The notes beneath the pieces are model-generated. The model made no database searches, was not told where the DNA came from, and saw nothing but the letters and a program-made list of their open reading frames with translations. Shown here in pieces: positions 1 to 49,428 of a stretch of 49,428 nucleotides of DNA. Location: positions 1 to 49,428 of the forward strand of contig VFJK01000054.1 in NCBI GenBank assembly GCA_009886125.1, written 5' to 3'. Positions within the stretch are counted from its first letter, which is position 1. Each line of letters starts with the position of its first letter. The position numbers were made by a program, and so were the translations under genes. Source of the DNA: Geobacter sp. (lineage in GTDB: Bacteria; Desulfobacterota; Desulfuromonadia; Geobacterales; DSM-12255).

Positions 1-1
1 A

Positions 2-274
2 CTGAGAGGATGTATCGACCGTTACGGCTACACGTGGGAAGCAGTCGGCTGCTACAATGCGACCAGTACCGATAAACGTAAAAACTACGCCTGGAAGGTT
101 TACCGTCAGATTGGTGCAGAGGGAAAAGAGAAGCGCCGGATCGTCCCTTCACCCAAACCCAAAGGGAGTAAGGTACTTGTCGCAGATCGGAACATCGGTT
201 CGCTTACATTCATTATTGAAGATCCGCGAAAGGCCGGGCAATGGGATCCGGATCACGGAGTTGGCAATGATTAG
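2..274 (+). CDS. Lytic transglycosylase, C-terminal part (cut by window edge)
   Basis: Reading frame 2 is open from the first bases to a TAG at 272-274 and gives the end of an SLT-type lytic murein transglycosylase. Visible are the family's C-terminal features: an RYGYTWEAVGCYNA stretch (the G-YNA motif of the substrate groove) followed by YAWKVYRQIG. The catalytic Glu and the start lie outside the window. The protein would cleave peptidoglycan glycan strands in the periplasm. Such enzymes often accompany pilus and secretion machines, and an MSHA-like cluster follows directly, so a role in opening the wall for that machine is plausible but inferred. The overlapping frame starting at 57 is a shadow. 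Confidence 0.75.
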   Translation: MRGCIDRYGYTWEAVGCYNATSTDKRKNYAWKVYRQIGAEGKEKRRIVPSPKPKGSKVLVADRNIGSLTFIIEDPRKAGQWDPDHGVGND

Positions 275-328
275 GAGCCGTTACGAAATAAATTGTTACA
301 TTCCAAGCTATTTCGTTACGGCTCCTTA
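272..328 (+). terminator. Long hairpin at the end of the transglycosylase gene
   Basis: An 18-base arm beginning AGGAGCCGTTACG is repeated in inverted form with one mismatch, separated by about 18 bases. It starts on the transglycosylase stop codon. There is no good T-run after it, so it may be a weak terminator, an mRNA-stabilising stem or a binding palindrome. Confidence 0.45.
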
Positions 329-336
329 TGCCGTTC

Positions 337-364
337 TTGCCATAACATATGTAACAGTTATTTT
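337..364 (+). promoter_or_regulatory. Candidate sigma-70 promoter for the mshN-like gene
   Basis: TTGCCA, a 16-base spacer and TATTTT lie 46 bases upstream of the ATG at 410 and downstream of the hairpin at 272-328. This suggests separate transcription of the TPR gene from the transglycosylase. The call rests on consensus match only. Confidence 0.35.
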
Positions 365-409
365 ATTCCGACGGCTTAGGATGGAGAGGATTCATAGTGG
401 AGCCTGCAA

Positions 410-1513
410 ATGAGCAACCTCCTTAATAAGCTTTCTAAACTGAACCGTACCCCCGGGAAGGGCGAAGTCCCCCCGGATATCCGGGAGAAGGTTTTAAGGG
501 CTGATGAGACCCGTCGATCAAAGCACAGGTACCTGCTCTGTGTTGTAGTCAGTATCTGTGCGGTCCTGCTGGGTTTTGGTGCCCGGAGTTATCTCAATAA
601 AGCCCCCGGACCGCTCCTGACGGATTCCAAAACAACTTTTCCTCAAACTGTGCCCGTCGCTCCGCAGATGATCATCTCTTCAGCACGTAAAACACCTATA
701 GCGGTGGATACTGCCCAGTCCGCAACCATTGCCTCATCTCTCCCTGTGCAAACGGCTTCCAGCACTCTCAAGACAGAACAGCACATGGCAGCACCGGCCC
801 GGGCCAAGAAGAGCCCTTTGCCCGGCAGGATGGCCCTGAGCAGTATGACCGCCAAGCGCAATGAAGCACGCTCTGCCTCCCTGAATACTGTTGTCAAAGC
901 GAATGATGCAGCTGCAGCAGTATCCGCTCCTCAGGCCCAGCCAATTGACAAGGAGGCTCGTGACGCCATCCTCACCTCAGCAAAGTCGGCGGAAAAGCGA
1001 AAAAGTTATAATGAAGCACTCCGGTTGTATCAAAAAGCCCTGTCATATGATCAGGATAATTATTGTCTCATGAATAACACTGCAAGCATGTATATCCGTC
1101 TTGGTGAGTATCCAGCAGGTCTCTCGATGAGCGACAAGGCCCTTCTCCTGGCTCCGGATTATATCCCGGCTCTTATCAATCAGGGTATTGCCAGAAATGC
1201 CCTCGGGAATCCCATCGAAGCAGCTGAGAGTTTTGCAAAAGCTGTCAGGCTGGATCCTGCAAACAAAACAGCACTGTACAACCTTGCTTTATTCAATGAA
1301 AAAAACGGTAAACTTGATGCAGCCGCGCAGGCTTATCTCCGGCTTGCAAAAGTCAGTGATGTGCAGGGGATGATCGGTCTGGCAAGGATTTACGAAAAAC
1401 AGTCGAGGAGAAGTGATGCCGTGAAGATCTATGTCGAAATTGCTGCCATGCCGGACGTGCCGACTGACGCACGGAATACGGTTGTCCGGCGATTGAGACA
1501 ACTGGGAGATTAG
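410..1513 (+). CDS. MshN-like membrane TPR protein
   Basis: The protein has 367 aa: a short basic cytoplasmic N-terminus, one membrane helix at about residues 41-59, a Ser/Ala/Thr-rich linker to about residue 180, then tetratricopeptide repeats from about 185 to the end (NEALRLYQKALSYD, AAESFAKAVRLDP, AAQAYLRLAK). This architecture matches MshN of MSHA-type pilus systems, an inner-membrane protein with a periplasmic TPR domain. The gene converges on the minus-strand cluster ending at 1639, whose last gene is MshM-like. In MSHA loci mshM and mshN are neighbours, which supports the call. The exact function of MshN is not well known; scaffolding of the machine is the usual assumption. The ribosome site before the ATG is weak. 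Confidence 0.6.
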   Translation: MSNLLNKLSKLNRTPGKGEVPPDIREKVLRADETRRSKHRYLLCVVVSICAVLLGFGARSYLNKAPGPLLTDSKTTFPQTVPVAPQMIISSARKTPIAVDTAQSATIASSLPVQTASSTLKTEQHMAAPARAKKSPLPGRMALSSMTAKRNEARSASLNTVVKANDAAAAVSAPQAQPIDKEARDAILTSAKSAEKRKSYNEALRLYQKALSYDQDNYCLMNNTASMYIRLGEYPAGLSMSDKALLLAPDYIPALINQGIARNALGNPIEAAESFAKAVRLDPANKTALYNLALFNEKNGKLDAAAQAYLRLAKVSDVQGMIGLARIYEKQSRRSDAVKIYVEIAAMPDVPTDARNTVVRRLRQLGD

Positions 1514-1530
1514 TGCCATGGAACATCTAA

Positions 1531-1630
1531 AACCAACCCCCCTCAATCCCCCTTTATGCCCCAGAGGGTACTTATCAGGGGGGAAGCCTTTAAGCCTCCC
1601 CTGACAAGGGGAGGTTTGGAGGGGTTTGGT
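1531..1630. repeat. Inverted-repeat element with C/G-run arms, copy 1
   Basis: The outer arms read ACCAACCCCCCTC and, inverted, ACCAAACCCCTCC. Inside is the hairpin CCTCCCC-TGACAA-GGGGAGG, and another half-hairpin with a TTATCA loop. A second element with the same outer arms and both hairpin types lies at 38573-38645. It sits between the converging mshN-like and mshM-like genes, where it could also act as a bidirectional transcription barrier. Confidence 0.7.
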
Positions 1631-1638
1631 GCGAAGTC

Positions 1639-2583
1639 TTAATATCGAAACATGCCGGCAACTATGATGCTTGCCAGCAGAATGACTATAAACAGCGCGG
1701 CATACTGCAGACCTCGTCCTAGCCATGAATAGCTGCGACGCAGCACTCCGGCGCCTTTCCCATCCATCTCGGCTATCATGACATGCTCTTTTCCTACAAC
1801 TGGACTCCCCTTGAGATAGGCCGCCATAATAGCCCGCGACGCAATAATGTTGATCATACGGGGAATCCCTCCGGAAAACCTGTGTATGGCACTTCTGGCT
1901 TTTTTATCGAGCAGGGCTGCACTTGCACCGGCCCGTGTAAGCCGCGCATTGACATAGTCAGCTGTTTCGTCTTTCGAAAGCCCTGACAGGCTGCATCGGA
2001 CCGTTACCCTTTGACTGAGCTGTTTCAGCTGTTCGGATCCGATCTTATGATGAAGTTCGGGTTGACCGACGAGGATAATCTGGATCAGCTTTTCCTTGTC
2101 AGTCTCCAGGTTGGAGAGGAGCCGCAACTCTTCCAGAGTTTCGACCGGCAGGTTCTGGGCTTCGTCGACAATGATCGCGACCCGCCTCCCTTCAGCTGAG
2201 TGCCCCAGCAGGAACTTCCTGAATGCCTTGAGCATTCTGTTCCTGTCATTCAAGATTATCTGATCAGATAGAACCTCTTGCGAGGTGTCAATATTGAAGT
2301 CATCCAGAAGCGACTCTATAAATTCGTCCGGTGTCAGCCTTGGTGTCATGATAAGGGCGATTTCAGCCCTCTCCTTCCAGTTTTCCATGAAGACCTTCAA
2401 CAAGGTCGTTTTCCCGGTGCCGGGCTCCCCGGTCAAGAGACAAAAACCCTCCCGCTGCTCCATCGCATAGTTCAGAGAGTTGAGAGCAGCTATATGCTCC
2501 TGTGTCGGATAGTAATACTCCGGGTCCGGGGTAATACGGAACGGGTCATCCTTGAGCCCGAAACTGCCTAGATACTGGTTCAC
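1639..2583 (-). CDS. MshM/ExeA-like AAA ATPase
   Basis: This 314-aa protein has an AAA domain with Walker A GEPGTGKT at residues 52-59, Walker B IIVDEAQ, and the N-terminal FGLKDDPF motif typical of the ExeA/GspA and MshM family. A single membrane helix lies at the C-terminus (about residues 290-310), followed by only a few residues. Family members help assemble the secretin or modulate peptidoglycan during assembly of type II secretion and MSHA pili. The start codon overlaps the stop of the platform-protein gene by 4 bases (ATGA), so translation is coupled. It is the last gene of the minus-strand cluster. ExeA normally carries a peptidoglycan-binding tail, which is absent here, so MshM fits better. 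Confidence 0.75.
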   Translation of the reverse strand: MNQYLGSFGLKDDPFRITPDPEYYYPTQEHIAALNSLNYAMEQREGFCLLTGEPGTGKTTLLKVFMENWKERAEIALIMTPRLTPDEFIESLLDDFNIDTSQEVLSDQIILNDRNRMLKAFRKFLLGHSAEGRRVAIIVDEAQNLPVETLEELRLLSNLETDKEKLIQIILVGQPELHHKIGSEQLKQLSQRVTVRCSLSGLSKDETADYVNARLTRAGASAALLDKKARSAIHRFSGGIPRMINIIASRAIMAAYLKGSPVVGKEHVMIAEMDGKGAGVLRRSYSWLGRGLQYAALFIVILLASIIVAGMFRY

Positions 2584-3806
2584 CTGCTCCCTCCTGTGCC
2601 GATATGGGATACCATGTCATAGATCGGCAGCATCAGTCCTAGAATTATCACAGCGAATATGAAACCGACCACGATTATGACGAGCGGCTCAATAATCTTG
2701 CCGAGGCTTGCGGAAAAATTATCGAGTTTTGTACTATAATGGTCCGACAGGAAGGCAAACTGATTATCCAGTGTGCCACTATTTTCACCTATCTTGACCA
2801 TTCTGACTACCAGAACAGGATATATCTTCTCCGCCTTAAGCGAATCCGAAATCAATCTTCCAAGTATCACAGCCTCCTTGACCCTAATCAGGGATCGTTT
2901 GAAAACCTCGTTGCCAATTACCTCAGCCACCAAGTCAAAACTTTTGTCAATGGTCATACCAGAACGTATCAGTATGCGCATCTGCTCGGCGAAAAGCGCG
3001 ATACTCCTGTAGTACATGAGATCTTTCAGTATCGGCATCTTCAGGATGATCCTGTCCATATGGTAACGGAACGACTCTTTCCGCTTGAGCATTTTCAGAA
3101 GTACGGCAACCATCACAGGGACAATAATGTACAGGTACCAGTACTTGCGCGAATACGCGCTGGCCATCATAAGTCCACGGGTCAACAGCGGCAATCTGCC
3201 CCCCACCCCTTTCAAAGTAACGATAACTTTTGGTAAAACGTAGACCATCCAGAACATCAGTGAACCAAGAGTAGTTACTATGGCAAAAACCGGATAAATC
3301 AGGGCCTGCTTGATGGCAGTAGCCACGGCTTCGACTTTTTTGAGATGTCCGGCGATCTCCGCTAGGCTCCCTTCAAATTGGCCGGTCTCTTCCCCCACTC
3401 TGACCAACCTGACAAAGATTGGGGGGAATATGGTATCGTGCCGTTCGATTGCATCAGCAAAACGGGCGCCATTTCCGACATTTTGCCTGATATCCAGCAG
3501 CACCTCGGCAAAAGTAGGGTTTTTTGTGGTTTCGATGATATCCGACAGAGATGACATTATTGAGACCCCTGCGCGAATCATTACGGAAAGGTTCTGCGCA
3601 AACTCGATCACTTCGATCCGCTTGACCTTCCTGCCGATAAGGAGTTTCTTGCTGTTGCTGAAAAAAGCCCTGACCGGATTAATTCTGACCGGATAGAGTC
3701 CTCTCTGCTCAAGAATATCCTGAACAGTTGCTTCATCATCAGCCTCCACCGCTCCTTTTATAGCTTTTCCCTCTGCAGTGACCGCAACATAAGAGTAGTA
3801 TCTCAT
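2580..3806 (-). CDS. Inner-membrane platform protein, GspF/PilC/MshG family
   Basis: This 408-aa protein contains two T2SSF domains. The first carries the FAQNLSVMIRAGVSI and VGEETGQFEGSL motifs, the second FAEQMRILIRSGMTI and VKIGENSGTLD. Three hydrophobic segments follow the usual pattern (about residues 170-195, 215-240 and 370-395). The protein forms the cytoplasmic-membrane platform on which the assembly ATPase acts to push pilin subunits into a fibre. It lies between the ATPase and AAA genes and overlaps both by 4 bases. Length and organisation are normal for the family. Gene context (secretin plus PilMN-like, MshM and MshN proteins) favours the MSHA branch over a classical type II secretion system. 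Confidence 0.85.
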   Translation of the reverse strand: MRYYSYVAVTAEGKAIKGAVEADDEATVQDILEQRGLYPVRINPVRAFFSNSKKLLIGRKVKRIEVIEFAQNLSVMIRAGVSIMSSLSDIIETTKNPTFAEVLLDIRQNVGNGARFADAIERHDTIFPPIFVRLVRVGEETGQFEGSLAEIAGHLKKVEAVATAIKQALIYPVFAIVTTLGSLMFWMVYVLPKVIVTLKGVGGRLPLLTRGLMMASAYSRKYWYLYIIVPVMVAVLLKMLKRKESFRYHMDRIILKMPILKDLMYYRSIALFAEQMRILIRSGMTIDKSFDLVAEVIGNEVFKRSLIRVKEAVILGRLISDSLKAEKIYPVLVVRMVKIGENSGTLDNQFAFLSDHYSTKLDNFSASLGKIIEPLVIIVVGFIFAVIILGLMLPIYDMVSHIGTGGSR

Positions 3807-5458
3807 CCCGCCACCCTCAGCACTTCCTGGAGCGTAGTCAATCCCTCCGCCGCTTTGCGGATACCGTCCGCTTTCAGCGGGACCATCCCGTTCTCAAGTG
3901 CGGCATTGTACAAGGCTATGCTGGAGGCTCCGGCAAAGATCATTTCACGTATGACGTCATTGATGACGAAAATTTCACAGATAAGCATGCGCCCTGCATA
4001 GCCGGTCTGGTAACATTTTGGACAACCTTTGCCCCGTGAGGCGGTGGTGAGGGAGTTATAACCGGCACTGCGGAAAAAGGCTAGCTCCTCCTCGTCGAGT
4101 GTATACTCCTCGCGGCAATGGGAGCAAATCTTTCGGACGAGCCGTTGCGCAAGCACCGCCATTAGTGATGAGGAAATGGGGTAATGATCAACCCCCAGGT
4201 CCAGTAGCCGCGGAATTGCCGTGACCGCATCGCTGGTGTGAAGGGTGGAAAAGACTAGGTGACCGGTAAAGGAGGCTCTGATGGCAATATTGGCAGTGTC
4301 CTTGTCGCGGATCTCACCCAGAAGCATGACATCAGGGTCCTGTCGCATGAAATTGCGGGAAGCCACCGCAAAGGTATAGCCGGTTTTTTCATTTACCTGG
4401 GTCTGTTTCACAAAACTCATGCGGTATTCGACAGGGTCCTCTACGGTTATGACGTTTCTCTCAAGGATATTCAATTCACGTAGCGCTGCGAAAAGTGTGG
4501 TGGTTTTGCCGCTCCCCGTAGGGCCGCTGACCAGGATGATCCCGTATGTCTTTTGGATAAGAGCCTTCACTGCAAGGACATCTTCCGGATACATCCCCAG
4601 GGTCTCCAGCTTCATCAGGGCACCAGTGCCGTAGAGTAGCCGCAGGACGATGTTTTCGCCATGGATGGTTGAGATGGTCGAGACACGGATCTCATATTTA
4701 CTGTCGATGAAGTCGAAAGAGAAGGAACCGTCCTGGGGGAGCCGCTGCTCGGCAATATCGAGTTCTGCAAGAATTTTGATGCGGGAAGCAATACCATTGT
4801 GAACCACTTTGGGGATGTAGTGCCGGTATTGCAGAACTCCGTCGATGCGATTAAAGATGTTTATACCCGCGTTGGTTGGTGTTATATGAATGTCCGTCGC
4901 TTTCAGGCGTATACCATCCATGACTATCAGGTCGGTTAGTTCTGCGTAAATATGCCCTGGCAACGGCCCGTTCATCGCCACGATTTCGTGTATCATGGCA
5001 TCTATCCTTTGGGGTACGCGATCCTCAACAAAGTAGTAGGCTTTTTCAAAATGGTCATGAAAAGATGCAGCATCAACCATGTAGATTCGTGGTGGGTTTG
5101 AAGTCAGGCTAGTTACGGCATCCACGGCAACTATGTTGCTCGGATTTATGATGCCGATAGTGAGAATGCCGTCATTGACTTCCAGCGGCAAGAAGACAGC
5201 TTTTTTAGCGATATGCTTGGGAACCATTTTCAGGGCGGCTTCTTCGATCGCCCAATTATCGAGATCTATGAACTCGATTTCGAACTGCTCGGCAATTGCC
5301 TGGGAAAACTCCTTGGCCAAGATGAACCCCAGATTTATCAGGATTTCACCGAGGAGCTGGCCGGTGACTTTCTGTTTAGCAATGGCTATGCCGAGCTGCT
5401 TTTCGTTGATCAACCCTTTCGACTTCAGCAATTCGCCTATTTGCAGTGATACTGCCAT
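3803..5458 (-). CDS. Pilus/secretion assembly ATPase, GspE/PilB/MshE family
   Basis: The 551-aa protein starts with an MshEN-type domain (residues 1-140; LLKSKGLI, LGEILINLGFI), followed by the hexameric ATPase. Walker A is GPTGSGKT at 312-319. The Asp box and Walker B (DPDVMLLGEIRD), the His box (FSTLHTSDA) and the zinc-binding CSHC...CPKC set are all present, so it should be an active extension ATPase rather than a retraction ATPase, which lacks the zinc module. MshEN domains bind cyclic di-GMP in several homologues, but the RLG-type motif here is imperfect, so ligand binding is uncertain. The gene is in the middle of the coupled cluster, with a Shine-Dalgarno sequence (caggaga) before the ATG. 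Confidence 0.88.
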   Translation of the reverse strand: MAVSLQIGELLKSKGLINEKQLGIAIAKQKVTGQLLGEILINLGFILAKEFSQAIAEQFEIEFIDLDNWAIEEAALKMVPKHIAKKAVFLPLEVNDGILTIGIINPSNIVAVDAVTSLTSNPPRIYMVDAASFHDHFEKAYYFVEDRVPQRIDAMIHEIVAMNGPLPGHIYAELTDLIVMDGIRLKATDIHITPTNAGINIFNRIDGVLQYRHYIPKVVHNGIASRIKILAELDIAEQRLPQDGSFSFDFIDSKYEIRVSTISTIHGENIVLRLLYGTGALMKLETLGMYPEDVLAVKALIQKTYGIILVSGPTGSGKTTTLFAALRELNILERNVITVEDPVEYRMSFVKQTQVNEKTGYTFAVASRNFMRQDPDVMLLGEIRDKDTANIAIRASFTGHLVFSTLHTSDAVTAIPRLLDLGVDHYPISSSLMAVLAQRLVRKICSHCREEYTLDEEELAFFRSAGYNSLTTASRGKGCPKCYQTGYAGRMLICEIFVINDVIREMIFAGASSIALYNAALENGMVPLKADGIRKAAEGLTTLQEVLRVAG

Positions 5459-5478
5459 TGGTCGTATCTCCTGCCTTG

Positions 5479-7209
5479 CTATAATTTGTCCGGTTGTTCA
5501 TATGTCGGGACCAGAAAAGGCTGCAGGACAACGACAAGCTCGGTTCTGGACTCCTGCCGGTTCTTGCGGGTGAAAAGGTGTCCCAGCCAGGGAATGTCTC
5601 CAAGGAGCGGGATCTTTTCATCACTGACATTATCTTTTTTGGAAATCAGACCACCTATAACTACCACCTCACCATCCCGCATCTTGACAGTGGTACTCAA
5701 CTCTCTGAGGTCAACGGTAGGGACTGACAGGGTGATCTGTTCTGCACCTGTGCCGAAGGTTTTCTCAGCGAGACTGACAAGGTCCGAGATTATCGGCGTG
5801 ACCGTCAGGGTTATCTCCCCCTGTGCGTTGATGACCGGGACAATGCCGAGAAGCATCCCGGAGAGAATGCTGCTGGTCTCGACGTTGAAGGTAGTGGTAG
5901 TGGGGTTGCTCCCGGTTGTGGTGCTGGAAGTTCTGGAGATGTAGCTGAAATTTCTGCCGACCGTCAAAAGGGCGGACTGGCCGTTCATGACGTTGATGCG
6001 AGGATTGGAGAGCGTTTTGACATCGCCCTGTGTTTTGAGTGCGGTCAGCAATGTCTGAAAACTGGAGCGATTGAGACCGATTCGAAAAGCTGGGGCAGCT
6101 GCATTGGCAACGTCAGCCAAACTGCTGTTAGGAAGGCTCAGCCTGCCGAATCCTCCTGCAACATCTCCGACGTTCTTGACATTATCAAGGAAGCTCCAGT
6201 CGACTCCGTACTTCAGGCTGTCGGTAAGCTGGACCTCGATTACCCGGGCCTCGACCAGCACCTGTCTGTTCAGGACACGCTTCAAGGTCTCAAGGTAGTT
6301 CTCCACCATCAGGAGGTTGCGGCGTGTTGCAGTGACAACGATCGTGCCGGTAAGGCGGTTGATAGTCACGCTCTGCTCCGGTGGCGCTGCAGCCAGCGCA
6401 ACTTCTGCGGCAGTAAGAGCCCCTGAAGACGAGGCGGTACGGGCTTGCATCGTTTGGGAACCCTGTGCTGCCGCGTTCTCCCCCTGCGCGACATTTCTGA
6501 TCCTGAGCAGGTCGTTCAGGGACTTCTCCAGCGAACTCCAGAAGTCAAAAGCCTTTGAATCGTTCTTGGCGGTTTGCTGTATTGAGCCCTTGATGGTACT
6601 TGGTCCGCTGCCGCCGTTTGAACCAGAGCCGCTTGAACTTGAGGTCGAGGAGCTGCTGCCACTATTAGAGGAAACTGCACCTCCGAGGATGTCTCCTCCG
6701 ATATCGACTGTGTACCCCTGGATCAAAGCAGGATGGCCGAGTTCAAATATCCTGGTTGAACTGGCATCGACCATAAGCATGTTATCCTTGATGCTGTATG
6801 AATAATCGAGGGTGGAGAAGATAGCTGACAGTGCGCTTTCACAGGTTACATTTCTGAGCGTCAGCGTCACCGGCAGGTCGAGAAGCACATCCCGGCTGAT
6901 CATCAGGTTAAGCCCGCTGGCTTCGGCAATAACATGCAGGACATCACCCAGTGCAGTATTACGGGCAGTTATCGTTACTCGTTTGACCTTGACCGGAGAT
7001 ATGTCCTCGCTTGCCGGAGTAAAATCAGGGGTCCTCGGCTCGGCGATGCGGGGAGCGACTGTTTTCATCTCATCCAGATTCTGGCTGATATACCGGTCCG
7101 GCTTCTTTTGTTCAGGCGTTGAAGCGCACCCCGCAACGGCAACAACCGCGCAGATGAGGTACAAAGGATATACCAAGCGAATGAGACCTGCTATTCGAGT
7201 TTGACCCAT
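5479..7209 (-). CDS. Secretin, MshL-like outer-membrane lipoprotein
   Basis: The 576-aa protein begins with a lipoprotein signal (lipobox VAGC, Cys28). An STN/N0-type domain follows (about residues 85-150; GLNLMISRDVLLDLPVTL), then a Ser/Gly-rich low-complexity stretch (about 175-205), an N1-like domain (LTGTIVVTATRRNL) and the secretin channel domain ending with IPLLGDIPWLGHLF and TELVVVLQPFLV. It would form the outer-membrane pore for the pilus or pseudopilus fibre. The start overlaps the upstream gene's stop by 19 bases. Domain order matches MshL better than PilQ (no AMIN domains) or GspD (only one N1-like repeat). The Ser/Gly linker is an odd local feature. Confidence 0.85.
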   Translation of the reverse strand: MGQTRIAGLIRLVYPLYLICAVVAVAGCASTPEQKKPDRYISQNLDEMKTVAPRIAEPRTPDFTPASEDISPVKVKRVTITARNTALGDVLHVIAEASGLNLMISRDVLLDLPVTLTLRNVTCESALSAIFSTLDYSYSIKDNMLMVDASSTRIFELGHPALIQGYTVDIGGDILGGAVSSNSGSSSSTSSSSGSGSNGGSGPSTIKGSIQQTAKNDSKAFDFWSSLEKSLNDLLRIRNVAQGENAAAQGSQTMQARTASSSGALTAAEVALAAAPPEQSVTINRLTGTIVVTATRRNLLMVENYLETLKRVLNRQVLVEARVIEVQLTDSLKYGVDWSFLDNVKNVGDVAGGFGRLSLPNSSLADVANAAAPAFRIGLNRSSFQTLLTALKTQGDVKTLSNPRINVMNGQSALLTVGRNFSYISRTSSTTTGSNPTTTTFNVETSSILSGMLLGIVPVINAQGEITLTVTPIISDLVSLAEKTFGTGAEQITLSVPTVDLRELSTTVKMRDGEVVVIGGLISKKDNVSDEKIPLLGDIPWLGHLFTRKNRQESRTELVVVLQPFLVPTYEQPDKL

Positions 7210-7682
7210 AACCCACCCTTTAATCCTTTCAGATTGACTCTGTTTTTTTCAATATGAGAGACCAGGTAACTGCCGAGCGCTTCCCCTTCCCGCAGAACCT
7301 GGCCGTTGATGATCGCAATCTTCCTCCCTTCGTCCATCAACACCAGCGAGAGACGATATACCGGTCCCGGCATAATCGTTTTCCTTGCGTTTCCACCCGC
7401 AACAGGAGCCATGGCAGCCAGAGGAAGCGGTGGATATGCAGTCGGAAGTATATTACCTGCTGCAGATGGTGGCGGAGAACCCGGAATCGGGCAGTTGACC
7501 TTGAAGACGGGCTGCACAACAGGCCGGGACAAGGCGACTTTTACCGGGATAAAGGCCATAAGCTCTTTTTCCTGTGCTGTCAACGAAGGGTTCAGGTCGA
7601 CAAAAAACCATAATCCAAGCGGGATAAGCACACCGGCAAAAGGCAACAACAACATAGAGAAGAGACGAGGATATACTTTCAT
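7191..7682 (-). CDS. MshK/PilP-like periplasmic protein
   Basis: The 163-aa protein has an N-terminal membrane helix (about residues 8-27), a Pro-rich middle, and a C-terminal beta-rich region of about 60 residues (YRLSLVLMDEGRKIAIINGQVLREGEALG). That region resembles the HR or PilP-type domain found in GspC, PilP and MshK, which contacts the secretin. It lies directly upstream of the secretin gene and downstream of the PilO-like gene, in the same order as pilM-N-O-P-Q. The ATG overlaps the upstream TGA. Sequence similarity is too weak for a firm family name, so the call depends on position and architecture. Confidence 0.6.
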   Translation of the reverse strand: MKVYPRLFSMLLLPFAGVLIPLGLWFFVDLNPSLTAQEKELMAFIPVKVALSRPVVQPVFKVNCPIPGSPPPSAAGNILPTAYPPLPLAAMAPVAGGNARKTIMPGPVYRLSLVLMDEGRKIAIINGQVLREGEALGSYLVSHIEKNRVNLKGLKGGLWVKLE

Positions 7683-8227
7683 GGAGCACCGACCCTCTTG
7701 CCGTTTGCCGGGGTGATAATTGTTCCATCCAGTTTATAGACCACTGTCCCTTTGGCAGCCTGATCGTAACTGATCGCAACACTCTTCATGGAGGTGAAAG
7801 GAAATGACCTGCTCTGCATCTGGGCAAAAGAGTTCAAAAAGCCGGTGTAGTTGTTATCCGAAACAGTGATACTAAAGGGGATCGAAACTCCATCAGAAAG
7901 CTCTGCAGGTGCTGAAATGGTGAGCAGTGCCCCAGGGAAAAGAGCCTTAAGATCATCGACCCGGTCGAAAAGCAACGCCTCAACCGTTTTCCCTTCATAC
8001 CCGGGGGGAAGAAGCTGACGATAGTTTTTCAGTGCCTGCTTCATCTCAACCGTTGCAGTGCGCATGAGAACCAGATTCGTCTTTATTGTTGTCAACTGGG
8101 CTGCAGTCACGCGGGAGCTCTGCTCATACTTTGCGATCATGACGAAGCCGCTCAGCAGAACGATAAAAACCACGCCAGCTGCAAGAAACCTCCGACGCCA
8201 GAGCTGTATCAGTTCATACAGGTCCAT
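7679..8227 (-). CDS. MshJ/PilO-like inner-membrane protein
   Basis: The start at 8227 is chosen because AAGGGG lies about six bases upstream and the protein then begins MDLYELIQLWRRRF; an in-frame ATG at 8254 lacks such a site. The 182-aa protein has one membrane helix (about residues 15-33), a short coiled-coil region and a ferredoxin-like C-terminal fold with VSIPFSITVSDNNYTGFLNSFAQ, the pattern seen in PilO and MshJ. These proteins form periplasmic dimers linking the cytoplasmic PilM ring to the secretin. It overlaps the upstream PilMN-like gene by 14 bases. Assignment is from architecture and gene order. Confidence 0.65.
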   Translation of the reverse strand: MDLYELIQLWRRRFLAAGVVFIVLLSGFVMIAKYEQSSRVTAAQLTTIKTNLVLMRTATVEMKQALKNYRQLLPPGYEGKTVEALLFDRVDDLKALFPGALLTISAPAELSDGVSIPFSITVSDNNYTGFLNSFAQMQSRSFPFTSMKSVAISYDQAAKGTVVYKLDGTIITPANGKRVGAP

Positions 8228-9593
8228 TGACGTGCCCCTTATAAAGCAGTTCAAGGTTAAAAACTCTGGCGACCGGATCCATTTTTCGGATGACTATTTC
8301 CAGCTTGCCGGTTGCCTTGATGTTTGCGATGAGCCGCTCGAAGCCTGCCTGCATCTCGGCGTAGCTTGCCCCTTTCAGCTCTCCCTTGATTTCCAGGGTC
8401 ACCCCGTTCCCATCTTTCTGTCTCATGATCACTGAAGTAGGGTGGGTTCCGGGTGAAGAAAGACCGTCAAGCGCAAGCAGTGCCTTCTGCTGCTGCAGCT
8501 GCGAAGCGGCGCGATTGATAGAATCGATCTGCGGAGTTACCGTGACAAACTCACCCCTTACCCGGGCAAACTCCTCCATTGACCGGTCGATCCCATTGAG
8601 CAAGGCACGTTGCTGCAAGATGATCTGCTGAATCTCTGCCAGGGAATATGCTTTCAGAGCTGCCCCTGCAAATACAAGCAGACATAACACCGCAAGGATA
8701 CGAGCACCGGACCTCAGGATATCAATGGCACGGGATTGCTCTTTGTATCCATCCGGCAGAATATTCCCGTTTTTGGGAGTATCCAGACAGAGAAACGAGG
8801 CGATTGGCGCTGCATACTCACGGAGAGTATCAGGCTCTGCTGTAACCGCCCTGCAGAGGATCTCTTCTTGAATCGGAAGCGCTATGTCTGCTGCATGACG
8901 CTGGGCCTCCTCCTTCGAACCAAGAAAAACCGCATAGCGAGGTTTTACCCGAAGAGTCTGAAAACAGTAATCAATGGTCATATTTATATTCTGGACATCC
9001 ATTTCGTCGATCCCTTTAGAATCCGACTGAATATGGCGAACAAAATAGAGCTTGCTATTTACAAGCAGGAAAACAGATTTCCTTTCGCGAGAGCCCTCGA
9101 TGCAAAGCAGCGGATCAGTTGTCGAAAGCGAACTGCTGCTGACAAACCGCGATAGTGAATAAGAACTGCTGTAGAGCTGCTTTATACGCTTGCGGTAGCG
9201 TGAAAAGCGGGAGATTACAGGGACAAGGTCGTTATTGGCATAAATAAAACAGGCTGCTTTTTTAAACATTTTCCCTTCATAAAGAGTATTTTCTATTATC
9301 TCGTAAAAGAAGGAATAATCGACCAGCCCGGGATGAAGTCTGCGGATCTCGACCCGAATCAGATTGTCTATGAACTTTTCATCTGCTGGCGGGATGTAGA
9401 TAATGTCCTGAAATAGCTCCTCTGAATCAACGGAAACAATGTACTCCTCAGACGAATCAAGTGACAGAAAGTCATCAAACTCCTTATCTGACATGCGGAA
9501 AGCACGCTCAACAAGCACAGTACCGTGCCTGCAGGTGGCAATCACCACCCGTATATCGACTGAGCTGAAACTGATCGAGACAATCCGGGCCAC
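8214..9593 (-). CDS. PilM-PilN-like fused protein (MshI type)
   Basis: The 459-aa protein starts with GTG, with GGAG eight bases upstream. Residues 1-290 look like a PilM/GspL actin-like cytoplasmic domain. A membrane helix at about 297-318 leads into a PilN-like coiled coil and periplasmic domain (to residue 459). In type IVa pili these are two proteins; one combined chain is typical of GspL and of MshI in MSHA systems. It is the first gene of the coupled cluster and would couple the cytoplasmic ATPase to the periplasmic MshJ/MshK-like proteins. The phosphate-binding residues of PilM are not clearly recognisable, so nucleotide binding is unproven. Confidence 0.65.
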   Translation of the reverse strand: MARIVSISFSSVDIRVVIATCRHGTVLVERAFRMSDKEFDDFLSLDSSEEYIVSVDSEELFQDIIYIPPADEKFIDNLIRVEIRRLHPGLVDYSFFYEIIENTLYEGKMFKKAACFIYANNDLVPVISRFSRYRKRIKQLYSSSYSLSRFVSSSSLSTTDPLLCIEGSRERKSVFLLVNSKLYFVRHIQSDSKGIDEMDVQNINMTIDYCFQTLRVKPRYAVFLGSKEEAQRHAADIALPIQEEILCRAVTAEPDTLREYAAPIASFLCLDTPKNGNILPDGYKEQSRAIDILRSGARILAVLCLLVFAGAALKAYSLAEIQQIILQQRALLNGIDRSMEEFARVRGEFVTVTPQIDSINRAASQLQQQKALLALDGLSSPGTHPTSVIMRQKDGNGVTLEIKGELKGASYAEMQAGFERLIANIKATGKLEIVIRKMDPVARVFNLELLYKGHVNGPV

Positions 9594-9680
9594 TGGAAAC
9601 TCCGCTTCTATTCAGGAGCAGTAAGAAAATGAACCATTCATCGCCGGAATGCGAAAAAAATGATTAGCAATATACTATTA

Positions 9681-9708
9681 AAAATATATTACAAATTCTG
9701 TATGTCAA
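9681..9708 (-). promoter_or_regulatory. Candidate sigma-70 promoter for the pilus cluster
   Basis: On the minus strand TTGACA (9708-9703), a 16-base spacer and TATTTT lie about 90 bases before the GTG of the MshI-like gene. No other promoter-like site of this quality is seen in the gap. Confidence 0.45.
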
Positions 9709-9784
9709 GGACTGGAGCGAAACTGCTTGCTAATTTCCAGCAGTGCAACCTTGATTTCTGAGAAATAGATGCTTAAATTCTGCC

Positions 9785-9969
9785 TTAGGGATTTGGAATT
9801 TACCGATGTACCAGTTTTACGCTCAGATTCTGGTCAGGTTTGTCGTTCCTGATTGAGCAAAACCGCAGGCGTAGCACGGCTACGCTGAGGATTTTGTGAT
9901 TGAAGGGGCGGCAAAGATGGCCTGAAGATGAGATGTAAAACGGTATATTGGTAAGTTCCGAGTCCCTTA
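9785..9969. repeat. 185-bp imperfect palindrome
   Basis: The left part (GGAATTTACCGATGTACC then GTTTTAC) and right part (GTAAAACGGTATATTGG then TAAGTTCC) are inverted copies at about 80% identity. Pairing continues inward (TTCCTGATTGAGCAAAACC with its inverse) to a core GCGTAGC-acg-GCTACGC near 9876. The whole could fold into one long cruciform or RNA hairpin. It fills most of the 409-bp gap between the pilus cluster and hsp20 and ends 33 bases before the hsp20 start. A shorter palindrome of similar plan is at 33461-33586. Confidence 0.75.
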
Positions 9970-10002
9970 AGCAAAAAAGCTCTGAGAAGGAGGTGAAGCA
10001 TC

Positions 10003-10446
10003 ATGGCAATAGTAAAGTACAATCCGTTCAGGGAGCTTCGCACCATGCAGGACCAGATGAACAGGATGCTTGACATGGCATGGAACCGCGAGTTCGGGGA
10101 AGAGCTGAAAGAGGGGGTCTGGCAGCCGCCGGTCGACATTTACGAAGATGAGCAGTCTGTCATAATAAAAGCAGAGGTTCCTGATGTCGATCAGAAGGAC
10201 ATCGAAGTCAAGATCGAGAACAACACCCTTACCCTGAAAGGAGAGCGGAAACACTCTTCTGAGATCAAAAAGGAGAACTACTACAGGGTCGAGCGGTATT
10301 TCGGGCAATTCCAGAGGACCTTTTCTCTCCCGCAGTCCATCAATCAGGAAAAAGTGCAGGCAACCTGCGAAAAAGGAATCCTCACTATTATCCTGCCAAA
10401 ACGTAAAGAGGTAAAACCGAAGCAGATCTCTGTAGAGGTCAAATAG
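10003..10446 (+). CDS. Small heat-shock protein, Hsp20 family
   Basis: The 147-aa protein contains an alpha-crystallin domain from about residue 40 to 140, with the family landmarks WQPPVDIYED at its start, VPDVDQKDIEVKIENNTLTLKGER in the core and the A-x-x-x-n-G-v-L motif as ATCEKGILTIILPK. It would act as an ATP-independent holdase chaperone in the cytoplasm. A strong Shine-Dalgarno sequence (AAGGAGGTG) precedes the ATG. Length is normal. No sigma-32-type promoter was recognised; the 185-bp palindrome lies immediately upstream and may influence expression. A terminator follows, so it is a single-gene unit separate from the cytochrome operon. Confidence 0.95.
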   Translation: MAIVKYNPFRELRTMQDQMNRMLDMAWNREFGEELKEGVWQPPVDIYEDEQSVIIKAEVPDVDQKDIEVKIENNTLTLKGERKHSSEIKKENYYRVERYFGQFQRTFSLPQSINQEKVQATCEKGILTIILPKRKEVKPKQISVEVK

Positions 10447-10473
10447 CGAAAGAGAGCTTATCCGTAGCATCAG

Positions 10474-10495
10474 AAGGGGGCTCCGCAGCCCCCTT
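10474..10495 (+). terminator. Hairpin terminator after hsp20
   Basis: AAGGGGGCT, a CCGC loop and AGCCCCCTT form a perfect 9-bp stem 28 bases after the stop codon. The following T-run is poor (ATCCTTT). Confidence 0.65.
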
Positions 10496-10921
10496 ATCCT
10501 TTCCGGTTCAGATCCCCTGGAAGAATCTCGATTCAATAACCCACGAATTTAATCAACATCTCATCCAGCAACTACATCACGTTACATGGAGATTTGGTAC
10601 GCGAAATAACCGCCTTGAAAAAAGCTCTTTATATTTAGGACAAAAAAATAATCTACAAATTAAAGTTTCTTGAAATAATACCGACACAATTATAGACATA
10701 TCAAAACCCTCTGGTAGAATCCTACCAATAGAAATATTTTTTAATAAGTATCCGGTATTGATTATGCAATTTTACTTATTGGACGTGACCTGGATGCGGT
10801 CAAAAATTGATTGGCGACAAAGATTGAAAGACGATCAGTTCTGGATTCATCAGGTCAAAACAATTCCCAGGAAAGGAGAGTTGTGCCGGTAAAGAATCAA
10901 TTCTAGAAAGGAGGTAATTTG
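10496..10921 (+). promoter_or_regulatory. Long leader region upstream of the cytochrome operon
   Basis: No gene is seen here. It is A/T-rich compared with its flanks. It holds a perfect small palindrome TGGTAG-aatc-CTACCA at 10712-10727, a plausible operator. A weak promoter-like pair (TTGAAA near 10668, TATAGA or TAGACA about 15-17 bases on) is also present. No sigma-54 GG-N10-GC pair and no GEMM-type cyclic-dinucleotide riboswitch core was found. A strong AAAGGAGGT ribosome site precedes the ATG at 10922. Confidence 0.4.
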
Positions 10922-12133
10922 ATGGGACTCAAACGGGTAAGTACAGCGCTTTCGGCACTGTTTATTTTGAGTGCCGGAGCCGCATTGGGTGCTGAGATCA
11001 GTGGAAGAAGCTCCACTCAGCTCCTCTGGTACAACAATGAGTTTACTGAAAAACGGGTATTTGAAGCTGCCGAATATCTGCGGGTAAACGTCACAAAGAT
11101 CGACCAGGCAGGAAAGTTATCCTTTTTCGCATATGGTCGAGGTGCACAGATTATCGGAAAAGACGACGACACGACAGGGAGGCTGTACAGTGCCTATCTT
11201 GACTATCGCGACCTTGCTGACAAGGCTGATCTGAGACTCGGTCGACAGTTTGCATCCAATGCAGCAGGGTTTGCCCTTTTCGACGGTCTGAAGGTAGACT
11301 TGAAGAACATCGGGCCGGTCGGATTTTCAGCTTTCGGCGGGCGTGATGTAGTTTACGGGCTTGACGGTGAGCTCGGCAACACCTGGAATACCGATCTGGG
11401 GGTTTCCGCATATCTCAACGGCTTCAGAAAAACAGACCTCGAGATAAGCTGGCTGCGTAAATGGGAGCAGAGTGAAGCAGCACGGGATACTCTCGGAGCA
11501 TCTTTCAAACAGTACCTGTTCAACACTGTCAGGCTTTACGGAAACACAAAATACGACCTGCCGAGTGAATCATTCTCCGAGTCTCTCATCGGAACAAAGA
11601 TCTACCCCACATCGGATCTCGTCTTTACTGCAGAGTACTACTCAAGTTATCCGGTCTTCGACACTACATCTATCTACTCTGTTTTTGCAGTGAACAAGTA
11701 TCGGGAGGCTCTGGCCAGAGCCGACTACACCTTTTCAGAGATGTTTTCAGTAAACCTCGGCTACAACCGTCAATGGTTCGACGAAGGAGCAACAGCAGAT
11801 GTCTATCATATCGGAGCAGGCATCTCACCGATCAAGCATCTGAAATTCAATCTGGAATTCGATAACCGCACCGGCTACTACGGAAACACAAACGGATTCA
11901 TCGCTGACGTAGATTACGAGATCAACAAATCTGCTCAGATCGCCGGAGGAATTACCTACGACGTCTATCAGCGCGATGCAGTAACTCATGATGAAATTGC
12001 CCGCAGATACTGGCTTGGCGGCAAGTATAAGCTGGCAAAGAACATGGCGTTATCCGGAAGAGTCCAGAACGATGTCAATGCACGCTACTCTGAGAATGTC
12101 TCAGGGCGGCTGGTATTTGACTACGACTTTTAG
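10922..12133 (+). CDS. ombB: Outer-membrane porin of a porin-cytochrome complex (OmbB-like)
   Basis: The ATG at 10922 is preferred over the overlapping TTG at 10919 because AAAGGAGG is ideally spaced from it. The 403-aa protein has a signal peptide (cleavage near GAALGAE, about residue 24) and then alternating polar/aromatic strands to the end, closing in FDYDF with a terminal Phe as in outer-membrane barrels. It is followed at once by an 8-heme and a 12-heme cytochrome gene, the arrangement of ombB-omaB-omcB in Geobacter sulfurreducens. There the porin encloses the periplasmic cytochrome so that electrons cross the outer membrane. The symbol rests on this context and composition, not on an alignment. 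Other Geobacter porin-cytochrome sets exist, so orthology is not certain. Confidence 0.75.
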   Translation: MGLKRVSTALSALFILSAGAALGAEISGRSSTQLLWYNNEFTEKRVFEAAEYLRVNVTKIDQAGKLSFFAYGRGAQIIGKDDDTTGRLYSAYLDYRDLADKADLRLGRQFASNAAGFALFDGLKVDLKNIGPVGFSAFGGRDVVYGLDGELGNTWNTDLGVSAYLNGFRKTDLEISWLRKWEQSEAARDTLGASFKQYLFNTVRLYGNTKYDLPSESFSESLIGTKIYPTSDLVFTAEYYSSYPVFDTTSIYSVFAVNKYREALARADYTFSEMFSVNLGYNRQWFDEGATADVYHIGAGISPIKHLKFNLEFDNRTGYYGNTNGFIADVDYEINKSAQIAGGITYDVYQRDAVTHDEIARRYWLGGKYKLAKNMALSGRVQNDVNARYSENVSGRLVFDYDF

Positions 12134-12148
12134 AAAGGGGGTGTACCT

Positions 12149-12841
12149 GTGAAGAATAAGATGTTCGTTGTTTTGCTTCTTGTCCTGTCGATACTTTATG
12201 TTCAGCAGGCAGCAGCCCAGAAAGAGAAGCACAAGGAGTACCGGGAATCAAATATCAGCGAGTGCAACTCATGCCATAAAGGCGAAGGCATAGCCCCCAA
12301 TCATGACAGCGACTGGATCAGAAATCATCGCACTGTTGCAGGCAAACCGGCTAACAACTGCGGAGAGTGCCACAATCAGGCGTATTGCCTCGATTGCCAC
12401 AAAGGTGGCGGGATCGGCGCTGACTTCAAAGCTGAAGGCTCACGTCGCGATTTTGTGCCAAGCAGCCACAGAAGTGATTTCATCAGTATCCACCCGATCA
12501 AGGCTGCGGCAAATCCGCAAACCTGCTATAGATGCCACGAGCAGAAGCAGTGCAGCCAGTGCCATGAGAGATTCCCCAAAGGGAGCCTGAAGATCAAGTC
12601 TCACATGTCGCTCGGGGCAGACCATCAGGGTTACTCGCCGGCAAATGCAGCTGAACACGCTACAGAAGCCCGTCGTAACCTGCAATCCTGCGCCAGCTGC
12701 CATCCGGAAGGCGATGTATGTGTTCAGTGCCACAAGTCCGGTGGCGTTAGACCGCACCCGAGAAGCTGGAAATCGGATAATTGGAAAGACAGAACCAAAG
12801 GCAAGGTCTGTCTCAAATGTCACGTTCCAGGCTCTTTTTAA
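12149..12841 (+). CDS. omaB: Periplasmic octaheme c-type cytochrome (OmaB-like)
   Basis: A GTG start at 12149 follows a GAAAGGGGG ribosome site. The 230-aa protein has a signal peptide (cleavage after QQAAA) and eight CxxCH heme motifs: CNSCH, CGECH, CLDCH, CYRCH, CSQCH, CASCH, CVQCH and CLKCH. Eight hemes match OmaB, the periplasmic member of the Geobacter trans-outer-membrane conduit, which passes electrons from periplasmic cytochromes through the porin to OmcB. The gene lies 15 bases after the porin and 27 before the 12-heme gene, so the three are almost surely one transcript. Many additional His residues are available as distal heme ligands. Confidence 0.8.
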   Translation: MKNKMFVVLLLVLSILYVQQAAAQKEKHKEYRESNISECNSCHKGEGIAPNHDSDWIRNHRTVAGKPANNCGECHNQAYCLDCHKGGGIGADFKAEGSRRDFVPSSHRSDFISIHPIKAAANPQTCYRCHEQKQCSQCHERFPKGSLKIKSHMSLGADHQGYSPANAAEHATEARRNLQSCASCHPEGDVCVQCHKSGGVRPHPRSWKSDNWKDRTKGKVCLKCHVPGSF

Positions 12842-12868
12842 TCAAAAAACATCTGAAGGAGGATAGCT

Positions 12869-15274
12869 ATGAGTATCAGGAAGTCAGTAATTTTATTCAG
12901 CGTTGCACTTTCAATAACTGCATTCATGAGTGGATGCAGCTCAAGTACCAAAGAAGGCGGCAGCCCTGCGGATGTACAAAAGGTCGGTGACTCAGCATGC
13001 TTCCAATGTCACGCAGCTACTGCAGACCCATTGACCGGTGAAACGTTTATCACTCAGTACGCCCGTTCCCTCCACGCCGAGCTGGGCTGCGAAAGCTGCC
13101 ATGGCGGCGGCGCCATGCACAACGGTGTGGGACCGCTCCCCTACACGTTGAATAGTGAAGTTAGTGATGCCCAGAAAGCAGCTCGCTGCGCCCAATGTCA
13201 CGACGGTGTTACTCAGATTACCGCCCTTAACGGTGACCTTGTGACTGCCCCGCTGAGCAGCTCCCCCAACTTCTCGAACGGCAACCACGCCAACCCGTTC
13301 GGAGCCGAAGAGGCCAAAGAAGCCAAGTGCGCCCGTTGCCACTCCCATGAGGGATCGATCCTCTACGGCAAGGACGGCTTTACCGGCGACAAATCCATCA
13401 TGGACAACACGGCTTTTCAGCCGGTGCTGGCCCGTGACCCGGAGACCTTCAACACCATCAAATGCGCCACCTGTCACGAGCATGGCGGCAATCTCCGCCA
13501 GAGCAAGACCCGCGATCTGGCCGGCAACATCGTGACCTGGGATCCTAACGCTAACAGGGTTATCGACCAGTTCGACCTCTGCACCAGTTGTCACACCATG
13601 AACACCAACATCGGCAAGCTGATCGGCAGCGGCAACGTTTTAAAGGTCTACACCAGCGCCGCCCTTCCTTCAGGCGCCACCGGCTTCAAGAACATTTCGA
13701 CCGCCGGGTTCTACCACAATACCTCCTGGTACCGCGTATTGCCTTCTACACACTACGACCAGCCCGCATCCCGCACCACCGCCAGCGGCACAACAATCGA
13801 AGGATATGTCGTGCGGACAAAGTCTCTTAATGCCGCCGGAGATCTCGTTACTCATAAAAACCCCTGCTTCGACTGCCACGGCCACGAGTTCAAGACTAAC
13901 ACCCGGGCACTGGCCAACAGGCCTGAGCGCGGCGCCACAACCTTCACCGACTGGGCGCAATCTGCGCATGCCGGCAAGCTGCTGAAACTGAAAGCCGCCG
14001 CAGCAGCTCTGCCGAGCAGCAGTGCTGCAGAGGTTGATGATGTAATGAGCGCCGGTGTCAAAGACACAACTGCAAAGGCTTCCGCCTGGGGCCACTACAA
14101 CTGGGACAACAGCACTGGAAATTCAAGCTCCAGTCCTGACCCGGACCGCAAAAGCTGCCAGCGCTGCCACACCTCCACTGGCGCCTCGAATTTCATGAAA
14201 AATCCGGGTGGGTACGATGCATCTAAGAACAACTTCTCGCACCTGATCGGCCCTTCACTGAGAACGCCATGGGGAACAGATCCGGCAACCGGCAGGCTTA
14301 GCACCACCGCAACCTACAAAACCTCACCGCAGAACGAACTGCTCTACTGCTGGGGCTGCCACAGCAACGCCGGAACCGGCAAGCTGTACACTCCCGGTGC
14401 ACGGACCGAAGTCTACGCTGCCGTTGTCAGCACCACTACCGGGACAGCCGGCACGACCGTGACAATTTCATATCCGGACATAGCCGGCTCGAACGTCTGC
14501 ATGACCTGCCATGTCGGTCGTGAAGTCGGTGAAAACATCAAGACCATTACCGATGCAAACGGCGTTCTCAGTTTTGTCAACTCGCATTATCTCGCAGCCG
14601 GCGCCCAGTTGTTCGGACAGTCCGGCTACACTTTCACCGGCAGGGATTATACAGCTCCGGCTTTCTTTGCTCATGACAAGATCGGAACTGCAGCAGCCCC
14701 CGGTACCGGCAGCAACGGGCCCTGCATCGGCTGCCACATGACCAGCCCCAACAAGCACAAGTTCACCAATCTCAGCAGCAGTGGCGGTGTTGTCACCGCT
14801 ATCACCAGCCCGCTCTGCGCCGTCTGCCACACCGGCAGCAGTGCACTGACCCCGGCCTCCCTGACCGAGGAAGAGGAGGAGTATGACGCGGCCCTGGCAG
14901 CTCTCAACGCGGCCCTGGCTTCCAAAGGCATCCACTTCTTTAGCGGAGCTTATCCTTACTTCTTCACAGCAGCATACGTAGCCGGCGGCAGCAATACCGG
15001 CTTTACCAACTGGGCCGGCGTCTATGGGCTTGACCTGTGGAAAGACGTTATGGGCGCAGCTTTCAACTCCAACCTGCTAGCCCATGATCCGGGCGGATTC
15101 GCCCACAACCGCTACTATGTCAAAAGGCTGGTCTGGGACTCCATAGACTTCATTACCAACGGAATCCTTGATCATGATGTAGTTGCATCTATTGAAGCTC
15201 AAGCTACCGCTGGCAGGATTACCGCTGCCCAGTCAGCAGCGGCCAAGACTTATCTCGGCACAACCCGTCCATAA
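12869..15274 (+). CDS. omcB: Outer-membrane dodecaheme lipoprotein cytochrome (OmcB-like)
   Basis: The 801-aa protein has a lipoprotein signal (lipobox MSGC, Cys23) and twelve CxxCH motifs, the first at residues 44-48 and the last LCAVCHTG about 150 residues from the end. The set is CFQCH, CESCH, CAQCH, CARCH, CATCH, CTSCH, CFDCH, CQRCH, CWGCH, CMTCH, CIGCH and CAVCH. Twelve hemes, a lipid anchor and the preceding porin and octaheme genes match OmcB, the surface-exposed exit of the electron conduit to Fe(III) or other extracellular acceptors. At 801 aa it is somewhat longer than the roughly 740 aa I recall for G. sulfurreducens OmcB. The C-terminal 150 residues have no heme motif. The start has an AAGGAGG site. 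Confidence 0.82.
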
Positions 15275-15292
15275 CTCGGACAACTCTCCAAG

Positions 15293-15322
15293 TCTGCGTG
15301 GTGGATGAATCCACCACGCAGA
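15293..15322 (+). terminator. Strong hairpin after the cytochrome operon
   Basis: TCTGCGTGGTGGA and its exact inverse enclose a TGAA loop, a 13-bp stem. There is no T-run directly after it, but the terminator at 15335-15369 follows closely. Confidence 0.6.
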
Positions 15323-15334
15323 AGAACAGACAAA

Positions 15335-15369
15335 CAAAAAAGCCCCGGAGAAATTCGGGGCTTTTTTGT
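15335..15369. terminator. Bidirectional intrinsic terminator
   Basis: AAAAAAGCCCCG, a short loop and CGGGGCTTTTTT give a G/C stem flanked by an A-run and a T-run, so it works on both strands. It separates the plus-strand cytochrome operon from the converging tcdA gene. Confidence 0.9.
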
Positions 15370-15398
15370 GTTCGCAGTCACTTATCGAATTCAATCGT

Positions 15399-16193
15399 CT
15401 ATCGGCCGTTCCCGACACCTTGGATCAGGCTCTCCAGCAGATCGTTCACCACCACACCCGCCATCGTCAGGCCGAAAATACCGGGGATATACGAGATACT
15501 GCCGAGGATCACCCGCCGGTGTTCGCAGGAAAACTGCTGCTCATCCTTGTTGGGGCAGATACAGTCCCCCTTGCAGCCGGCATCTTTCACCGCAGGTTCC
15601 CGATACTCCTCCGTTGAAAAGACCACCTTGACCCCTGACGTTATCCCCTGTTTTTTCAGGAGCTTCCTGACAGAACGCGCCATGCGACAGCTGTGGGTAG
15701 CGGAGATGTCAGCCACCCGGACCTTCCCCTGATCAAGCTTGGCCGCTGCTCCCATACTGGAGATGATCGGTATATGCCGCTCCCGGCAGGTCCGGATGAG
15801 GTGGAGCTTGCTGGTGAAATGATCGATAGCGTCGACAACGTAGTCGTAGCCGGTCGAGAGGAGAAACCCGCTGTTCTCCTCCGCATAGAACTCCTTGAAG
15901 GGAATGATGTCAGCCTCAGGGTTTATCAGTTTGAGACGTTCAGCCATTACGTGCGTCTTGGCTTTACCGACCGTGCCATCCATGGCATGAAGCTGGCGGT
16001 TGATATTGGTCAGGCAGATGTCGTCGAAATCGATCAGTGCTAAACGACCGATGCCGGCGCGGCAGAGGGCTTCAGCAGCATAGGCACCGACCCCGCCGAG
16101 GCCGATGACCGCAACGGATGAGTTTTTCAGCAGTTCCAGACCTTCCGGTCCGATCAGAAGTTCGGTACGGGAAAAACGGTGCAAGCTGGACAT
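15399..16193 (-). CDS. tcdA: tRNA threonylcarbamoyladenosine dehydratase (TcdA/CsdL)
   Basis: The 264-aa protein is an E1-like ThiF/MoeB-family enzyme. It has the nucleotide loop GLGGVGAYAAE at about residues 31-41, the DFDDICLTNINRQ motif and the DAIDHFTSK segment. The TcdA-specific SRMARSVRKLL-like helix is present as CRMARSVRKLLKK. A C-terminal hydrophobic segment (GIFGLTMAGVVVNDLL) is also typical. It converts t6A37 in tRNA to the cyclic form using ATP. Four Cys in CKGDCIC...C near the end could bind a metal. It stands alone, with a terminator on its 3' side. MoeB and ThiF are alternatives, but they lack this C-terminal layout. Confidence 0.88.
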   Translation of the reverse strand: MSSLHRFSRTELLIGPEGLELLKNSSVAVIGLGGVGAYAAEALCRAGIGRLALIDFDDICLTNINRQLHAMDGTVGKAKTHVMAERLKLINPEADIIPFKEFYAEENSGFLLSTGYDYVVDAIDHFTSKLHLIRTCRERHIPIISSMGAAAKLDQGKVRVADISATHSCRMARSVRKLLKKQGITSGVKVVFSTEEYREPAVKDAGCKGDCICPNKDEQQFSCEHRRVILGSISYIPGIFGLTMAGVVVNDLLESLIQGVGNGR

Positions 16194-16259
16194 GGACCCT
16201 ACCTATGAACTGATGAATAATTTTCATACATATAACTCGACACAGCGGTCTTCTGCCAG

Positions 16260-17162
16260 CTATTTGATAAACGTGCCGTTGTTGTACTCTTCGAATGCTC
16301 GCCGCAGCTCTTCACGCGTATTCATGACGATAGGCCCCTGCCAGGCAATAGGCTCCCCGAGCGGCCTTCCTGCAAGCAGCAGAAAGCGGACTCCCTCTTC
16401 ACCGGATGTCACCCTGATCATATCTCCATCCCGTTCATAGAGGACAACCGTTTCCGGTCCGAATCTGCATCGCCTTTCGAGGTCCATCCAGCCGCTCCCG
16501 GAATAATCGTAGGAGTACGGGTCACTGCTGTCATCGAACGTCCCGCTCCCGGAAAGAAGATACGCGACAACCGTATGTCCTTGCTGTATCCGGTGTTCGA
16601 ATACAACGCCGGGAGGCACCGTGACATCCATCAGCTCCGGTTCGATGAGGATCTCCTTGACCGACCCTTCAACCCCGTTCAGCGTCCCGCTGACCAGCTT
16701 CACCCTGACCCCTGACTCAAGCACGACGAGCGGGATGCTGGCGGCCGGGACATCACGATAACGGGGCTGCATCATCTTCTGGCTCGCAGGCAGATTCGCC
16801 CAGAACTGAAAGCCCCACATTGTTCCGGACGGGCTGATTTTCGGCATCTCCTGATGGATGATCCCGCTGCCGGCTGTCATCCACTGAACGTCCCCCGCCC
16901 CTATGACACCTTTGTTCCCCATGCTGTCACCATGCTCGACCTGACCTTCTATGATGTAGGTTATGGTCTCTATCCCCCGGTGCGGATGCCAGGGGAAACC
17001 GGCAAGATACTCTTCCGGCACTGACGTATGGAAGTCATCGAGCATCAGGAAGGGATCGAACAGCGGAACCTGGTGGTAGCCGAATCCCCGCTTCAGGTGG
17101 ACTCCGGCCCCTTCAATCGTTGGAATACTTTTGAACACCCTGGATATCTTCCTTGTTTTCAT
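16260..17162 (-). CDS. Pirin family protein
   Basis: This 300-aa protein has two cupin domains. The N-terminal one carries the pirin signature FDPFLMLDDF and the metal-binding FPWHPHRGIETITYIIEGQVEHGDS (three His and one Glu). The C-terminal one is the pirin_C type (VVAYLLSGSG, LLLAGRPLGEPIAWQGPIVMNT). Bacterial pirins include quercetin 2,3-dioxygenases and redox-linked proteins, and the substrate here cannot be told from sequence. It is transcribed in the same direction as the nitroreductase upstream but is separated from it by about 105 bases, so co-transcription is possible but unproven. Confidence 0.9.
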   Translation of the reverse strand: MKTRKISRVFKSIPTIEGAGVHLKRGFGYHQVPLFDPFLMLDDFHTSVPEEYLAGFPWHPHRGIETITYIIEGQVEHGDSMGNKGVIGAGDVQWMTAGSGIIHQEMPKISPSGTMWGFQFWANLPASQKMMQPRYRDVPAASIPLVVLESGVRVKLVSGTLNGVEGSVKEILIEPELMDVTVPPGVVFEHRIQQGHTVVAYLLSGSGTFDDSSDPYSYDYSGSGWMDLERRCRFGPETVVLYERDGDMIRVTSGEEGVRFLLLAGRPLGEPIAWQGPIVMNTREELRRAFEEYNNGTFIK

Positions 17163-17267
17163 CCGTTCACGCTCCCGACTCGACCGACATGCATAAACTG
17201 GACAAAGGTCCTCCCTTCCCCAGCTGGAATGCAGTAAACAGCTTCATAGTTTTTCCCTTTTATTGGG

Positions 17268-18092
17268 TCAAGCAACCCGATGAATGATCGCGGGACCGTG
17301 CTGCACAGTCCGGGCAAAGCTGACTGCCGGCTTTCCAAAGACCATTGCATAGCCGATCAAGTGGTCATCCGGAATACCCAGTAGAGTGCGGCTTGCCGGC
17401 AGCAGGTCGTTTATCGCCCACTTGGCCAGACCGTCCCATACTGTGCCGACTCCATTCGCCTGGGCAAACAGCTCGAAATAGGAGAGGGCAATCAGGCAGT
17501 CCGGCATCGGAGAAGGGAGATGCTGCGGCACCGAAGCCACGAGCAGATGCGGGGCGTCACGAAAAATGACATCGATCCCGTTCTCTTCCCACACCCTGAC
17601 AAATTCCGCGTAAAATTCCATACCATACGGAAGAGCGTTCTCCCTGACGAGGCGTCCCAGCCCGGCCATTACCTCTTCACGGAATTGCGCAAGTTTATCT
17701 CGGTTGTCGATCACCGTGAAGCGTACCTGCCGCGAGTTCACCCCGGTCGGGGCATGCCAGGCTACTTCGAGCAGATGCTGCAGAAGTTCCGGATCGAGGT
17801 TCTCCGGTTTGTACCGGCGGACCGAACGTCTCCCCTTGATAAGCAGCTCAAGCTCTTCCGGCGCCGGAAACCCGGACCCGAGCAGTTGACTCCCCTCCGG
17901 ATAAAGACCGAGAATAGAGACTGCTCCAGTGGGACATACGGCAAGACAGTGCTGGCAGCGGTAGCAGAGCTGCTCCTTTTCCTCAGGAATGGACGGACAG
18001 CCGTCCAGCATGGAAATGATCCGCGCAGGGCAGTCGGCAACACACTCTCCGCATTGAGTGCATAACACCCGATTCACTTTAAAATCGATCAT
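17268..18092 (-). CDS. Nitroreductase with N-terminal 2x[4Fe-4S] ferredoxin domain
   Basis: This 274-aa protein starts with two ferredoxin-type cluster motifs (CTQCGECVADCP and CYRCQHCLAVCP, residues 11-55). An FMN-dependent nitroreductase domain follows from about residue 85 (RRSVRRYKPENLD, WHAPTGVNSRQ, and the C-terminal HLIGYAMVFGKP). The fusion suggests electrons from a low-potential ferredoxin or internal clusters reduce an FMN-bound substrate. Such fusions are common in anaerobes and of unknown substrate. It lies between a pirin gene and a lipocalin gene on the same strand. Confidence 0.9.
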   Translation of the reverse strand: MIDFKVNRVLCTQCGECVADCPARIISMLDGCPSIPEEKEQLCYRCQHCLAVCPTGAVSILGLYPEGSQLLGSGFPAPEELELLIKGRRSVRRYKPENLDPELLQHLLEVAWHAPTGVNSRQVRFTVIDNRDKLAQFREEVMAGLGRLVRENALPYGMEFYAEFVRVWEENGIDVIFRDAPHLLVASVPQHLPSPMPDCLIALSYFELFAQANGVGTVWDGLAKWAINDLLPASRTLLGIPDDHLIGYAMVFGKPAVSFARTVQHGPAIIHRVA

Positions 18093-18111
18093 GTTTCACC
18101 TGCCTTCATAT

Positions 18112-18678
18112 TCATGATTTAACATCAGTTTCTACTTTTTTCAGGGGGCGATGGACCAGTTCACCGACAGGGAAACCCTGGGCCCGGAGGCGTTCCAGGA
18201 TCTTACTGTAGAGCACATCTTCGATTTTCGGTTCGCGGGCAAGCACCCACAGATACTTACGGTCAGGTGATCCGACAACGCTGTATTCATAATTTTCACC
18301 GATCTCGATGATCCAGTAATCCCCCCGGAAAGGCCAGAAAAAGGAGACCTTGAGCCGGGAATTTGCGACTGGGTCGACAGACCATGCCCGACCGCGAGCC
18401 TCTTTTTTACTGCCGTCCTTTTCATCGATACAGCGGTTGATGACATCCACCTCTCCATCACTACGCAATCGATATTCGGCGCTGCTGGCGATGCAGTCTT
18501 TCTGGAATCTGTGTTCCAGACGCGCTATCTCATGCCAGGTTCCCATGTATTTTACGAGATCGATCTTGGGTGCAGTCTGCAATCCCGGTGATCCTGACGA
18601 AGCAGCTGCAGAACGAAGGAAAATGGCGGCAACCCCTGCAATGACGACTATGAACATTACGAGTGCTGATTTGTACAT
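18112..18678 (-). CDS. Lipocalin (Blc family)
   Basis: The start at 18678 is chosen for the AGGAGGT site upstream; longer open frame exists but would overlap the next gene. The 188-aa protein has an N-terminal hydrophobic segment that is a signal or anchor (no lipobox Cys). The lipocalin GTW motif follows (MGTWHEIARLEHRFQKDC), then further strands with WIIEIGENYEYSVVGSPDRKYLWVLAREP, which match bacterial Blc. It would bind a lipid or other hydrophobic ligand in the envelope, often linked to membrane stress. It lies 44 bases downstream of the NAD-binding gene, likely in the same transcript. Confidence 0.88.
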   Translation of the reverse strand: MYKSALVMFIVVIAGVAAIFLRSAAASSGSPGLQTAPKIDLVKYMGTWHEIARLEHRFQKDCIASSAEYRLRSDGEVDVINRCIDEKDGSKKEARGRAWSVDPVANSRLKVSFFWPFRGDYWIIEIGENYEYSVVGSPDRKYLWVLAREPKIEDVLYSKILERLRAQGFPVGELVHRPLKKVETDVKS

Positions 18679-18721
18679 GATACCTCTACCTCCTGAAACC
18701 GACCTATCCCTCCTGATATCA

Positions 18722-19633
18722 TTAAATCCTGCTCTTAGGCATAATGTTATCTTCTGCCAGAGCGATCCTGACGGCTTCATCATACGGGGTCAATCTGAAC
18801 GGTAGCAACTCCCGGATACGATCTTCGCGGCAGATCACCTCATTTGCAAGCCCTTCTATAAGCGGCATAGAGATGGAGGGTTTTATCGGAGAGATAAGCC
18901 AGACCCAGTACGCTGAGAGTTTCGGCGTCAGGACAGGAACCGGGATTATGAAGAGCTTTCTCCCCTCAATAACAGCAAACCGCTCCATCATCTCGCGATA
19001 GGTCATGATCTCGGGTCCGCCAATATCGAAGGTACTCCCGGCAGTACGCTCTTCATGCAGACATCCGGTCAGATAGCGGATGACATCGTTGACAGCGATC
19101 GGCTGGCACTTTGTGCTGACCCATCGAGGGGTTATCATGATCGGCAGATGCTCGACCAGAGAGCGGATCATCTCGAACGATGCCCCACCTGCACCGAAAA
19201 TCACCGCAGCCCTCAGGAATGTCGTAGCAAATGAAGCTGAGCGGAGGATTTCGCCGACCTCAAGCCGGCTTTTCAGATGTTCAGAGAGTCCTCCGCCTGT
19301 CTCTCCGAGGCCTCCCAGGTAGATGACTCTTCTGACCCCGGCGGCAGAAGCGGCATTGGTAAAGTTAAGCGCAGCGGTCCGATCCCTCTCCTCAAATCCG
19401 GCACGCCCGGCTGCCATGGAGTGTACGAGGTAATATGCCGTATCGACTCCTTCCATTGCAGCAGGAAGGGTGTCCGGTTTCAGCAAGTCGCCGATAGAAG
19501 TAGTTGCCCCGGAGGGGAGCGGCGCTGGATTTCTCAAAAGGCAGCGGATATCAGCACCTTGGGCATAAAGTGCCTTGGTAAGACGCTGCCCGATAAACCC
19601 GGAGGCACCTGTTATCAGGACCCTTCCAGACAT
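18722..19633 (-). CDS. NAD(P)-binding SDR/epimerase-like protein
   Basis: The start at 19633 follows AAAGGGAGAAATC. The 303-aa protein has the Rossmann motif VLITGASGFIGQRLTKAL at the N-terminus and LVHSM and YLGG motifs of atypical extended SDRs (NmrA/YbjT-like). No YxxxK catalytic pair is obvious in the right place (the region reads YLGGLGETGGGLSEHLKSR). Proteins of this group include quinone-oxidoreductase-subunit-like and DUF2867-linked proteins, and most have no known reaction. It appears to form a two-gene unit with the lipocalin and is divergent from the ferritin-like gene. Confidence 0.8.
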   Translation of the reverse strand: MSGRVLITGASGFIGQRLTKALYAQGADIRCLLRNPAPLPSGATTSIGDLLKPDTLPAAMEGVDTAYYLVHSMAAGRAGFEERDRTAALNFTNAASAAGVRRVIYLGGLGETGGGLSEHLKSRLEVGEILRSASFATTFLRAAVIFGAGGASFEMIRSLVEHLPIMITPRWVSTKCQPIAVNDVIRYLTGCLHEERTAGSTFDIGGPEIMTYREMMERFAVIEGRKLFIIPVPVLTPKLSAYWVWLISPIKPSISMPLIEGLANEVICREDRIRELLPFRLTPYDEAVRIALAEDNIMPKSRI

Positions 19634-19773
19634 GATTTCTCCCTTTTTGTTTCTGAATAATTGTATCAATAAGTCGGCAAGTTACAAGCCTGTTAAGAGA
19701 TAAAAGACATTGCAGAAAATCGATGGTAAAGTATTCCATGAAAAGGAACATTTCCATAAAGAGGGGTGCATCG

Positions 19774-20235
19774 ATGATTGTTACAACTGTTACAACTTTT
19801 AACGAGATAATATCAATTGCCATCCAGCGCGAAGAAGAAGCCAGCAAACTCTATAAACTTGCAGCAGAAAAGGCTCCCGACATGAGAAGCCGGCAACTTC
19901 TGACAGAGCTTGCATCTGAAGAGAATGAACATCGCAATTTCCTTGCAGGGGTTAAGCATGATAAAACCAACTTCCCTACGTTCACTTCTCAGAAAGGCTC
20001 ATCAATAAGCGCTGTATTTTTGCCGCTGATTTTCCATGAAGGGATGAGTTTTACAGAAATTATTGTGTATGCCATCCAAAAAGAAGACCAATCCTGCCTG
20101 CTCTATCGCGAACTTGCAGGTAGCGACATCCCACCAGAGCTTGTTAAACTTATGAATTACCTCGCGGATATTGAACAAATTCACAAAAGAAAACTTGAAG
20201 AGTATTTTTCAGTAGAAGTGGATACTTTACTATAG
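19774..20235 (+). CDS. Ferritin-like (rubrerythrin-type) diiron protein
   Basis: The start at 19774 has GAGGGGT ahead of it; upstream in-frame Met codons do not. The 153-aa protein is a four-helix ferritin-like domain. It has EREEEASKLY-type and SEENEHRNFL segments in the first half, and KEDQSCLLYREL and ADIEQIHKRKLEEYF in the second, giving E...ExxH pairs consistent with a diiron site. The C-terminal rubredoxin domain of full rubrerythrins is missing. Likely roles are peroxide or oxygen defence, or iron handling, in an anaerobe; the partner reductase is unknown. It is a single gene, divergent from the SDR gene. Confidence 0.8.
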   Translation: MIVTTVTTFNEIISIAIQREEEASKLYKLAAEKAPDMRSRQLLTELASEENEHRNFLAGVKHDKTNFPTFTSQKGSSISAVFLPLIFHEGMSFTEIIVYAIQKEDQSCLLYRELAGSDIPPELVKLMNYLADIEQIHKRKLEEYFSVEVDTLL

Positions 20236-20281
20236 GGAAGGGACTCAGAGCAGGTCCTGGAACTTGCCACTCACCAACCTC

Positions 20282-20794
20282 TTAATGATAGCCTTCGTGG
20301 ACCACAAGACTTTTCCTGACATATTCAACCCTATGCCTACCCAGATAACAGTGCATATATAACTTTACACCGGGTCGTTCCTGAATAAATTGACGGACCC
20401 TGTCTGCTGTCACCCTGTTCGCAGCACTTTCAACCGGGAGATAGCTTAATGGAAAACTTACCAGTTCCATTCCCAGCGAACTGGCCATGCGCTGCTCAAG
20501 ACGTAGCAAGGCTTTTTCCTGAGGCAGCCGAGTATCGAGCAGACTGATCAGACCGGTATAACCATCTTTTTTGAGTTGCCTTAGTTCCTGCTCATGTGGA
20601 TAGGGACCAATTGTCAATAGCGGCATAATGTTACGCTGCTTCATCCTTGTCGCATGAAGCGGTTTAAGGTACGGTTCGAACATATCGAAAGAACCGAGTA
20701 TGACAATACCTGTGCTTGAAAGCAGGAGTAGAACCAAGAGTAATCTTGGGAGCAGAAATACTATTTTTTTAAATCGTTCTTTTGGTTGTTTCAT
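20282..20794 (-). CDS. Membrane-anchored cysteine-based protein phosphatase (PTP/DSP fold)
   Basis: The 170-aa protein has a basic N-terminus, one membrane helix (residues 11-34) and a small domain containing the phosphatase P-loop HCYLGRHR (Cys149, Arg155; the C-x5-R motif) and a possible general-acid region near SLLDTRLPQE. By the positive-inside rule the catalytic domain is outside the cytoplasm. It is the last gene of the exopolysaccharide-like operon and overlaps the GT2 gene by 26 bases, with its own AGGA ribosome site. A periplasmic dual-specificity-type phosphatase in such an operon could act on a phosphorylated glycan or lipid carrier rather than a protein. That is inference. Confidence 0.7.
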   Translation of the reverse strand: MKQPKERFKKIVFLLPRLLLVLLLLSSTGIVILGSFDMFEPYLKPLHATRMKQRNIMPLLTIGPYPHEQELRQLKKDGYTGLISLLDTRLPQEKALLRLEQRMASSLGMELVSFPLSYLPVESAANRVTADRVRQFIQERPGVKLYMHCYLGRHRVEYVRKSLVVHEGYH

Positions 20795-22187
20795 TACGTA
20801 GTTCCTGGCGTAAAGGCTTGCCCCAGCCGTGTCGCCAACAGGTCAAAGTGGCAAAAAGACGCTCTACAACCATCAACTGGCGGTACCCGGCAAATTCGAT
20901 TAAACCGAAAAAACTGAGCTTAAGCAGATCGCCAATCGACTTATACCGCCGGAAAATAAGATTATCGAGGGTGATTGCACCGATATTGAGCCATATCCCC
21001 CAGATTATTGCCAAAAGCAAAAATAAAAGCGCAAAATCATAATCAATTAGATCAAACCATAAAAACAGAATGAACCCCAGATAACCCAAAAATTCAATCA
21101 GCGGTCCAAGCGCCTCAAAAACAAGAAAGTAGGGGAAAACCACCAGACCGATACTTCCATAGCGCGGGTTTAGAAACATACCCCGGTTGTGCCAAAGACT
21201 GTCAATCAGTCCTCTTTGCCAACGATTGCGCTGTTTCAGAAGAGACAGGTAGTCTTCAGGAACCTGTGTCCAGCAGACCGGATCTGGCACAAACTGAATC
21301 TTATAGGGTATCTTTTCTTTACGGCAGTGGCGATGCAGTCTCACCACAAGATCCATATCCTCTCCTACCGAATTACGGTAACCACCCACCGCCTGCACCA
21401 TGTCTTTGCGAAATATTCCAAAAGCTCCTGAGATTATCAACAGACCATTAAAGAAATTCCAGGAGGTCCGCCCAGTAAGAAATCCGCGGATATATTCCAG
21501 TGCCTGAAAACATTCAATCCAGCGACGGGGAGCTCGAACCTCAGCCACACGGCCGTTACGGATCTGGCAACCGTTCAGGACCCTGACAATACCTCCGGTG
21601 GCAATAACCTGCCGATCCTCTACAAACAGTTTGGCCGCACGCATTAAGGCATCAGAATCAAGAATAGAGTCTGCATCTACCGAACAGAATAACGGGTATT
21701 TCGAGATATTTATCCCTGCATTCAGAGCATCCGACTTTCCTCCGTTTTCCTTGTCGATTACGGTGAGATTATTATGGCTCAGGGAAATATATTCACCGCG
21801 AATTGGTTGATGCGGGAGCAGGGTCGCAACCGGCTGGTGAATCTGAACAAGGCGAAACGCATCGTAAAGTCGAGCCATGGTTGCATCGTCTGAACCGTCA
21901 TTGACAACGATAACTTCAAATTCCGGATAGCGGAGATTCAAAAGCAGCGTCACCGTAGTAATAATGGTTAATTCTTCATTGTAGGCAGGGACAATAATTG
22001 TTATCGGCCGGTAAAAACTGCCTGTCACGAGATTCTGGATATGCTGCCTGGTAGCGATCGCCAATTGTCCGCGGATATCAAAGAGCGAGACTAACGTAGC
22101 CAGTGTATAGCTGCTGTTTATGAAAACAAAATACACAAGAATTATAAGCTGCCAGGCTAACAGGAGATACACAAGATAATCTGCCAT
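20769..22187 (-). CDS. Family 2 processive glycosyltransferase, PgaC/synthase-like
   Basis: The 472-aa protein has an N-terminal membrane helix, a GT2 catalytic domain and C-terminal membrane helices (about residues 345-425). The catalytic motifs of synthase-type enzymes are complete: VPAYNEE with VVNDGSDD, SVDADS (DxD), GEDMDL (catalytic Asp) and QRNRWQRG (Q-x-x-R-W). These features are those of chitin/hyaluronan/PgaC-type synthases that polymerise a sugar and thread it through the membrane. It lacks a PilZ or MshEN domain. Its start overlaps the HEAT-protein stop by one base (TGATG). The sugar is not predictable from the sequence. Confidence 0.88.
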   Translation of the reverse strand: MADYLVYLLLAWQLIILVYFVFINSSYTLATLVSLFDIRGQLAIATRQHIQNLVTGSFYRPITIIVPAYNEELTIITTVTLLLNLRYPEFEVIVVNDGSDDATMARLYDAFRLVQIHQPVATLLPHQPIRGEYISLSHNNLTVIDKENGGKSDALNAGINISKYPLFCSVDADSILDSDALMRAAKLFVEDRQVIATGGIVRVLNGCQIRNGRVAEVRAPRRWIECFQALEYIRGFLTGRTSWNFFNGLLIISGAFGIFRKDMVQAVGGYRNSVGEDMDLVVRLHRHCRKEKIPYKIQFVPDPVCWTQVPEDYLSLLKQRNRWQRGLIDSLWHNRGMFLNPRYGSIGLVVFPYFLVFEALGPLIEFLGYLGFILFLWFDLIDYDFALLFLLLAIIWGIWLNIGAITLDNLIFRRYKSIGDLLKLSFFGLIEFAGYRQLMVVERLFATLTCWRHGWGKPLRQELRNETTKRTI

Positions 22188-23290
22188 CAGACACCTTCCA
22201 GTATATACGCGCAGACATCCCTGACAAAGCGGTCACTGCTGTTTAACTGCTGGTAAAGAATATCCCTGCCCTCCTCACTGATCGCCCCAAGTGAACGTGC
22301 GGCGTTAATGCGTACATGGTAGTTGCTGTCTCCGAGCAAGGCCGTCAGTGAGGGGAGGATGCCTTCGCCGTCTAGTACAGAATAGCGGGCAGCAACAGCC
22401 CTTACACGCCAGTCAGGATCATTCAGCGCAGGCAGGGTCAGTTCCCCCTTGCTGTCACCGTCCATGACTCCCATAGCTCGAAGACAGGCAATCTTCATGG
22501 TTACTTCGCTACTGAACTGTTCATAAGAATTCCGGAGTAATGGCAGCGAATGCTTGAACTGTGAGACACCGCACGCCTCAACGAGATCCCGCTTTATTTG
22601 CAGGGGCAATTGCTGATCGGACAGCATTTCTTCAATCAGCGCCAAAACTTCAGCATCCTCATTTCTGCCGATAAAGCTGCTGATAATACTGCAGTAGATC
22701 ATTTCATTGAACTTTCCTGAAATAACCTGATGGGAAAGCAGCACTCTATTTATGATCGCAACATCAGAAGTCGTCGCAATCTGGCTTAGGGCCCAGAGCA
22801 GTTTGGCAATAACATGAGATTCTCGCTCGCGCTCAAGAAGTTCCCGGTAAATCGGCGCTGTTGCCGGCAGCTTCAGAAACCCCAGTTTTTCGACAGCAAG
22901 CAACCTTGATACCCATGAACCTCGGACTGTGAACTGCCTGCAGAGCTTTTCGGGCAATTGCAGCTTTGCAGCAAGGTTTTGGAGATGGGTAGATTTCTCC
23001 TTATCTGTTTCAGCCAGCAGATAAATAACAACATCTGCGAAAGCCATGATTTCGAGCCGAGAAATAGGTGCCCTGACCGGGGATGAATTATCCTGAAGAA
23101 AACGGTAACAGGCTGAAAGATAGTAATGCTTGGCGTCTGCAATCCGACGTTCCTCCCTTTCAGTAATCAATTTCTGGAAAATCATAACCAAGAAAAGTAG
23201 CATCGTAGCGATCAGCAGAATCAGTATCGCTTCCTTCAGGAACCCTTTGAACTGAAACAGCGTATAGAGCTGATAGATGTAATCAAGCAT
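22187..23290 (-). CDS. Membrane-anchored HEAT-repeat protein
   Basis: The 367-aa protein has one membrane helix (about residues 20-41), then alpha-helical repeats; the clearest are at the C-terminus (PALNDPDWRVRAVAARYSVLDG, LTALLGDSNYHVRINAARSLGAI). These are HEAT/PBS-lyase-type repeats, a protein-binding scaffold. The loop after the helix is basic (RKL..EREERR-like), placing the repeats in the cytoplasm next to the GT2 catalytic domain. It sits between the TPR-barrel gene and the GT2 gene, with 3 bases to the former. A scaffold or regulator of the synthase is the simplest inference. HEAT proteins are not part of the standard Pga, Bcs or Alg sets. Confidence 0.75.
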   Translation of the reverse strand: MLDYIYQLYTLFQFKGFLKEAILILLIATMLLFLVMIFQKLITEREERRIADAKHYYLSACYRFLQDNSSPVRAPISRLEIMAFADVVIYLLAETDKEKSTHLQNLAAKLQLPEKLCRQFTVRGSWVSRLLAVEKLGFLKLPATAPIYRELLERERESHVIAKLLWALSQIATTSDVAIINRVLLSHQVISGKFNEMIYCSIISSFIGRNEDAEVLALIEEMLSDQQLPLQIKRDLVEACGVSQFKHSLPLLRNSYEQFSSEVTMKIACLRAMGVMDGDSKGELTLPALNDPDWRVRAVAARYSVLDGEGILPSLTALLGDSNYHVRINAARSLGAISEEGRDILYQQLNSSDRFVRDVCAYILEGV

Positions 23291-23293
23291 AGC

Positions 23294-25510
23294 TCACCAC
23301 CAGTAACGGGCAAACAGTGTTGCCCCGCTGCGGGAATACAGTCCCTGCCTGTATTCGTAGCCCAGCTCACTGCCGATACTTATTGCAGGACTAAGCCGGT
23401 ATTCTCCGGAAAGTCGGCTCGTAAAGGTAAAGTATCTCGAAGTATCCTGACTACTTGACAGACGCTCTGCAGCATTACCGACACCGATACTGAAAGAAGA
23501 CCGGAACCGATGGTCCGGTTCCCACCCCAGTGTCGTGAGTGAAGTGATCGCTCCGGTGTCGATTACAAAATAAATGCGTTCGTTGAGCGACAATGTTTCC
23601 GCAGGGTAGATGGTTACACCGGGAATCAGGATATGCGCGTCACTATTACGGAAGCTCAGCCTGAAGAGGCCGATGGAACCTTCAATGCCTTTTACAGGCT
23701 GAGAATATTCACCGCCGATACTGTATCTCGATGAAAAAGACGGGTCCGGGCTGAAGGTTGCCGCCAGATAACCGGATCGGCCGTTCTGTTTACCGAGACC
23801 AGAGTGCAATTCAAGACCGACCTGAGTATCGGTAAGTCCAAAGCGGGTTATCCTGTTGGCGGACAAAACTCCGGTGATCTGCTCGATTTTTTGCGTCAGG
23901 GTGACTCCGATATTCTGCTCGGTCGGCAGTCCTCGTGAGTACTGATAGGCGCCACCATACAACCTGAAATTGTTACGACGAACTCGGTACAGAAGATCGG
24001 GGCGATCATCTGCAAGCTTGATACGTTCAACCTCAGACATGGACTCTATTAACAGTTTAGCCGCAGCTTCTTCTTTATTGAGAATCAGGCTTTCAATGTA
24101 GAGATAACGAAAATCTTTGTCCTCTGGATAACGCCTGGTCAAACCAGCAAAAATACGGCACGCATCAGGATAATCACGCCGGCTTATTGCCGCCATCCCC
24201 AAGCGGTAGCCGGCAGTGTAGGTATCACGAGCGGATTTTTCCAGATCCAGCCATATATCGATAGCTCCGGCCTTATCTCCGTTCTTGGCGAGCGTATCAG
24301 CATAGGAAAGAAGAAATGCTGTCTCTGCTTTATTCAGCTCGTTACGAACGTCAAGCGACTCCTGAGCTGCAAGCGAAGCCCTGAAGGACTGGAGTGCCTC
24401 TGCAAGATTGCCCTGCCGATAAAGCAATCGACCTCGAAGTGCTTCCGTTTCCGCACTAGATGGCAATGTCCGAAGAAGCTCTAATGCCTGATCCGTGTCG
24501 CCTTTTGCAGCAAGAACGTCTATTGTAAGGCGCTTGAAGTCGGCCTCTTGCGGGTATTCGGCAGAAAGGATTCTGTAGAACACGTACGCATTTTCGTAAT
24601 CAGCTAAAGCAAAATAGACTCGGCCCAACCTAGTGCCGGTTTCGTAGCGTGCTGAACTTTCAAGCCATAAAGACTTAAGAAGCTTTTCAGCGTCTCCATG
24701 CTTTCCTGCAGCTGTCAGAGCGTCTGCCTCCTGCAGCTTGACCAGATTTGTCAGTCTTGATCTTGCTATGGTTAAATCTGGCGTAGAGGGCGTCTTCGGT
24801 GAAGCTTCAATCAGGATTGCTGCATCGTTTATGCGTCCGGCGGCAGTTAGAAGTCGCACTTTGAGCAGGATGACATCATTGCGCTCCTGCCATGCTTTCG
24901 GCATGGCAGTTAACTCTTTCAGAGCAAGGGCAGTTCCACCGGAGTCTGCTGCAGCCTTAGCCGCAAGGACAGCAAAATCCGCTTCAGACGGATATGCTCC
25001 TGATAAATTCAGATAAACATCCCGGGCTTTCTCAGGCTGAACTGTTCGCAAATAGAGTTGGCCAAGACGGGATCCGCTTTCATATGCAAGCCGATTATGA
25101 CGAAAGAGTTTTTCAAGAATGTTTATTGCGGAAGCAGTATCACCAAGAGAAGAGAGCCGATCAGCTTCGGAAATCAACTGCAATGCTTCCACTTTAACAA
25201 GAAGGTCACGGACAGAAGAATTTGCTTTGCGCGACAGGGACTTACGCAGAAACCGAGCAGATTCCTTGTAATCACGCTGCCAAAACCTGACACGACCGAT
25301 AGCCGCTTCAATTTCCGGGTTAGCGGGATAGCGCTTTGCAAGTTTCTTCAAAGTCAGTTCTGCAGCAGTGTATTCTCCTGCCTCGGCCTGTTGACGAGCT
25401 TTATTCAGCCCCTCGTTGTAGCTGGAAAGTGCATTTGAATCTTCGGGGTAAATGAAAAAGAGCAACAACAGAATCATGAGTTTGCTGATCATTGTTCCGG
25501 ATTTACTCAT
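23294..25510 (-). CDS. TPR protein with C-terminal outer-membrane barrel (YaiO/PgaA/NfrA-like architecture)
   Basis: The 738-aa protein has a signal peptide (hydrophobic segment to about residue 28), many TPR-like repeats (about 30-500; for example AELTLKKLAKRYPANPEIEAAIGRV) and a C-terminal region of about 230 residues of alternating strands ending FARYWW. The end resembles the YaiO-type outer-membrane barrel. Periplasmic TPRs plus a barrel is the layout of exopolysaccharide exporters such as PgaA, AlgK/E and BcsC. The gene overlaps the upstream TIM-barrel gene by 4 bases and would export the polymer made by the GT2 protein. The barrel is smaller than the 16-strand PgaA pore, so a PgaA orthologue is unlikely. 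Confidence 0.75.
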   Translation of the reverse strand: MSKSGTMISKLMILLLLFFIYPEDSNALSSYNEGLNKARQQAEAGEYTAAELTLKKLAKRYPANPEIEAAIGRVRFWQRDYKESARFLRKSLSRKANSSVRDLLVKVEALQLISEADRLSSLGDTASAINILEKLFRHNRLAYESGSRLGQLYLRTVQPEKARDVYLNLSGAYPSEADFAVLAAKAAADSGGTALALKELTAMPKAWQERNDVILLKVRLLTAAGRINDAAILIEASPKTPSTPDLTIARSRLTNLVKLQEADALTAAGKHGDAEKLLKSLWLESSARYETGTRLGRVYFALADYENAYVFYRILSAEYPQEADFKRLTIDVLAAKGDTDQALELLRTLPSSAETEALRGRLLYRQGNLAEALQSFRASLAAQESLDVRNELNKAETAFLLSYADTLAKNGDKAGAIDIWLDLEKSARDTYTAGYRLGMAAISRRDYPDACRIFAGLTRRYPEDKDFRYLYIESLILNKEEAAAKLLIESMSEVERIKLADDRPDLLYRVRRNNFRLYGGAYQYSRGLPTEQNIGVTLTQKIEQITGVLSANRITRFGLTDTQVGLELHSGLGKQNGRSGYLAATFSPDPSFSSRYSIGGEYSQPVKGIEGSIGLFRLSFRNSDAHILIPGVTIYPAETLSLNERIYFVIDTGAITSLTTLGWEPDHRFRSSFSIGVGNAAERLSSSQDTSRYFTFTSRLSGEYRLSPAISIGSELGYEYRQGLYSRSGATLFARYWW

Positions 25511-27018
25511 GGAAGTTGCTCCAATCCTTCGACACTATGTAGAACCCACCCCTTGAAAGAGCTGAAGGGCGGTATTTTCTTGAGCAAAATAGGTAATTCC
25601 TTACGAAGCAAGGCGAATGAAAGACGTGAACCAGGAACGTTATAACTGCGAATTTTTTTCCAGTATACTCCGCCAAGTAATAGTGCCCCTGGAGAATTTG
25701 CAGGAACCATGGTTAAAACGTCATGATGCTCATCTGGAACAGGCATCAACTCGACCCCTAGCATAACGGGCTTGCCAAGCTTTTCGCCTGCTGCCAGCAG
25801 TGTACGGGTAATTTCCAGTAGTTCAGAATAATCAGTCCGATACCCCATAACCACAACTTCATCAAGCCGACGGACAGTCTCCCAGGAAAGATCCCTGCCA
25901 TTGACCGGTAGCTGATTGAACCAGAAAGGCACTGCCGCAGAAAGCAAAAACTTACCGCTCCGGCAATGTAAATTTGCTGCATTCAGCATTTCAAGGTACT
26001 TTTTAGAGTACTCCTCTCTTTTCAGGGAAAAGTCCTTGAGCAGATACGGCTCGACATCAAGCTGAAAACCCGAGAATTTAGATGAAGGATGATTTCTGTT
26101 GAAGGCAGCAACGGCTTCAATCCGCCGTAAAAGTGGAGAAATGTCATTAACGCTATCCGGTGAACCATCAAGAGCCCAGATGGCGATTCCTTCTCTTGCT
26201 GCCTCTTTAATGAAAGGGGCAAATTGCTCAAGGTCATCGTTGATCTGCATGTAAAGCTTGCTGATTTGATGCCGCTTCAAGCGTTCAAGGAGCTTCAAAG
26301 GGCTGTTCGCTGGCATCTTGCTATCCCACAGCCAAGCAGAAAGTGGCTGTGTCGTATTTTCAGCCTCAATCCGACTGAAAACCGCCCTTTTCAACCCAAA
26401 CGTACCGGATACGCCATCCAATCGGAAAACAAGGTATCGACAACGGCTCAGATTTATAGCGGCAACAATGGGTGCAAGCGAAAAAATACCTGAAGGGGAA
26501 CTGCTGAGAGCTCCGAGCAAAATATTATCATCCAGTTTTGCCAAGTTTTCGTCAGCCAGAGCAACTGACCACCCCCCATTGAAGCTTCCTTCGAGAAGTA
26601 GTGACTGGTAGGCAAGCAAATCACGCACTTTTCCAGGACTTGCCAGATCAAAAATCAGACCTCCTGGGCCTGCTCCGTCACGGCGAAAATGGTTAACAGC
26701 AATTTCTTTTAGAGAGCCGTATGTCTTTAGCTCAGGTTCAATGAACGCGAGACTCGGTAACGGCGAAGGAAGAGCCTCCAGCCTGACATCAGGTTGCGTA
26801 TACTCAATATGTGACAATTTACCTGCAACAGTTACAACCTCCATAAAAGAGGATTTTTGTGCCATTTTCACATCAACAAGTGCGGCAACAGCCTGCTCAT
26901 CAAAGGCGAAAGCAGGACATCCGGAAAGAATAATCACAATCAGTGTAAGCAGCAGTAACATATCAACTTTCTTAGAAGCTTGTATCAGTAAGTTCATAGT
27001 TGGATTCATTGCCATCAT
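25507..27018 (-). CDS. Exported TIM-barrel protein, glycoside-hydrolase-like
   Basis: The start is uncertain; ATG codons at 27018, 27009 and 26997 all lead into a hydrophobic signal (VDMLLLLTLIVIILSGC). The signal may be cut by signal peptidase I near AFA-FDE or used as a lipobox (LSGC). The N-terminal half resembles a beta-sandwich. The C-terminal half (about residue 250 on) looks like a TIM barrel with FQLDVEPYL at a strand end, VVMGYR and MLGVELMP, the pattern of glycosidase-like barrels with acidic residues at strand ends. No specific family was recognised. As first gene of the operon it probably trims or modifies the polymer in the periplasm, like PgaB or PelA, but this is inferred. Confidence 0.65.
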   Translation of the reverse strand: MMAMNPTMNLLIQASKKVDMLLLLTLIVIILSGCPAFAFDEQAVAALVDVKMAQKSSFMEVVTVAGKLSHIEYTQPDVRLEALPSPLPSLAFIEPELKTYGSLKEIAVNHFRRDGAGPGGLIFDLASPGKVRDLLAYQSLLLEGSFNGGWSVALADENLAKLDDNILLGALSSSPSGIFSLAPIVAAINLSRCRYLVFRLDGVSGTFGLKRAVFSRIEAENTTQPLSAWLWDSKMPANSPLKLLERLKRHQISKLYMQINDDLEQFAPFIKEAAREGIAIWALDGSPDSVNDISPLLRRIEAVAAFNRNHPSSKFSGFQLDVEPYLLKDFSLKREEYSKKYLEMLNAANLHCRSGKFLLSAAVPFWFNQLPVNGRDLSWETVRRLDEVVVMGYRTDYSELLEITRTLLAAGEKLGKPVMLGVELMPVPDEHHDVLTMVPANSPGALLLGGVYWKKIRSYNVPGSRLSFALLRKELPILLKKIPPFSSFKGWVLHSVEGLEQLP

Positions 27019-27055
27019 AGAGTAGTAATTGACCTCTTCATGCTCATGACGAGTA

Positions 27056-27083
27056 ATTGTATCAAAAGTTGAACTTGTTACAA
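27056..27083 (-). promoter_or_regulatory. Candidate promoter and operator of the exopolysaccharide operon
   Basis: On the minus strand TTGTAA (27083-27078), 16 bases, then TACAAT (27061-27056). The -35 box lies inside the palindrome CTTGT-t-ACAAG (27074-27084), a plausible repressor site. The divergent gene at 27124 starts 40 bases away. Confidence 0.45.
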
Positions 27084-27123
27084 GCTTCACGACTTTATGA
27101 CTAATAGATGATAAAATATCAAC

Positions 27124-27729
27124 ATGCATCCGGACAGACTCCCTGAAATCGATCAAGACAGAGTTGCCTGCCAGCAGGTTCTCGAAGAAGATCACTCGGT
27201 CTTCTCCATACAGTGGTTGGTCATACCGCCCGGCTTTCATTGCGAGCTTAGCTCGGAAGGGCTGCTACAGCTCTACCATGAGTATATTGAGCACTGCACT
27301 CTAGGGATTATCCGGTCGGTTGAGCGTGACAGCGGCGTCGAGTTCCGCCTTTTGGGCAGTTCAGTCGCAATCCTTCGGTTTTCGCCAGCCTTGACGGTAA
27401 AAACAGCATCAGGAGAGAAAACAACGCTTCGGATCTCCGGTGGTTTCCTTGTACAGCCAAAACAGTGCGACAAGGGGCAGTTCGAATTTTTTGTAGAGAC
27501 AGTTGCCTCAGGAACCAGACTGACCCTCAAGCTCTCGGATTACTGTCCGCTCCTGCTCGGCAGCAGCCAGCCTTCAATATGGCGGAAATGGCTGTATCGT
27601 CTTACCCAGGCATATCTTCACAAAATCGTTACATTACATTTTCTTGCTATAGTTTACCGAAAGGTCACCGGTGAAAAACTGAAAAGTGGAACCATCAGGA
27701 TTGCCGTAAGAAAAGGGGCTGAAACCTGA
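27124..27729 (+). CDS. Unrecognised 201-aa protein divergent from the exopolysaccharide operon
   Basis: I do not recognise a family. The protein is soluble-looking, with no signal and no clear membrane helix except a weak hydrophobic stretch near residues 170-183 (HKIVTLHFLAIVYRKV). The middle is strand-rich with a repeated pattern (VEFRLLGSSVAILRFSP, TTLRISGGFLVQP, FEFFVETVASGTRLTLKLSDY) that recalls SRPBCC-like lipid-binding folds. The ribosome site before the ATG is poor, which weakens the call. Long open frame, sensible composition and its own place between the divergent operon and uvsE support a real gene. It ends 20 bases from the converging uvsE. Confidence 0.6.
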   Translation: MHPDRLPEIDQDRVACQQVLEEDHSVFSIQWLVIPPGFHCELSSEGLLQLYHEYIEHCTLGIIRSVERDSGVEFRLLGSSVAILRFSPALTVKTASGEKTTLRISGGFLVQPKQCDKGQFEFFVETVASGTRLTLKLSDYCPLLLGSSQPSIWRKWLYRLTQAYLHKIVTLHFLAIVYRKVTGEKLKSGTIRIAVRKGAET

Positions 27730-27749
27730 TGCTTGTAAATCATTTCCGC

Positions 27750-28658
27750 TCAGGCTTGCAGACCCTGCGACTCTTTCATCAGCCGTAATACCGCAAGCTC
27801 CTTCGCTTTAGCCTCGACATCCACCGTCATCTCCCGTCCCAGCCAGCATTCAGGCACGTCAGCACTATCGATGTAATCGGCGTGAGGTTTCGGATCCCTG
27901 CTTCCCCAGCCATACTTCGGAGAGGATAGGTGGCAGTACTGCTCTCGACCAAAAGCCTGCCAGGTCTCTCCCGCAAGGACAGTAGCCTCCTCCACCGTCA
28001 AACCATCCGGATTGCAGCGATGATGATGAACGTCATACACCAGTGGAATAGCTAGTTTCGCGCAGAGCGGTAGCAGATCCCGAACTGTGTAGCTGACATC
28101 ATCGTTTTCGACTGTCAGACGCCGACGGACCGGTTCGGGCAGATCAGGAAATATCGCGCAAAAGCGCTCCAGTGAAGACTGTTTGTCACCATAGACGCCT
28201 CCGGCATGTATGTTTATCACATCCGCCCCCACTGCTTCAGCCAGCATTGCCTGATATTCCAGCTCTTTGATCGAATTTTCGACGACGTGGGGATGCGGCG
28301 AGGAGAGGACGACAAACTGATCGGGATGGAAGCTGAGACGGATATCATACAGTTGAGCAAAACAGCGGACTTTTTCGAGGAGAATAGCGATCTCTTCTCC
28401 AGCTGACAGGTCAGATAGCTGGTAGTGAACGTCCGGATGGGTCATGCGCGGGAAAAGCGGCGACATGATACGGAATGCACCTATCTCCGATTCATGAACT
28501 GTTTTAACAGCACAAAGAAGATTGGCAGCGTTGTGGGTGCATATCAGGGAAAGCCTCTCCAACTGTTCATCCCGCTTCAGTGATAACAGCGTCTTTGCCG
28601 TCGTGGTGCGAAAGCTGACCGGCTCATTCTTGAATAGACAGCAGAGACCGAAACGCAT
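27750..28658 (-). CDS. uvsE: UV DNA damage endonuclease (UvsE/UVDE)
   Basis: The 302-aa protein is a metal-dependent TIM-barrel endonuclease of the UVDE family. It has the N-terminal RFGLCC motif, HNAANL, FRIMSPLFPRMTHP, RLSFHPDQFVVL, NIHAGGVYGDK, LTVENDD, YDVHHHRCNP and HADYI; the His, Asp and Glu residues match the three-metal site. It nicks DNA 5' of UV photoproducts, starting an alternative excision-repair route. It is a single gene, converging with the unrecognised gene at 27124. Length is normal for bacterial UvsE. Confidence 0.93.
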   Translation of the reverse strand: MRFGLCCLFKNEPVSFRTTTAKTLLSLKRDEQLERLSLICTHNAANLLCAVKTVHESEIGAFRIMSPLFPRMTHPDVHYQLSDLSAGEEIAILLEKVRCFAQLYDIRLSFHPDQFVVLSSPHPHVVENSIKELEYQAMLAEAVGADVINIHAGGVYGDKQSSLERFCAIFPDLPEPVRRRLTVENDDVSYTVRDLLPLCAKLAIPLVYDVHHHRCNPDGLTVEEATVLAGETWQAFGREQYCHLSSPKYGWGSRDPKPHADYIDSADVPECWLGREMTVDVEAKAKELAVLRLMKESQGLQA

Positions 28659-28878
28659 GACCTATCCTCACGATCCTGAAGAGGCCGTTTCGATCTTCAG
28701 GGGATTCATCTGGAAATCACAGAGCTTGAGTTAACTCAATTGCTACATACTATACTACTCAGAAAACATGACCCGATAGCTGTAAATTGTGCATAATCCA
28801 TAAACCTTCGAAGCGACAATCCATGATCTGCACAACTTTGCACCAGACAAGCCTTAATTGTAAGCACTTACCTGCAAA

Positions 28879-28896
28879 TTGGCCCACAACGTGCTT
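28879..28896 (+). promoter_or_regulatory. Sigma-54 promoter for the ammonium channel gene
   Basis: TTGGCCC at 28879-28885 and TGC at 28892-28894 give GG (28881-28882), exactly 10 bases, GC (28893-28894), the invariant sigma-54 spacing. It ends about 50 bases before the ATG. Half-site-like TGCAC repeats lie at about 28825-28845 (TGCACAACTTTGCACCA), where an NtrC-type activator could bind, but they are not a clean palindrome. Confidence 0.75.
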
Positions 28897-28946
28897 ATTT
28901 TATCAGCGCAACAGGTGTTATCTTGCTATAGCTTTCGGAGGACTCT

Positions 28947-30161
28947 ATGAAAAACTGCCTTAAATTCGTTCTTCAGCTCTCCACAATCCTCCTCATCGTT
29001 ACGGGAACTGCACTCGCTGCTGAAATCCCTGCCACAAATCTGGCGGCATTGACCGATGTGCAGAAGTATGAACGGGCCATTCATATCATGGCGATGCTGC
29101 TGGTCGGTTTCGGCTTTCTGATGGTCTTTGTCAGGAAGTACGGCCGCTCTGCGTTGACCGCGACCTACCTTCTGGTCAGTATTTCGATTCCCCTCTACTT
29201 CCTGAAAGAGAGCTATCACGGAGTTGGAACAGCTACAGGTGTCATCGACAAACTCATCCTGGCCGAATTTGCCGCTGCCAGCCTGCTGATATGCGCCGGC
29301 GCGGTTCTGGGGCGGATGAAGATGCATCAGTATCTGCTGCTCGGCCTCATCTTTGTGCCGTTTTATGCCTTGAACGAGTGGATCGTCCTGAACAACGGAC
29401 TCGGCCTCATCACCGGCAAGGTGGTGGACACCGGAGGATCGATCGTCATACATGCCTTTGGCGCCATCTTTGGCCTGGGAGTGGCAGCTTCCATGACGAC
29501 GAAAGAGGAGTATGCCACCCCGATAGAGTGCGATGACACCAGTGACAGATACTCACTTCTGGGGAGCATGGTGCTCTGGGTCTTCTGGCCCAGCTTCTGT
29601 GCGGCCCTGGTTGCCCCTGCAGATGTCCCCCGCACCGCAGTCAACGTCATCCTGGCCTTGTGCGGCTCGACCCTTGCCACCTATTTTGCATCAGTCAAAC
29701 TGCGCGGGAAGATTTCTGCAGCAGACATTGCCAATGCAACCCTGGCTGGCGGTGTGGCGATCGGCTCGACCTGTGACCTAGCATCTCCCGGCACTGCCTT
29801 TGCTATCGGTATCCTGGCCGGAGTCGTCTCTACCTTCGGATTTGCGGTCATTCAAGCGAAGCTAACCGATCTGACCGGAAAGGTCGATACCTGCGGCGTG
29901 TTCTATCTCCACGGCCTGCCGGGAATGCTCGGCGGCATCGCGGCTCTTGTTGTCGTCTCGGGGATCAATTTCACCGCCCAGTTGACCGCGATGGTGGTGA
30001 CGATCGTCATTGCTGCCTTTGCAGGACTTCTCAGCGGGAAAGTGATCGCTCTCTTGGGAGAACGGGCTGAGCCGTATGTCGATTCAGAGGAGTTCGAAGG
30101 TGAAGAGACTTGCCAGGAAGAGCTGCAGGAATTAATTGCCGAGGCCGATCTCTCGCGCTAG
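28947..30161 (+). CDS. Rh-type ammonium channel (Amt/Mep/Rh superfamily)
   Basis: This 404-aa protein has a cleavable-looking signal segment and about eleven membrane helices. Several motifs are those of Rh proteins rather than AmtB: IHAFGAIFGL with the first pore His, LWVFWPSF, NATLAGGVAIGS, and DTCGVFYLHGLPGMLGG with the second pore His. Rh proteins conduct NH3 (and perhaps CO2). They are rare in bacteria, Nitrosomonas Rh50 being the best-known case. A sigma-54 promoter upstream points to nitrogen control. No glnK is adjacent, unlike most amtB genes. The C-terminal tail is acidic (DSEEFEGEETCQEELQELI). The start has a CGGAGGA site. Confidence 0.88.
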   Translation: MKNCLKFVLQLSTILLIVTGTALAAEIPATNLAALTDVQKYERAIHIMAMLLVGFGFLMVFVRKYGRSALTATYLLVSISIPLYFLKESYHGVGTATGVIDKLILAEFAAASLLICAGAVLGRMKMHQYLLLGLIFVPFYALNEWIVLNNGLGLITGKVVDTGGSIVIHAFGAIFGLGVAASMTTKEEYATPIECDDTSDRYSLLGSMVLWVFWPSFCAALVAPADVPRTAVNVILALCGSTLATYFASVKLRGKISAADIANATLAGGVAIGSTCDLASPGTAFAIGILAGVVSTFGFAVIQAKLTDLTGKVDTCGVFYLHGLPGMLGGIAALVVVSGINFTAQLTAMVVTIVIAAFAGLLSGKVIALLGERAEPYVDSEEFEGEETCQEELQELIAEADLSR

Positions 30162-30169
30162 ATCGTCTA

Positions 30170-30199
30170 CCTGCCTGGCTCCTGATGGAGCCAGGCAGG
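30170..30199. terminator. Hairpin between converging channel and ATPase genes
   Basis: CCTGCCTGGCTCC and its exact inverse flank a TGAT loop: a 13-bp stem, 8 bases after the channel stop. No T-run follows on either strand, so termination strength is uncertain. Confidence 0.6.
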
Positions 30200-30228
30200 C
30201 ACCCCCCATCCCCGCAGCCTGAATACAA

Positions 30229-32946
30229 TCAGGCCGATACTCTCTGCCACAAGATTTTTTCAACCTCGATGACAATATAGATCACAAAAGAGGCAGTCAG
30301 TATAAGCCCCCACTCACGCAGACCGATCGGCCTGCTGCCGAAGGCGCTGTTCATCGCCGGCAGGTAGGTGAACAGCAGCTGCAGCAGGATCATGATCGAC
30401 ACGCCCCCCAGCAGCCAGTGGTTGCTGAAAAACCCGAGAGTACGCATGGAGTGGCGCAGCGAGCGGCAGTTGAACAGGTAGAACAGTTCGCCGCAGACAA
30501 AGACGTTGGCAGCACAGGTGCGTGCCTCTGCCAGGCTGTGTCCATGATGCAGTTCCCAGTTGAACAGCCCGAACGAGCCGAGCAGCAACAGAAAACCGAC
30601 CAGCCCGATCCGCAGCACCAGCTCCCTCGTCAAGAGCGGTTGGCGCGGATCAAGAGGCTGCCGGCCCATGATCCCGGGCTCCTTCGGTTCGAAGGCGAGC
30701 ATCAACCCCAGCAGCACGGCAGTGGTCATATTGATCCAGAGGATCTGTACCGGCAGGATGGGGAGCTCGACCCCGGCGAATACCGCCGCCAGGATCACCA
30801 GCCCCTCGCCGAGATTGGTGGGAAGGGTCCAGGTGATGAATTTGACAAGGTTGTCGTAAACACCGCGCCCCTCCTCGACCGCAGCTTCGATGGACGAGAA
30901 GTTGTCGTCGGTCAGGAGCATATCAGCCGCCTCTTTGGCGACCTCGGTACCGGTGATCCCCATGGCCACGCCGATATCGGCCTGACGCAGCGCCGGCGCG
31001 TCATTCACCCCATCGCCGGTCATGGCAACGATATTGCCGTTCGACTGCAACGCTTCCACCAGCCGCAGTTTCTGCTCCGGAGCGACCCGGGCAAAGACTG
31101 CAGTCCGCTCGACAGCCGCCAGCAGCTCGGCGTCGTCAAGCGCGGCCAGCTCCCTGCCGGTCAGTGTCAACAGCTCCCCTGCTGCATCAGTCTCACCATT
31201 CAGACCGATCTGACGGGCTATGGCCGCAGCAGTCGCAGCATGGTCACCGGTGATCATCTTGACCCGGATCCCGGCGGCTTGGCAGACCTGCACTGCCGCG
31301 ACAGCTTCGGGCCGCGGCGGATCGATCATCCCCTGCAGGCCAAGAAAGGTCAGCCCTCCGGCCACGTCTTCATGGCAGAGCTCCCCGGCAAAGTAATCGA
31401 GATCAAGCCGGGCAAAAGCCAGAACTCTCAGCCCCTTTTTCGCCATCTTTTCCGCCTGGCAGACATATGCCTCGGGATCCAGGGGGATCGTCTCGCCGCT
31501 GCCTGACATCGCCGTGCTGCAGCGCCCGATGAGACTCTCGACCGACCCTTTCAGATACACGACCTTCTGCTCAAGGGCTCCGTGCAGGGTCGCCATATAC
31601 TGATACTCAGACTCGAAGGGGATGGCATCCAGCCGGGGATGCTTCTGCCCGGCGCTTTCCCGCTGGAGCCCTGATTTTCCGGCAGACACAGGCAGCGCTG
31701 CCTCGGTCGGGTCCCCCTCGACTGACCACTGTCCCTCTATCCGCACCAGCCGGGCATCATTGCAGAGCAGCCCGGCCAGCAGGCACTCACTCAGGGCAGG
31801 GAACTCCCCCGGAGAGATGAGCTTCTCCGAATGGGTGATACTCCCCTCCGGAGCAGTGCCGCTCCCGGAAAGCAGAAAGTGGTCACCACCGGCAGCGATC
31901 TCCTGCACGCTCATCTGATTCAGGGTCAGGGTACCGGTCTTATCGGAGCAGATGACGGTCGTACTCCCCAGCGTCTCCACTGCCGGCAGCTTACGGATGA
32001 TCGCGTTCCGTTTTGCCATTTTGGAAACGCCAATGGCAAGGGTGATGGTGACCGCCGCAGGCAGCCCTTCGGGAATCGCCCCGACTGCCAAAGCCACCAC
32101 GGCCATGAACATATCCAGCCATTTCTCGCCCCGGAGCACCCCGATGAAAAAGGTGATTGCAGACAGGCCTAGGATGATATAGAGCAGCAGGCCGCTGAAG
32201 CGGGCAAGCTTCCTGGTAAGCGGTGTCGCCAGGATATCGGCAGAAGCGATCAGCTCGTTGATCCGGCCGATCTCGGTACGATCACCAATAGCTACAACTG
32301 CACCGGTCGCAACTCCCGAGGTCACCAGAGAGGAAGCGTACGCCATGTTGGTGCGGTCAGCCAGAAGGGTATCCAGAGGAAGAGCAGCGCTGGTTTTCTG
32401 TATCGGCAGGGATTCTCCGGTCAGGGCCGATTCGTTTATCTGTAGCTCGCGGACGCTGAGAAGCCTGAGATCTGCCGGGACCCGGTCACCTGACTTGAGC
32501 AGCACGACATCCCCCGGCACCAGCTCCCCGTCCGGGACCTGCAGCTGTACACCCCCTCTCAATACAGTAGCGGCACTGTTCATGGCCCGGGACAACGACT
32601 CAATGGCAGCAACCGCCTTGAACTCCTGAATGAAGCCGATAATGGCATTGATGATCACGACGCCGAAAATGACCCCGGCATCGACCCACTCCTGCAGATA
32701 GCTCGTAATGGCTGCAGAGGCTAAAAGGATATAGATGAGCGGTTGATGGAACTGCAGGATGAAAAGGAGCAGCGAGCCGGTCCCTTTTCTCCGGGTGATC
32801 CGGTTGGGACCGTACTGCGCCTGTCGCTGCTCGACAACAGCACTGTCCAGTCCTCTGTCCGGAAAGCTCTCAAGAAGTCCAAGGGCCTCTGATTCAGACA
32901 GAGAGTGCCACTGTTCGACGGGAATCGTCTTCATCGCTTTCATCAC
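30229..32946 (-). CDS. P-type cation-transporting ATPase (P2 type)
   Basis: The 905-aa protein has an N-terminal cation_ATPase_N domain, actuator TGES (ALTGESLPI), phosphorylation motif DKTGTLT, hinge MTGDGVNDAPAL and about ten membrane helices. The fourth helix carries AVGAIPEGLPAAVTITLAIG, with the P-E-G-L-P signature of P2-type (Ca2+/Na+/K+-like) pumps rather than heavy-metal pumps. No CxxC metal domain is present. Exact ion specificity cannot be read; Ca2+ or Na+ are likely. Its start overlaps the stop of the DUF1499 gene by 4 bases, so the two are co-translated. Confidence 0.9.
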   Translation of the reverse strand: MMKAMKTIPVEQWHSLSESEALGLLESFPDRGLDSAVVEQRQAQYGPNRITRRKGTGSLLLFILQFHQPLIYILLASAAITSYLQEWVDAGVIFGVVIINAIIGFIQEFKAVAAIESLSRAMNSAATVLRGGVQLQVPDGELVPGDVVLLKSGDRVPADLRLLSVRELQINESALTGESLPIQKTSAALPLDTLLADRTNMAYASSLVTSGVATGAVVAIGDRTEIGRINELIASADILATPLTRKLARFSGLLLYIILGLSAITFFIGVLRGEKWLDMFMAVVALAVGAIPEGLPAAVTITLAIGVSKMAKRNAIIRKLPAVETLGSTTVICSDKTGTLTLNQMSVQEIAAGGDHFLLSGSGTAPEGSITHSEKLISPGEFPALSECLLAGLLCNDARLVRIEGQWSVEGDPTEAALPVSAGKSGLQRESAGQKHPRLDAIPFESEYQYMATLHGALEQKVVYLKGSVESLIGRCSTAMSGSGETIPLDPEAYVCQAEKMAKKGLRVLAFARLDLDYFAGELCHEDVAGGLTFLGLQGMIDPPRPEAVAAVQVCQAAGIRVKMITGDHAATAAAIARQIGLNGETDAAGELLTLTGRELAALDDAELLAAVERTAVFARVAPEQKLRLVEALQSNGNIVAMTGDGVNDAPALRQADIGVAMGITGTEVAKEAADMLLTDDNFSSIEAAVEEGRGVYDNLVKFITWTLPTNLGEGLVILAAVFAGVELPILPVQILWINMTTAVLLGLMLAFEPKEPGIMGRQPLDPRQPLLTRELVLRIGLVGFLLLLGSFGLFNWELHHGHSLAEARTCAANVFVCGELFYLFNCRSLRHSMRTLGFFSNHWLLGGVSIMILLQLLFTYLPAMNSAFGSRPIGLREWGLILTASFVIYIVIEVEKILWQRVSA

Positions 32947-33404
32947 TTTCCGGCTGCTGTTTCGAAATCCCGGCGGACATCTTCCATCCGGCTCCGGTTC
33001 TTCCCGAGATCCGAATAGCCCAGGCGCGAAGCAGAGCGGACATGGATGACCTGTGCGTTTCGGTCGAGCAGGAACTCAGCGTCATCGATAAAAAAAGTCG
33101 TGTGGAACTCGACCCGCAGATAGCCGTCCGCCTCTGTCATGATCTTCGTATCCCTGCGGCCGGAAAGCACCTGTTTGAGCAGCAGGAAGGCAGCGCCAGG
33201 CTCTCCGATGAATTTAAGCGGCGCGATCCGGTGCCCCTCATCGGTTGCCTGACTGGAAACGCAGTTGGGAGAAGACGGGCAGGAGAGCAGCACTCCGTTC
33301 ATCGCTCCGGGATTCTTCGGTCGCTCCCCGACACACGCGGCGATCAGGCCTGCCACTGCTCCCATACCTATCACCTTTGCAAAAACTGCTGTCAGATAGC
33401 GCAT
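32943..33404 (-). CDS. DUF1499 lipoprotein
   Basis: The start is placed at MRYLTAVF (33404). The 153-aa protein has a lipoprotein-like signal (AGLIAAC) and a DUF1499 domain with the typical LLSCPSSPNCVSSQA near the N-terminus, then YLRVEFHTTFFIDDAEFLLD and VIHVRSASRLGYSDLGKNRSRMEDVRRDF at the end. Function is unknown. It is translationally coupled to the P-type ATPase downstream, so a role in ion homeostasis or in the same stress response may be guessed. Confidence 0.88.
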   Translation of the reverse strand: MRYLTAVFAKVIGMGAVAGLIAACVGERPKNPGAMNGVLLSCPSSPNCVSSQATDEGHRIAPLKFIGEPGAAFLLLKQVLSGRRDTKIMTEADGYLRVEFHTTFFIDDAEFLLDRNAQVIHVRSASRLGYSDLGKNRSRMEDVRRDFETAAGK

Positions 33405-33460
33405 AATGATCAAGTATACCTCATTATCCCTACTAATCCACGAAAGCTGCTGATATAATT

Positions 33461-33586
33461 ATTCCGATTCCATATCAAAGCCCTATCTTCATTGGCTCGT
33501 CTTCGGCTCCTCAACGTACTTGCGTTGTACGCCTCGTCGCCTCAATCCTCGCCGCCTTGATATCATCTTTGATCTGGAATCGGAAT
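33461..33586. repeat. 126-bp imperfect palindrome
   Basis: ATTCCGATTCC...TCAAAG at 33461-33480 is matched by CTTTGA...GGAATCGGAAT at 33567-33586, and the core GTAC-ttgcgtt-GTAC at 33516-33530 lies exactly at the centre. The part CTCCTCAACGTACTTGCGTTGTACGC has the look of a dispersed genomic repeat. It occupies the gap between the divergent DUF1499 and DUF523 genes and would sit in both upstream regions. Confidence 0.75.
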
Positions 33587-33626
33587 TACTCCTCGCATAA
33601 CTATCCTGCTGTCAAAGGAACGCTCC

Positions 33627-34577
33627 ATGCCTCGACCTATAACCATCGGCGTCAGCGCCTGCCTCCTGGGAGAAAAAGTCCGCTACGACGGCGGTCACAC
33701 CCATGACCGCTACATCACCGACACCCTCGGCAGATTCTTCACCTTCATACCGGTCTGCCCTGAAGTCGAATCAGGGATGACCACACCGCGCGAAGCGATG
33801 CGGCTTGAAGGCGATCCGGCCGCCCCCCGGCTCATGACGAGAAACAGCCGGATCGACAAGACGGCACAGATGGTCGCTTTCTGTAGCGCAAAGGTGGAAG
33901 CGCTCGAGAACGCCGGCCTCTGCGGCTTCATCTTCAAGAAGAACTCCCCGAGCTCAGGACTGTTCCGGGTCAAGATCTATGACGAAATGGGGGTACCGAC
34001 CAAAAGCGGGAGCGGACTCTTTGCGGCTGCTTTTGCCCGGCGGTTCCCGCTGCTGCCGATGGAGGAGGAGGGACGGCTTGAGGATGCTGCCTTACGGGAA
34101 AATTTCATCGAGAGAGTCTTCAGTTATCACCGCTGGAAGGAGTTTCTGGCAGGAGGTTATACCCCCGCCCGACTGGTCGAATTCCACACCGCTCAGAAAC
34201 TGCTGCTGATGGCGCACAGCCCGGAGATCTACCGGCAACTGGGGAAGCTGGTTGCACACAGTAGCGAGACCGCTGCAGATGAGCTGAAAGCCTGCTACGA
34301 AGAGCTGTTCATGAAAGCCTTGGCGCTGCACGCCACTACGAAAAAGAACACCAACGTGCTGCAGCATATCATGGGGTATTTCAAAAAGCTTCTGACCCCT
34401 GAAGAGAAGCAGGAACTCCTCCGGGTCATCGGCCAGTACCACGACCATCTCGTACCCCTGATCGTGCCGCTGACCCTGCTCCGCCACTACGTCAGCAAGT
34501 ACGGTCAGCAGTACCTGCAGGGTCAGGTCTATCTCTCGCCGCATCCGGCAGAGCTGATGCTGAGGAATCATGTGTAA
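33627..34577 (+). CDS. DUF523-DUF1722 (YbgA-type) protein
   Basis: This 316-aa protein joins an N-terminal DUF523 domain (residues 1-160; ISACLLG-like VSACLLGEKVRYDGGH, PVCPEVESGM, KKNSPSSG) to a C-terminal DUF1722/YbgA domain (about 180-310; FHTAQKLLLMAHSPEIYRQLG, ALHATTKKNTNVLQHIMGYFKK). Stand-alone DUF523 proteins include TudS, a [4Fe-4S] 2-thiouracil desulfidase; Cys residues at SACLLG and PVCPE are kept here. The DUF1722 part is found next to or fused with photolyase-related genes. A desulfidase acting on thiolated bases is plausible but not shown for the fusion. Confidence 0.9.
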   Translation: MPRPITIGVSACLLGEKVRYDGGHTHDRYITDTLGRFFTFIPVCPEVESGMTTPREAMRLEGDPAAPRLMTRNSRIDKTAQMVAFCSAKVEALENAGLCGFIFKKNSPSSGLFRVKIYDEMGVPTKSGSGLFAAAFARRFPLLPMEEEGRLEDAALRENFIERVFSYHRWKEFLAGGYTPARLVEFHTAQKLLLMAHSPEIYRQLGKLVAHSSETAADELKACYEELFMKALALHATTKKNTNVLQHIMGYFKKLLTPEEKQELLRVIGQYHDHLVPLIVPLTLLRHYVSKYGQQYLQGQVYLSPHPAELMLRNHV

Positions 34578-34609
34578 GAATGCGACACAGGTTTAAAGGA
34601 GAATATGTC

Positions 34610-34783
34610 ATGGAAATCAGGCCGATAAAAACGGAAGAAGATTATCAAGTGATTCTTGCAGAAGTTGAACGTCTATTCAATTCTACATCGGATACGCCTG
34701 AAGGTGACCGGCTGGACGTCTTGACCACCCTGCTTGAAGGATGTCCCCGAAATCCCCTGATTGAGATGGCGCGGCTGATCTGA
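34610..34783 (+). pseudogene. Remnant of a HigA-type antitoxin, N-terminal part only
   Basis: From the ATG at 34610 the frame encodes MEIRPIKTEEDYQVILAEVERLF and TPEGDRLDVLTTLLEG, the conserved N-terminus of HigA-like HTH antitoxins. After that the similarity stops (CPRNPLIEMARLI and a stop) and the DNA-binding HTH domain is absent. A toxin gene is not seen. An AGGAG site survives. Expression of the 57-aa stub is possible, but function is unlikely. Confidence 0.65.
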
Positions 34784-34813
34784 AGAGGTTAAACTTCGCA
34801 CTATATGTTGTAG

Positions 34814-35068
34814 AAGATCGACCGGGAGAAACGGAAGCCGGTTGCCGAACGCAAACGCTTCGTGCTCGGTGAGCAAGACATAATCCCCATTGAAGCCAAG
34901 GCTTCGGAGCGGGTGTCCAGTGCCGACGGCAGGAGTGTGGAGACGTTCCTTACAGAGCATCCGAAAGCGGCTAAAGTCGGGCTGGTGGTCTATCCGGGGG
35001 ATGAAATCGTCGAGTTACGGAAAAATGTCTGGGGAGTGCCGGACTGGTATCTGTTTGGAGCGTTGTAG
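34814..35068 (+). pseudogene. C-terminal remnant of a DUF4143 AAA ATPase
   Basis: The frame opens just after a stop at 34811 and reads EQDIIPIEAKASERV, FLTEHPKAAKVGLVVYPG and VWGVPDWYLFG, the end of the DUF4143 nuclease-like domain of AAA_14 ATPases. The Walker-A-bearing N-terminal two thirds are missing, and the only start (GTG at 34862) has no ribosome site. With the HigA stub just upstream it marks a decayed accessory segment. Confidence 0.65.
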
Positions 35069-35162
35069 CGGAAAACTGAGCGTCGGCACAACCTGGAAAG
35101 GATGAGAGATGTAAACTGCTGCACGAGAAGTCCACGGGCTCCTGGCAAGAAAGAGTTGCGAC

Positions 35163-35195
35163 AAAAAAGGCGAACCGAACGGTTCGCCTTTTTTT
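35163..35195. terminator. Bidirectional intrinsic terminator
   Basis: A-run, GGCGAACC, GAAC loop, GGTTCGCC, T-run. It serves the minus-strand Etf operon that ends at 35220 and the plus-strand side as well. Confidence 0.92.
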
Positions 35196-35219
35196 CATCT
35201 GTCACCGCACTATCCGGTG

Positions 35220-37217
35220 TCACACCGGCCTCAGCCCCTCCGCCACCACCTCGGCGATATCCCTGATCCGGACGTTTGCAGCACCCTTATCCTTGACGCC
35301 GTCTTCGAACATGGTCATGCAGTAGGGACAGGCCACACAGATCGTGTCCGGCTTCTGCTCCAGGGCTTCGGTCACCCGGGTGATATTGATCCGTTCGCCG
35401 GTATGTTCCTCCATCCACATCCGCCCGCCGCCGGCGCCGCAGCAGAAGCCCTTTTCGCGGCTCCGCTCCATCTCATGCGGCTTATCCCCGGTCACTGCTT
35501 CTATAACCTGACGAGGTTCGTCGTAGATGTCATTATGGCGGCCGAGGTAGCAGGAGTCGTGGTAGACCACGCTCCCCAGCTCTGTGACCTTCCGGTTCGG
35601 CTTGATCCGGCCATCAGCAAGCAGTTGCTGCAGCAGCTCCGAGTGGTGGATCACTTCGATCTCCAGCCCGTACTGACGATAATCGTTCTTCAGGGTGCTG
35701 AAGCAGTGCGGACACTGGGTGATGACCTTTGCGATCTTTTTCGATGTGAACAGCTCGACGTTCTCTTTCGCCATCCGGTCGAACAGATATTCGTTGCCGA
35801 GCCTCCGGGCGCTGTCACCGCAGCACTTCTCTTCTTTCCCCAGTACACCCCAGCTGATCCCGGCGGCATCGAGTATGGTGGCAAGGGCGACTGTCACATG
35901 TTTCTGCCGCGAGTCAAACGCCCCGGCACAGCCGATGTAGAACAGGTACTCTGTCTCCCCGGCTTCAAAATTCCTGATCGCCATTGTAGTGGACCATTTG
36001 CTCCGCTCGGTCGGCGCGATCCCCCACGGGTTCGAGCGCTGTTCCATGTTTTCGAACAGGTTGATAAGCTCTTCGGGGAATTCGCTCTTCATCTGGACGA
36101 GATGCCGACGCATCTTGAGGATCTTCGGCATCTGCTCGATCATGACCGGACAGGCCTCGAGACAGGCGCCGCAGGTGGTGCAGGCCCAGATGGTTTCTTC
36201 CGTATTGGTCCCCTCGCCCTCGCCCCCGATGAGCGGCATCTTCAAAACGGAGCCGCTTTTCAACCCGGCGATATTGGCCATGAGGTTGGTCTTCAGGGAG
36301 TGGACGACCTGACGGGGGTTGAGGGATTTTCCGGTCAGCTGTGCCGGGCAGGAGTCCTGGCAGCGACCGCATTCGGTGCAGGAGAAGGAGTCGAGCAGGT
36401 CTTTCCAGGTGAAATCGTCCACCTTTTCAACGCCGTAGCTGTTTTCTTTGACAAACTCTTCGCGCAGCAGGGTATTCGGTTTTTCCAGGCTCTGGAAAAA
36501 ACAGTTGGGGATGGCAGTCAGGATATGCATATGCTTGCTCATGGGGAGAAACACCAGAAAGGCGAGCAGGACACCGGCATGAAGCCACCAGTAAAAGATC
36601 AGCCAGGGGAGGACGCCGCACTTCGCACACCCTCCGCCGCAGCCGAAGAGACCGGCAGCAAAGCGGGAGAGCGGCATCCAGCCGGAGAGCGGTTCTGCAC
36701 CCATGGCGATCTCGGCGCCGTGAATCCCGAAGTAGGCGAGCATCAGCAGCGCGATGAAGGCGAGGATAAGGAACCCTTCGAAGCTCCGCCGTTTCACATA
36801 GAGTGTGTCCTGATAGTCAAATTTGAAAAACAGCCGGCGACCGGCAGCAATAGCGACACAGACAAGGGCGAGGAGTGAAACGACATCAAACAGAAACAGA
36901 AGCGGCCCGTGAATGGCCACAGGGAGCAAACGGAGGCTGACCTTTGGGAAGATGCCATTGACGATGAATTCTCCATTAGCAAGGAGGAGGATGATGAATG
37001 ACCAGAAGATCACGAAATGATTGATGCCGAATGGACGTGCCACCACTCTCTTCTGGCCGAAGGCGAAAAGCAGCATATCCCAGAGGCGGGTCGAAAGATG
37101 ATCAAAGCGGTCCTCCGCCTTTCCCAGGACGATAAGCGAGAGCCTGCGCCAGGCAAGCGTACAGAAGATCCCGAGAGCAGCTATAAAGAGGACGGTAAAG
37201 ATGGCAGTATGGTTCAC
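35220..37217 (-). CDS. Membrane Etf:quinone oxidoreductase (DUF224/CCG Fe-S type)
   Basis: A GTG start at 37217 overlaps the EtfA stop. The 665-aa protein has an N-terminal membrane part (about five helices, residues 1-240, with His residues suited to b heme). Two ferredoxin motifs follow (CTECGRCQDSCP and CTTCGACLEACP, about 285-385), then two CCG domains (CGDSARR region ECKCCGD-like EEKCCGD and GFCCGAGGG), as in HdrD. This is the layout of the membrane Etf:(methyl)menaquinone oxidoreductase described in anaerobes that oxidise fatty or aromatic acids. It would pass electrons from EtfAB to the quinone pool, or in reverse. Being directly after etfBA strongly supports this partner. Confidence 0.85.
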   Translation of the reverse strand: MNHTAIFTVLFIAALGIFCTLAWRRLSLIVLGKAEDRFDHLSTRLWDMLLFAFGQKRVVARPFGINHFVIFWSFIILLLANGEFIVNGIFPKVSLRLLPVAIHGPLLFLFDVVSLLALVCVAIAAGRRLFFKFDYQDTLYVKRRSFEGFLILAFIALLMLAYFGIHGAEIAMGAEPLSGWMPLSRFAAGLFGCGGGCAKCGVLPWLIFYWWLHAGVLLAFLVFLPMSKHMHILTAIPNCFFQSLEKPNTLLREEFVKENSYGVEKVDDFTWKDLLDSFSCTECGRCQDSCPAQLTGKSLNPRQVVHSLKTNLMANIAGLKSGSVLKMPLIGGEGEGTNTEETIWACTTCGACLEACPVMIEQMPKILKMRRHLVQMKSEFPEELINLFENMEQRSNPWGIAPTERSKWSTTMAIRNFEAGETEYLFYIGCAGAFDSRQKHVTVALATILDAAGISWGVLGKEEKCCGDSARRLGNEYLFDRMAKENVELFTSKKIAKVITQCPHCFSTLKNDYRQYGLEIEVIHHSELLQQLLADGRIKPNRKVTELGSVVYHDSCYLGRHNDIYDEPRQVIEAVTGDKPHEMERSREKGFCCGAGGGRMWMEEHTGERINITRVTEALEQKPDTICVACPYCMTMFEDGVKDKGAANVRIRDIAEVVAEGLRPV

Positions 37218-38539
37218 TTGAGCCCCCTGGCAGCCTTGAGTTCACGCAGGCGGTTCGTTAGTGCCGGTATGACCTGGAACAGGTCACCGACGATGCCGTA
37301 GGTGGCGACTTCGAAGATCGGGGCATCTTTGTCCCGGTTAATGGCGATGACCACATCCGAATCCTGCATCCCGACCAGATGCTGAATAGCACCGGAAATG
37401 CCGCAGGCGACGTATATTTTTGGCCGGACGGTCTTCCCGGTCTGGCCGACCTGCCGCTCCTGCGGCATCCAGCCGGCATCCACCGCACTGCGTGACGCTC
37501 CGACCACGCCGCCAAGCTCATCCGCCAGCTCTTTCAGCATGGCAAAATTCTCTTTACCCATCATCCCCCGGCCGCCGGAGACGATGAACTCTGCACCCGC
37601 CACATCGACGTGGTCTTTATTCCGGTCACTGATGATCTCCAGGACTTTGACGAGGATATCTTCCTCTCTGATCGGGCAGCTTTCCCTGATTATCGTGCCG
37701 ACACGACCGGGCTGCCGCTCCGACATCGGCATGACATGAGGCCTGACCGTCGCCATCTGCGGGCGGAACTTGTCGCACATGATCGTGGCCATGATATTGC
37801 CTCCAAAGGCAGGCCTGGTCTGCATCAGGTTCCGTTTGTCATCAATTGAGAGCCCGGTGCAGTCGGCGGTCAGGCCGGTCTTCACCTCGGTTGCCACCGC
37901 ACCGGCGAGATCGCGGCCAAGACCGGTCGCCCCCATGAGGATGATCTCGGGCTGGTACTTTTGAACGAGCAGGCAGAGTGCTTTCAGATAACTTTCGGTC
38001 CGGTAGTGCTTGAAAACCGGAGCATCGACCAGATAGACCTGGTCGGCGCCGTACTCGAAAGCCTCAATGCAGAGGTGCTCGACCCCTTCGCCGACAACGA
38101 CTGCTGAAAGCTGGACTCCCAGGTTCCCGGCAAGTTCCCGCCCTTTGCCGAGCAGTTCCCACGATACTTTGGCAGCCTCTCCTTCGGTCTGTTCGACAAA
38201 GACCCAGACCCCTTTGTAGGCAGCGAGTCTTGTTGCAAGGGATCTGGCTTCGGACTCCTCGTCTTCTGTCACGGCTTCGGCTTCTCCGACCAGTTCAGCG
38301 AGGATGGCCTGCTCTTCAGGAGTGAAGTACATCTCGATCGCCTGAGCTGGACAGATCTTGACGCATTTGATGCAGCCGATGCATGTGGACTGATCGATGA
38401 TCGGCTCGCCGGCATCGTTCATCTCGACACAGTTGACCGGGCAGACACTCTGGCACCTGGCACCGCAGGCAATGCACTTACCCTCCATGAGGGAGGCTTT
38501 GCCCCGGGGCTTCTTTACTGTTTTTTTCGCTTCTGTCAT
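37214..38539 (-). CDS. etfA: Electron transfer flavoprotein alpha subunit with N-terminal ferredoxin domain
   Basis: The 441-aa protein has two Fe-S motifs at residues 20-65. The first is CIACGARCQSVCP, with three residues between the second and third Cys instead of two. The second is the canonical CIGCIKCVKICP. An acidic linker leads into the ETF alpha domain (from about 105), with the C-terminal FAD-binding signature YVACGISGAIQHLVGM and VAINRDKDAPIFEVA. EtfA binds FAD and shuttles electrons between dehydrogenases and the membrane oxidoreductase encoded next. The first cluster's unusual spacing may mean altered or absent 4Fe-4S binding. A GGAA-rich site precedes the ATG. Confidence 0.92.
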   Translation of the reverse strand: MTEAKKTVKKPRGKASLMEGKCIACGARCQSVCPVNCVEMNDAGEPIIDQSTCIGCIKCVKICPAQAIEMYFTPEEQAILAELVGEAEAVTEDEESEARSLATRLAAYKGVWVFVEQTEGEAAKVSWELLGKGRELAGNLGVQLSAVVVGEGVEHLCIEAFEYGADQVYLVDAPVFKHYRTESYLKALCLLVQKYQPEIILMGATGLGRDLAGAVATEVKTGLTADCTGLSIDDKRNLMQTRPAFGGNIMATIMCDKFRPQMATVRPHVMPMSERQPGRVGTIIRESCPIREEDILVKVLEIISDRNKDHVDVAGAEFIVSGGRGMMGKENFAMLKELADELGGVVGASRSAVDAGWMPQERQVGQTGKTVRPKIYVACGISGAIQHLVGMQDSDVVIAINRDKDAPIFEVATYGIVGDLFQVIPALTNRLRELKAARGLK

Positions 38540-38572
38540 TGAATTTCCTTGCTATTGATAATGTCTTATTAT

Positions 38573-38645
38573 AACCCCTCCCCCGCCTCCCCTTATCAGG
38601 GGAGGTGCTCACATCCCCCCTGACAAGGGGGGAACGAGGGGGGTT
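38573..38645. repeat. Inverted-repeat element with C/G-run arms, copy 2
   Basis: The outer arms AACCCCTCCCCC and GGGGGGTT enclose two hairpins in tandem: CCTCCCC-TTATCA-GGGGAGG and CCCCCC-TGACAA-GGGGGG. It lies between etfB and etfA on their transcript, and its edge overlaps the etfB TAA stop. The same type of element is at 1531-1630. In mRNA the hairpins could stabilise etfB message or reduce read-through. Confidence 0.75.
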
Positions 38646-39456
38646 ACAGCGACAGCAGATCTTTTGCCAGCAGCCTGTCGATCAGCAGATTCGCCGTCCC
38701 GACCGGATCATTGACCCCGTCACCGATCAACTCCCCTTTATCCCGCTCCGGGGAGAAGATCCTGTTGACCCAGGTTGGGGAACCTTTCAGACCGATACTC
38801 TGTTCATCAAGCTTCAGCGTCTGGTTATTCCAGAGCTCGACCTCTTTCTCGAACGAGGCAAGACGGCTCGGGACTGTCGGGTAGCGCGGGCGGTTCAACT
38901 CACGCACGACCGTGATCAGGACCGGCAGCGGCGATTCGACGATCTCGTGACGACCTTCAAGCTTGCGACTGACTTTGATCTTCCGCTTCTCCAGATCGAG
39001 TTCCAGTATTTTGTCGACCAGGGTCAGCTGGGTACAGCCGAGCCTGGTGGCTATTCCCGGTCCGACCTGCGCGGTATCGCCGTCAATGGTCTGCTTGCCG
39101 CAGAAGATGATCCCGACCTCATCTGTTTCGCCCAGCTTCCGGATCGCTTCGGTCAACACATTACTGGTGGCAAGGGTGTCAGCACCCCCAAAGACCCGGT
39201 CTGACAGGAGGATCGCTCTGTCGACTCCCACAGCAAGCGCCTTTCTGAGTGTCGCCTCGGCATTCGGAGGCCCCATGGATATGGCGGTGACGAACGTGCC
39301 GAACTGATCCTTCAGCCGCAGGGACTCTTCTATGGCATGGGTATCATACGGATTGACGATGAACGGTATCCCCTCACGAATCAATGTGTTCGTGACGGGA
39401 TCGATCTGGACCTGCGTAGTATCCGGAACCTGCTTGATACAGGCGACTATCTGCAT
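38644..39456 (-). CDS. etfB: Electron transfer flavoprotein beta subunit
   Basis: The 270-aa protein begins MQIVACIKQVPDTTQVQIDP and carries the ETF-beta nucleotide-binding regions SMGPPNAEATLRKALAVGVDRAILL and GKQTIDGDTAQVGPGIATRLG and the VRELNRPRYPTVPS recognition-like loop. It pairs with EtfA. Order etfB-etfA-oxidoreductase is typical. Whether AMP or a second FAD (bifurcating type) is bound is not decidable by eye. It has a GAGG site before the ATG and is separated from etfA by the hairpin element. Confidence 0.93.
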   Translation of the reverse strand: MQIVACIKQVPDTTQVQIDPVTNTLIREGIPFIVNPYDTHAIEESLRLKDQFGTFVTAISMGPPNAEATLRKALAVGVDRAILLSDRVFGGADTLATSNVLTEAIRKLGETDEVGIIFCGKQTIDGDTAQVGPGIATRLGCTQLTLVDKILELDLEKRKIKVSRKLEGRHEIVESPLPVLITVVRELNRPRYPTVPSRLASFEKEVELWNNQTLKLDEQSIGLKGSPTWVNRIFSPERDKGELIGDGVNDPVGTANLLIDRLLAKDLLSL

Positions 39457-39487
39457 AAAAAAACCTCAACTCGGGAAATGGAAATCG

Positions 39488-39516
39488 ATAATAATCTAAT
39501 ATTCACTTACAAGCAA
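39488..39516 (-). promoter_or_regulatory. Candidate sigma-70 promoter of etfBA
   Basis: On the minus strand TTGCTT (39516-39511), 17 bases, TATTAT (39493-39488), about 32 bases before the etfB ATG. The 176-bp gap is notably A/T-rich, and a palindrome-like GTTTACGTAAAC-type stretch (TTTACCCTTACGTAAAC) lies upstream near 39570. Confidence 0.45.
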
Positions 39517-39632
39517 CCAGATGTGTGCCTATATTTTAAACAGGGGCAATTTAAATTTTACTAAAATTGTTTACCCTTACGTAAACGTGGAAATGATCAT
39601 AATCCGGCTGCTGCTTAAATTGCAATCATTTT

Positions 39633-40439
39633 TTACCCGTAACTCCCCATGCTCGCTAATGAATAAATATATTCAGGCCGGTACTCCGGCTCTTTCCCCC
39701 GGCACATCAGCAGAGTGTTCCCGGAGGACCTGAACCCTCTTGACTGAAGGATTTCGCCGGCAGCATGGTTATTTTCCGGAACATCAAGGAGGATCTCCCT
39801 TTCCGGCCCTTTCCCGCCCAAAGCCGCGTCAAGCAGAACAGCCGCTGAATCTCCGGAAAGAACACCCCATGGGCCGATCAGCTGAACATCAGCACAGGGA
39901 GAGTATACCAGAAAACCGCCGTCTGCTGTGATGCTGCTGCTTTTTTCCGGCAGGGCCTCGAATATCCTGTGCCGGCAATCACCCCACCCCATACAGTCGA
40001 TCGTTGCAACTGCGGCGGTATAGCCAAGGTCACCGCCACGAATGGCTGTCGCCCCTGAACCTCTCCAGCGCTGGACCGTGTCGATCTGCCTGAAGCCGAG
40101 CGTCCGGTAGAGGTGAGCTCCATCAGCAGAAGCAGTCAGCCAGACTGTTTCACAGCCCGAGTGATCAAGCGCGTGGAGAGCCCTTTGCATCAGGCCCCTG
40201 CCGATCCCCTGACACCTGAACTCCGGCAGCACCAGAAGGTTTCCGATCCATGCTGAGCGACTGTATCGAATCGCGGTGATGAAGCCCGACAATTGACCGT
40301 CTGAAAGAGAGGCCAGACATCCTTCAGGATGACTCTGCAGGAAAAAATTGATCTCCCCCGGTCCGGTTATCCACCCCTCCGCTTGTGCAGCGCGGAGAAA
40401 AGGCTCAGCATGAGAGGGGCTGAACAGGACGGTCTCCAT
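39633..40439 (-). CDS. GNAT N-acetyltransferase with a second C-terminal domain
   Basis: The 268-aa protein has a GNAT domain in residues 1-140, including the acetyl-CoA loop LPEFRCQGIGRGLM and LYRTLGF near its end. A second domain of about 115 residues follows, resembling the Acetyltransf_18/YitH-type C-terminal half (IRGGDLGYTAAVATIDCMGWGD, ILQSRGFRSSGNTLLMCRG). The substrate is unknown. It starts 3 bases after the nifB stop, so it is co-transcribed with nifB. Whether that reflects a link to nitrogen fixation is open. Confidence 0.8.
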   Translation of the reverse strand: METVLFSPSHAEPFLRAAQAEGWITGPGEINFFLQSHPEGCLASLSDGQLSGFITAIRYSRSAWIGNLLVLPEFRCQGIGRGLMQRALHALDHSGCETVWLTASADGAHLYRTLGFRQIDTVQRWRGSGATAIRGGDLGYTAAVATIDCMGWGDCRHRIFEALPEKSSSITADGGFLVYSPCADVQLIGPWGVLSGDSAAVLLDAALGGKGPEREILLDVPENNHAAGEILQSRGFRSSGNTLLMCRGKEPEYRPEYIYSLASMGSYG

Positions 40440-40442
40440 TCC

Positions 40443-41306
40443 TCACGTTCCTGAGCAGGAAGCCCTGGCAAACTGCAGATCCTTACCGATCAACCCGACG
40501 GCGTCGGCTCTGCACTGGCGGCAGTGCTTGAACTGGCCAATGATCTTCTCATTCGCGGCTTGGACAGAGGCTATCTCCTCTGGTGCAGGAAGTGTGATAC
40601 CGGCAAAATCCGCCTGCGGAATGATCGGCATGACGTTCATGACAAACGCTCCGAGCGATTTTACCTTTGCTGCGATCAGGGGGATCTGTGATTCGTTCAC
40701 CCCGGGGATGAAGACGGTATTCACCTTTATTGTCATCCCGTACCCGGCTGCCCTGGCAAGCCCTTCGAGCTGATTCGCTATGAGGATGCTACCGGCCTCT
40801 TCACCCGTGATGATCCGCCCCTGATAATTGATCCGGGTATAGATCCGTGCGGCGATTGCCGGGTCCAGGGCATTGACGGTAACAGTCAGGCTGTGCAGTC
40901 CGAGCGCTTCCAGCTCATCAATCCGCTCCGGAAGGAAAAGCCCGTTCGTACTCATGCACTTTATCAGATGCGGGAACTCTTCTCCGATCAGACTGAATGT
41001 CTCGAACGTCTCCTCATTTGCCAGCGGGTCGCCAGGCCCGGCGATGCCGATGACCTTGATGAGAGAGCCGAGAATCTCGCTTGCCATGACTTCACGGACC
41101 TTCTCGATTGCTTCAAGCGGTGTAAGTATCCGGCTCGTGACACCTGGCCGGGATTCATTTGCACAGTCATGACGGCGGCTGCAGTAGCCGCATTTTATGT
41201 TGCACTTCGGTGCAACGGCAAGATGCATCCTGCCGTTTTTGTGGTGATTGCCGCCAAAGCATGGATGGCCCTGAATATTTTTTCTTCCGGAACACGCATT
41301 TCCCAT
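40443..41306 (-). CDS. nifB: NifB, radical SAM FeMo-cofactor precursor synthase
   Basis: The start at 41306 follows AAGGGGG and lies after a leader terminator; the longer frame runs into that hairpin. The 287-aa protein has HPCF near the start, the radical-SAM motif CNIKCGYC (Cys35, Cys39, Cys42), DCANESRPGVTSR, GIAGPGDPLAN and the C-terminal CRQCRADAVG that holds auxiliary cluster ligands. It builds NifB-co, the 8Fe-9S-C core of the nitrogenase cofactor. It is the short form without a NifX-like domain, as in methanogens and many anaerobes. A sigma-54 promoter lies about 110 bases upstream. No other nif structural gene is in the window. Confidence 0.93.
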   Translation of the reverse strand: MGNACSGRKNIQGHPCFGGNHHKNGRMHLAVAPKCNIKCGYCSRRHDCANESRPGVTSRILTPLEAIEKVREVMASEILGSLIKVIGIAGPGDPLANEETFETFSLIGEEFPHLIKCMSTNGLFLPERIDELEALGLHSLTVTVNALDPAIAARIYTRINYQGRIITGEEAGSILIANQLEGLARAAGYGMTIKVNTVFIPGVNESQIPLIAAKVKSLGAFVMNVMPIIPQADFAGITLPAPEEIASVQAANEKIIGQFKHCRQCRADAVGLIGKDLQFARASCSGT

Positions 41307-41328
41307 GACAAGCCCCCTTTGTTCCATG

Positions 41329-41363
41329 AAAAAGAGCCCTGCAGAGTGGTGTCTGCAGGGCTC
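41329..41363 (-). terminator. Intrinsic terminator in the nifB leader
   Basis: On the minus strand GAGCCCTGCAGA, a six-base loop CACCAC, TCTGCAGGGCTC (perfect 12-bp stem) and TTTTT. It lies between the sigma-54 promoter and the nifB start codon, with no minus-strand gene upstream that it could serve, so it looks like an attenuator. Confidence 0.8.
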
Positions 41364-41413
41364 CATTGCCCGACTGAAATCTGTATCTTATTTCCCGCTT
41401 GTTAATGAGTCGA

Positions 41414-41431
41414 TTGCCTGAACTGTGCCAA
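41414..41431 (-). promoter_or_regulatory. Sigma-54 promoter of nifB
   Basis: The minus strand reads TTGGCACAGTTCAGGCAAT: GG at 41429-41428, exactly ten bases, GC at 41417-41416, with a perfect TGGCAC upstream element. No NifA-type TGT-N10-ACA site was found upstream. Confidence 0.85.
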
Positions 41432-41674
41432 CAGCTCAAATCCTTTGCATTACAGCAGGTTAGCTATTATGACGTCAGACCCGGATACCGGACTTTCCCC
41501 TTCTTGTGTAGAGAGCTGCGGCAGGGGTGTTTACTCATTAAGCAGATTCCGACTTCCTCAGGGCCGTTCACAGAGGCCAATCCCCTGAATACCGCAGTAT
41601 GCGGGCTCTCAGCTACATGGCACGTTAAATGAAAAGATTGTATTGAAAACCAAGAATGAATCACGGAGGGAACA
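41432..41674. promoter_or_regulatory. Divergent regulatory region between nifB and the HTH gene
   Basis: No gene is seen here. On the plus strand TGGCAC with GG at 41619-41620 is followed after ten bases by GA instead of GC, a near-miss sigma-54 site about 40 bases before the HTH gene's start. Together with the nifB promoter this suggests divergent nitrogen-controlled transcription. Confidence 0.4.
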
Positions 41675-41917
41675 ATGTCTCATTCAATAGATGGCAAAGA
41701 GTATCTGACAATCACGGAAGCGGCGGAGAACCTCGGGACAACAGCTACCAGGATCCTGATGCTCCTGAAAAAGAGCACCCTGAAAGGGAGGGAGATCGAC
41801 GGAGAGTGGCTGTTAGAGCCTGATTCTGTAGCCTGCTGCGATGCACACGGTAGCGACATGAAAGAGACAAAAGGGTGTGTCAGTTACTGCTCGTCAGATG
41901 GGTGCGGCTGCAAATAA
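41675..41917 (+). CDS. Small excisionase/MerR-like HTH protein with Cys-rich tail
   Basis: This 80-aa protein has a strong GGAGG site before its ATG. Residues 8-50 (YLTITEAAENLGTTATRILMLLKKSTLKGREIDGEWLL) match the winged helix of excisionase/MerR-like DNA-binding proteins. The last 25 residues contain seven Cys in three clusters (CC, C...C and CGCK ending), which could bind a metal or Fe-S cluster. It is divergent from nifB and upstream of the draG pair, so a nitrogenase-linked redox or metal-sensing regulator is a reasonable guess. No characterised homologue is recognised. Confidence 0.65.
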   Translation: MSHSIDGKEYLTITEAAENLGTTATRILMLLKKSTLKGREIDGEWLLEPDSVACCDAHGSDMKETKGCVSYCSSDGCGCK

Positions 41918-41921
41918 ATGT

Positions 41922-42091
41922 TGCATCAGGATTGCCTAAAGCCGTCTTGAACGGAAACAGCCGGGGCTCATCGCTGCCTGTGCAGCTGCCGTATCTGTGC
42001 CGGGTAACCTGTGCCGACTACGGAACAATTAGCCATAAGTGCGGAAGCAGAGGCGTTGCAGAGAGAGACGGCTTTAGGCAGTCCTGATGCA
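41922..42091 (+). repeat. 170-bp element with 26-bp terminal inverted repeats; MITE or structured RNA
   Basis: The ends TGCATCAGG-A-TTGCCTAAAG-CCGTCT and their inverse match at 25 of 26 bases. The interior holds further possible helices (GCTGC-ctgt-GCAGC; CCGTA...TACGG) and a direct repeat GTGCC/GTGCC. It starts 5 bases after the HTH stop and ends just before the AGGAAGGAG ribosome site of the 98-aa gene, so in RNA the long helix would end at that site. Confidence 0.75.
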
Positions 42092-42106
42092 GGAAGGAGA
42101 TGACGA

Positions 42107-42403
42107 GTGGGAGTTATTATCAAGGCATCAGACCTCTACTACCGGTACCCGAAAGATACGCTCAACCGTTCTGCTCCCAAATTCAGCGGCAAACCGGACA
42201 AAGAGCCGTTCAATCGGGACGATCTGTATGACGTCCTCCCGATGCTCGGGGCAGTCATGGATGAGCTTGGCAGCGATGAGCAGCGGGTGCTGCAGATGGC
42301 CGAGGAGATCATGATCCGGGAACTGCCGCGTTTCATCGAATCCCGTGAAGAGGTATTCGACTTCCTTGTCAACTGCACGGGTGAAATGCTGGGTGGCAGA
42401 TGA
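42107..42403 (+). CDS. Unrecognised 98-aa protein upstream of draG
   Basis: A GTG start has GGAG upstream. The protein is soluble and mostly helical (DDLYDVLPMLGAVMDELG, EQRVLQMAEEIMIRELPRFIESREEVFDFLV), with a short strand-like start (GVIIKASDLYYRYP). No known domain was recognised. Its stop overlaps the draG start by 4 bases (ATGA), so it is co-translated with DraG and probably works with it, perhaps as a regulator of nitrogenase ADP-ribosylation. That role is inference from position only. Confidence 0.7.
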   Translation: MGVIIKASDLYYRYPKDTLNRSAPKFSGKPDKEPFNRDDLYDVLPMLGAVMDELGSDEQRVLQMAEEIMIRELPRFIESREEVFDFLVNCTGEMLGGR

Positions 42404-43320
42404 CATCCCATGACGACCTGACTGCGCGCTGCCGGGCTGTGCTTCTGGGCGTTGCTGTCGGAGATGCTCTGGGTGCACCGATGGAGTTCATGACCAGTGG
42501 CGAGATCGCGGCAAAGTATGGCAGGCTGAATGAGATGGTCGGTGGCGGATGGTTGCGGCTCAAGCCCGGCCAGGTAACCGATGATACCGAAATGACCCTC
42601 TGTCTGGCCCGGGGGATCGTCACTGCAGGGGGATGGGATCTCCGGACGATCGCTCATGAGTTTGCCGTCTGGCTCAGATCAAAGCCGATAGACGTGGGCG
42701 ACACCTGCAGGCGCGGCATCCGGAACTTCATGCTCAAGGGTGAGACAGAGTCCCCGCCGAATCAGTGGGATGCCGGGAATGGCGCACTGATGAGGATGAC
42801 TCCGTTGGCGCTGTACACTCTGGGAGACAAGGAGCTGCTGCAGAAATGTTCGATCGAACATGGGCACCTGACGCACAACCACCCGCTCTCGGATGCCGCC
42901 TGCATCTGCTACGGAAGGATGATCCAGATGGCACTGCTCGGCGCCGAGAAGAGCCGCCTGCGGAGAGAGGCTGACCGGCTGGCCGCAGAGTATCCCTCCT
43001 TCAGGTTCGATCCGTATCCGGGACTGGCGACAGGGTATGTCGTCGATACACTCCAGACCGTATTTCACTACTTCTTCCGCAGCCGTTCCTTCGAGGAGTG
43101 CGTGACGTCGACGGTCAATCAGGGGGGCGATGCAGACACCACCGGCGCCATTATCGGCGGAGTGGCCGGAGCATACTATGGCCTGGAAGAGATCCCCCGG
43201 CGCTGGCTGAAAAAACTGGATAGGGGCTGCGTAACCGAACTGGAGTCACTCGCACCGAAACTCGTTAGCCTCTCGCCTCAGCTCACGCAAAGCCGTTCTC
43301 CATCAACTTCTTCAAGCTGA
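42400..43320 (+). CDS. draG: ADP-ribosyl-[dinitrogen reductase] hydrolase (DraG-like)
   Basis: The 306-aa protein is an ADP-ribosylglycohydrolase with the dinuclear-metal motifs GDALGAPMEF (residues 23-32), TDDTEM and GGDADTTGAIIGG. It has the DraG-type WDAGNGALMRMTPLAL core. DraG removes ADP-ribose from the nitrogenase Fe protein and so reactivates it. The nif context (nifB about 1 kb away) supports this substrate. The partner transferase DraT is not in the window. The last 38 bases overlap the end of the converging ribE; the extra Ser-rich tail (SRSPSTSSS) lies in that overlap. Confidence 0.88.
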   Translation: MTSHDDLTARCRAVLLGVAVGDALGAPMEFMTSGEIAAKYGRLNEMVGGGWLRLKPGQVTDDTEMTLCLARGIVTAGGWDLRTIAHEFAVWLRSKPIDVGDTCRRGIRNFMLKGETESPPNQWDAGNGALMRMTPLALYTLGDKELLQKCSIEHGHLTHNHPLSDAACICYGRMIQMALLGAEKSRLRREADRLAAEYPSFRFDPYPGLATGYVVDTLQTVFHYFFRSRSFEECVTSTVNQGGDADTTGAIIGGVAGAYYGLEEIPRRWLKKLDRGCVTELESLAPKLVSLSPQLTQSRSPSTSSS

Positions 43321-43933
43321 TGCCAGCGGAATCCTTCCCACTGGCCGGGCCTGAAAACAGACGCTCGACATACCTGCCGATTATGTCGGTCTCGATGTTG
43401 ACCGTGTCGCCGGCTTTTTTGTGCCTGAGTGTCGTCAGCTGCGACGTATGAGGGATGATGTTTACCGAGAAGCTGTCAGCGGCGGTGCTGTTGACTGTCA
43501 GGCTTATGCCGTCTATCGCCACCGAACCCTTTTCGATAACATAGCGGATCTTATCGACAGGCATTTTAAAAGAGAGTAGGATATTGCCCGAATCCTCGCG
43601 CCTTTCGGCAACTGTTGCCACACAGTCGATATGGCCGGTCACGATATGCCCGCCGAGACGGTCTGACAGGCGCATCGCCCGCTCAAGGTTCACCGGATCG
43701 CCGGAAGAGAGCCGGCCGAGACTCGATTTGTCGAGAGTCTCCGGCGAAACATCGAAAGAGAGCGTCGTCCCGGAGCTGTTTGTTACTGTCAAACAAACGC
43801 CGTTCACTGCCACCGAATCACCGATGTGGAACTCCGGGGCAGGGAGAGCGGTCGACAGTGAAAGCCGGGCAGAACCGCCTCGACGCTCAAGTTTCTGGAC
43901 CTTCCCGACATCTTCGATCAGACCTGTAAACAT
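43283..43933 (-). CDS. ribE: Riboflavin synthase alpha chain
   Basis: The 216-aa protein begins MFTGLIEDVGKV, the family hallmark. It has two lumazine-binding halves with SVAVNGVCLTV and GSVAIDGISLTVN motifs and GHIVTGHIDCVA. It joins two 6,7-dimethyl-8-ribityllumazine molecules to form riboflavin. It follows ribD directly. Usual next genes ribBA and ribH are absent; instead draG converges and overlaps by 38 bases. No FMN riboswitch was seen upstream of the operon. Confidence 0.95.
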   Translation of the reverse strand: MFTGLIEDVGKVQKLERRGGSARLSLSTALPAPEFHIGDSVAVNGVCLTVTNSSGTTLSFDVSPETLDKSSLGRLSSGDPVNLERAMRLSDRLGGHIVTGHIDCVATVAERREDSGNILLSFKMPVDKIRYVIEKGSVAIDGISLTVNSTAADSFSVNIIPHTSQLTTLRHKKAGDTVNIETDIIGRYVERLFSGPASGKDSAGISLKKLMENGFA

Positions 43934-45025
43934 TCAGACCTCCGGACAGGCTTCAACAAGTATATCTTTCCCGACCCGTGAAACCTTTTTGATGGTCATT
44001 GGCAGAGAATCATCCATAAACGCTGCACCGGCCCCGGCAAAGAGCCCCTTCCCTTCTCCTCCCAGCATCTTGGGAGCATAGAAGAGCAGGAATCTGTCGA
44101 TGAGCCGGTGACGCAGCATCTCGCCGCAGAGCCGCTCGCCACCTTCAAGCAGGATCGACTGGATCCCGCGACTGCCAAGCCGCGCCATCAGGTCTTCGAG
44201 ATCGACTCTGCCGCCCGCCTCGCGGCAGATCAGGACTTCGGCCCCTTTTTCAGTCAGTGCCGCGGCTTTTGCCTGATCACTGCTGACGGTCGCGATGATA
44301 ACCGGCGTTTTTCCTGCTTCATCCATGAGCCGGCTATCAAGGGGAGTCTGCAGGCTGCTGTCAACGACTATCCTGCGCGGGCTTTTACCTCTGGCCATCC
44401 TGACGGTCAGCTGCGGATCATCAGCGAGCAGCGTGCCGGAACCGGTCATGACGGCATCGACAGATGAGCGCAGACGGTGGACGAGTTTTCGCGAAGCTTC
44501 CGATGTTATCCAGCGGGAATCGCCTGACAACGCAGCACTCTTGCCGTCCAGAGTCATGGCACTTTTCATGGTGACATAGGGGAGGCCGGAAGTCATCTGC
44601 TTGATGAAAGGGAGGTTGATGTCGCGGCAATCGGCTTCGAGAAGCCCGGTTACGACCTTTATTCCTGCCTTCCGGACTCTTTCGACCCCTCTGCCGCTCA
44701 CCAGAGGATTCGGGTCGATCATCCCGACAAAGACCCTGGAAACCTGCGCAGCAGCTACAGCATCGGCACAGGGAGGGGTCTTGCCGAAATGTGAACAGGG
44801 CTCCAGGGTGACATAAAGATCGGCTCCCCTGGCACGCTCACCTGCCTGACGGAGCGCATGCACCTCGGCATGGGGAGTGCCGGCCTTTCGATGCCACCCT
44901 TCGCCGACGATCTCGCCATCCTTGACGATGACACAGCCGACAGCAGGATTCGGCGATGTCCTGCCGACACCTTTCCGGGCAAGCCGTATCGCCCGCTGCA
45001 TGGCCTGTTCAGCAGAGACACTCAC
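43934..45025 (-). CDS. ribD: Bifunctional RibD (deaminase/reductase)
   Basis: A GTG start overlaps the nrdR stop (GTGA). The 363-aa protein has an N-terminal deaminase with zinc motif HAEVHAL and [11 protein letters not shown] (about residues 50-85). The C-terminal NADPH reductase part follows ([39 protein letters not shown]). It carries out two consecutive steps of riboflavin synthesis. It is the third gene of a four-gene coupled minus-strand operon. Confidence 0.95.
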
Positions 45026-45528
45026 CGGGGCAGCCCTTTATCCAGGGTAGATCCTTTTTTCCGGGCACCCTTCTGTTCACCTTTGAGCAGGTCCTGAAGC
45101 TCGGACATGAACTCAGTGATATCCCTGAACGAGCGGTAAACCGAGGCGAAACGGACATACGCGACTTCATCGACATCGTGGAGTTCATTCATTATCCACT
45201 CACCGATGACCGTTCCGGGGATCTCGCGTTCCCCGCTTTCCAGCAGCCTGGTCTCCAGACGGTTCGCCATATCGTCGATATCGTCGGTGGATACCGGACG
45301 TTTTTCGCACGCCTTTTTCATCCCGCCGATGACCTTGCCGCGGTCATAGCTCTCCCGACGGCCATCCTTCTTGAGGATCATCGGCAGGACCTCTTCGATC
45401 CGCTCATGAGTCGTAAAGCGGCGTGAGCAGGATTCACACTCGCGCCGGCGCCGTATGGCGGAACTGTCCTTGTCCGGCCTGGAATCAATCACTTTCGTAT
45501 CAACAAATGAGCAGAACGGGCACTTCAT
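45022..45528 (-). CDS. nrdR: Transcriptional repressor NrdR
   Basis: The 168-aa protein has an N-terminal zinc ribbon ([15 protein letters not shown] and [13 protein letters not shown]) and an ATP-cone domain ([36 protein letters not shown]). NrdR senses ATP/dATP and represses ribonucleotide reductase genes. It overlaps the dCMP deaminase stop by ATGA. Its place between comEB and ribD is common in bacteria. NrdR boxes were not found in the window. Confidence 0.95.
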
Positions 45529-45995
45529 AGCTGAGCCTCCGCCGGATTTAAAGCAGGATACTGATCAACTACAATGTTCGACTCTTCGATCATCTCCGTC
45601 GCCAGAGAGTCGGAGTAGCCTGTTTCATAGACTATCCTTCTGATCCCGGCATTGATGATCATCTTGGAGCAGATGATACACGGCATCGTCGTACAGTAGA
45701 GAGTCGCACCATCGATGTTCGTCCCGTGCTTTGCCGCCTGGATGATAGCGTTCTGCTCGGCATGCAGCCCGCGGCAAAGCTCATGACGCTCTCCGGAAGG
45801 GATACCGAGCTTCTCCCGCAGGCAGCCGACATCAAGGCAGTGCGCAACGCCAGATGGTGAACCGTTATAGCCGGTGGCAAGGATATTCCTGTCCTTGACG
45901 AGCACCGCACCGACCTGCCGTCTGAGACAGGTCGAACGCTTCGCCACCAGATGCGTGATCTCCATGAAATATTCATCCCAGGTAGGTCGTGACAC
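45525..45995 (-). CDS. dCMP deaminase (ComEB family)
   Basis: The start is GTG with GGGGAGA upstream. The 156-aa protein has the zinc site GLHAEQNAI and [25 protein letters not shown] at the N-terminus and an extra Cys/His loop ([23 protein letters not shown]) typical of dCMP deaminases. It makes dUMP from dCMP for thymidylate synthesis. It is the first gene of the operon with nrdR, ribD and ribE, all joined by ATGA/GTGA overlaps. Confidence 0.93.
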
Positions 45996-46108
45996 GTGTT
46001 CTCCCCGAAAACAAAAAGTGTGTCGAAGATAGCCGATAACAGGGCAGCGGTCAAGGATTCCGGCTCGTTCTTGACATTAGTTACCGGTCGATTCATACTC
46101 GAAACCAC

Positions 46109-46657
46109 ATGGAACCTTACGACCTGCTGAAGAAATATTTCGATCCCGCCCCACTCCGGATAATCAGCACCCATAGCAGACTGGTCGCTGACAAAGCCCT
46201 CAGGATCGCGAAAAACTGTCCGTCCGATTGGCTGCTCAATCTCGGCTTTATCGAAGAAGCAGCGATGCTGCACGATATCGGGGTATGTCAGACAGATGCT
46301 CCCTCACTCGGCTGCCACGGGAGTGCACCCTACATCTCTCATGGCATACTCGGAAGATCAATACTTGAGCAGGAAGGTCTTCCGCGGCATGCGCTCGTCT
46401 GCGAGAGACATATCGGCGTGGGTCTGACAATCGAAGACATCATCGCACAGGGGCTGCCTCTGCCGAAACGGGATATGCTGCCAACCTCACCTGAAGAGAA
46501 GATCATTGCCTGTGCCGATCTCTTCTACTCAAAACGGGCTGAGACCCTCACGATTGAAAAATCGATCGAGCAGATACGCGCTGAACTCACCAGATTCGGA
46601 GGCGGGAAAGCAGCTGTCTTCGAGCAGTGGCTACAGGATTACTCGCTGGAAATGTAG
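46109..46657 (+). CDS. HD-domain phosphohydrolase-like protein
   Basis: The 182-aa protein has an HD domain with H...HD...D elements: STHSRLVADKAL, EEAAMLHDIGV and ACADLFYSKR. The segment CHGSAPYISHGILGRSILEQEGLP resembles nucleotide-acting HD proteins (YqeK or TIGR00295 type). Substrate cannot be told; a nucleotide or cyclic nucleotide is possible. It is divergent from the dCMP deaminase operon. Confidence 0.85.
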   Translation: MEPYDLLKKYFDPAPLRIISTHSRLVADKALRIAKNCPSDWLLNLGFIEEAAMLHDIGVCQTDAPSLGCHGSAPYISHGILGRSILEQEGLPRHALVCERHIGVGLTIEDIIAQGLPLPKRDMLPTSPEEKIIACADLFYSKRAETLTIEKSIEQIRAELTRFGGGKAAVFEQWLQDYSLEM

Positions 46658-46659
46658 GT

Positions 46660-46689
46660 TTGACAATAAACTTGTTATAAGGGTATAAC
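46660..46689 (+). promoter_or_regulatory. Sigma-70 promoter for the lipoprotein gene
   Basis: TTGACA at 46660, an 18-base spacer and TATAAC at 46684. GTTATA-aggg-TATAAC also forms a perfect small palindrome over the -10 box, a possible operator. It lies 31 bases before the ATG at 46720. Confidence 0.6.
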
Positions 46690-46719
46690 GTGGGGAAGAA
46701 TCATCAAAGGATATCTGTA

Positions 46720-47106
46720 ATGAACAAGTCACTGAAACCGGGATTGATCCTGCTGGCTGCTGCGCTTACCGCCTGCGGCAGCACTGACTTTGAATGGTTC
46801 CCCAAGGTTAATGACACGACCCCGCCGGTTATATCTCTTACAGGCCCCACCTTCAGGAACAATTCCGGCCATGCTACGCTCAACACCACCGTTGTTTCTT
46901 TTTCGGCTGACGAACCGGCGATGATCTATTACACGACCAGCGCCACTGCTGCCGAGAGCGCGTTTACGTCCCTCGACTTCTCCACTACTCCGGTTGTAGG
47001 TTTTACCATAACTGCTGCTAACACCATCCTCAGGTTCTTCGGGATTGACAAATCACCCAATCTGAACAAATCAACGGTCCAGTCAGTAACCATTATCTCA
47101 CCCTGA
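46720..47106 (+). CDS. Small lipoprotein with Ig-like/CHB_HEX_C-type domain
   Basis: The start at 46720 has AAAGGA upstream. The 128-aa protein has a lipobox (LTAC, Cys about 19) and one beta-sandwich-like domain with the pattern TTPPVISLTGP...SFSADEPAMIYYTTSATAA...NTILRFFGIDKSPNLN. That is the chitobiase/beta-hexosaminidase C-terminal type often used as a spacer or sugar-binding module in exported proteins. Here it stands alone on a lipid anchor. Function is unknown. Confidence 0.75.
   Translation: MNKSLKPGLILLAAALTACGSTDFEWFPKVNDTTPPVISLTGPTFRNNSGHATLNTTVVSFSADEPAMIYYTTSATAAESAFTSLDFSTTPVVGFTITAANTILRFFGIDKSPNLNKSTVQSVTIISP
47066..47094 (+). promoter_or_regulatory. Placeholder-free note: end of lipoprotein gene, no terminator seen
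   Basis: No hairpin with a T-run was found between the lipoprotein stop at 47106 and the next promoter, so read-through into the MshEN gene is possible. Confidence 0.1.
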
Positions 47107-47165
47107 ATCCTCGTTTCAAATTTCTTTCCCTTTGCGGACACCCCGCACATTTTATTGGTAAACGG

Positions 47166-47194
47166 TTGTAAATAAACAGTTCATGCAGTATAAC
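47166..47194 (+). promoter_or_regulatory. Candidate sigma-70 promoter for the MshEN-GAF gene
   Basis: TTGTAA at 47166-47171, 17 bases, TATAAC at 47189-47194, about 50 bases before the ATG at 47247. Confidence 0.5.
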
Positions 47195-47246
47195 TGAAGC
47201 AACGCACAAAACGGATAAACGCTTAATGTGATCAGGGGATGTCGCC

Positions 47247-48419
47247 ATGCAGATGAAAGTCGGCAGTATGCTTGTAATGCAGAGGATTATCACTGAAGCT
47301 CAGCTGGAAGAGGCGCTGAAAAACCAGGTCATTTTCGGCGGCAAGATCGGTACCAACCTGATTGAGCTCGGCTATCTGACAGCAGACCGACTGTCAGAAT
47401 TCCTCAGCAAGAACAAGGGAGTGCCGTCAGTCACGTCGCAGGAACTTCAGGACATCCCCCCTCAGGTAATCGCCCTGATCCCTGCGGAAATCGTGAAAAA
47501 ACACCAGATAATCCCCATATCCCTCGAAAAGAAGCGTCTGACTGTTGCCATGGCTGACCCTGCCGACCTTGCCATCATCGACAAGCTGGCCTTCATCACC
47601 GGTCTCTACATCAACCCGGTGGTGATCCCGGAGATCCTCCTCATCACTTCGATGGAACGGTACTACAAGATCAAGCGGGCAACACGCTACATCGCTATCT
47701 CAAAAGACATGCGAAGAGATCCGAGAGATGCCGACAACCGGGAGATAAACGAGATACCTGCACCAAAGCAGCAGGAGAAACAGCAGGAAGTGCCGCACGA
47801 GGAAGAGTTTATTGAGATCCCCGAATTCGACGGATTTGACAAGGTGGATATTCCGGACGCGCCGGAACCGGAACAGCTGGCACCGGAAAAACTGTTCCCG
47901 GAAAAGCCGGCTCCGACTCAGGAAGAGATCGTTGCTGAATATAATCTTACGGACATGTGTAACGGGCTGGCAAATGCAACATCACGGGAGATGATCGGTG
48001 AAGCACTGATGGAGTATCTGCGCCGCAGGCATTTCAGGACCGCCCTTTTCCTGCCGAAAGAGCCGACCCTCACCGGCTGGCTTGCTGCCGAAGAGAGCGG
48101 CTATGTCGACAAATTCGGCGAAGTCAGGATCGATATGGCAGCACCGTCATCATTTCTTCAAGTGATCGAGTCGAAGTCCTTCTGCATGGGGCAGCTCCAT
48201 AGCCCGACCGACCTGACTGCAGCCTCCGCCATGGGGGCGAATGACAACCCGGCGATCCTGCTCCCGATTATTCTGATGAACCGGGTGGTTGCCATACTCT
48301 GCGTCGTCGACTCACTGGAAAAGCTGACCAGATCCCTGAACGAACTGCAGAAGATCTCCCAGAAGTGCGCCATGGCATTCGAAATACTGATCATGCGCAA
48401 TAAGATCCAGATGGTGTAG
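47247..48419 (+). CDS. Stand-alone MshEN domain protein with C-terminal GAF-like domain
   Basis: The 390-aa protein begins with a GspE/MshE N-terminal domain (residues 1-145; LVMQRIITEAQLEEAL, GGKIGTNLIELGYLT, LSEFLSKNKGVPSV, LIPAEIVKKHQIIPI). A Pro/Glu-rich linker follows (170-235), then a GAF-like domain (240-390). There is no ATPase. MshEN domains bind cyclic di-GMP in MshE and NfrB, so this may be a c-di-GMP receptor signalling to pili or polysaccharide export. The ligand-contacting RLG motif reads KIG here, so binding is uncertain. It is far from the msh-like cluster and stands alone. Confidence 0.8.
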   Translation: MQMKVGSMLVMQRIITEAQLEEALKNQVIFGGKIGTNLIELGYLTADRLSEFLSKNKGVPSVTSQELQDIPPQVIALIPAEIVKKHQIIPISLEKKRLTVAMADPADLAIIDKLAFITGLYINPVVIPEILLITSMERYYKIKRATRYIAISKDMRRDPRDADNREINEIPAPKQQEKQQEVPHEEEFIEIPEFDGFDKVDIPDAPEPEQLAPEKLFPEKPAPTQEEIVAEYNLTDMCNGLANATSREMIGEALMEYLRRRHFRTALFLPKEPTLTGWLAAEESGYVDKFGEVRIDMAAPSSFLQVIESKSFCMGQLHSPTDLTAASAMGANDNPAILLPIILMNRVVAILCVVDSLEKLTRSLNELQKISQKCAMAFEILIMRNKIQMV

Positions 48420-48473
48420 GTCTTCCCCGTTTACAGGAAACTCACTGATCGAGAGTGCAAAGCCCCATCAGCT

Positions 48474-48504
48474 CAAAAAAAGGACACGGTCTCCCGTGTC
48501 CTTT
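48474..48504. terminator. Intrinsic terminator between MshEN-GAF and dsbC-like genes
   Basis: GGACACGG-tctc-CCGTGTCC with an A-run before and TTT after. The long run of seven A gives a good T-run for the minus-strand dsbC-like gene; the plus-strand side is weaker. Confidence 0.85.
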
Positions 48505-48531
48505 CAAATGTTCCCCCTGCCACTCGCATAA

Positions 48532-49257
48532 CTACTTCAAAAGCTCGTTTATCCTGTCCATGTCCGCCCCGACAACCTGCTGGCCGTTGATGAAGAAGGT
48601 CGGTGTCCCGTCGATAGCCAGTGAACGGGCGATGTTCAGATACTCTTCAGCCTGGTCCTTGACTGCCTTGCTGTACTCTTTCGAGGATGCAGGAACCGGC
48701 TTGCCCTCCATCATCTCATGATAGGCCATTTCCTGATCCTTTGAGCTTAGGACGTAGTGGACTTTGCTGATCGCAGCCGGATGCGCAAGCGGGGTCAGGA
48801 AAACGTACCTGGTGATATCGGTCCTCTTTTTGAGAGCCTCCGAAGCCTTACGGCAGTAAGGGCAGTCAGGGTCGGTAAATTCGATCACCGTTTTGGGCCC
48901 GTTGCCGACCTTGACGGCTTTTTCGAGTGGCAGGTCCTTGATCTTTTCGATTGCCTTCTCCTGGAACTTCGCCTTCAGGTCGCGCTTTTTCTCACCGGTT
49001 ATGTTCTGTCCGGTCGAAGTATACAAATCACCGACCAGCAGCAGGTCCTTCTCCGGGTAGAAGTAAAACACGTTCTGTCCGGAGATCACCTCATAGACCC
49101 CCTTGATCTGGCTCTCGGTGATGCTGTCTAGCTTGAGCTGAGGAAATGCCTTGGTAAAAGAAGCAGCGGGCATGGCAGCCAAAGACGCTGCCTGGGCATT
49201 GGCCTGGGAGAGACCGAGCACGAGAACGGCAACAACAGCAATAAGCAGGTTTTTCAT
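48532..49257 (-). CDS. DsbC-like periplasmic thiol:disulfide interchange protein
   Basis: This 241-aa protein has a signal peptide (to about residue 22), a DsbC-type N-terminal dimerisation region (to about 110) and a thioredoxin fold with active site CPYC at residues 132-135. The cis-Pro loop is IDGTPTFFINGQQVVGA. DsbC-like proteins isomerise wrong disulfides or keep Cys reduced, which matters in an organism with many multiheme cytochromes (CxxCH). A GGAG site precedes the ATG. The partner DsbD is not in view. Confidence 0.88.
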   Translation of the reverse strand: MKNLLIAVVAVLVLGLSQANAQAASLAAMPAASFTKAFPQLKLDSITESQIKGVYEVISGQNVFYFYPEKDLLLVGDLYTSTGQNITGEKKRDLKAKFQEKAIEKIKDLPLEKAVKVGNGPKTVIEFTDPDCPYCRKASEALKKRTDITRYVFLTPLAHPAAISKVHYVLSSKDQEMAYHEMMEGKPVPASSKEYSKAVKDQAEEYLNIARSLAIDGTPTFFINGQQVVGADMDRINELLK

Positions 49258-49279
49258 ATCGACTCCTTTATTTTGTTCT

Positions 49280-49428
49280 AGGAGCCCGTCGGACTTAGGA
49301 AATCGAAGCGAAAATTCAACTGGACGAGATCAGATTTTGCCGATTTTGAAGGTTAATAGTTGTTCTATTGACCGAGAAAGCGGTGAAATATGAGCCGTTC
49401 AGATGGATTTGCAGCAGATTTATTCTAA
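49280..49428. repeat. Possible MITE-like element, cut by the window edge
   Basis: From AGGAGCCCGTCGGACTTAG at 49280 the sequence becomes A/T-rich and gene-free, and the window ends in TTCTAA. That ending could be the beginning of the inverted end (CTAAGTCCGACGGGCTCCT). The interior carries only a 12-codon open frame. It occupies the upstream region of the dsbC-like gene. Confidence 0.3.

Follow-up and report, generated by a model that had tools for sequence, protein, structure and literature searches.

The window, i.e. the whole stretch of 49,428 nucleotides that was analysed, carries five minus-strand ORFs encoding, in this order, an exported TIM-barrel protein, a TPR protein with an outer-membrane barrel, a HEAT-repeat protein, a GT2 synthase and a membrane-anchored protein of PTP fold. 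Both this order and the joining of the genes by overlaps or a 3-base gap agree with the original prediction: the TIM and TPR-barrel genes overlap by 4 bases, 3 bases separate the TPR-barrel and HEAT genes, and the overlaps are of 1 base between HEAT and GT2 and 26 bases between GT2 and PTP. The locus had been thought to begin at 27084, where there is no start codon; the TIM ORF likely starts at an ATG, at 27018, 27009 or 26997. The domain assignments of the barrel, HEAT and GT2 stand on curated cut-offs, and those of the TIM and PTP folds on models and structure searches, while "phosphatase" is a call on fold and motif, with the general acid seemingly missing. Promoter and terminator scans returned 11 and 13 sites, against shuffle means of 8.8 and 8.3, and were not used as evidence.

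The TIM-barrel protein (25507..27018, minus strand, start uncertain) has a signal sequence with a lipobox-like LSGC, a beta-rich N-terminal domain and a GH18-like TIM barrel. The barrel lies below every curated Pfam and NCBIfam cut-off, and the GH18 family PF00704 gave no match to the protein at E 0.1. According to its AlphaFold model (mean pLDDT 90.6), it is folded like GH18 and PgaB glycosidases: the best VIA row is the Clostridioides difficile wall protein Cwp19 (Z 20.5, rmsd 3.3, 238 aligned), the PgaB C-domain is another structural neighbour in VIA (Z 17.0, rmsd 3.6, 230 aligned), and Foldseek ranks mainly GH18 chitinases and SleL highest. Since non-GH18 TIM barrels (GH164, GH5 and beta-galactosidase) are within 1 Z of most GH18 rows in VIA, the likeness to GH18 is drawn from the fold together with the positions of D343-x-E345 and M413-x-Y415 (525-aa numbering), rather than from Z. 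Both motifs are invariant across 25 aligned rows, and an acid just after strand 4, as in GH18, could be read from the secondary-structure string and the alignment. The GH18 catalytic motif is DxxDxDxE; here it is incomplete, with the earlier Asp residues replaced and only the last D-x-E kept, as G-F-Q-x-D-x-E. A sequence relative from Cellulomonas fimi (PDB 10yv_A, E 1.2e-21) was labelled "putative GH97" by its depositors.

The second gene (23294..25510, minus strand) encodes a signal peptide, TPR repeats and a C-terminal YaiO-type outer-membrane barrel, which passes the curated cut-offs of PF19413 (29.8 vs 23.9 bits) and TIGR04390 (54 vs 32). Of 44 diderm loci, 42 have such a gene close to the GT2, and the remaining two (L138 and L171) are cut by contig ends; none of the 38 Bacillota loci has one, as a role in outer-membrane export would predict. 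The protein is likely the exporter.

The HEAT-repeat protein (22187..23290, minus strand; PF13646/PF02985) scores 59.2 bits for HEAT_2, against a cut-off of 27.7. It has one N-terminal TM helix, and its solenoid is predicted to be cytoplasmic by charge bias, the flank after the helix being the more positive one in 46 of 48 proteins, with 2 ties. The adjoining synthase (20769..22187, minus strand; 472 aa) reaches 86.7 bits with PF13641 (cut-off 27) and, as far as motifs go, is of the processive type, with DxD (D171-A-D173), ED (G-E276-D277) and QxxRW (Q319-R-x-R-W323). Across 19 aligned rows, the window among them, there is no variation at D171, D173, E276, D277, Q319, R320, R322 and W323. A segment of some 25 residues (about 109-133) has no counterpart in E. 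coli PgaC and YaiP; its reading as a HEAT docking mark was weakened by a comparable stretch in locus L172, which has no HEAT gene.

The last gene (20282..20794, minus strand) encodes a membrane anchor and a domain predicted to be extracytoplasmic, with the loop HCYLGRHR (C149-x5-R155). The protein is below every curated Pfam and NCBIfam cut-off, and the PTP fold is supported by structure searches and an AlphaFold model (mean pLDDT 89.4). It combines the C-x5-R loop with the fold of PTP/DSP cysteine phosphatases; the place of their general-acid Asp is taken by Ser117, as positioned by the 3gxg alignment. The closest comparison is the DUF442 phosphatase of Shewanella putrefaciens (PDB 3gxg/3gxh; Z 14.5, rmsd 2.7, 121 aligned), a weak profile match (E 0.0059) in which the Asp of a PVDWQN stretch aligns with Ser117. 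Among 21 aligned rows, an Asp occupies the expected place in one and the catalytic Cys is lost in 7; catalysis is doubtful. This bears on a rather unlikely alternative, in which the protein would be a signalling phosphatase controlling the synthase from the periplasm, where TpbA resides, and not a polymer-processing part. The N-terminal anchor with a positive N-flank would fit this role, and there is a precedent in the tyrosine phosphatase TpbA of Pseudomonas aeruginosa, which is reported to have a link with Pel and biofilm formation (PMC2691606). The rarity of the general-acid Asp and the loss of the Cys in a third of the rows argue against it, as does the lack of a kinase among the five genes of the window. 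If the main reading below is right, this PTP-fold family without the usual general acid may have a new membrane role.

The same five-gene order was found in four other genomes of the taxonomic order of the window (31-71% identity), which argues for more than chance, and in one proteobacterial locus, L025. Its distribution is patchy: of 141 genomes of that taxonomic order, 6 have the TIM gene and 7 a GT2 matching with an E of 2e-183 or better; in three genomes of the same genus, two of them only 78-81% complete, the locus is absent.

The pairing of HEAT with GT2 is far more constant. Of the 83 loci judged, all with a close GT2, 82 have a HEAT gene that adjoins the GT2 gene or its neighbour, or is fused to one of them. 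This proportion describes the family and not GT2s at large, the loci having been picked by similarity to the GT2 of the window or of L028, or by TIM matches. The sole exception is L172 (GT2 E 6.6e-86), and none of 9 control GT2 loci from the taxonomic order of the window has a HEAT partner; the expectation that HEAT is kept beside the GT2 in relatives is thus confirmed. The paired loci occur in five phyla (Pseudomonadota, Bacillota, Campylobacterota, Aquificota and that of the window, named as in the sequence records), monoderm Bacillota included, and in two Bacillota loci (L239 and L244) both parts are in a single polypeptide. The near-constant adjacency and these natural fusions support the association, from which a role for HEAT is proposed below. 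Of the 17 partner proteins tested, 14 pass the HEAT_2 cut-off of Pfam; those of L225 and L105 are below it, and the partner in L022 has no HEAT match at all. The two Campylobacterota partners were identified only by a profile built in this analysis, and the family profiles were iterated on their own matches. One Bacillota order contributed 17 loci (of 20 taken; 144 genomes had a TIM match), mostly best-scoring, plus L028. The counts exclude L020, L021 and L023 (same contigs as L016, L018 and L017), L098 and L100 (whose contigs stop upstream of the GT2), L019 (where a GT2 was not found) and TIM-only loci, and the GT2 matches G1682, G1672, G1646 and G1666 are outside the counted set. In the GT2 tree, a single group of 12 rows (support 100/99) unites the window-type loci with those of Aquificota, of Campylobacterota and of the L025 type; the tree is without L214 and L224, TIM-bearing loci found later.

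Taking the five genes as the defining set, or as the system itself, was abandoned, since loci with GHa, a second large glycosidase-like protein of sister loci, and loci of a receiver type have the same HEAT-GT2 core. Around this core, TIM, PTP, TPR-barrel, GHa, deacetylase, UDP-sugar dehydrogenase and receiver proteins are exchangeable. Conservation of PTP beside the GT2, also expected, was found in part: among diderm loci with TIM, 10 of 12 have it (L214 and L224 lack it), and so do 3 of 19 other same-phylum loci; in Bacillota, it occurs in none of the 18 loci from one order and, as a multi-repeat protein, in 2 of the remaining 20. Nine of the 19 sister loci from the same phylum, and also L170, have a deacetylase gene; none was found by Pfam or NCBIfam among the five proteins of the window, nor by a deacetylase profile in L015-L018. 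GHa has no Pfam family above cut-off, and a PDB profile search gave no placement. If our reading is correct, TIM and GHa are glycosidase-like families tied to polymer loci.

The claim of a distinct polymer export system holds as far as it was tested, with the function read from sequence: the locus fails the Pga, cellulose and Nfr tests, and the searches made gave no close described match. Searches of open-access papers listed no description of this HEAT-GT2 system. As a candidate match, the EmbRS locus (PMC3684757) was discarded, the available part of the paper listing wza/wzx/wzy and kps genes instead; in that of the lipocone paper (PMC12419801), HEAT repeat is named once, for beta-catenin. 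Towards cellulose synthases, the GT2 is far under the CelA cut-off (38.7 vs 699.1 bits), and no Alg family is among the NCBIfam matches listed for the window proteins. The Nfr system of E. coli (NfrA/NfrB/YbcH) shares a GT2 with DxD, ED and QxxRW and a TPR/outer-membrane protein, and NfrB has a C-terminal c-di-GMP-binding MshEN domain, according to the accessible part of PMC8669469. In the window GT2 only glycosyltransferase-type Pfam matches were found along the 472 aa, with no MshEN; its similarity to NfrB has a BLAST E of 0.15 and a family-profile E of 1e-6. The yaiO-yaiX-yaiP-yaiS locus of E. coli also unites a YaiO-type barrel with a GT2 (YaiP, 28% identity, E 6e-11), and has no HEAT, TIM or PTP gene annotated.

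The nearest described system is pgaABCD of E. coli, with a GT2 synthase, a TPR and outer-membrane barrel protein and a periplasmic TIM-barrel glycosidase. The window could then hold a divergent PNAG locus, the TPR-barrel protein standing for PgaA, TIM for the hydrolase half of PgaB, GT2 for PgaC and HEAT in the place of PgaD. We consider this unlikely, in spite of the equal division of labour, the structural proximity of TIM to the PgaB C-domain and a GT2 for which PgaC_IcaA is the best NCBIfam model and PgaC has 28% identity (E 6e-23). The equivalog cut-offs are far from reached, either for the GT2 (129.5 vs 422.3 bits) or for the TPR-barrel protein with the PgaA-type porin model TIGR03939 (32.3 vs 366.65 bits). 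A profile did not find PgaD in the window, which has no deacetylase domain and adds HEAT and PTP, and the family HMMs of HEAT, TIM, PTP and TPR-barrel have no match in PgaABCD. The extra residues of the GT2 also count against it.

Still less probable is that the substrate modified by the GT2 is a lipid or a polymer of the cell wall, with TIM acting on peptidoglycan and PTP dephosphorylating polyprenyl or another lipid phosphate. Wall-related proteins (Cwp19, SleL) among the neighbours of TIM and the outward-facing, anchored PTP are in agreement with this, and in two Aquificota loci (L026 and L096) the TIM and PTP genes are away from any GT2, with no GT2 match at 1e-40 in the L026 genome. Opposed to it are the processive-type motifs, the TPR-barrel gene in nearly all diderm loci, and the deacetylases and large glycosidase-like proteins of sister loci. 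An anti-phage defence role was dropped, as PADLOC gave no match for the four proteins searched (TIM, HEAT, GT2 and PTP); no relative was found in viral contigs searched with TIM.

We suggest that synthesis and export of a sugar polymer is very probably the function of the five joined genes. They likely represent a HEAT-GT2 subclass of synthase-dependent exopolysaccharide machines, with HEAT as the cytoplasmic partner of the synthase. Judging by its motifs and PgaC-like architecture, the GT2 would polymerise a nucleotide sugar in the cytoplasm and push the chain through the inner membrane. HEAT, anchored by its helix, would sit on the cytoplasmic face as a dedicated partner, most likely an assembly scaffold or activator, where PgaD, PilZ or MshEN parts act elsewhere. 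The GH18-like TIM would bind and probably trim the chain in the periplasm, the TPR/YaiO-barrel protein would take it across the outer membrane, and PTP, facing the periplasm from the inner membrane, could be either an accessory that binds phosphate/anions or a slow phosphatase. By analogy, N-acetylhexosamine is probably abundant in the polymer, given the PgaC-like GT2, the GH18-like barrel and the deacetylases in sister loci. Counted against the model were L172 without HEAT, the TIM-PTP pairs away from a GT2, the window without deacetylase, the patchy distribution, the TIM without GH18 Pfam match and other TIM families within 1 Z. If true, it adds a further regulatory architecture to synthase-dependent polysaccharide systems, across five phyla.

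That HEAT takes the place of the usual regulator of the synthase, as originally predicted, is plausible because of the cytoplasmic charge bias, the two fusions with GT2 and the frequent presence of a receiver gene nearby. In relatives, a receiver-domain gene is often neighbour to HEAT-GT2; the window has no such neighbour. We tentatively consider a class of polysaccharide synthases wired to a phosphorelay, in which a receiver (REC) would switch the GT2 on and off through the membrane-tethered cytoplasmic HEAT; this possible REC-HEAT-GT2 core would be common to diderms and monoderms, the exporters and glycosidases around it being exchanged, and the window would be a member keeping HEAT-GT2 with no adjacent receiver gene. 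If the model is right, the fusions and the recurrent receiver gene offer a direct, testable route to synthase control, by the receiver alone or with c-di-GMP. In Pseudomonadota the receiver stands alone, so control there may need no c-di-GMP. For Bacillota, control without any c-di-GMP is weakened by the GGDEF domain that Pfam shows in 5 of the 13 receiver proteins examined (L226, L233, L235, L239 and L244), where c-di-GMP may be an older or an added layer.

The window corresponds to contig 79 in a draft genome of 3.57 Mb, and the five joined genes of the original prediction are present there, in the predicted order, as consecutive minus-strand ORFs. They encode an exported TIM-barrel protein (TIM, 25507 to about 27018), a protein with TPRs and a YaiO-type barrel (TPR-barrel, 23294-25510), a HEAT protein (22187-23290), the GT2 (20769-22187) and a PTP-like protein (PTP, 20282-20794), with junctions of -4, +3, -1 and -26 bases in this direction. 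The GC content is 47.6% in the operon versus 53.7% in the rest of the window. Of five flanking genes compared with the related loci L015-L019 (a 201-aa plus-strand ORF and four ORFs resembling rubrerythrin, SDR, lipocalin and UvsE), only the rubrerythrin-like ORF had a match, in L015 (28% identity).

In Geobacterales, the order of the window, TIM was found in 6 from 141 genomes, window counted. The complete set is conserved in unchanged order in four of them (L015-L018), with BLAST identities to the window of 61-71% for GT2, 32-40% for HEAT, 31-39% for TPR-barrel, 38-40% for TIM and 41-46% for PTP. The sixth genome (G012, same family) contains only broken fragments of TIM, TPR-barrel and HEAT (L019) and no GT2 match at 1e-15; these remnants are a decaying copy. 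Three genomes of the same genus (completeness 81, 95 and 78%) gave no match. Scanning the genome collection with the TIM alignment returned 14 loci, with carriers named Geobacter argillaceus, a Geobacteraceae MAG, a Desulfuromonadales MAG, a Campylobacteraceae MAG, two Proteobacteria MAGs, two Aquificaceae MAGs and a record titled Neobacillus mesonae MER 107. The proteobacterial locus L025 has TIM, TPR-barrel, HEAT, GT2 and PTP as in the window, so the five-gene order, proposed as a search in other genomes, was recovered in four genomes of the order and in L025. Other arrangements are found in Aquificota (L027 and L099: receiver, TPR-barrel, HEAT, GT2, a Cys-less PTP copy, PTP, TIM) and in two Campylobacterota loci, where TIM and a deacetylase-like gene face TPR-barrel, HEAT, GT2 and PTP. 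In L026 and L096, PTP and TIM lie away from any GT2, which counts against a fixed gene set; the L026 genome has no GT2 match at 1e-40. No other genes of the set were seen in five more distant TIM loci (L029-L033).

GT2-based searches changed this picture, and the core of the system is HEAT plus GT2. Close GT2s were found in 20 from 395 genomes of the window's phylum (E <= 1e-80), 13 from 339 of the phylum of L025 (E <= 1e-60) and, with the L028 GT2 as query, 26 from 329 Bacillota genomes, from which 19, 12 and 20 new loci were fetched. Including the TIM-derived loci and those of the order itself, 83 loci had a close GT2 and enough sequence to be judged. A HEAT companion (HEAT-profile E <= 1e-3, same strand, within 1800 bases of GT2 or overlapping it) is beside or fused to GT2 in 82 of them: 7 from 7 window-type loci of the order, 2 in Campylobacterota, 2 of L025 type, 2 in Aquificota, 18 in one Bacillota order, 19 in the rest of the window's phylum, 12 in Pseudomonadota and 20 in other Bacillota. 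The original suspicion about HEAT holds, and more widely than first stated. The weakest profile match among the 82 is that of L225 (6e-6), and in L144 a single ORF separates HEAT from GT2. The sole HEAT-less locus with a close GT2 is L172 (E 6.6e-86); in control loci of the same order with weaker GT2s (L173-L181, E 1.3e-16 to 5.1e-22), HEAT was found in 0 from 9. In L239 and L244, one ORF encodes both, with HEAT first (profile E 2e-28 and 1e-14) and GT2 behind it (E about 1e-175), each part being recognised by Pfam, and L232 has HEAT fused to GHa, a second large glycosidase-like protein. A 1168-aa HEAT protein with many HEAT stretches adjoins GT2 in L150 (9446-12952).

Because iteration of the HEAT profile drew on its own hits, 17 partner proteins were also run against Pfam. 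The HEAT_2 cut-off (27.7 bits) was reached by 14 of them, those of L225 (20.3 bits) and L105 (22.2 bits) stayed under it, and that of L022 had no Pfam HEAT hit. The Campylobacterota partners are therefore HEAT-like by iterated profile, position and membrane anchor only. In 46 from 48 HEAT proteins (ties in 2), the residues following the first TM helix carry more positive charge than those preceding it. By the positive-inside rule this would place the solenoid in the cytoplasm, and the HEAT-GT2 fusions agree.

In 11 from 12 Pseudomonadota loci a receiver (Response_reg) gene lies immediately upstream of (TPR-)HEAT-GT2, and 17 from 20 other Bacillota loci have one immediately before HEAT-GT2. The receiver gene is directly 3' of GT2 in all 18 Bacillota-order loci, L079 counted, and adjoins the operon in both Aquificota loci and in 2 from 19 same-phylum loci outside the order (L133 and L136). 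No receiver was found within 6 kb of GT2 in the window, L017, L018, L170, Campylobacterota, L025 and L110, nor in the ten HEAT-less loci; L015 and L016 have one inside 6 kb, not adjacent. Pfam confirmed Response_reg in all 29 proteins given (from L028, L133, L027, L099, L136, L215, L228, L233, L242, ten further Bacillota and ten further Pseudomonadota loci; the upstream kinase of L216 is left out of this count), and the phospho-acceptor Asp is substituted in some, e.g. by Glu in L028 and L088. The Pseudomonadota proteins checked (L215 and the ten) have the receiver domain alone (11 from 11). Among Bacillota outside the order, 5 from 13 checked proteins (L226, L233, L235, L239 and L244) carry GGDEF beside the receiver domain, their genes being upstream of HEAT, which speaks for a probable c-di-GMP link there rather than a purely phosphorelay reading. 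The L244 protein has an extra beta-lactamase-fold domain, and the receiver proteins of L239 and L241 a DivIVA-like stretch. In Aquificota, a small HATPase protein is encoded 3' of TIM (L027, 10720-11298), and together with the upstream receiver it looks like a putative two-component pair bracketing the operon. ORFs of about 190 aa, similar in size to this HATPase, follow TIM in L096-L100 and L102.

Around this core, the remaining modules are exchangeable. TPR-barrel genes are near GT2 in 42 from 44 diderm loci, and contig ends truncate the other two; none of the 38 Bacillota loci has one there. The 19 same-phylum loci outside the order contain GHa (10), PTP (3), TIM (0) and deacetylase (9, 3 of them confirmed by Pfam). 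L170, whose GT2 is of window type (64% identity), reads HEAT, GT2, GHa, deacetylase, TPR-barrel; here the GHa set replaces TIM and PTP. L017 and L018 have GHa and TIM together. PTP is present in 10 from 12 TIM-bearing diderm loci (missing from L214 and L224) and in L110, where TIM is on a different contig of the same genome. In the Bacillota order, which we infer to be Paenibacillales, GHa, HEAT, GT2, receiver, UDP-sugar dehydrogenase and TIM occur in L028 and 17 from 20 fetched loci, the other 3 having TIM alone (35-38% TIM identity); the TIM family is found in 144 from 246 genomes of this order. The GT2 of L028, the Neobacillus mesonae record, nests within this order, and the title of the record may be wrong for this genome. 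The GHa family (L028, 2688-4949, and relatives; about 710-830 aa, E225 and E375 invariant) recurs beside HEAT-GT2. It has no catalytic Pfam family above cut-off and no PDB hit, and the L134 copy starts with TPRs. Membrane proteins with several PTP-like repeats are near HEAT-GT2 in the Bacillota loci L233 (5770-7473) and L245 (10740-12449), with HCYLG(R/K)HR in the first repeat and lacking in later ones.

The periplasmic phosphatase originally predicted is preserved in its C-x5-R motif and PTP fold (model mean pLDDT 89.4; closest solved fold DUF442 3gxg, Z 14.5), and charge bias indicates an extracytoplasmic domain in 17 from 25 proteins (7 ties, 1 opposite). C-x5-R is intact in 14 from 21 aligned proteins, the Cys being lost in six Aquificota second copies and L105. 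Ser117 of the window protein aligns with an Asp of 3gxg, and Asp occupies this position in 1 from 21. We therefore regard the "phosphatase" as a PTP-fold protein of doubtful activity.

The TIM model (mean pLDDT 90.6) retrieved mostly GH18 chitinases and SleL in the top Foldseek rows (E 1e-8 to 1e-7), with one GH31 among them. The best VIA match was Cwp19 (Z 20.5), followed by many TIM barrels at Z 16-19, including GH18 enzymes and the PgaB C-domain (Z 17.0). The VIA matches span about residues 221-504, beyond the beta-rich N-terminal part. The family profile hit PDB 10yv_A, a "putative GH97 from Cellulomonas fimi" (E 1.2e-21). Invariant in 25 rows are W, G, D-x-E-P, P-x-W, D, M-x-Y, E and G, a pattern reminiscent of the D-x-E and M-x-Y-D positions in GH18.

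The catalytic-motif residues of GT2 are invariant in 19 from 19 aligned rows. The window GT2 has 28% identity with E. coli PgaC and scores far under the PgaC equivalog cut-off, and about 25 residues between NDGS and DxD, present in all 19 rows, are absent in PgaC and YaiP. The NDGS-DxD distance is 47-52 residues in the 8 measurable ones among the 9 controls versus 71 in L170 and L171. An N-acetylhexosamine polymer is the favoured candidate product, given that GT2 is PgaC-like, that the barrel resembles GH18 and that sister loci have deacetylases. The nucleotide-sugar dehydrogenase of the Bacillota order (TIGR03026, 427.4 vs 189.8 bits) suggests that the polymer of that branch may contain uronic acid, and different branches may make different polymers.

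In a tree of 52 GT2 rows (L170, L171 and L214-L245 omitted; three outgroup rows very long and flagged by the program), the five of the order, three Aquificota, two Campylobacterota and L025/L110 form one group (support 100/99), separate from the remaining rows of the window's own phylum. This tree, the patchy occurrence and the lower operon GC suggest but do not prove horizontal spread.

The system is real and conserved, and within the reach of the searches it represents a new form of synthase-dependent exopolysaccharide machine (for the Nfr system, see PMC8669469). Among the matches listed in the open-access literature, no HEAT-GT2 or receiver-HEAT-GT2 polysaccharide locus was recognised in titles and abstract openings, and a text search of a systematic survey of synthase-dependent operons (PMC7112194) found no "heat" in its main text. 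An earlier description could exist, since subscription journals were mostly outside the search.

In the Aquificota loci L103 (9830-11974) and L104 (8198-10627), a TolC-type outer-membrane efflux protein is fused to a TIM-like domain with a GT2 of 441-442 aa nearby, a further glycosidase-exporter pairing. In L180 (1321-4644), a single 1107-aa chain, also touched by the TIM profile, has GH18, polysaccharide deacetylase and GT2 domains, and ORFs of similar size are found in L173 and L177.
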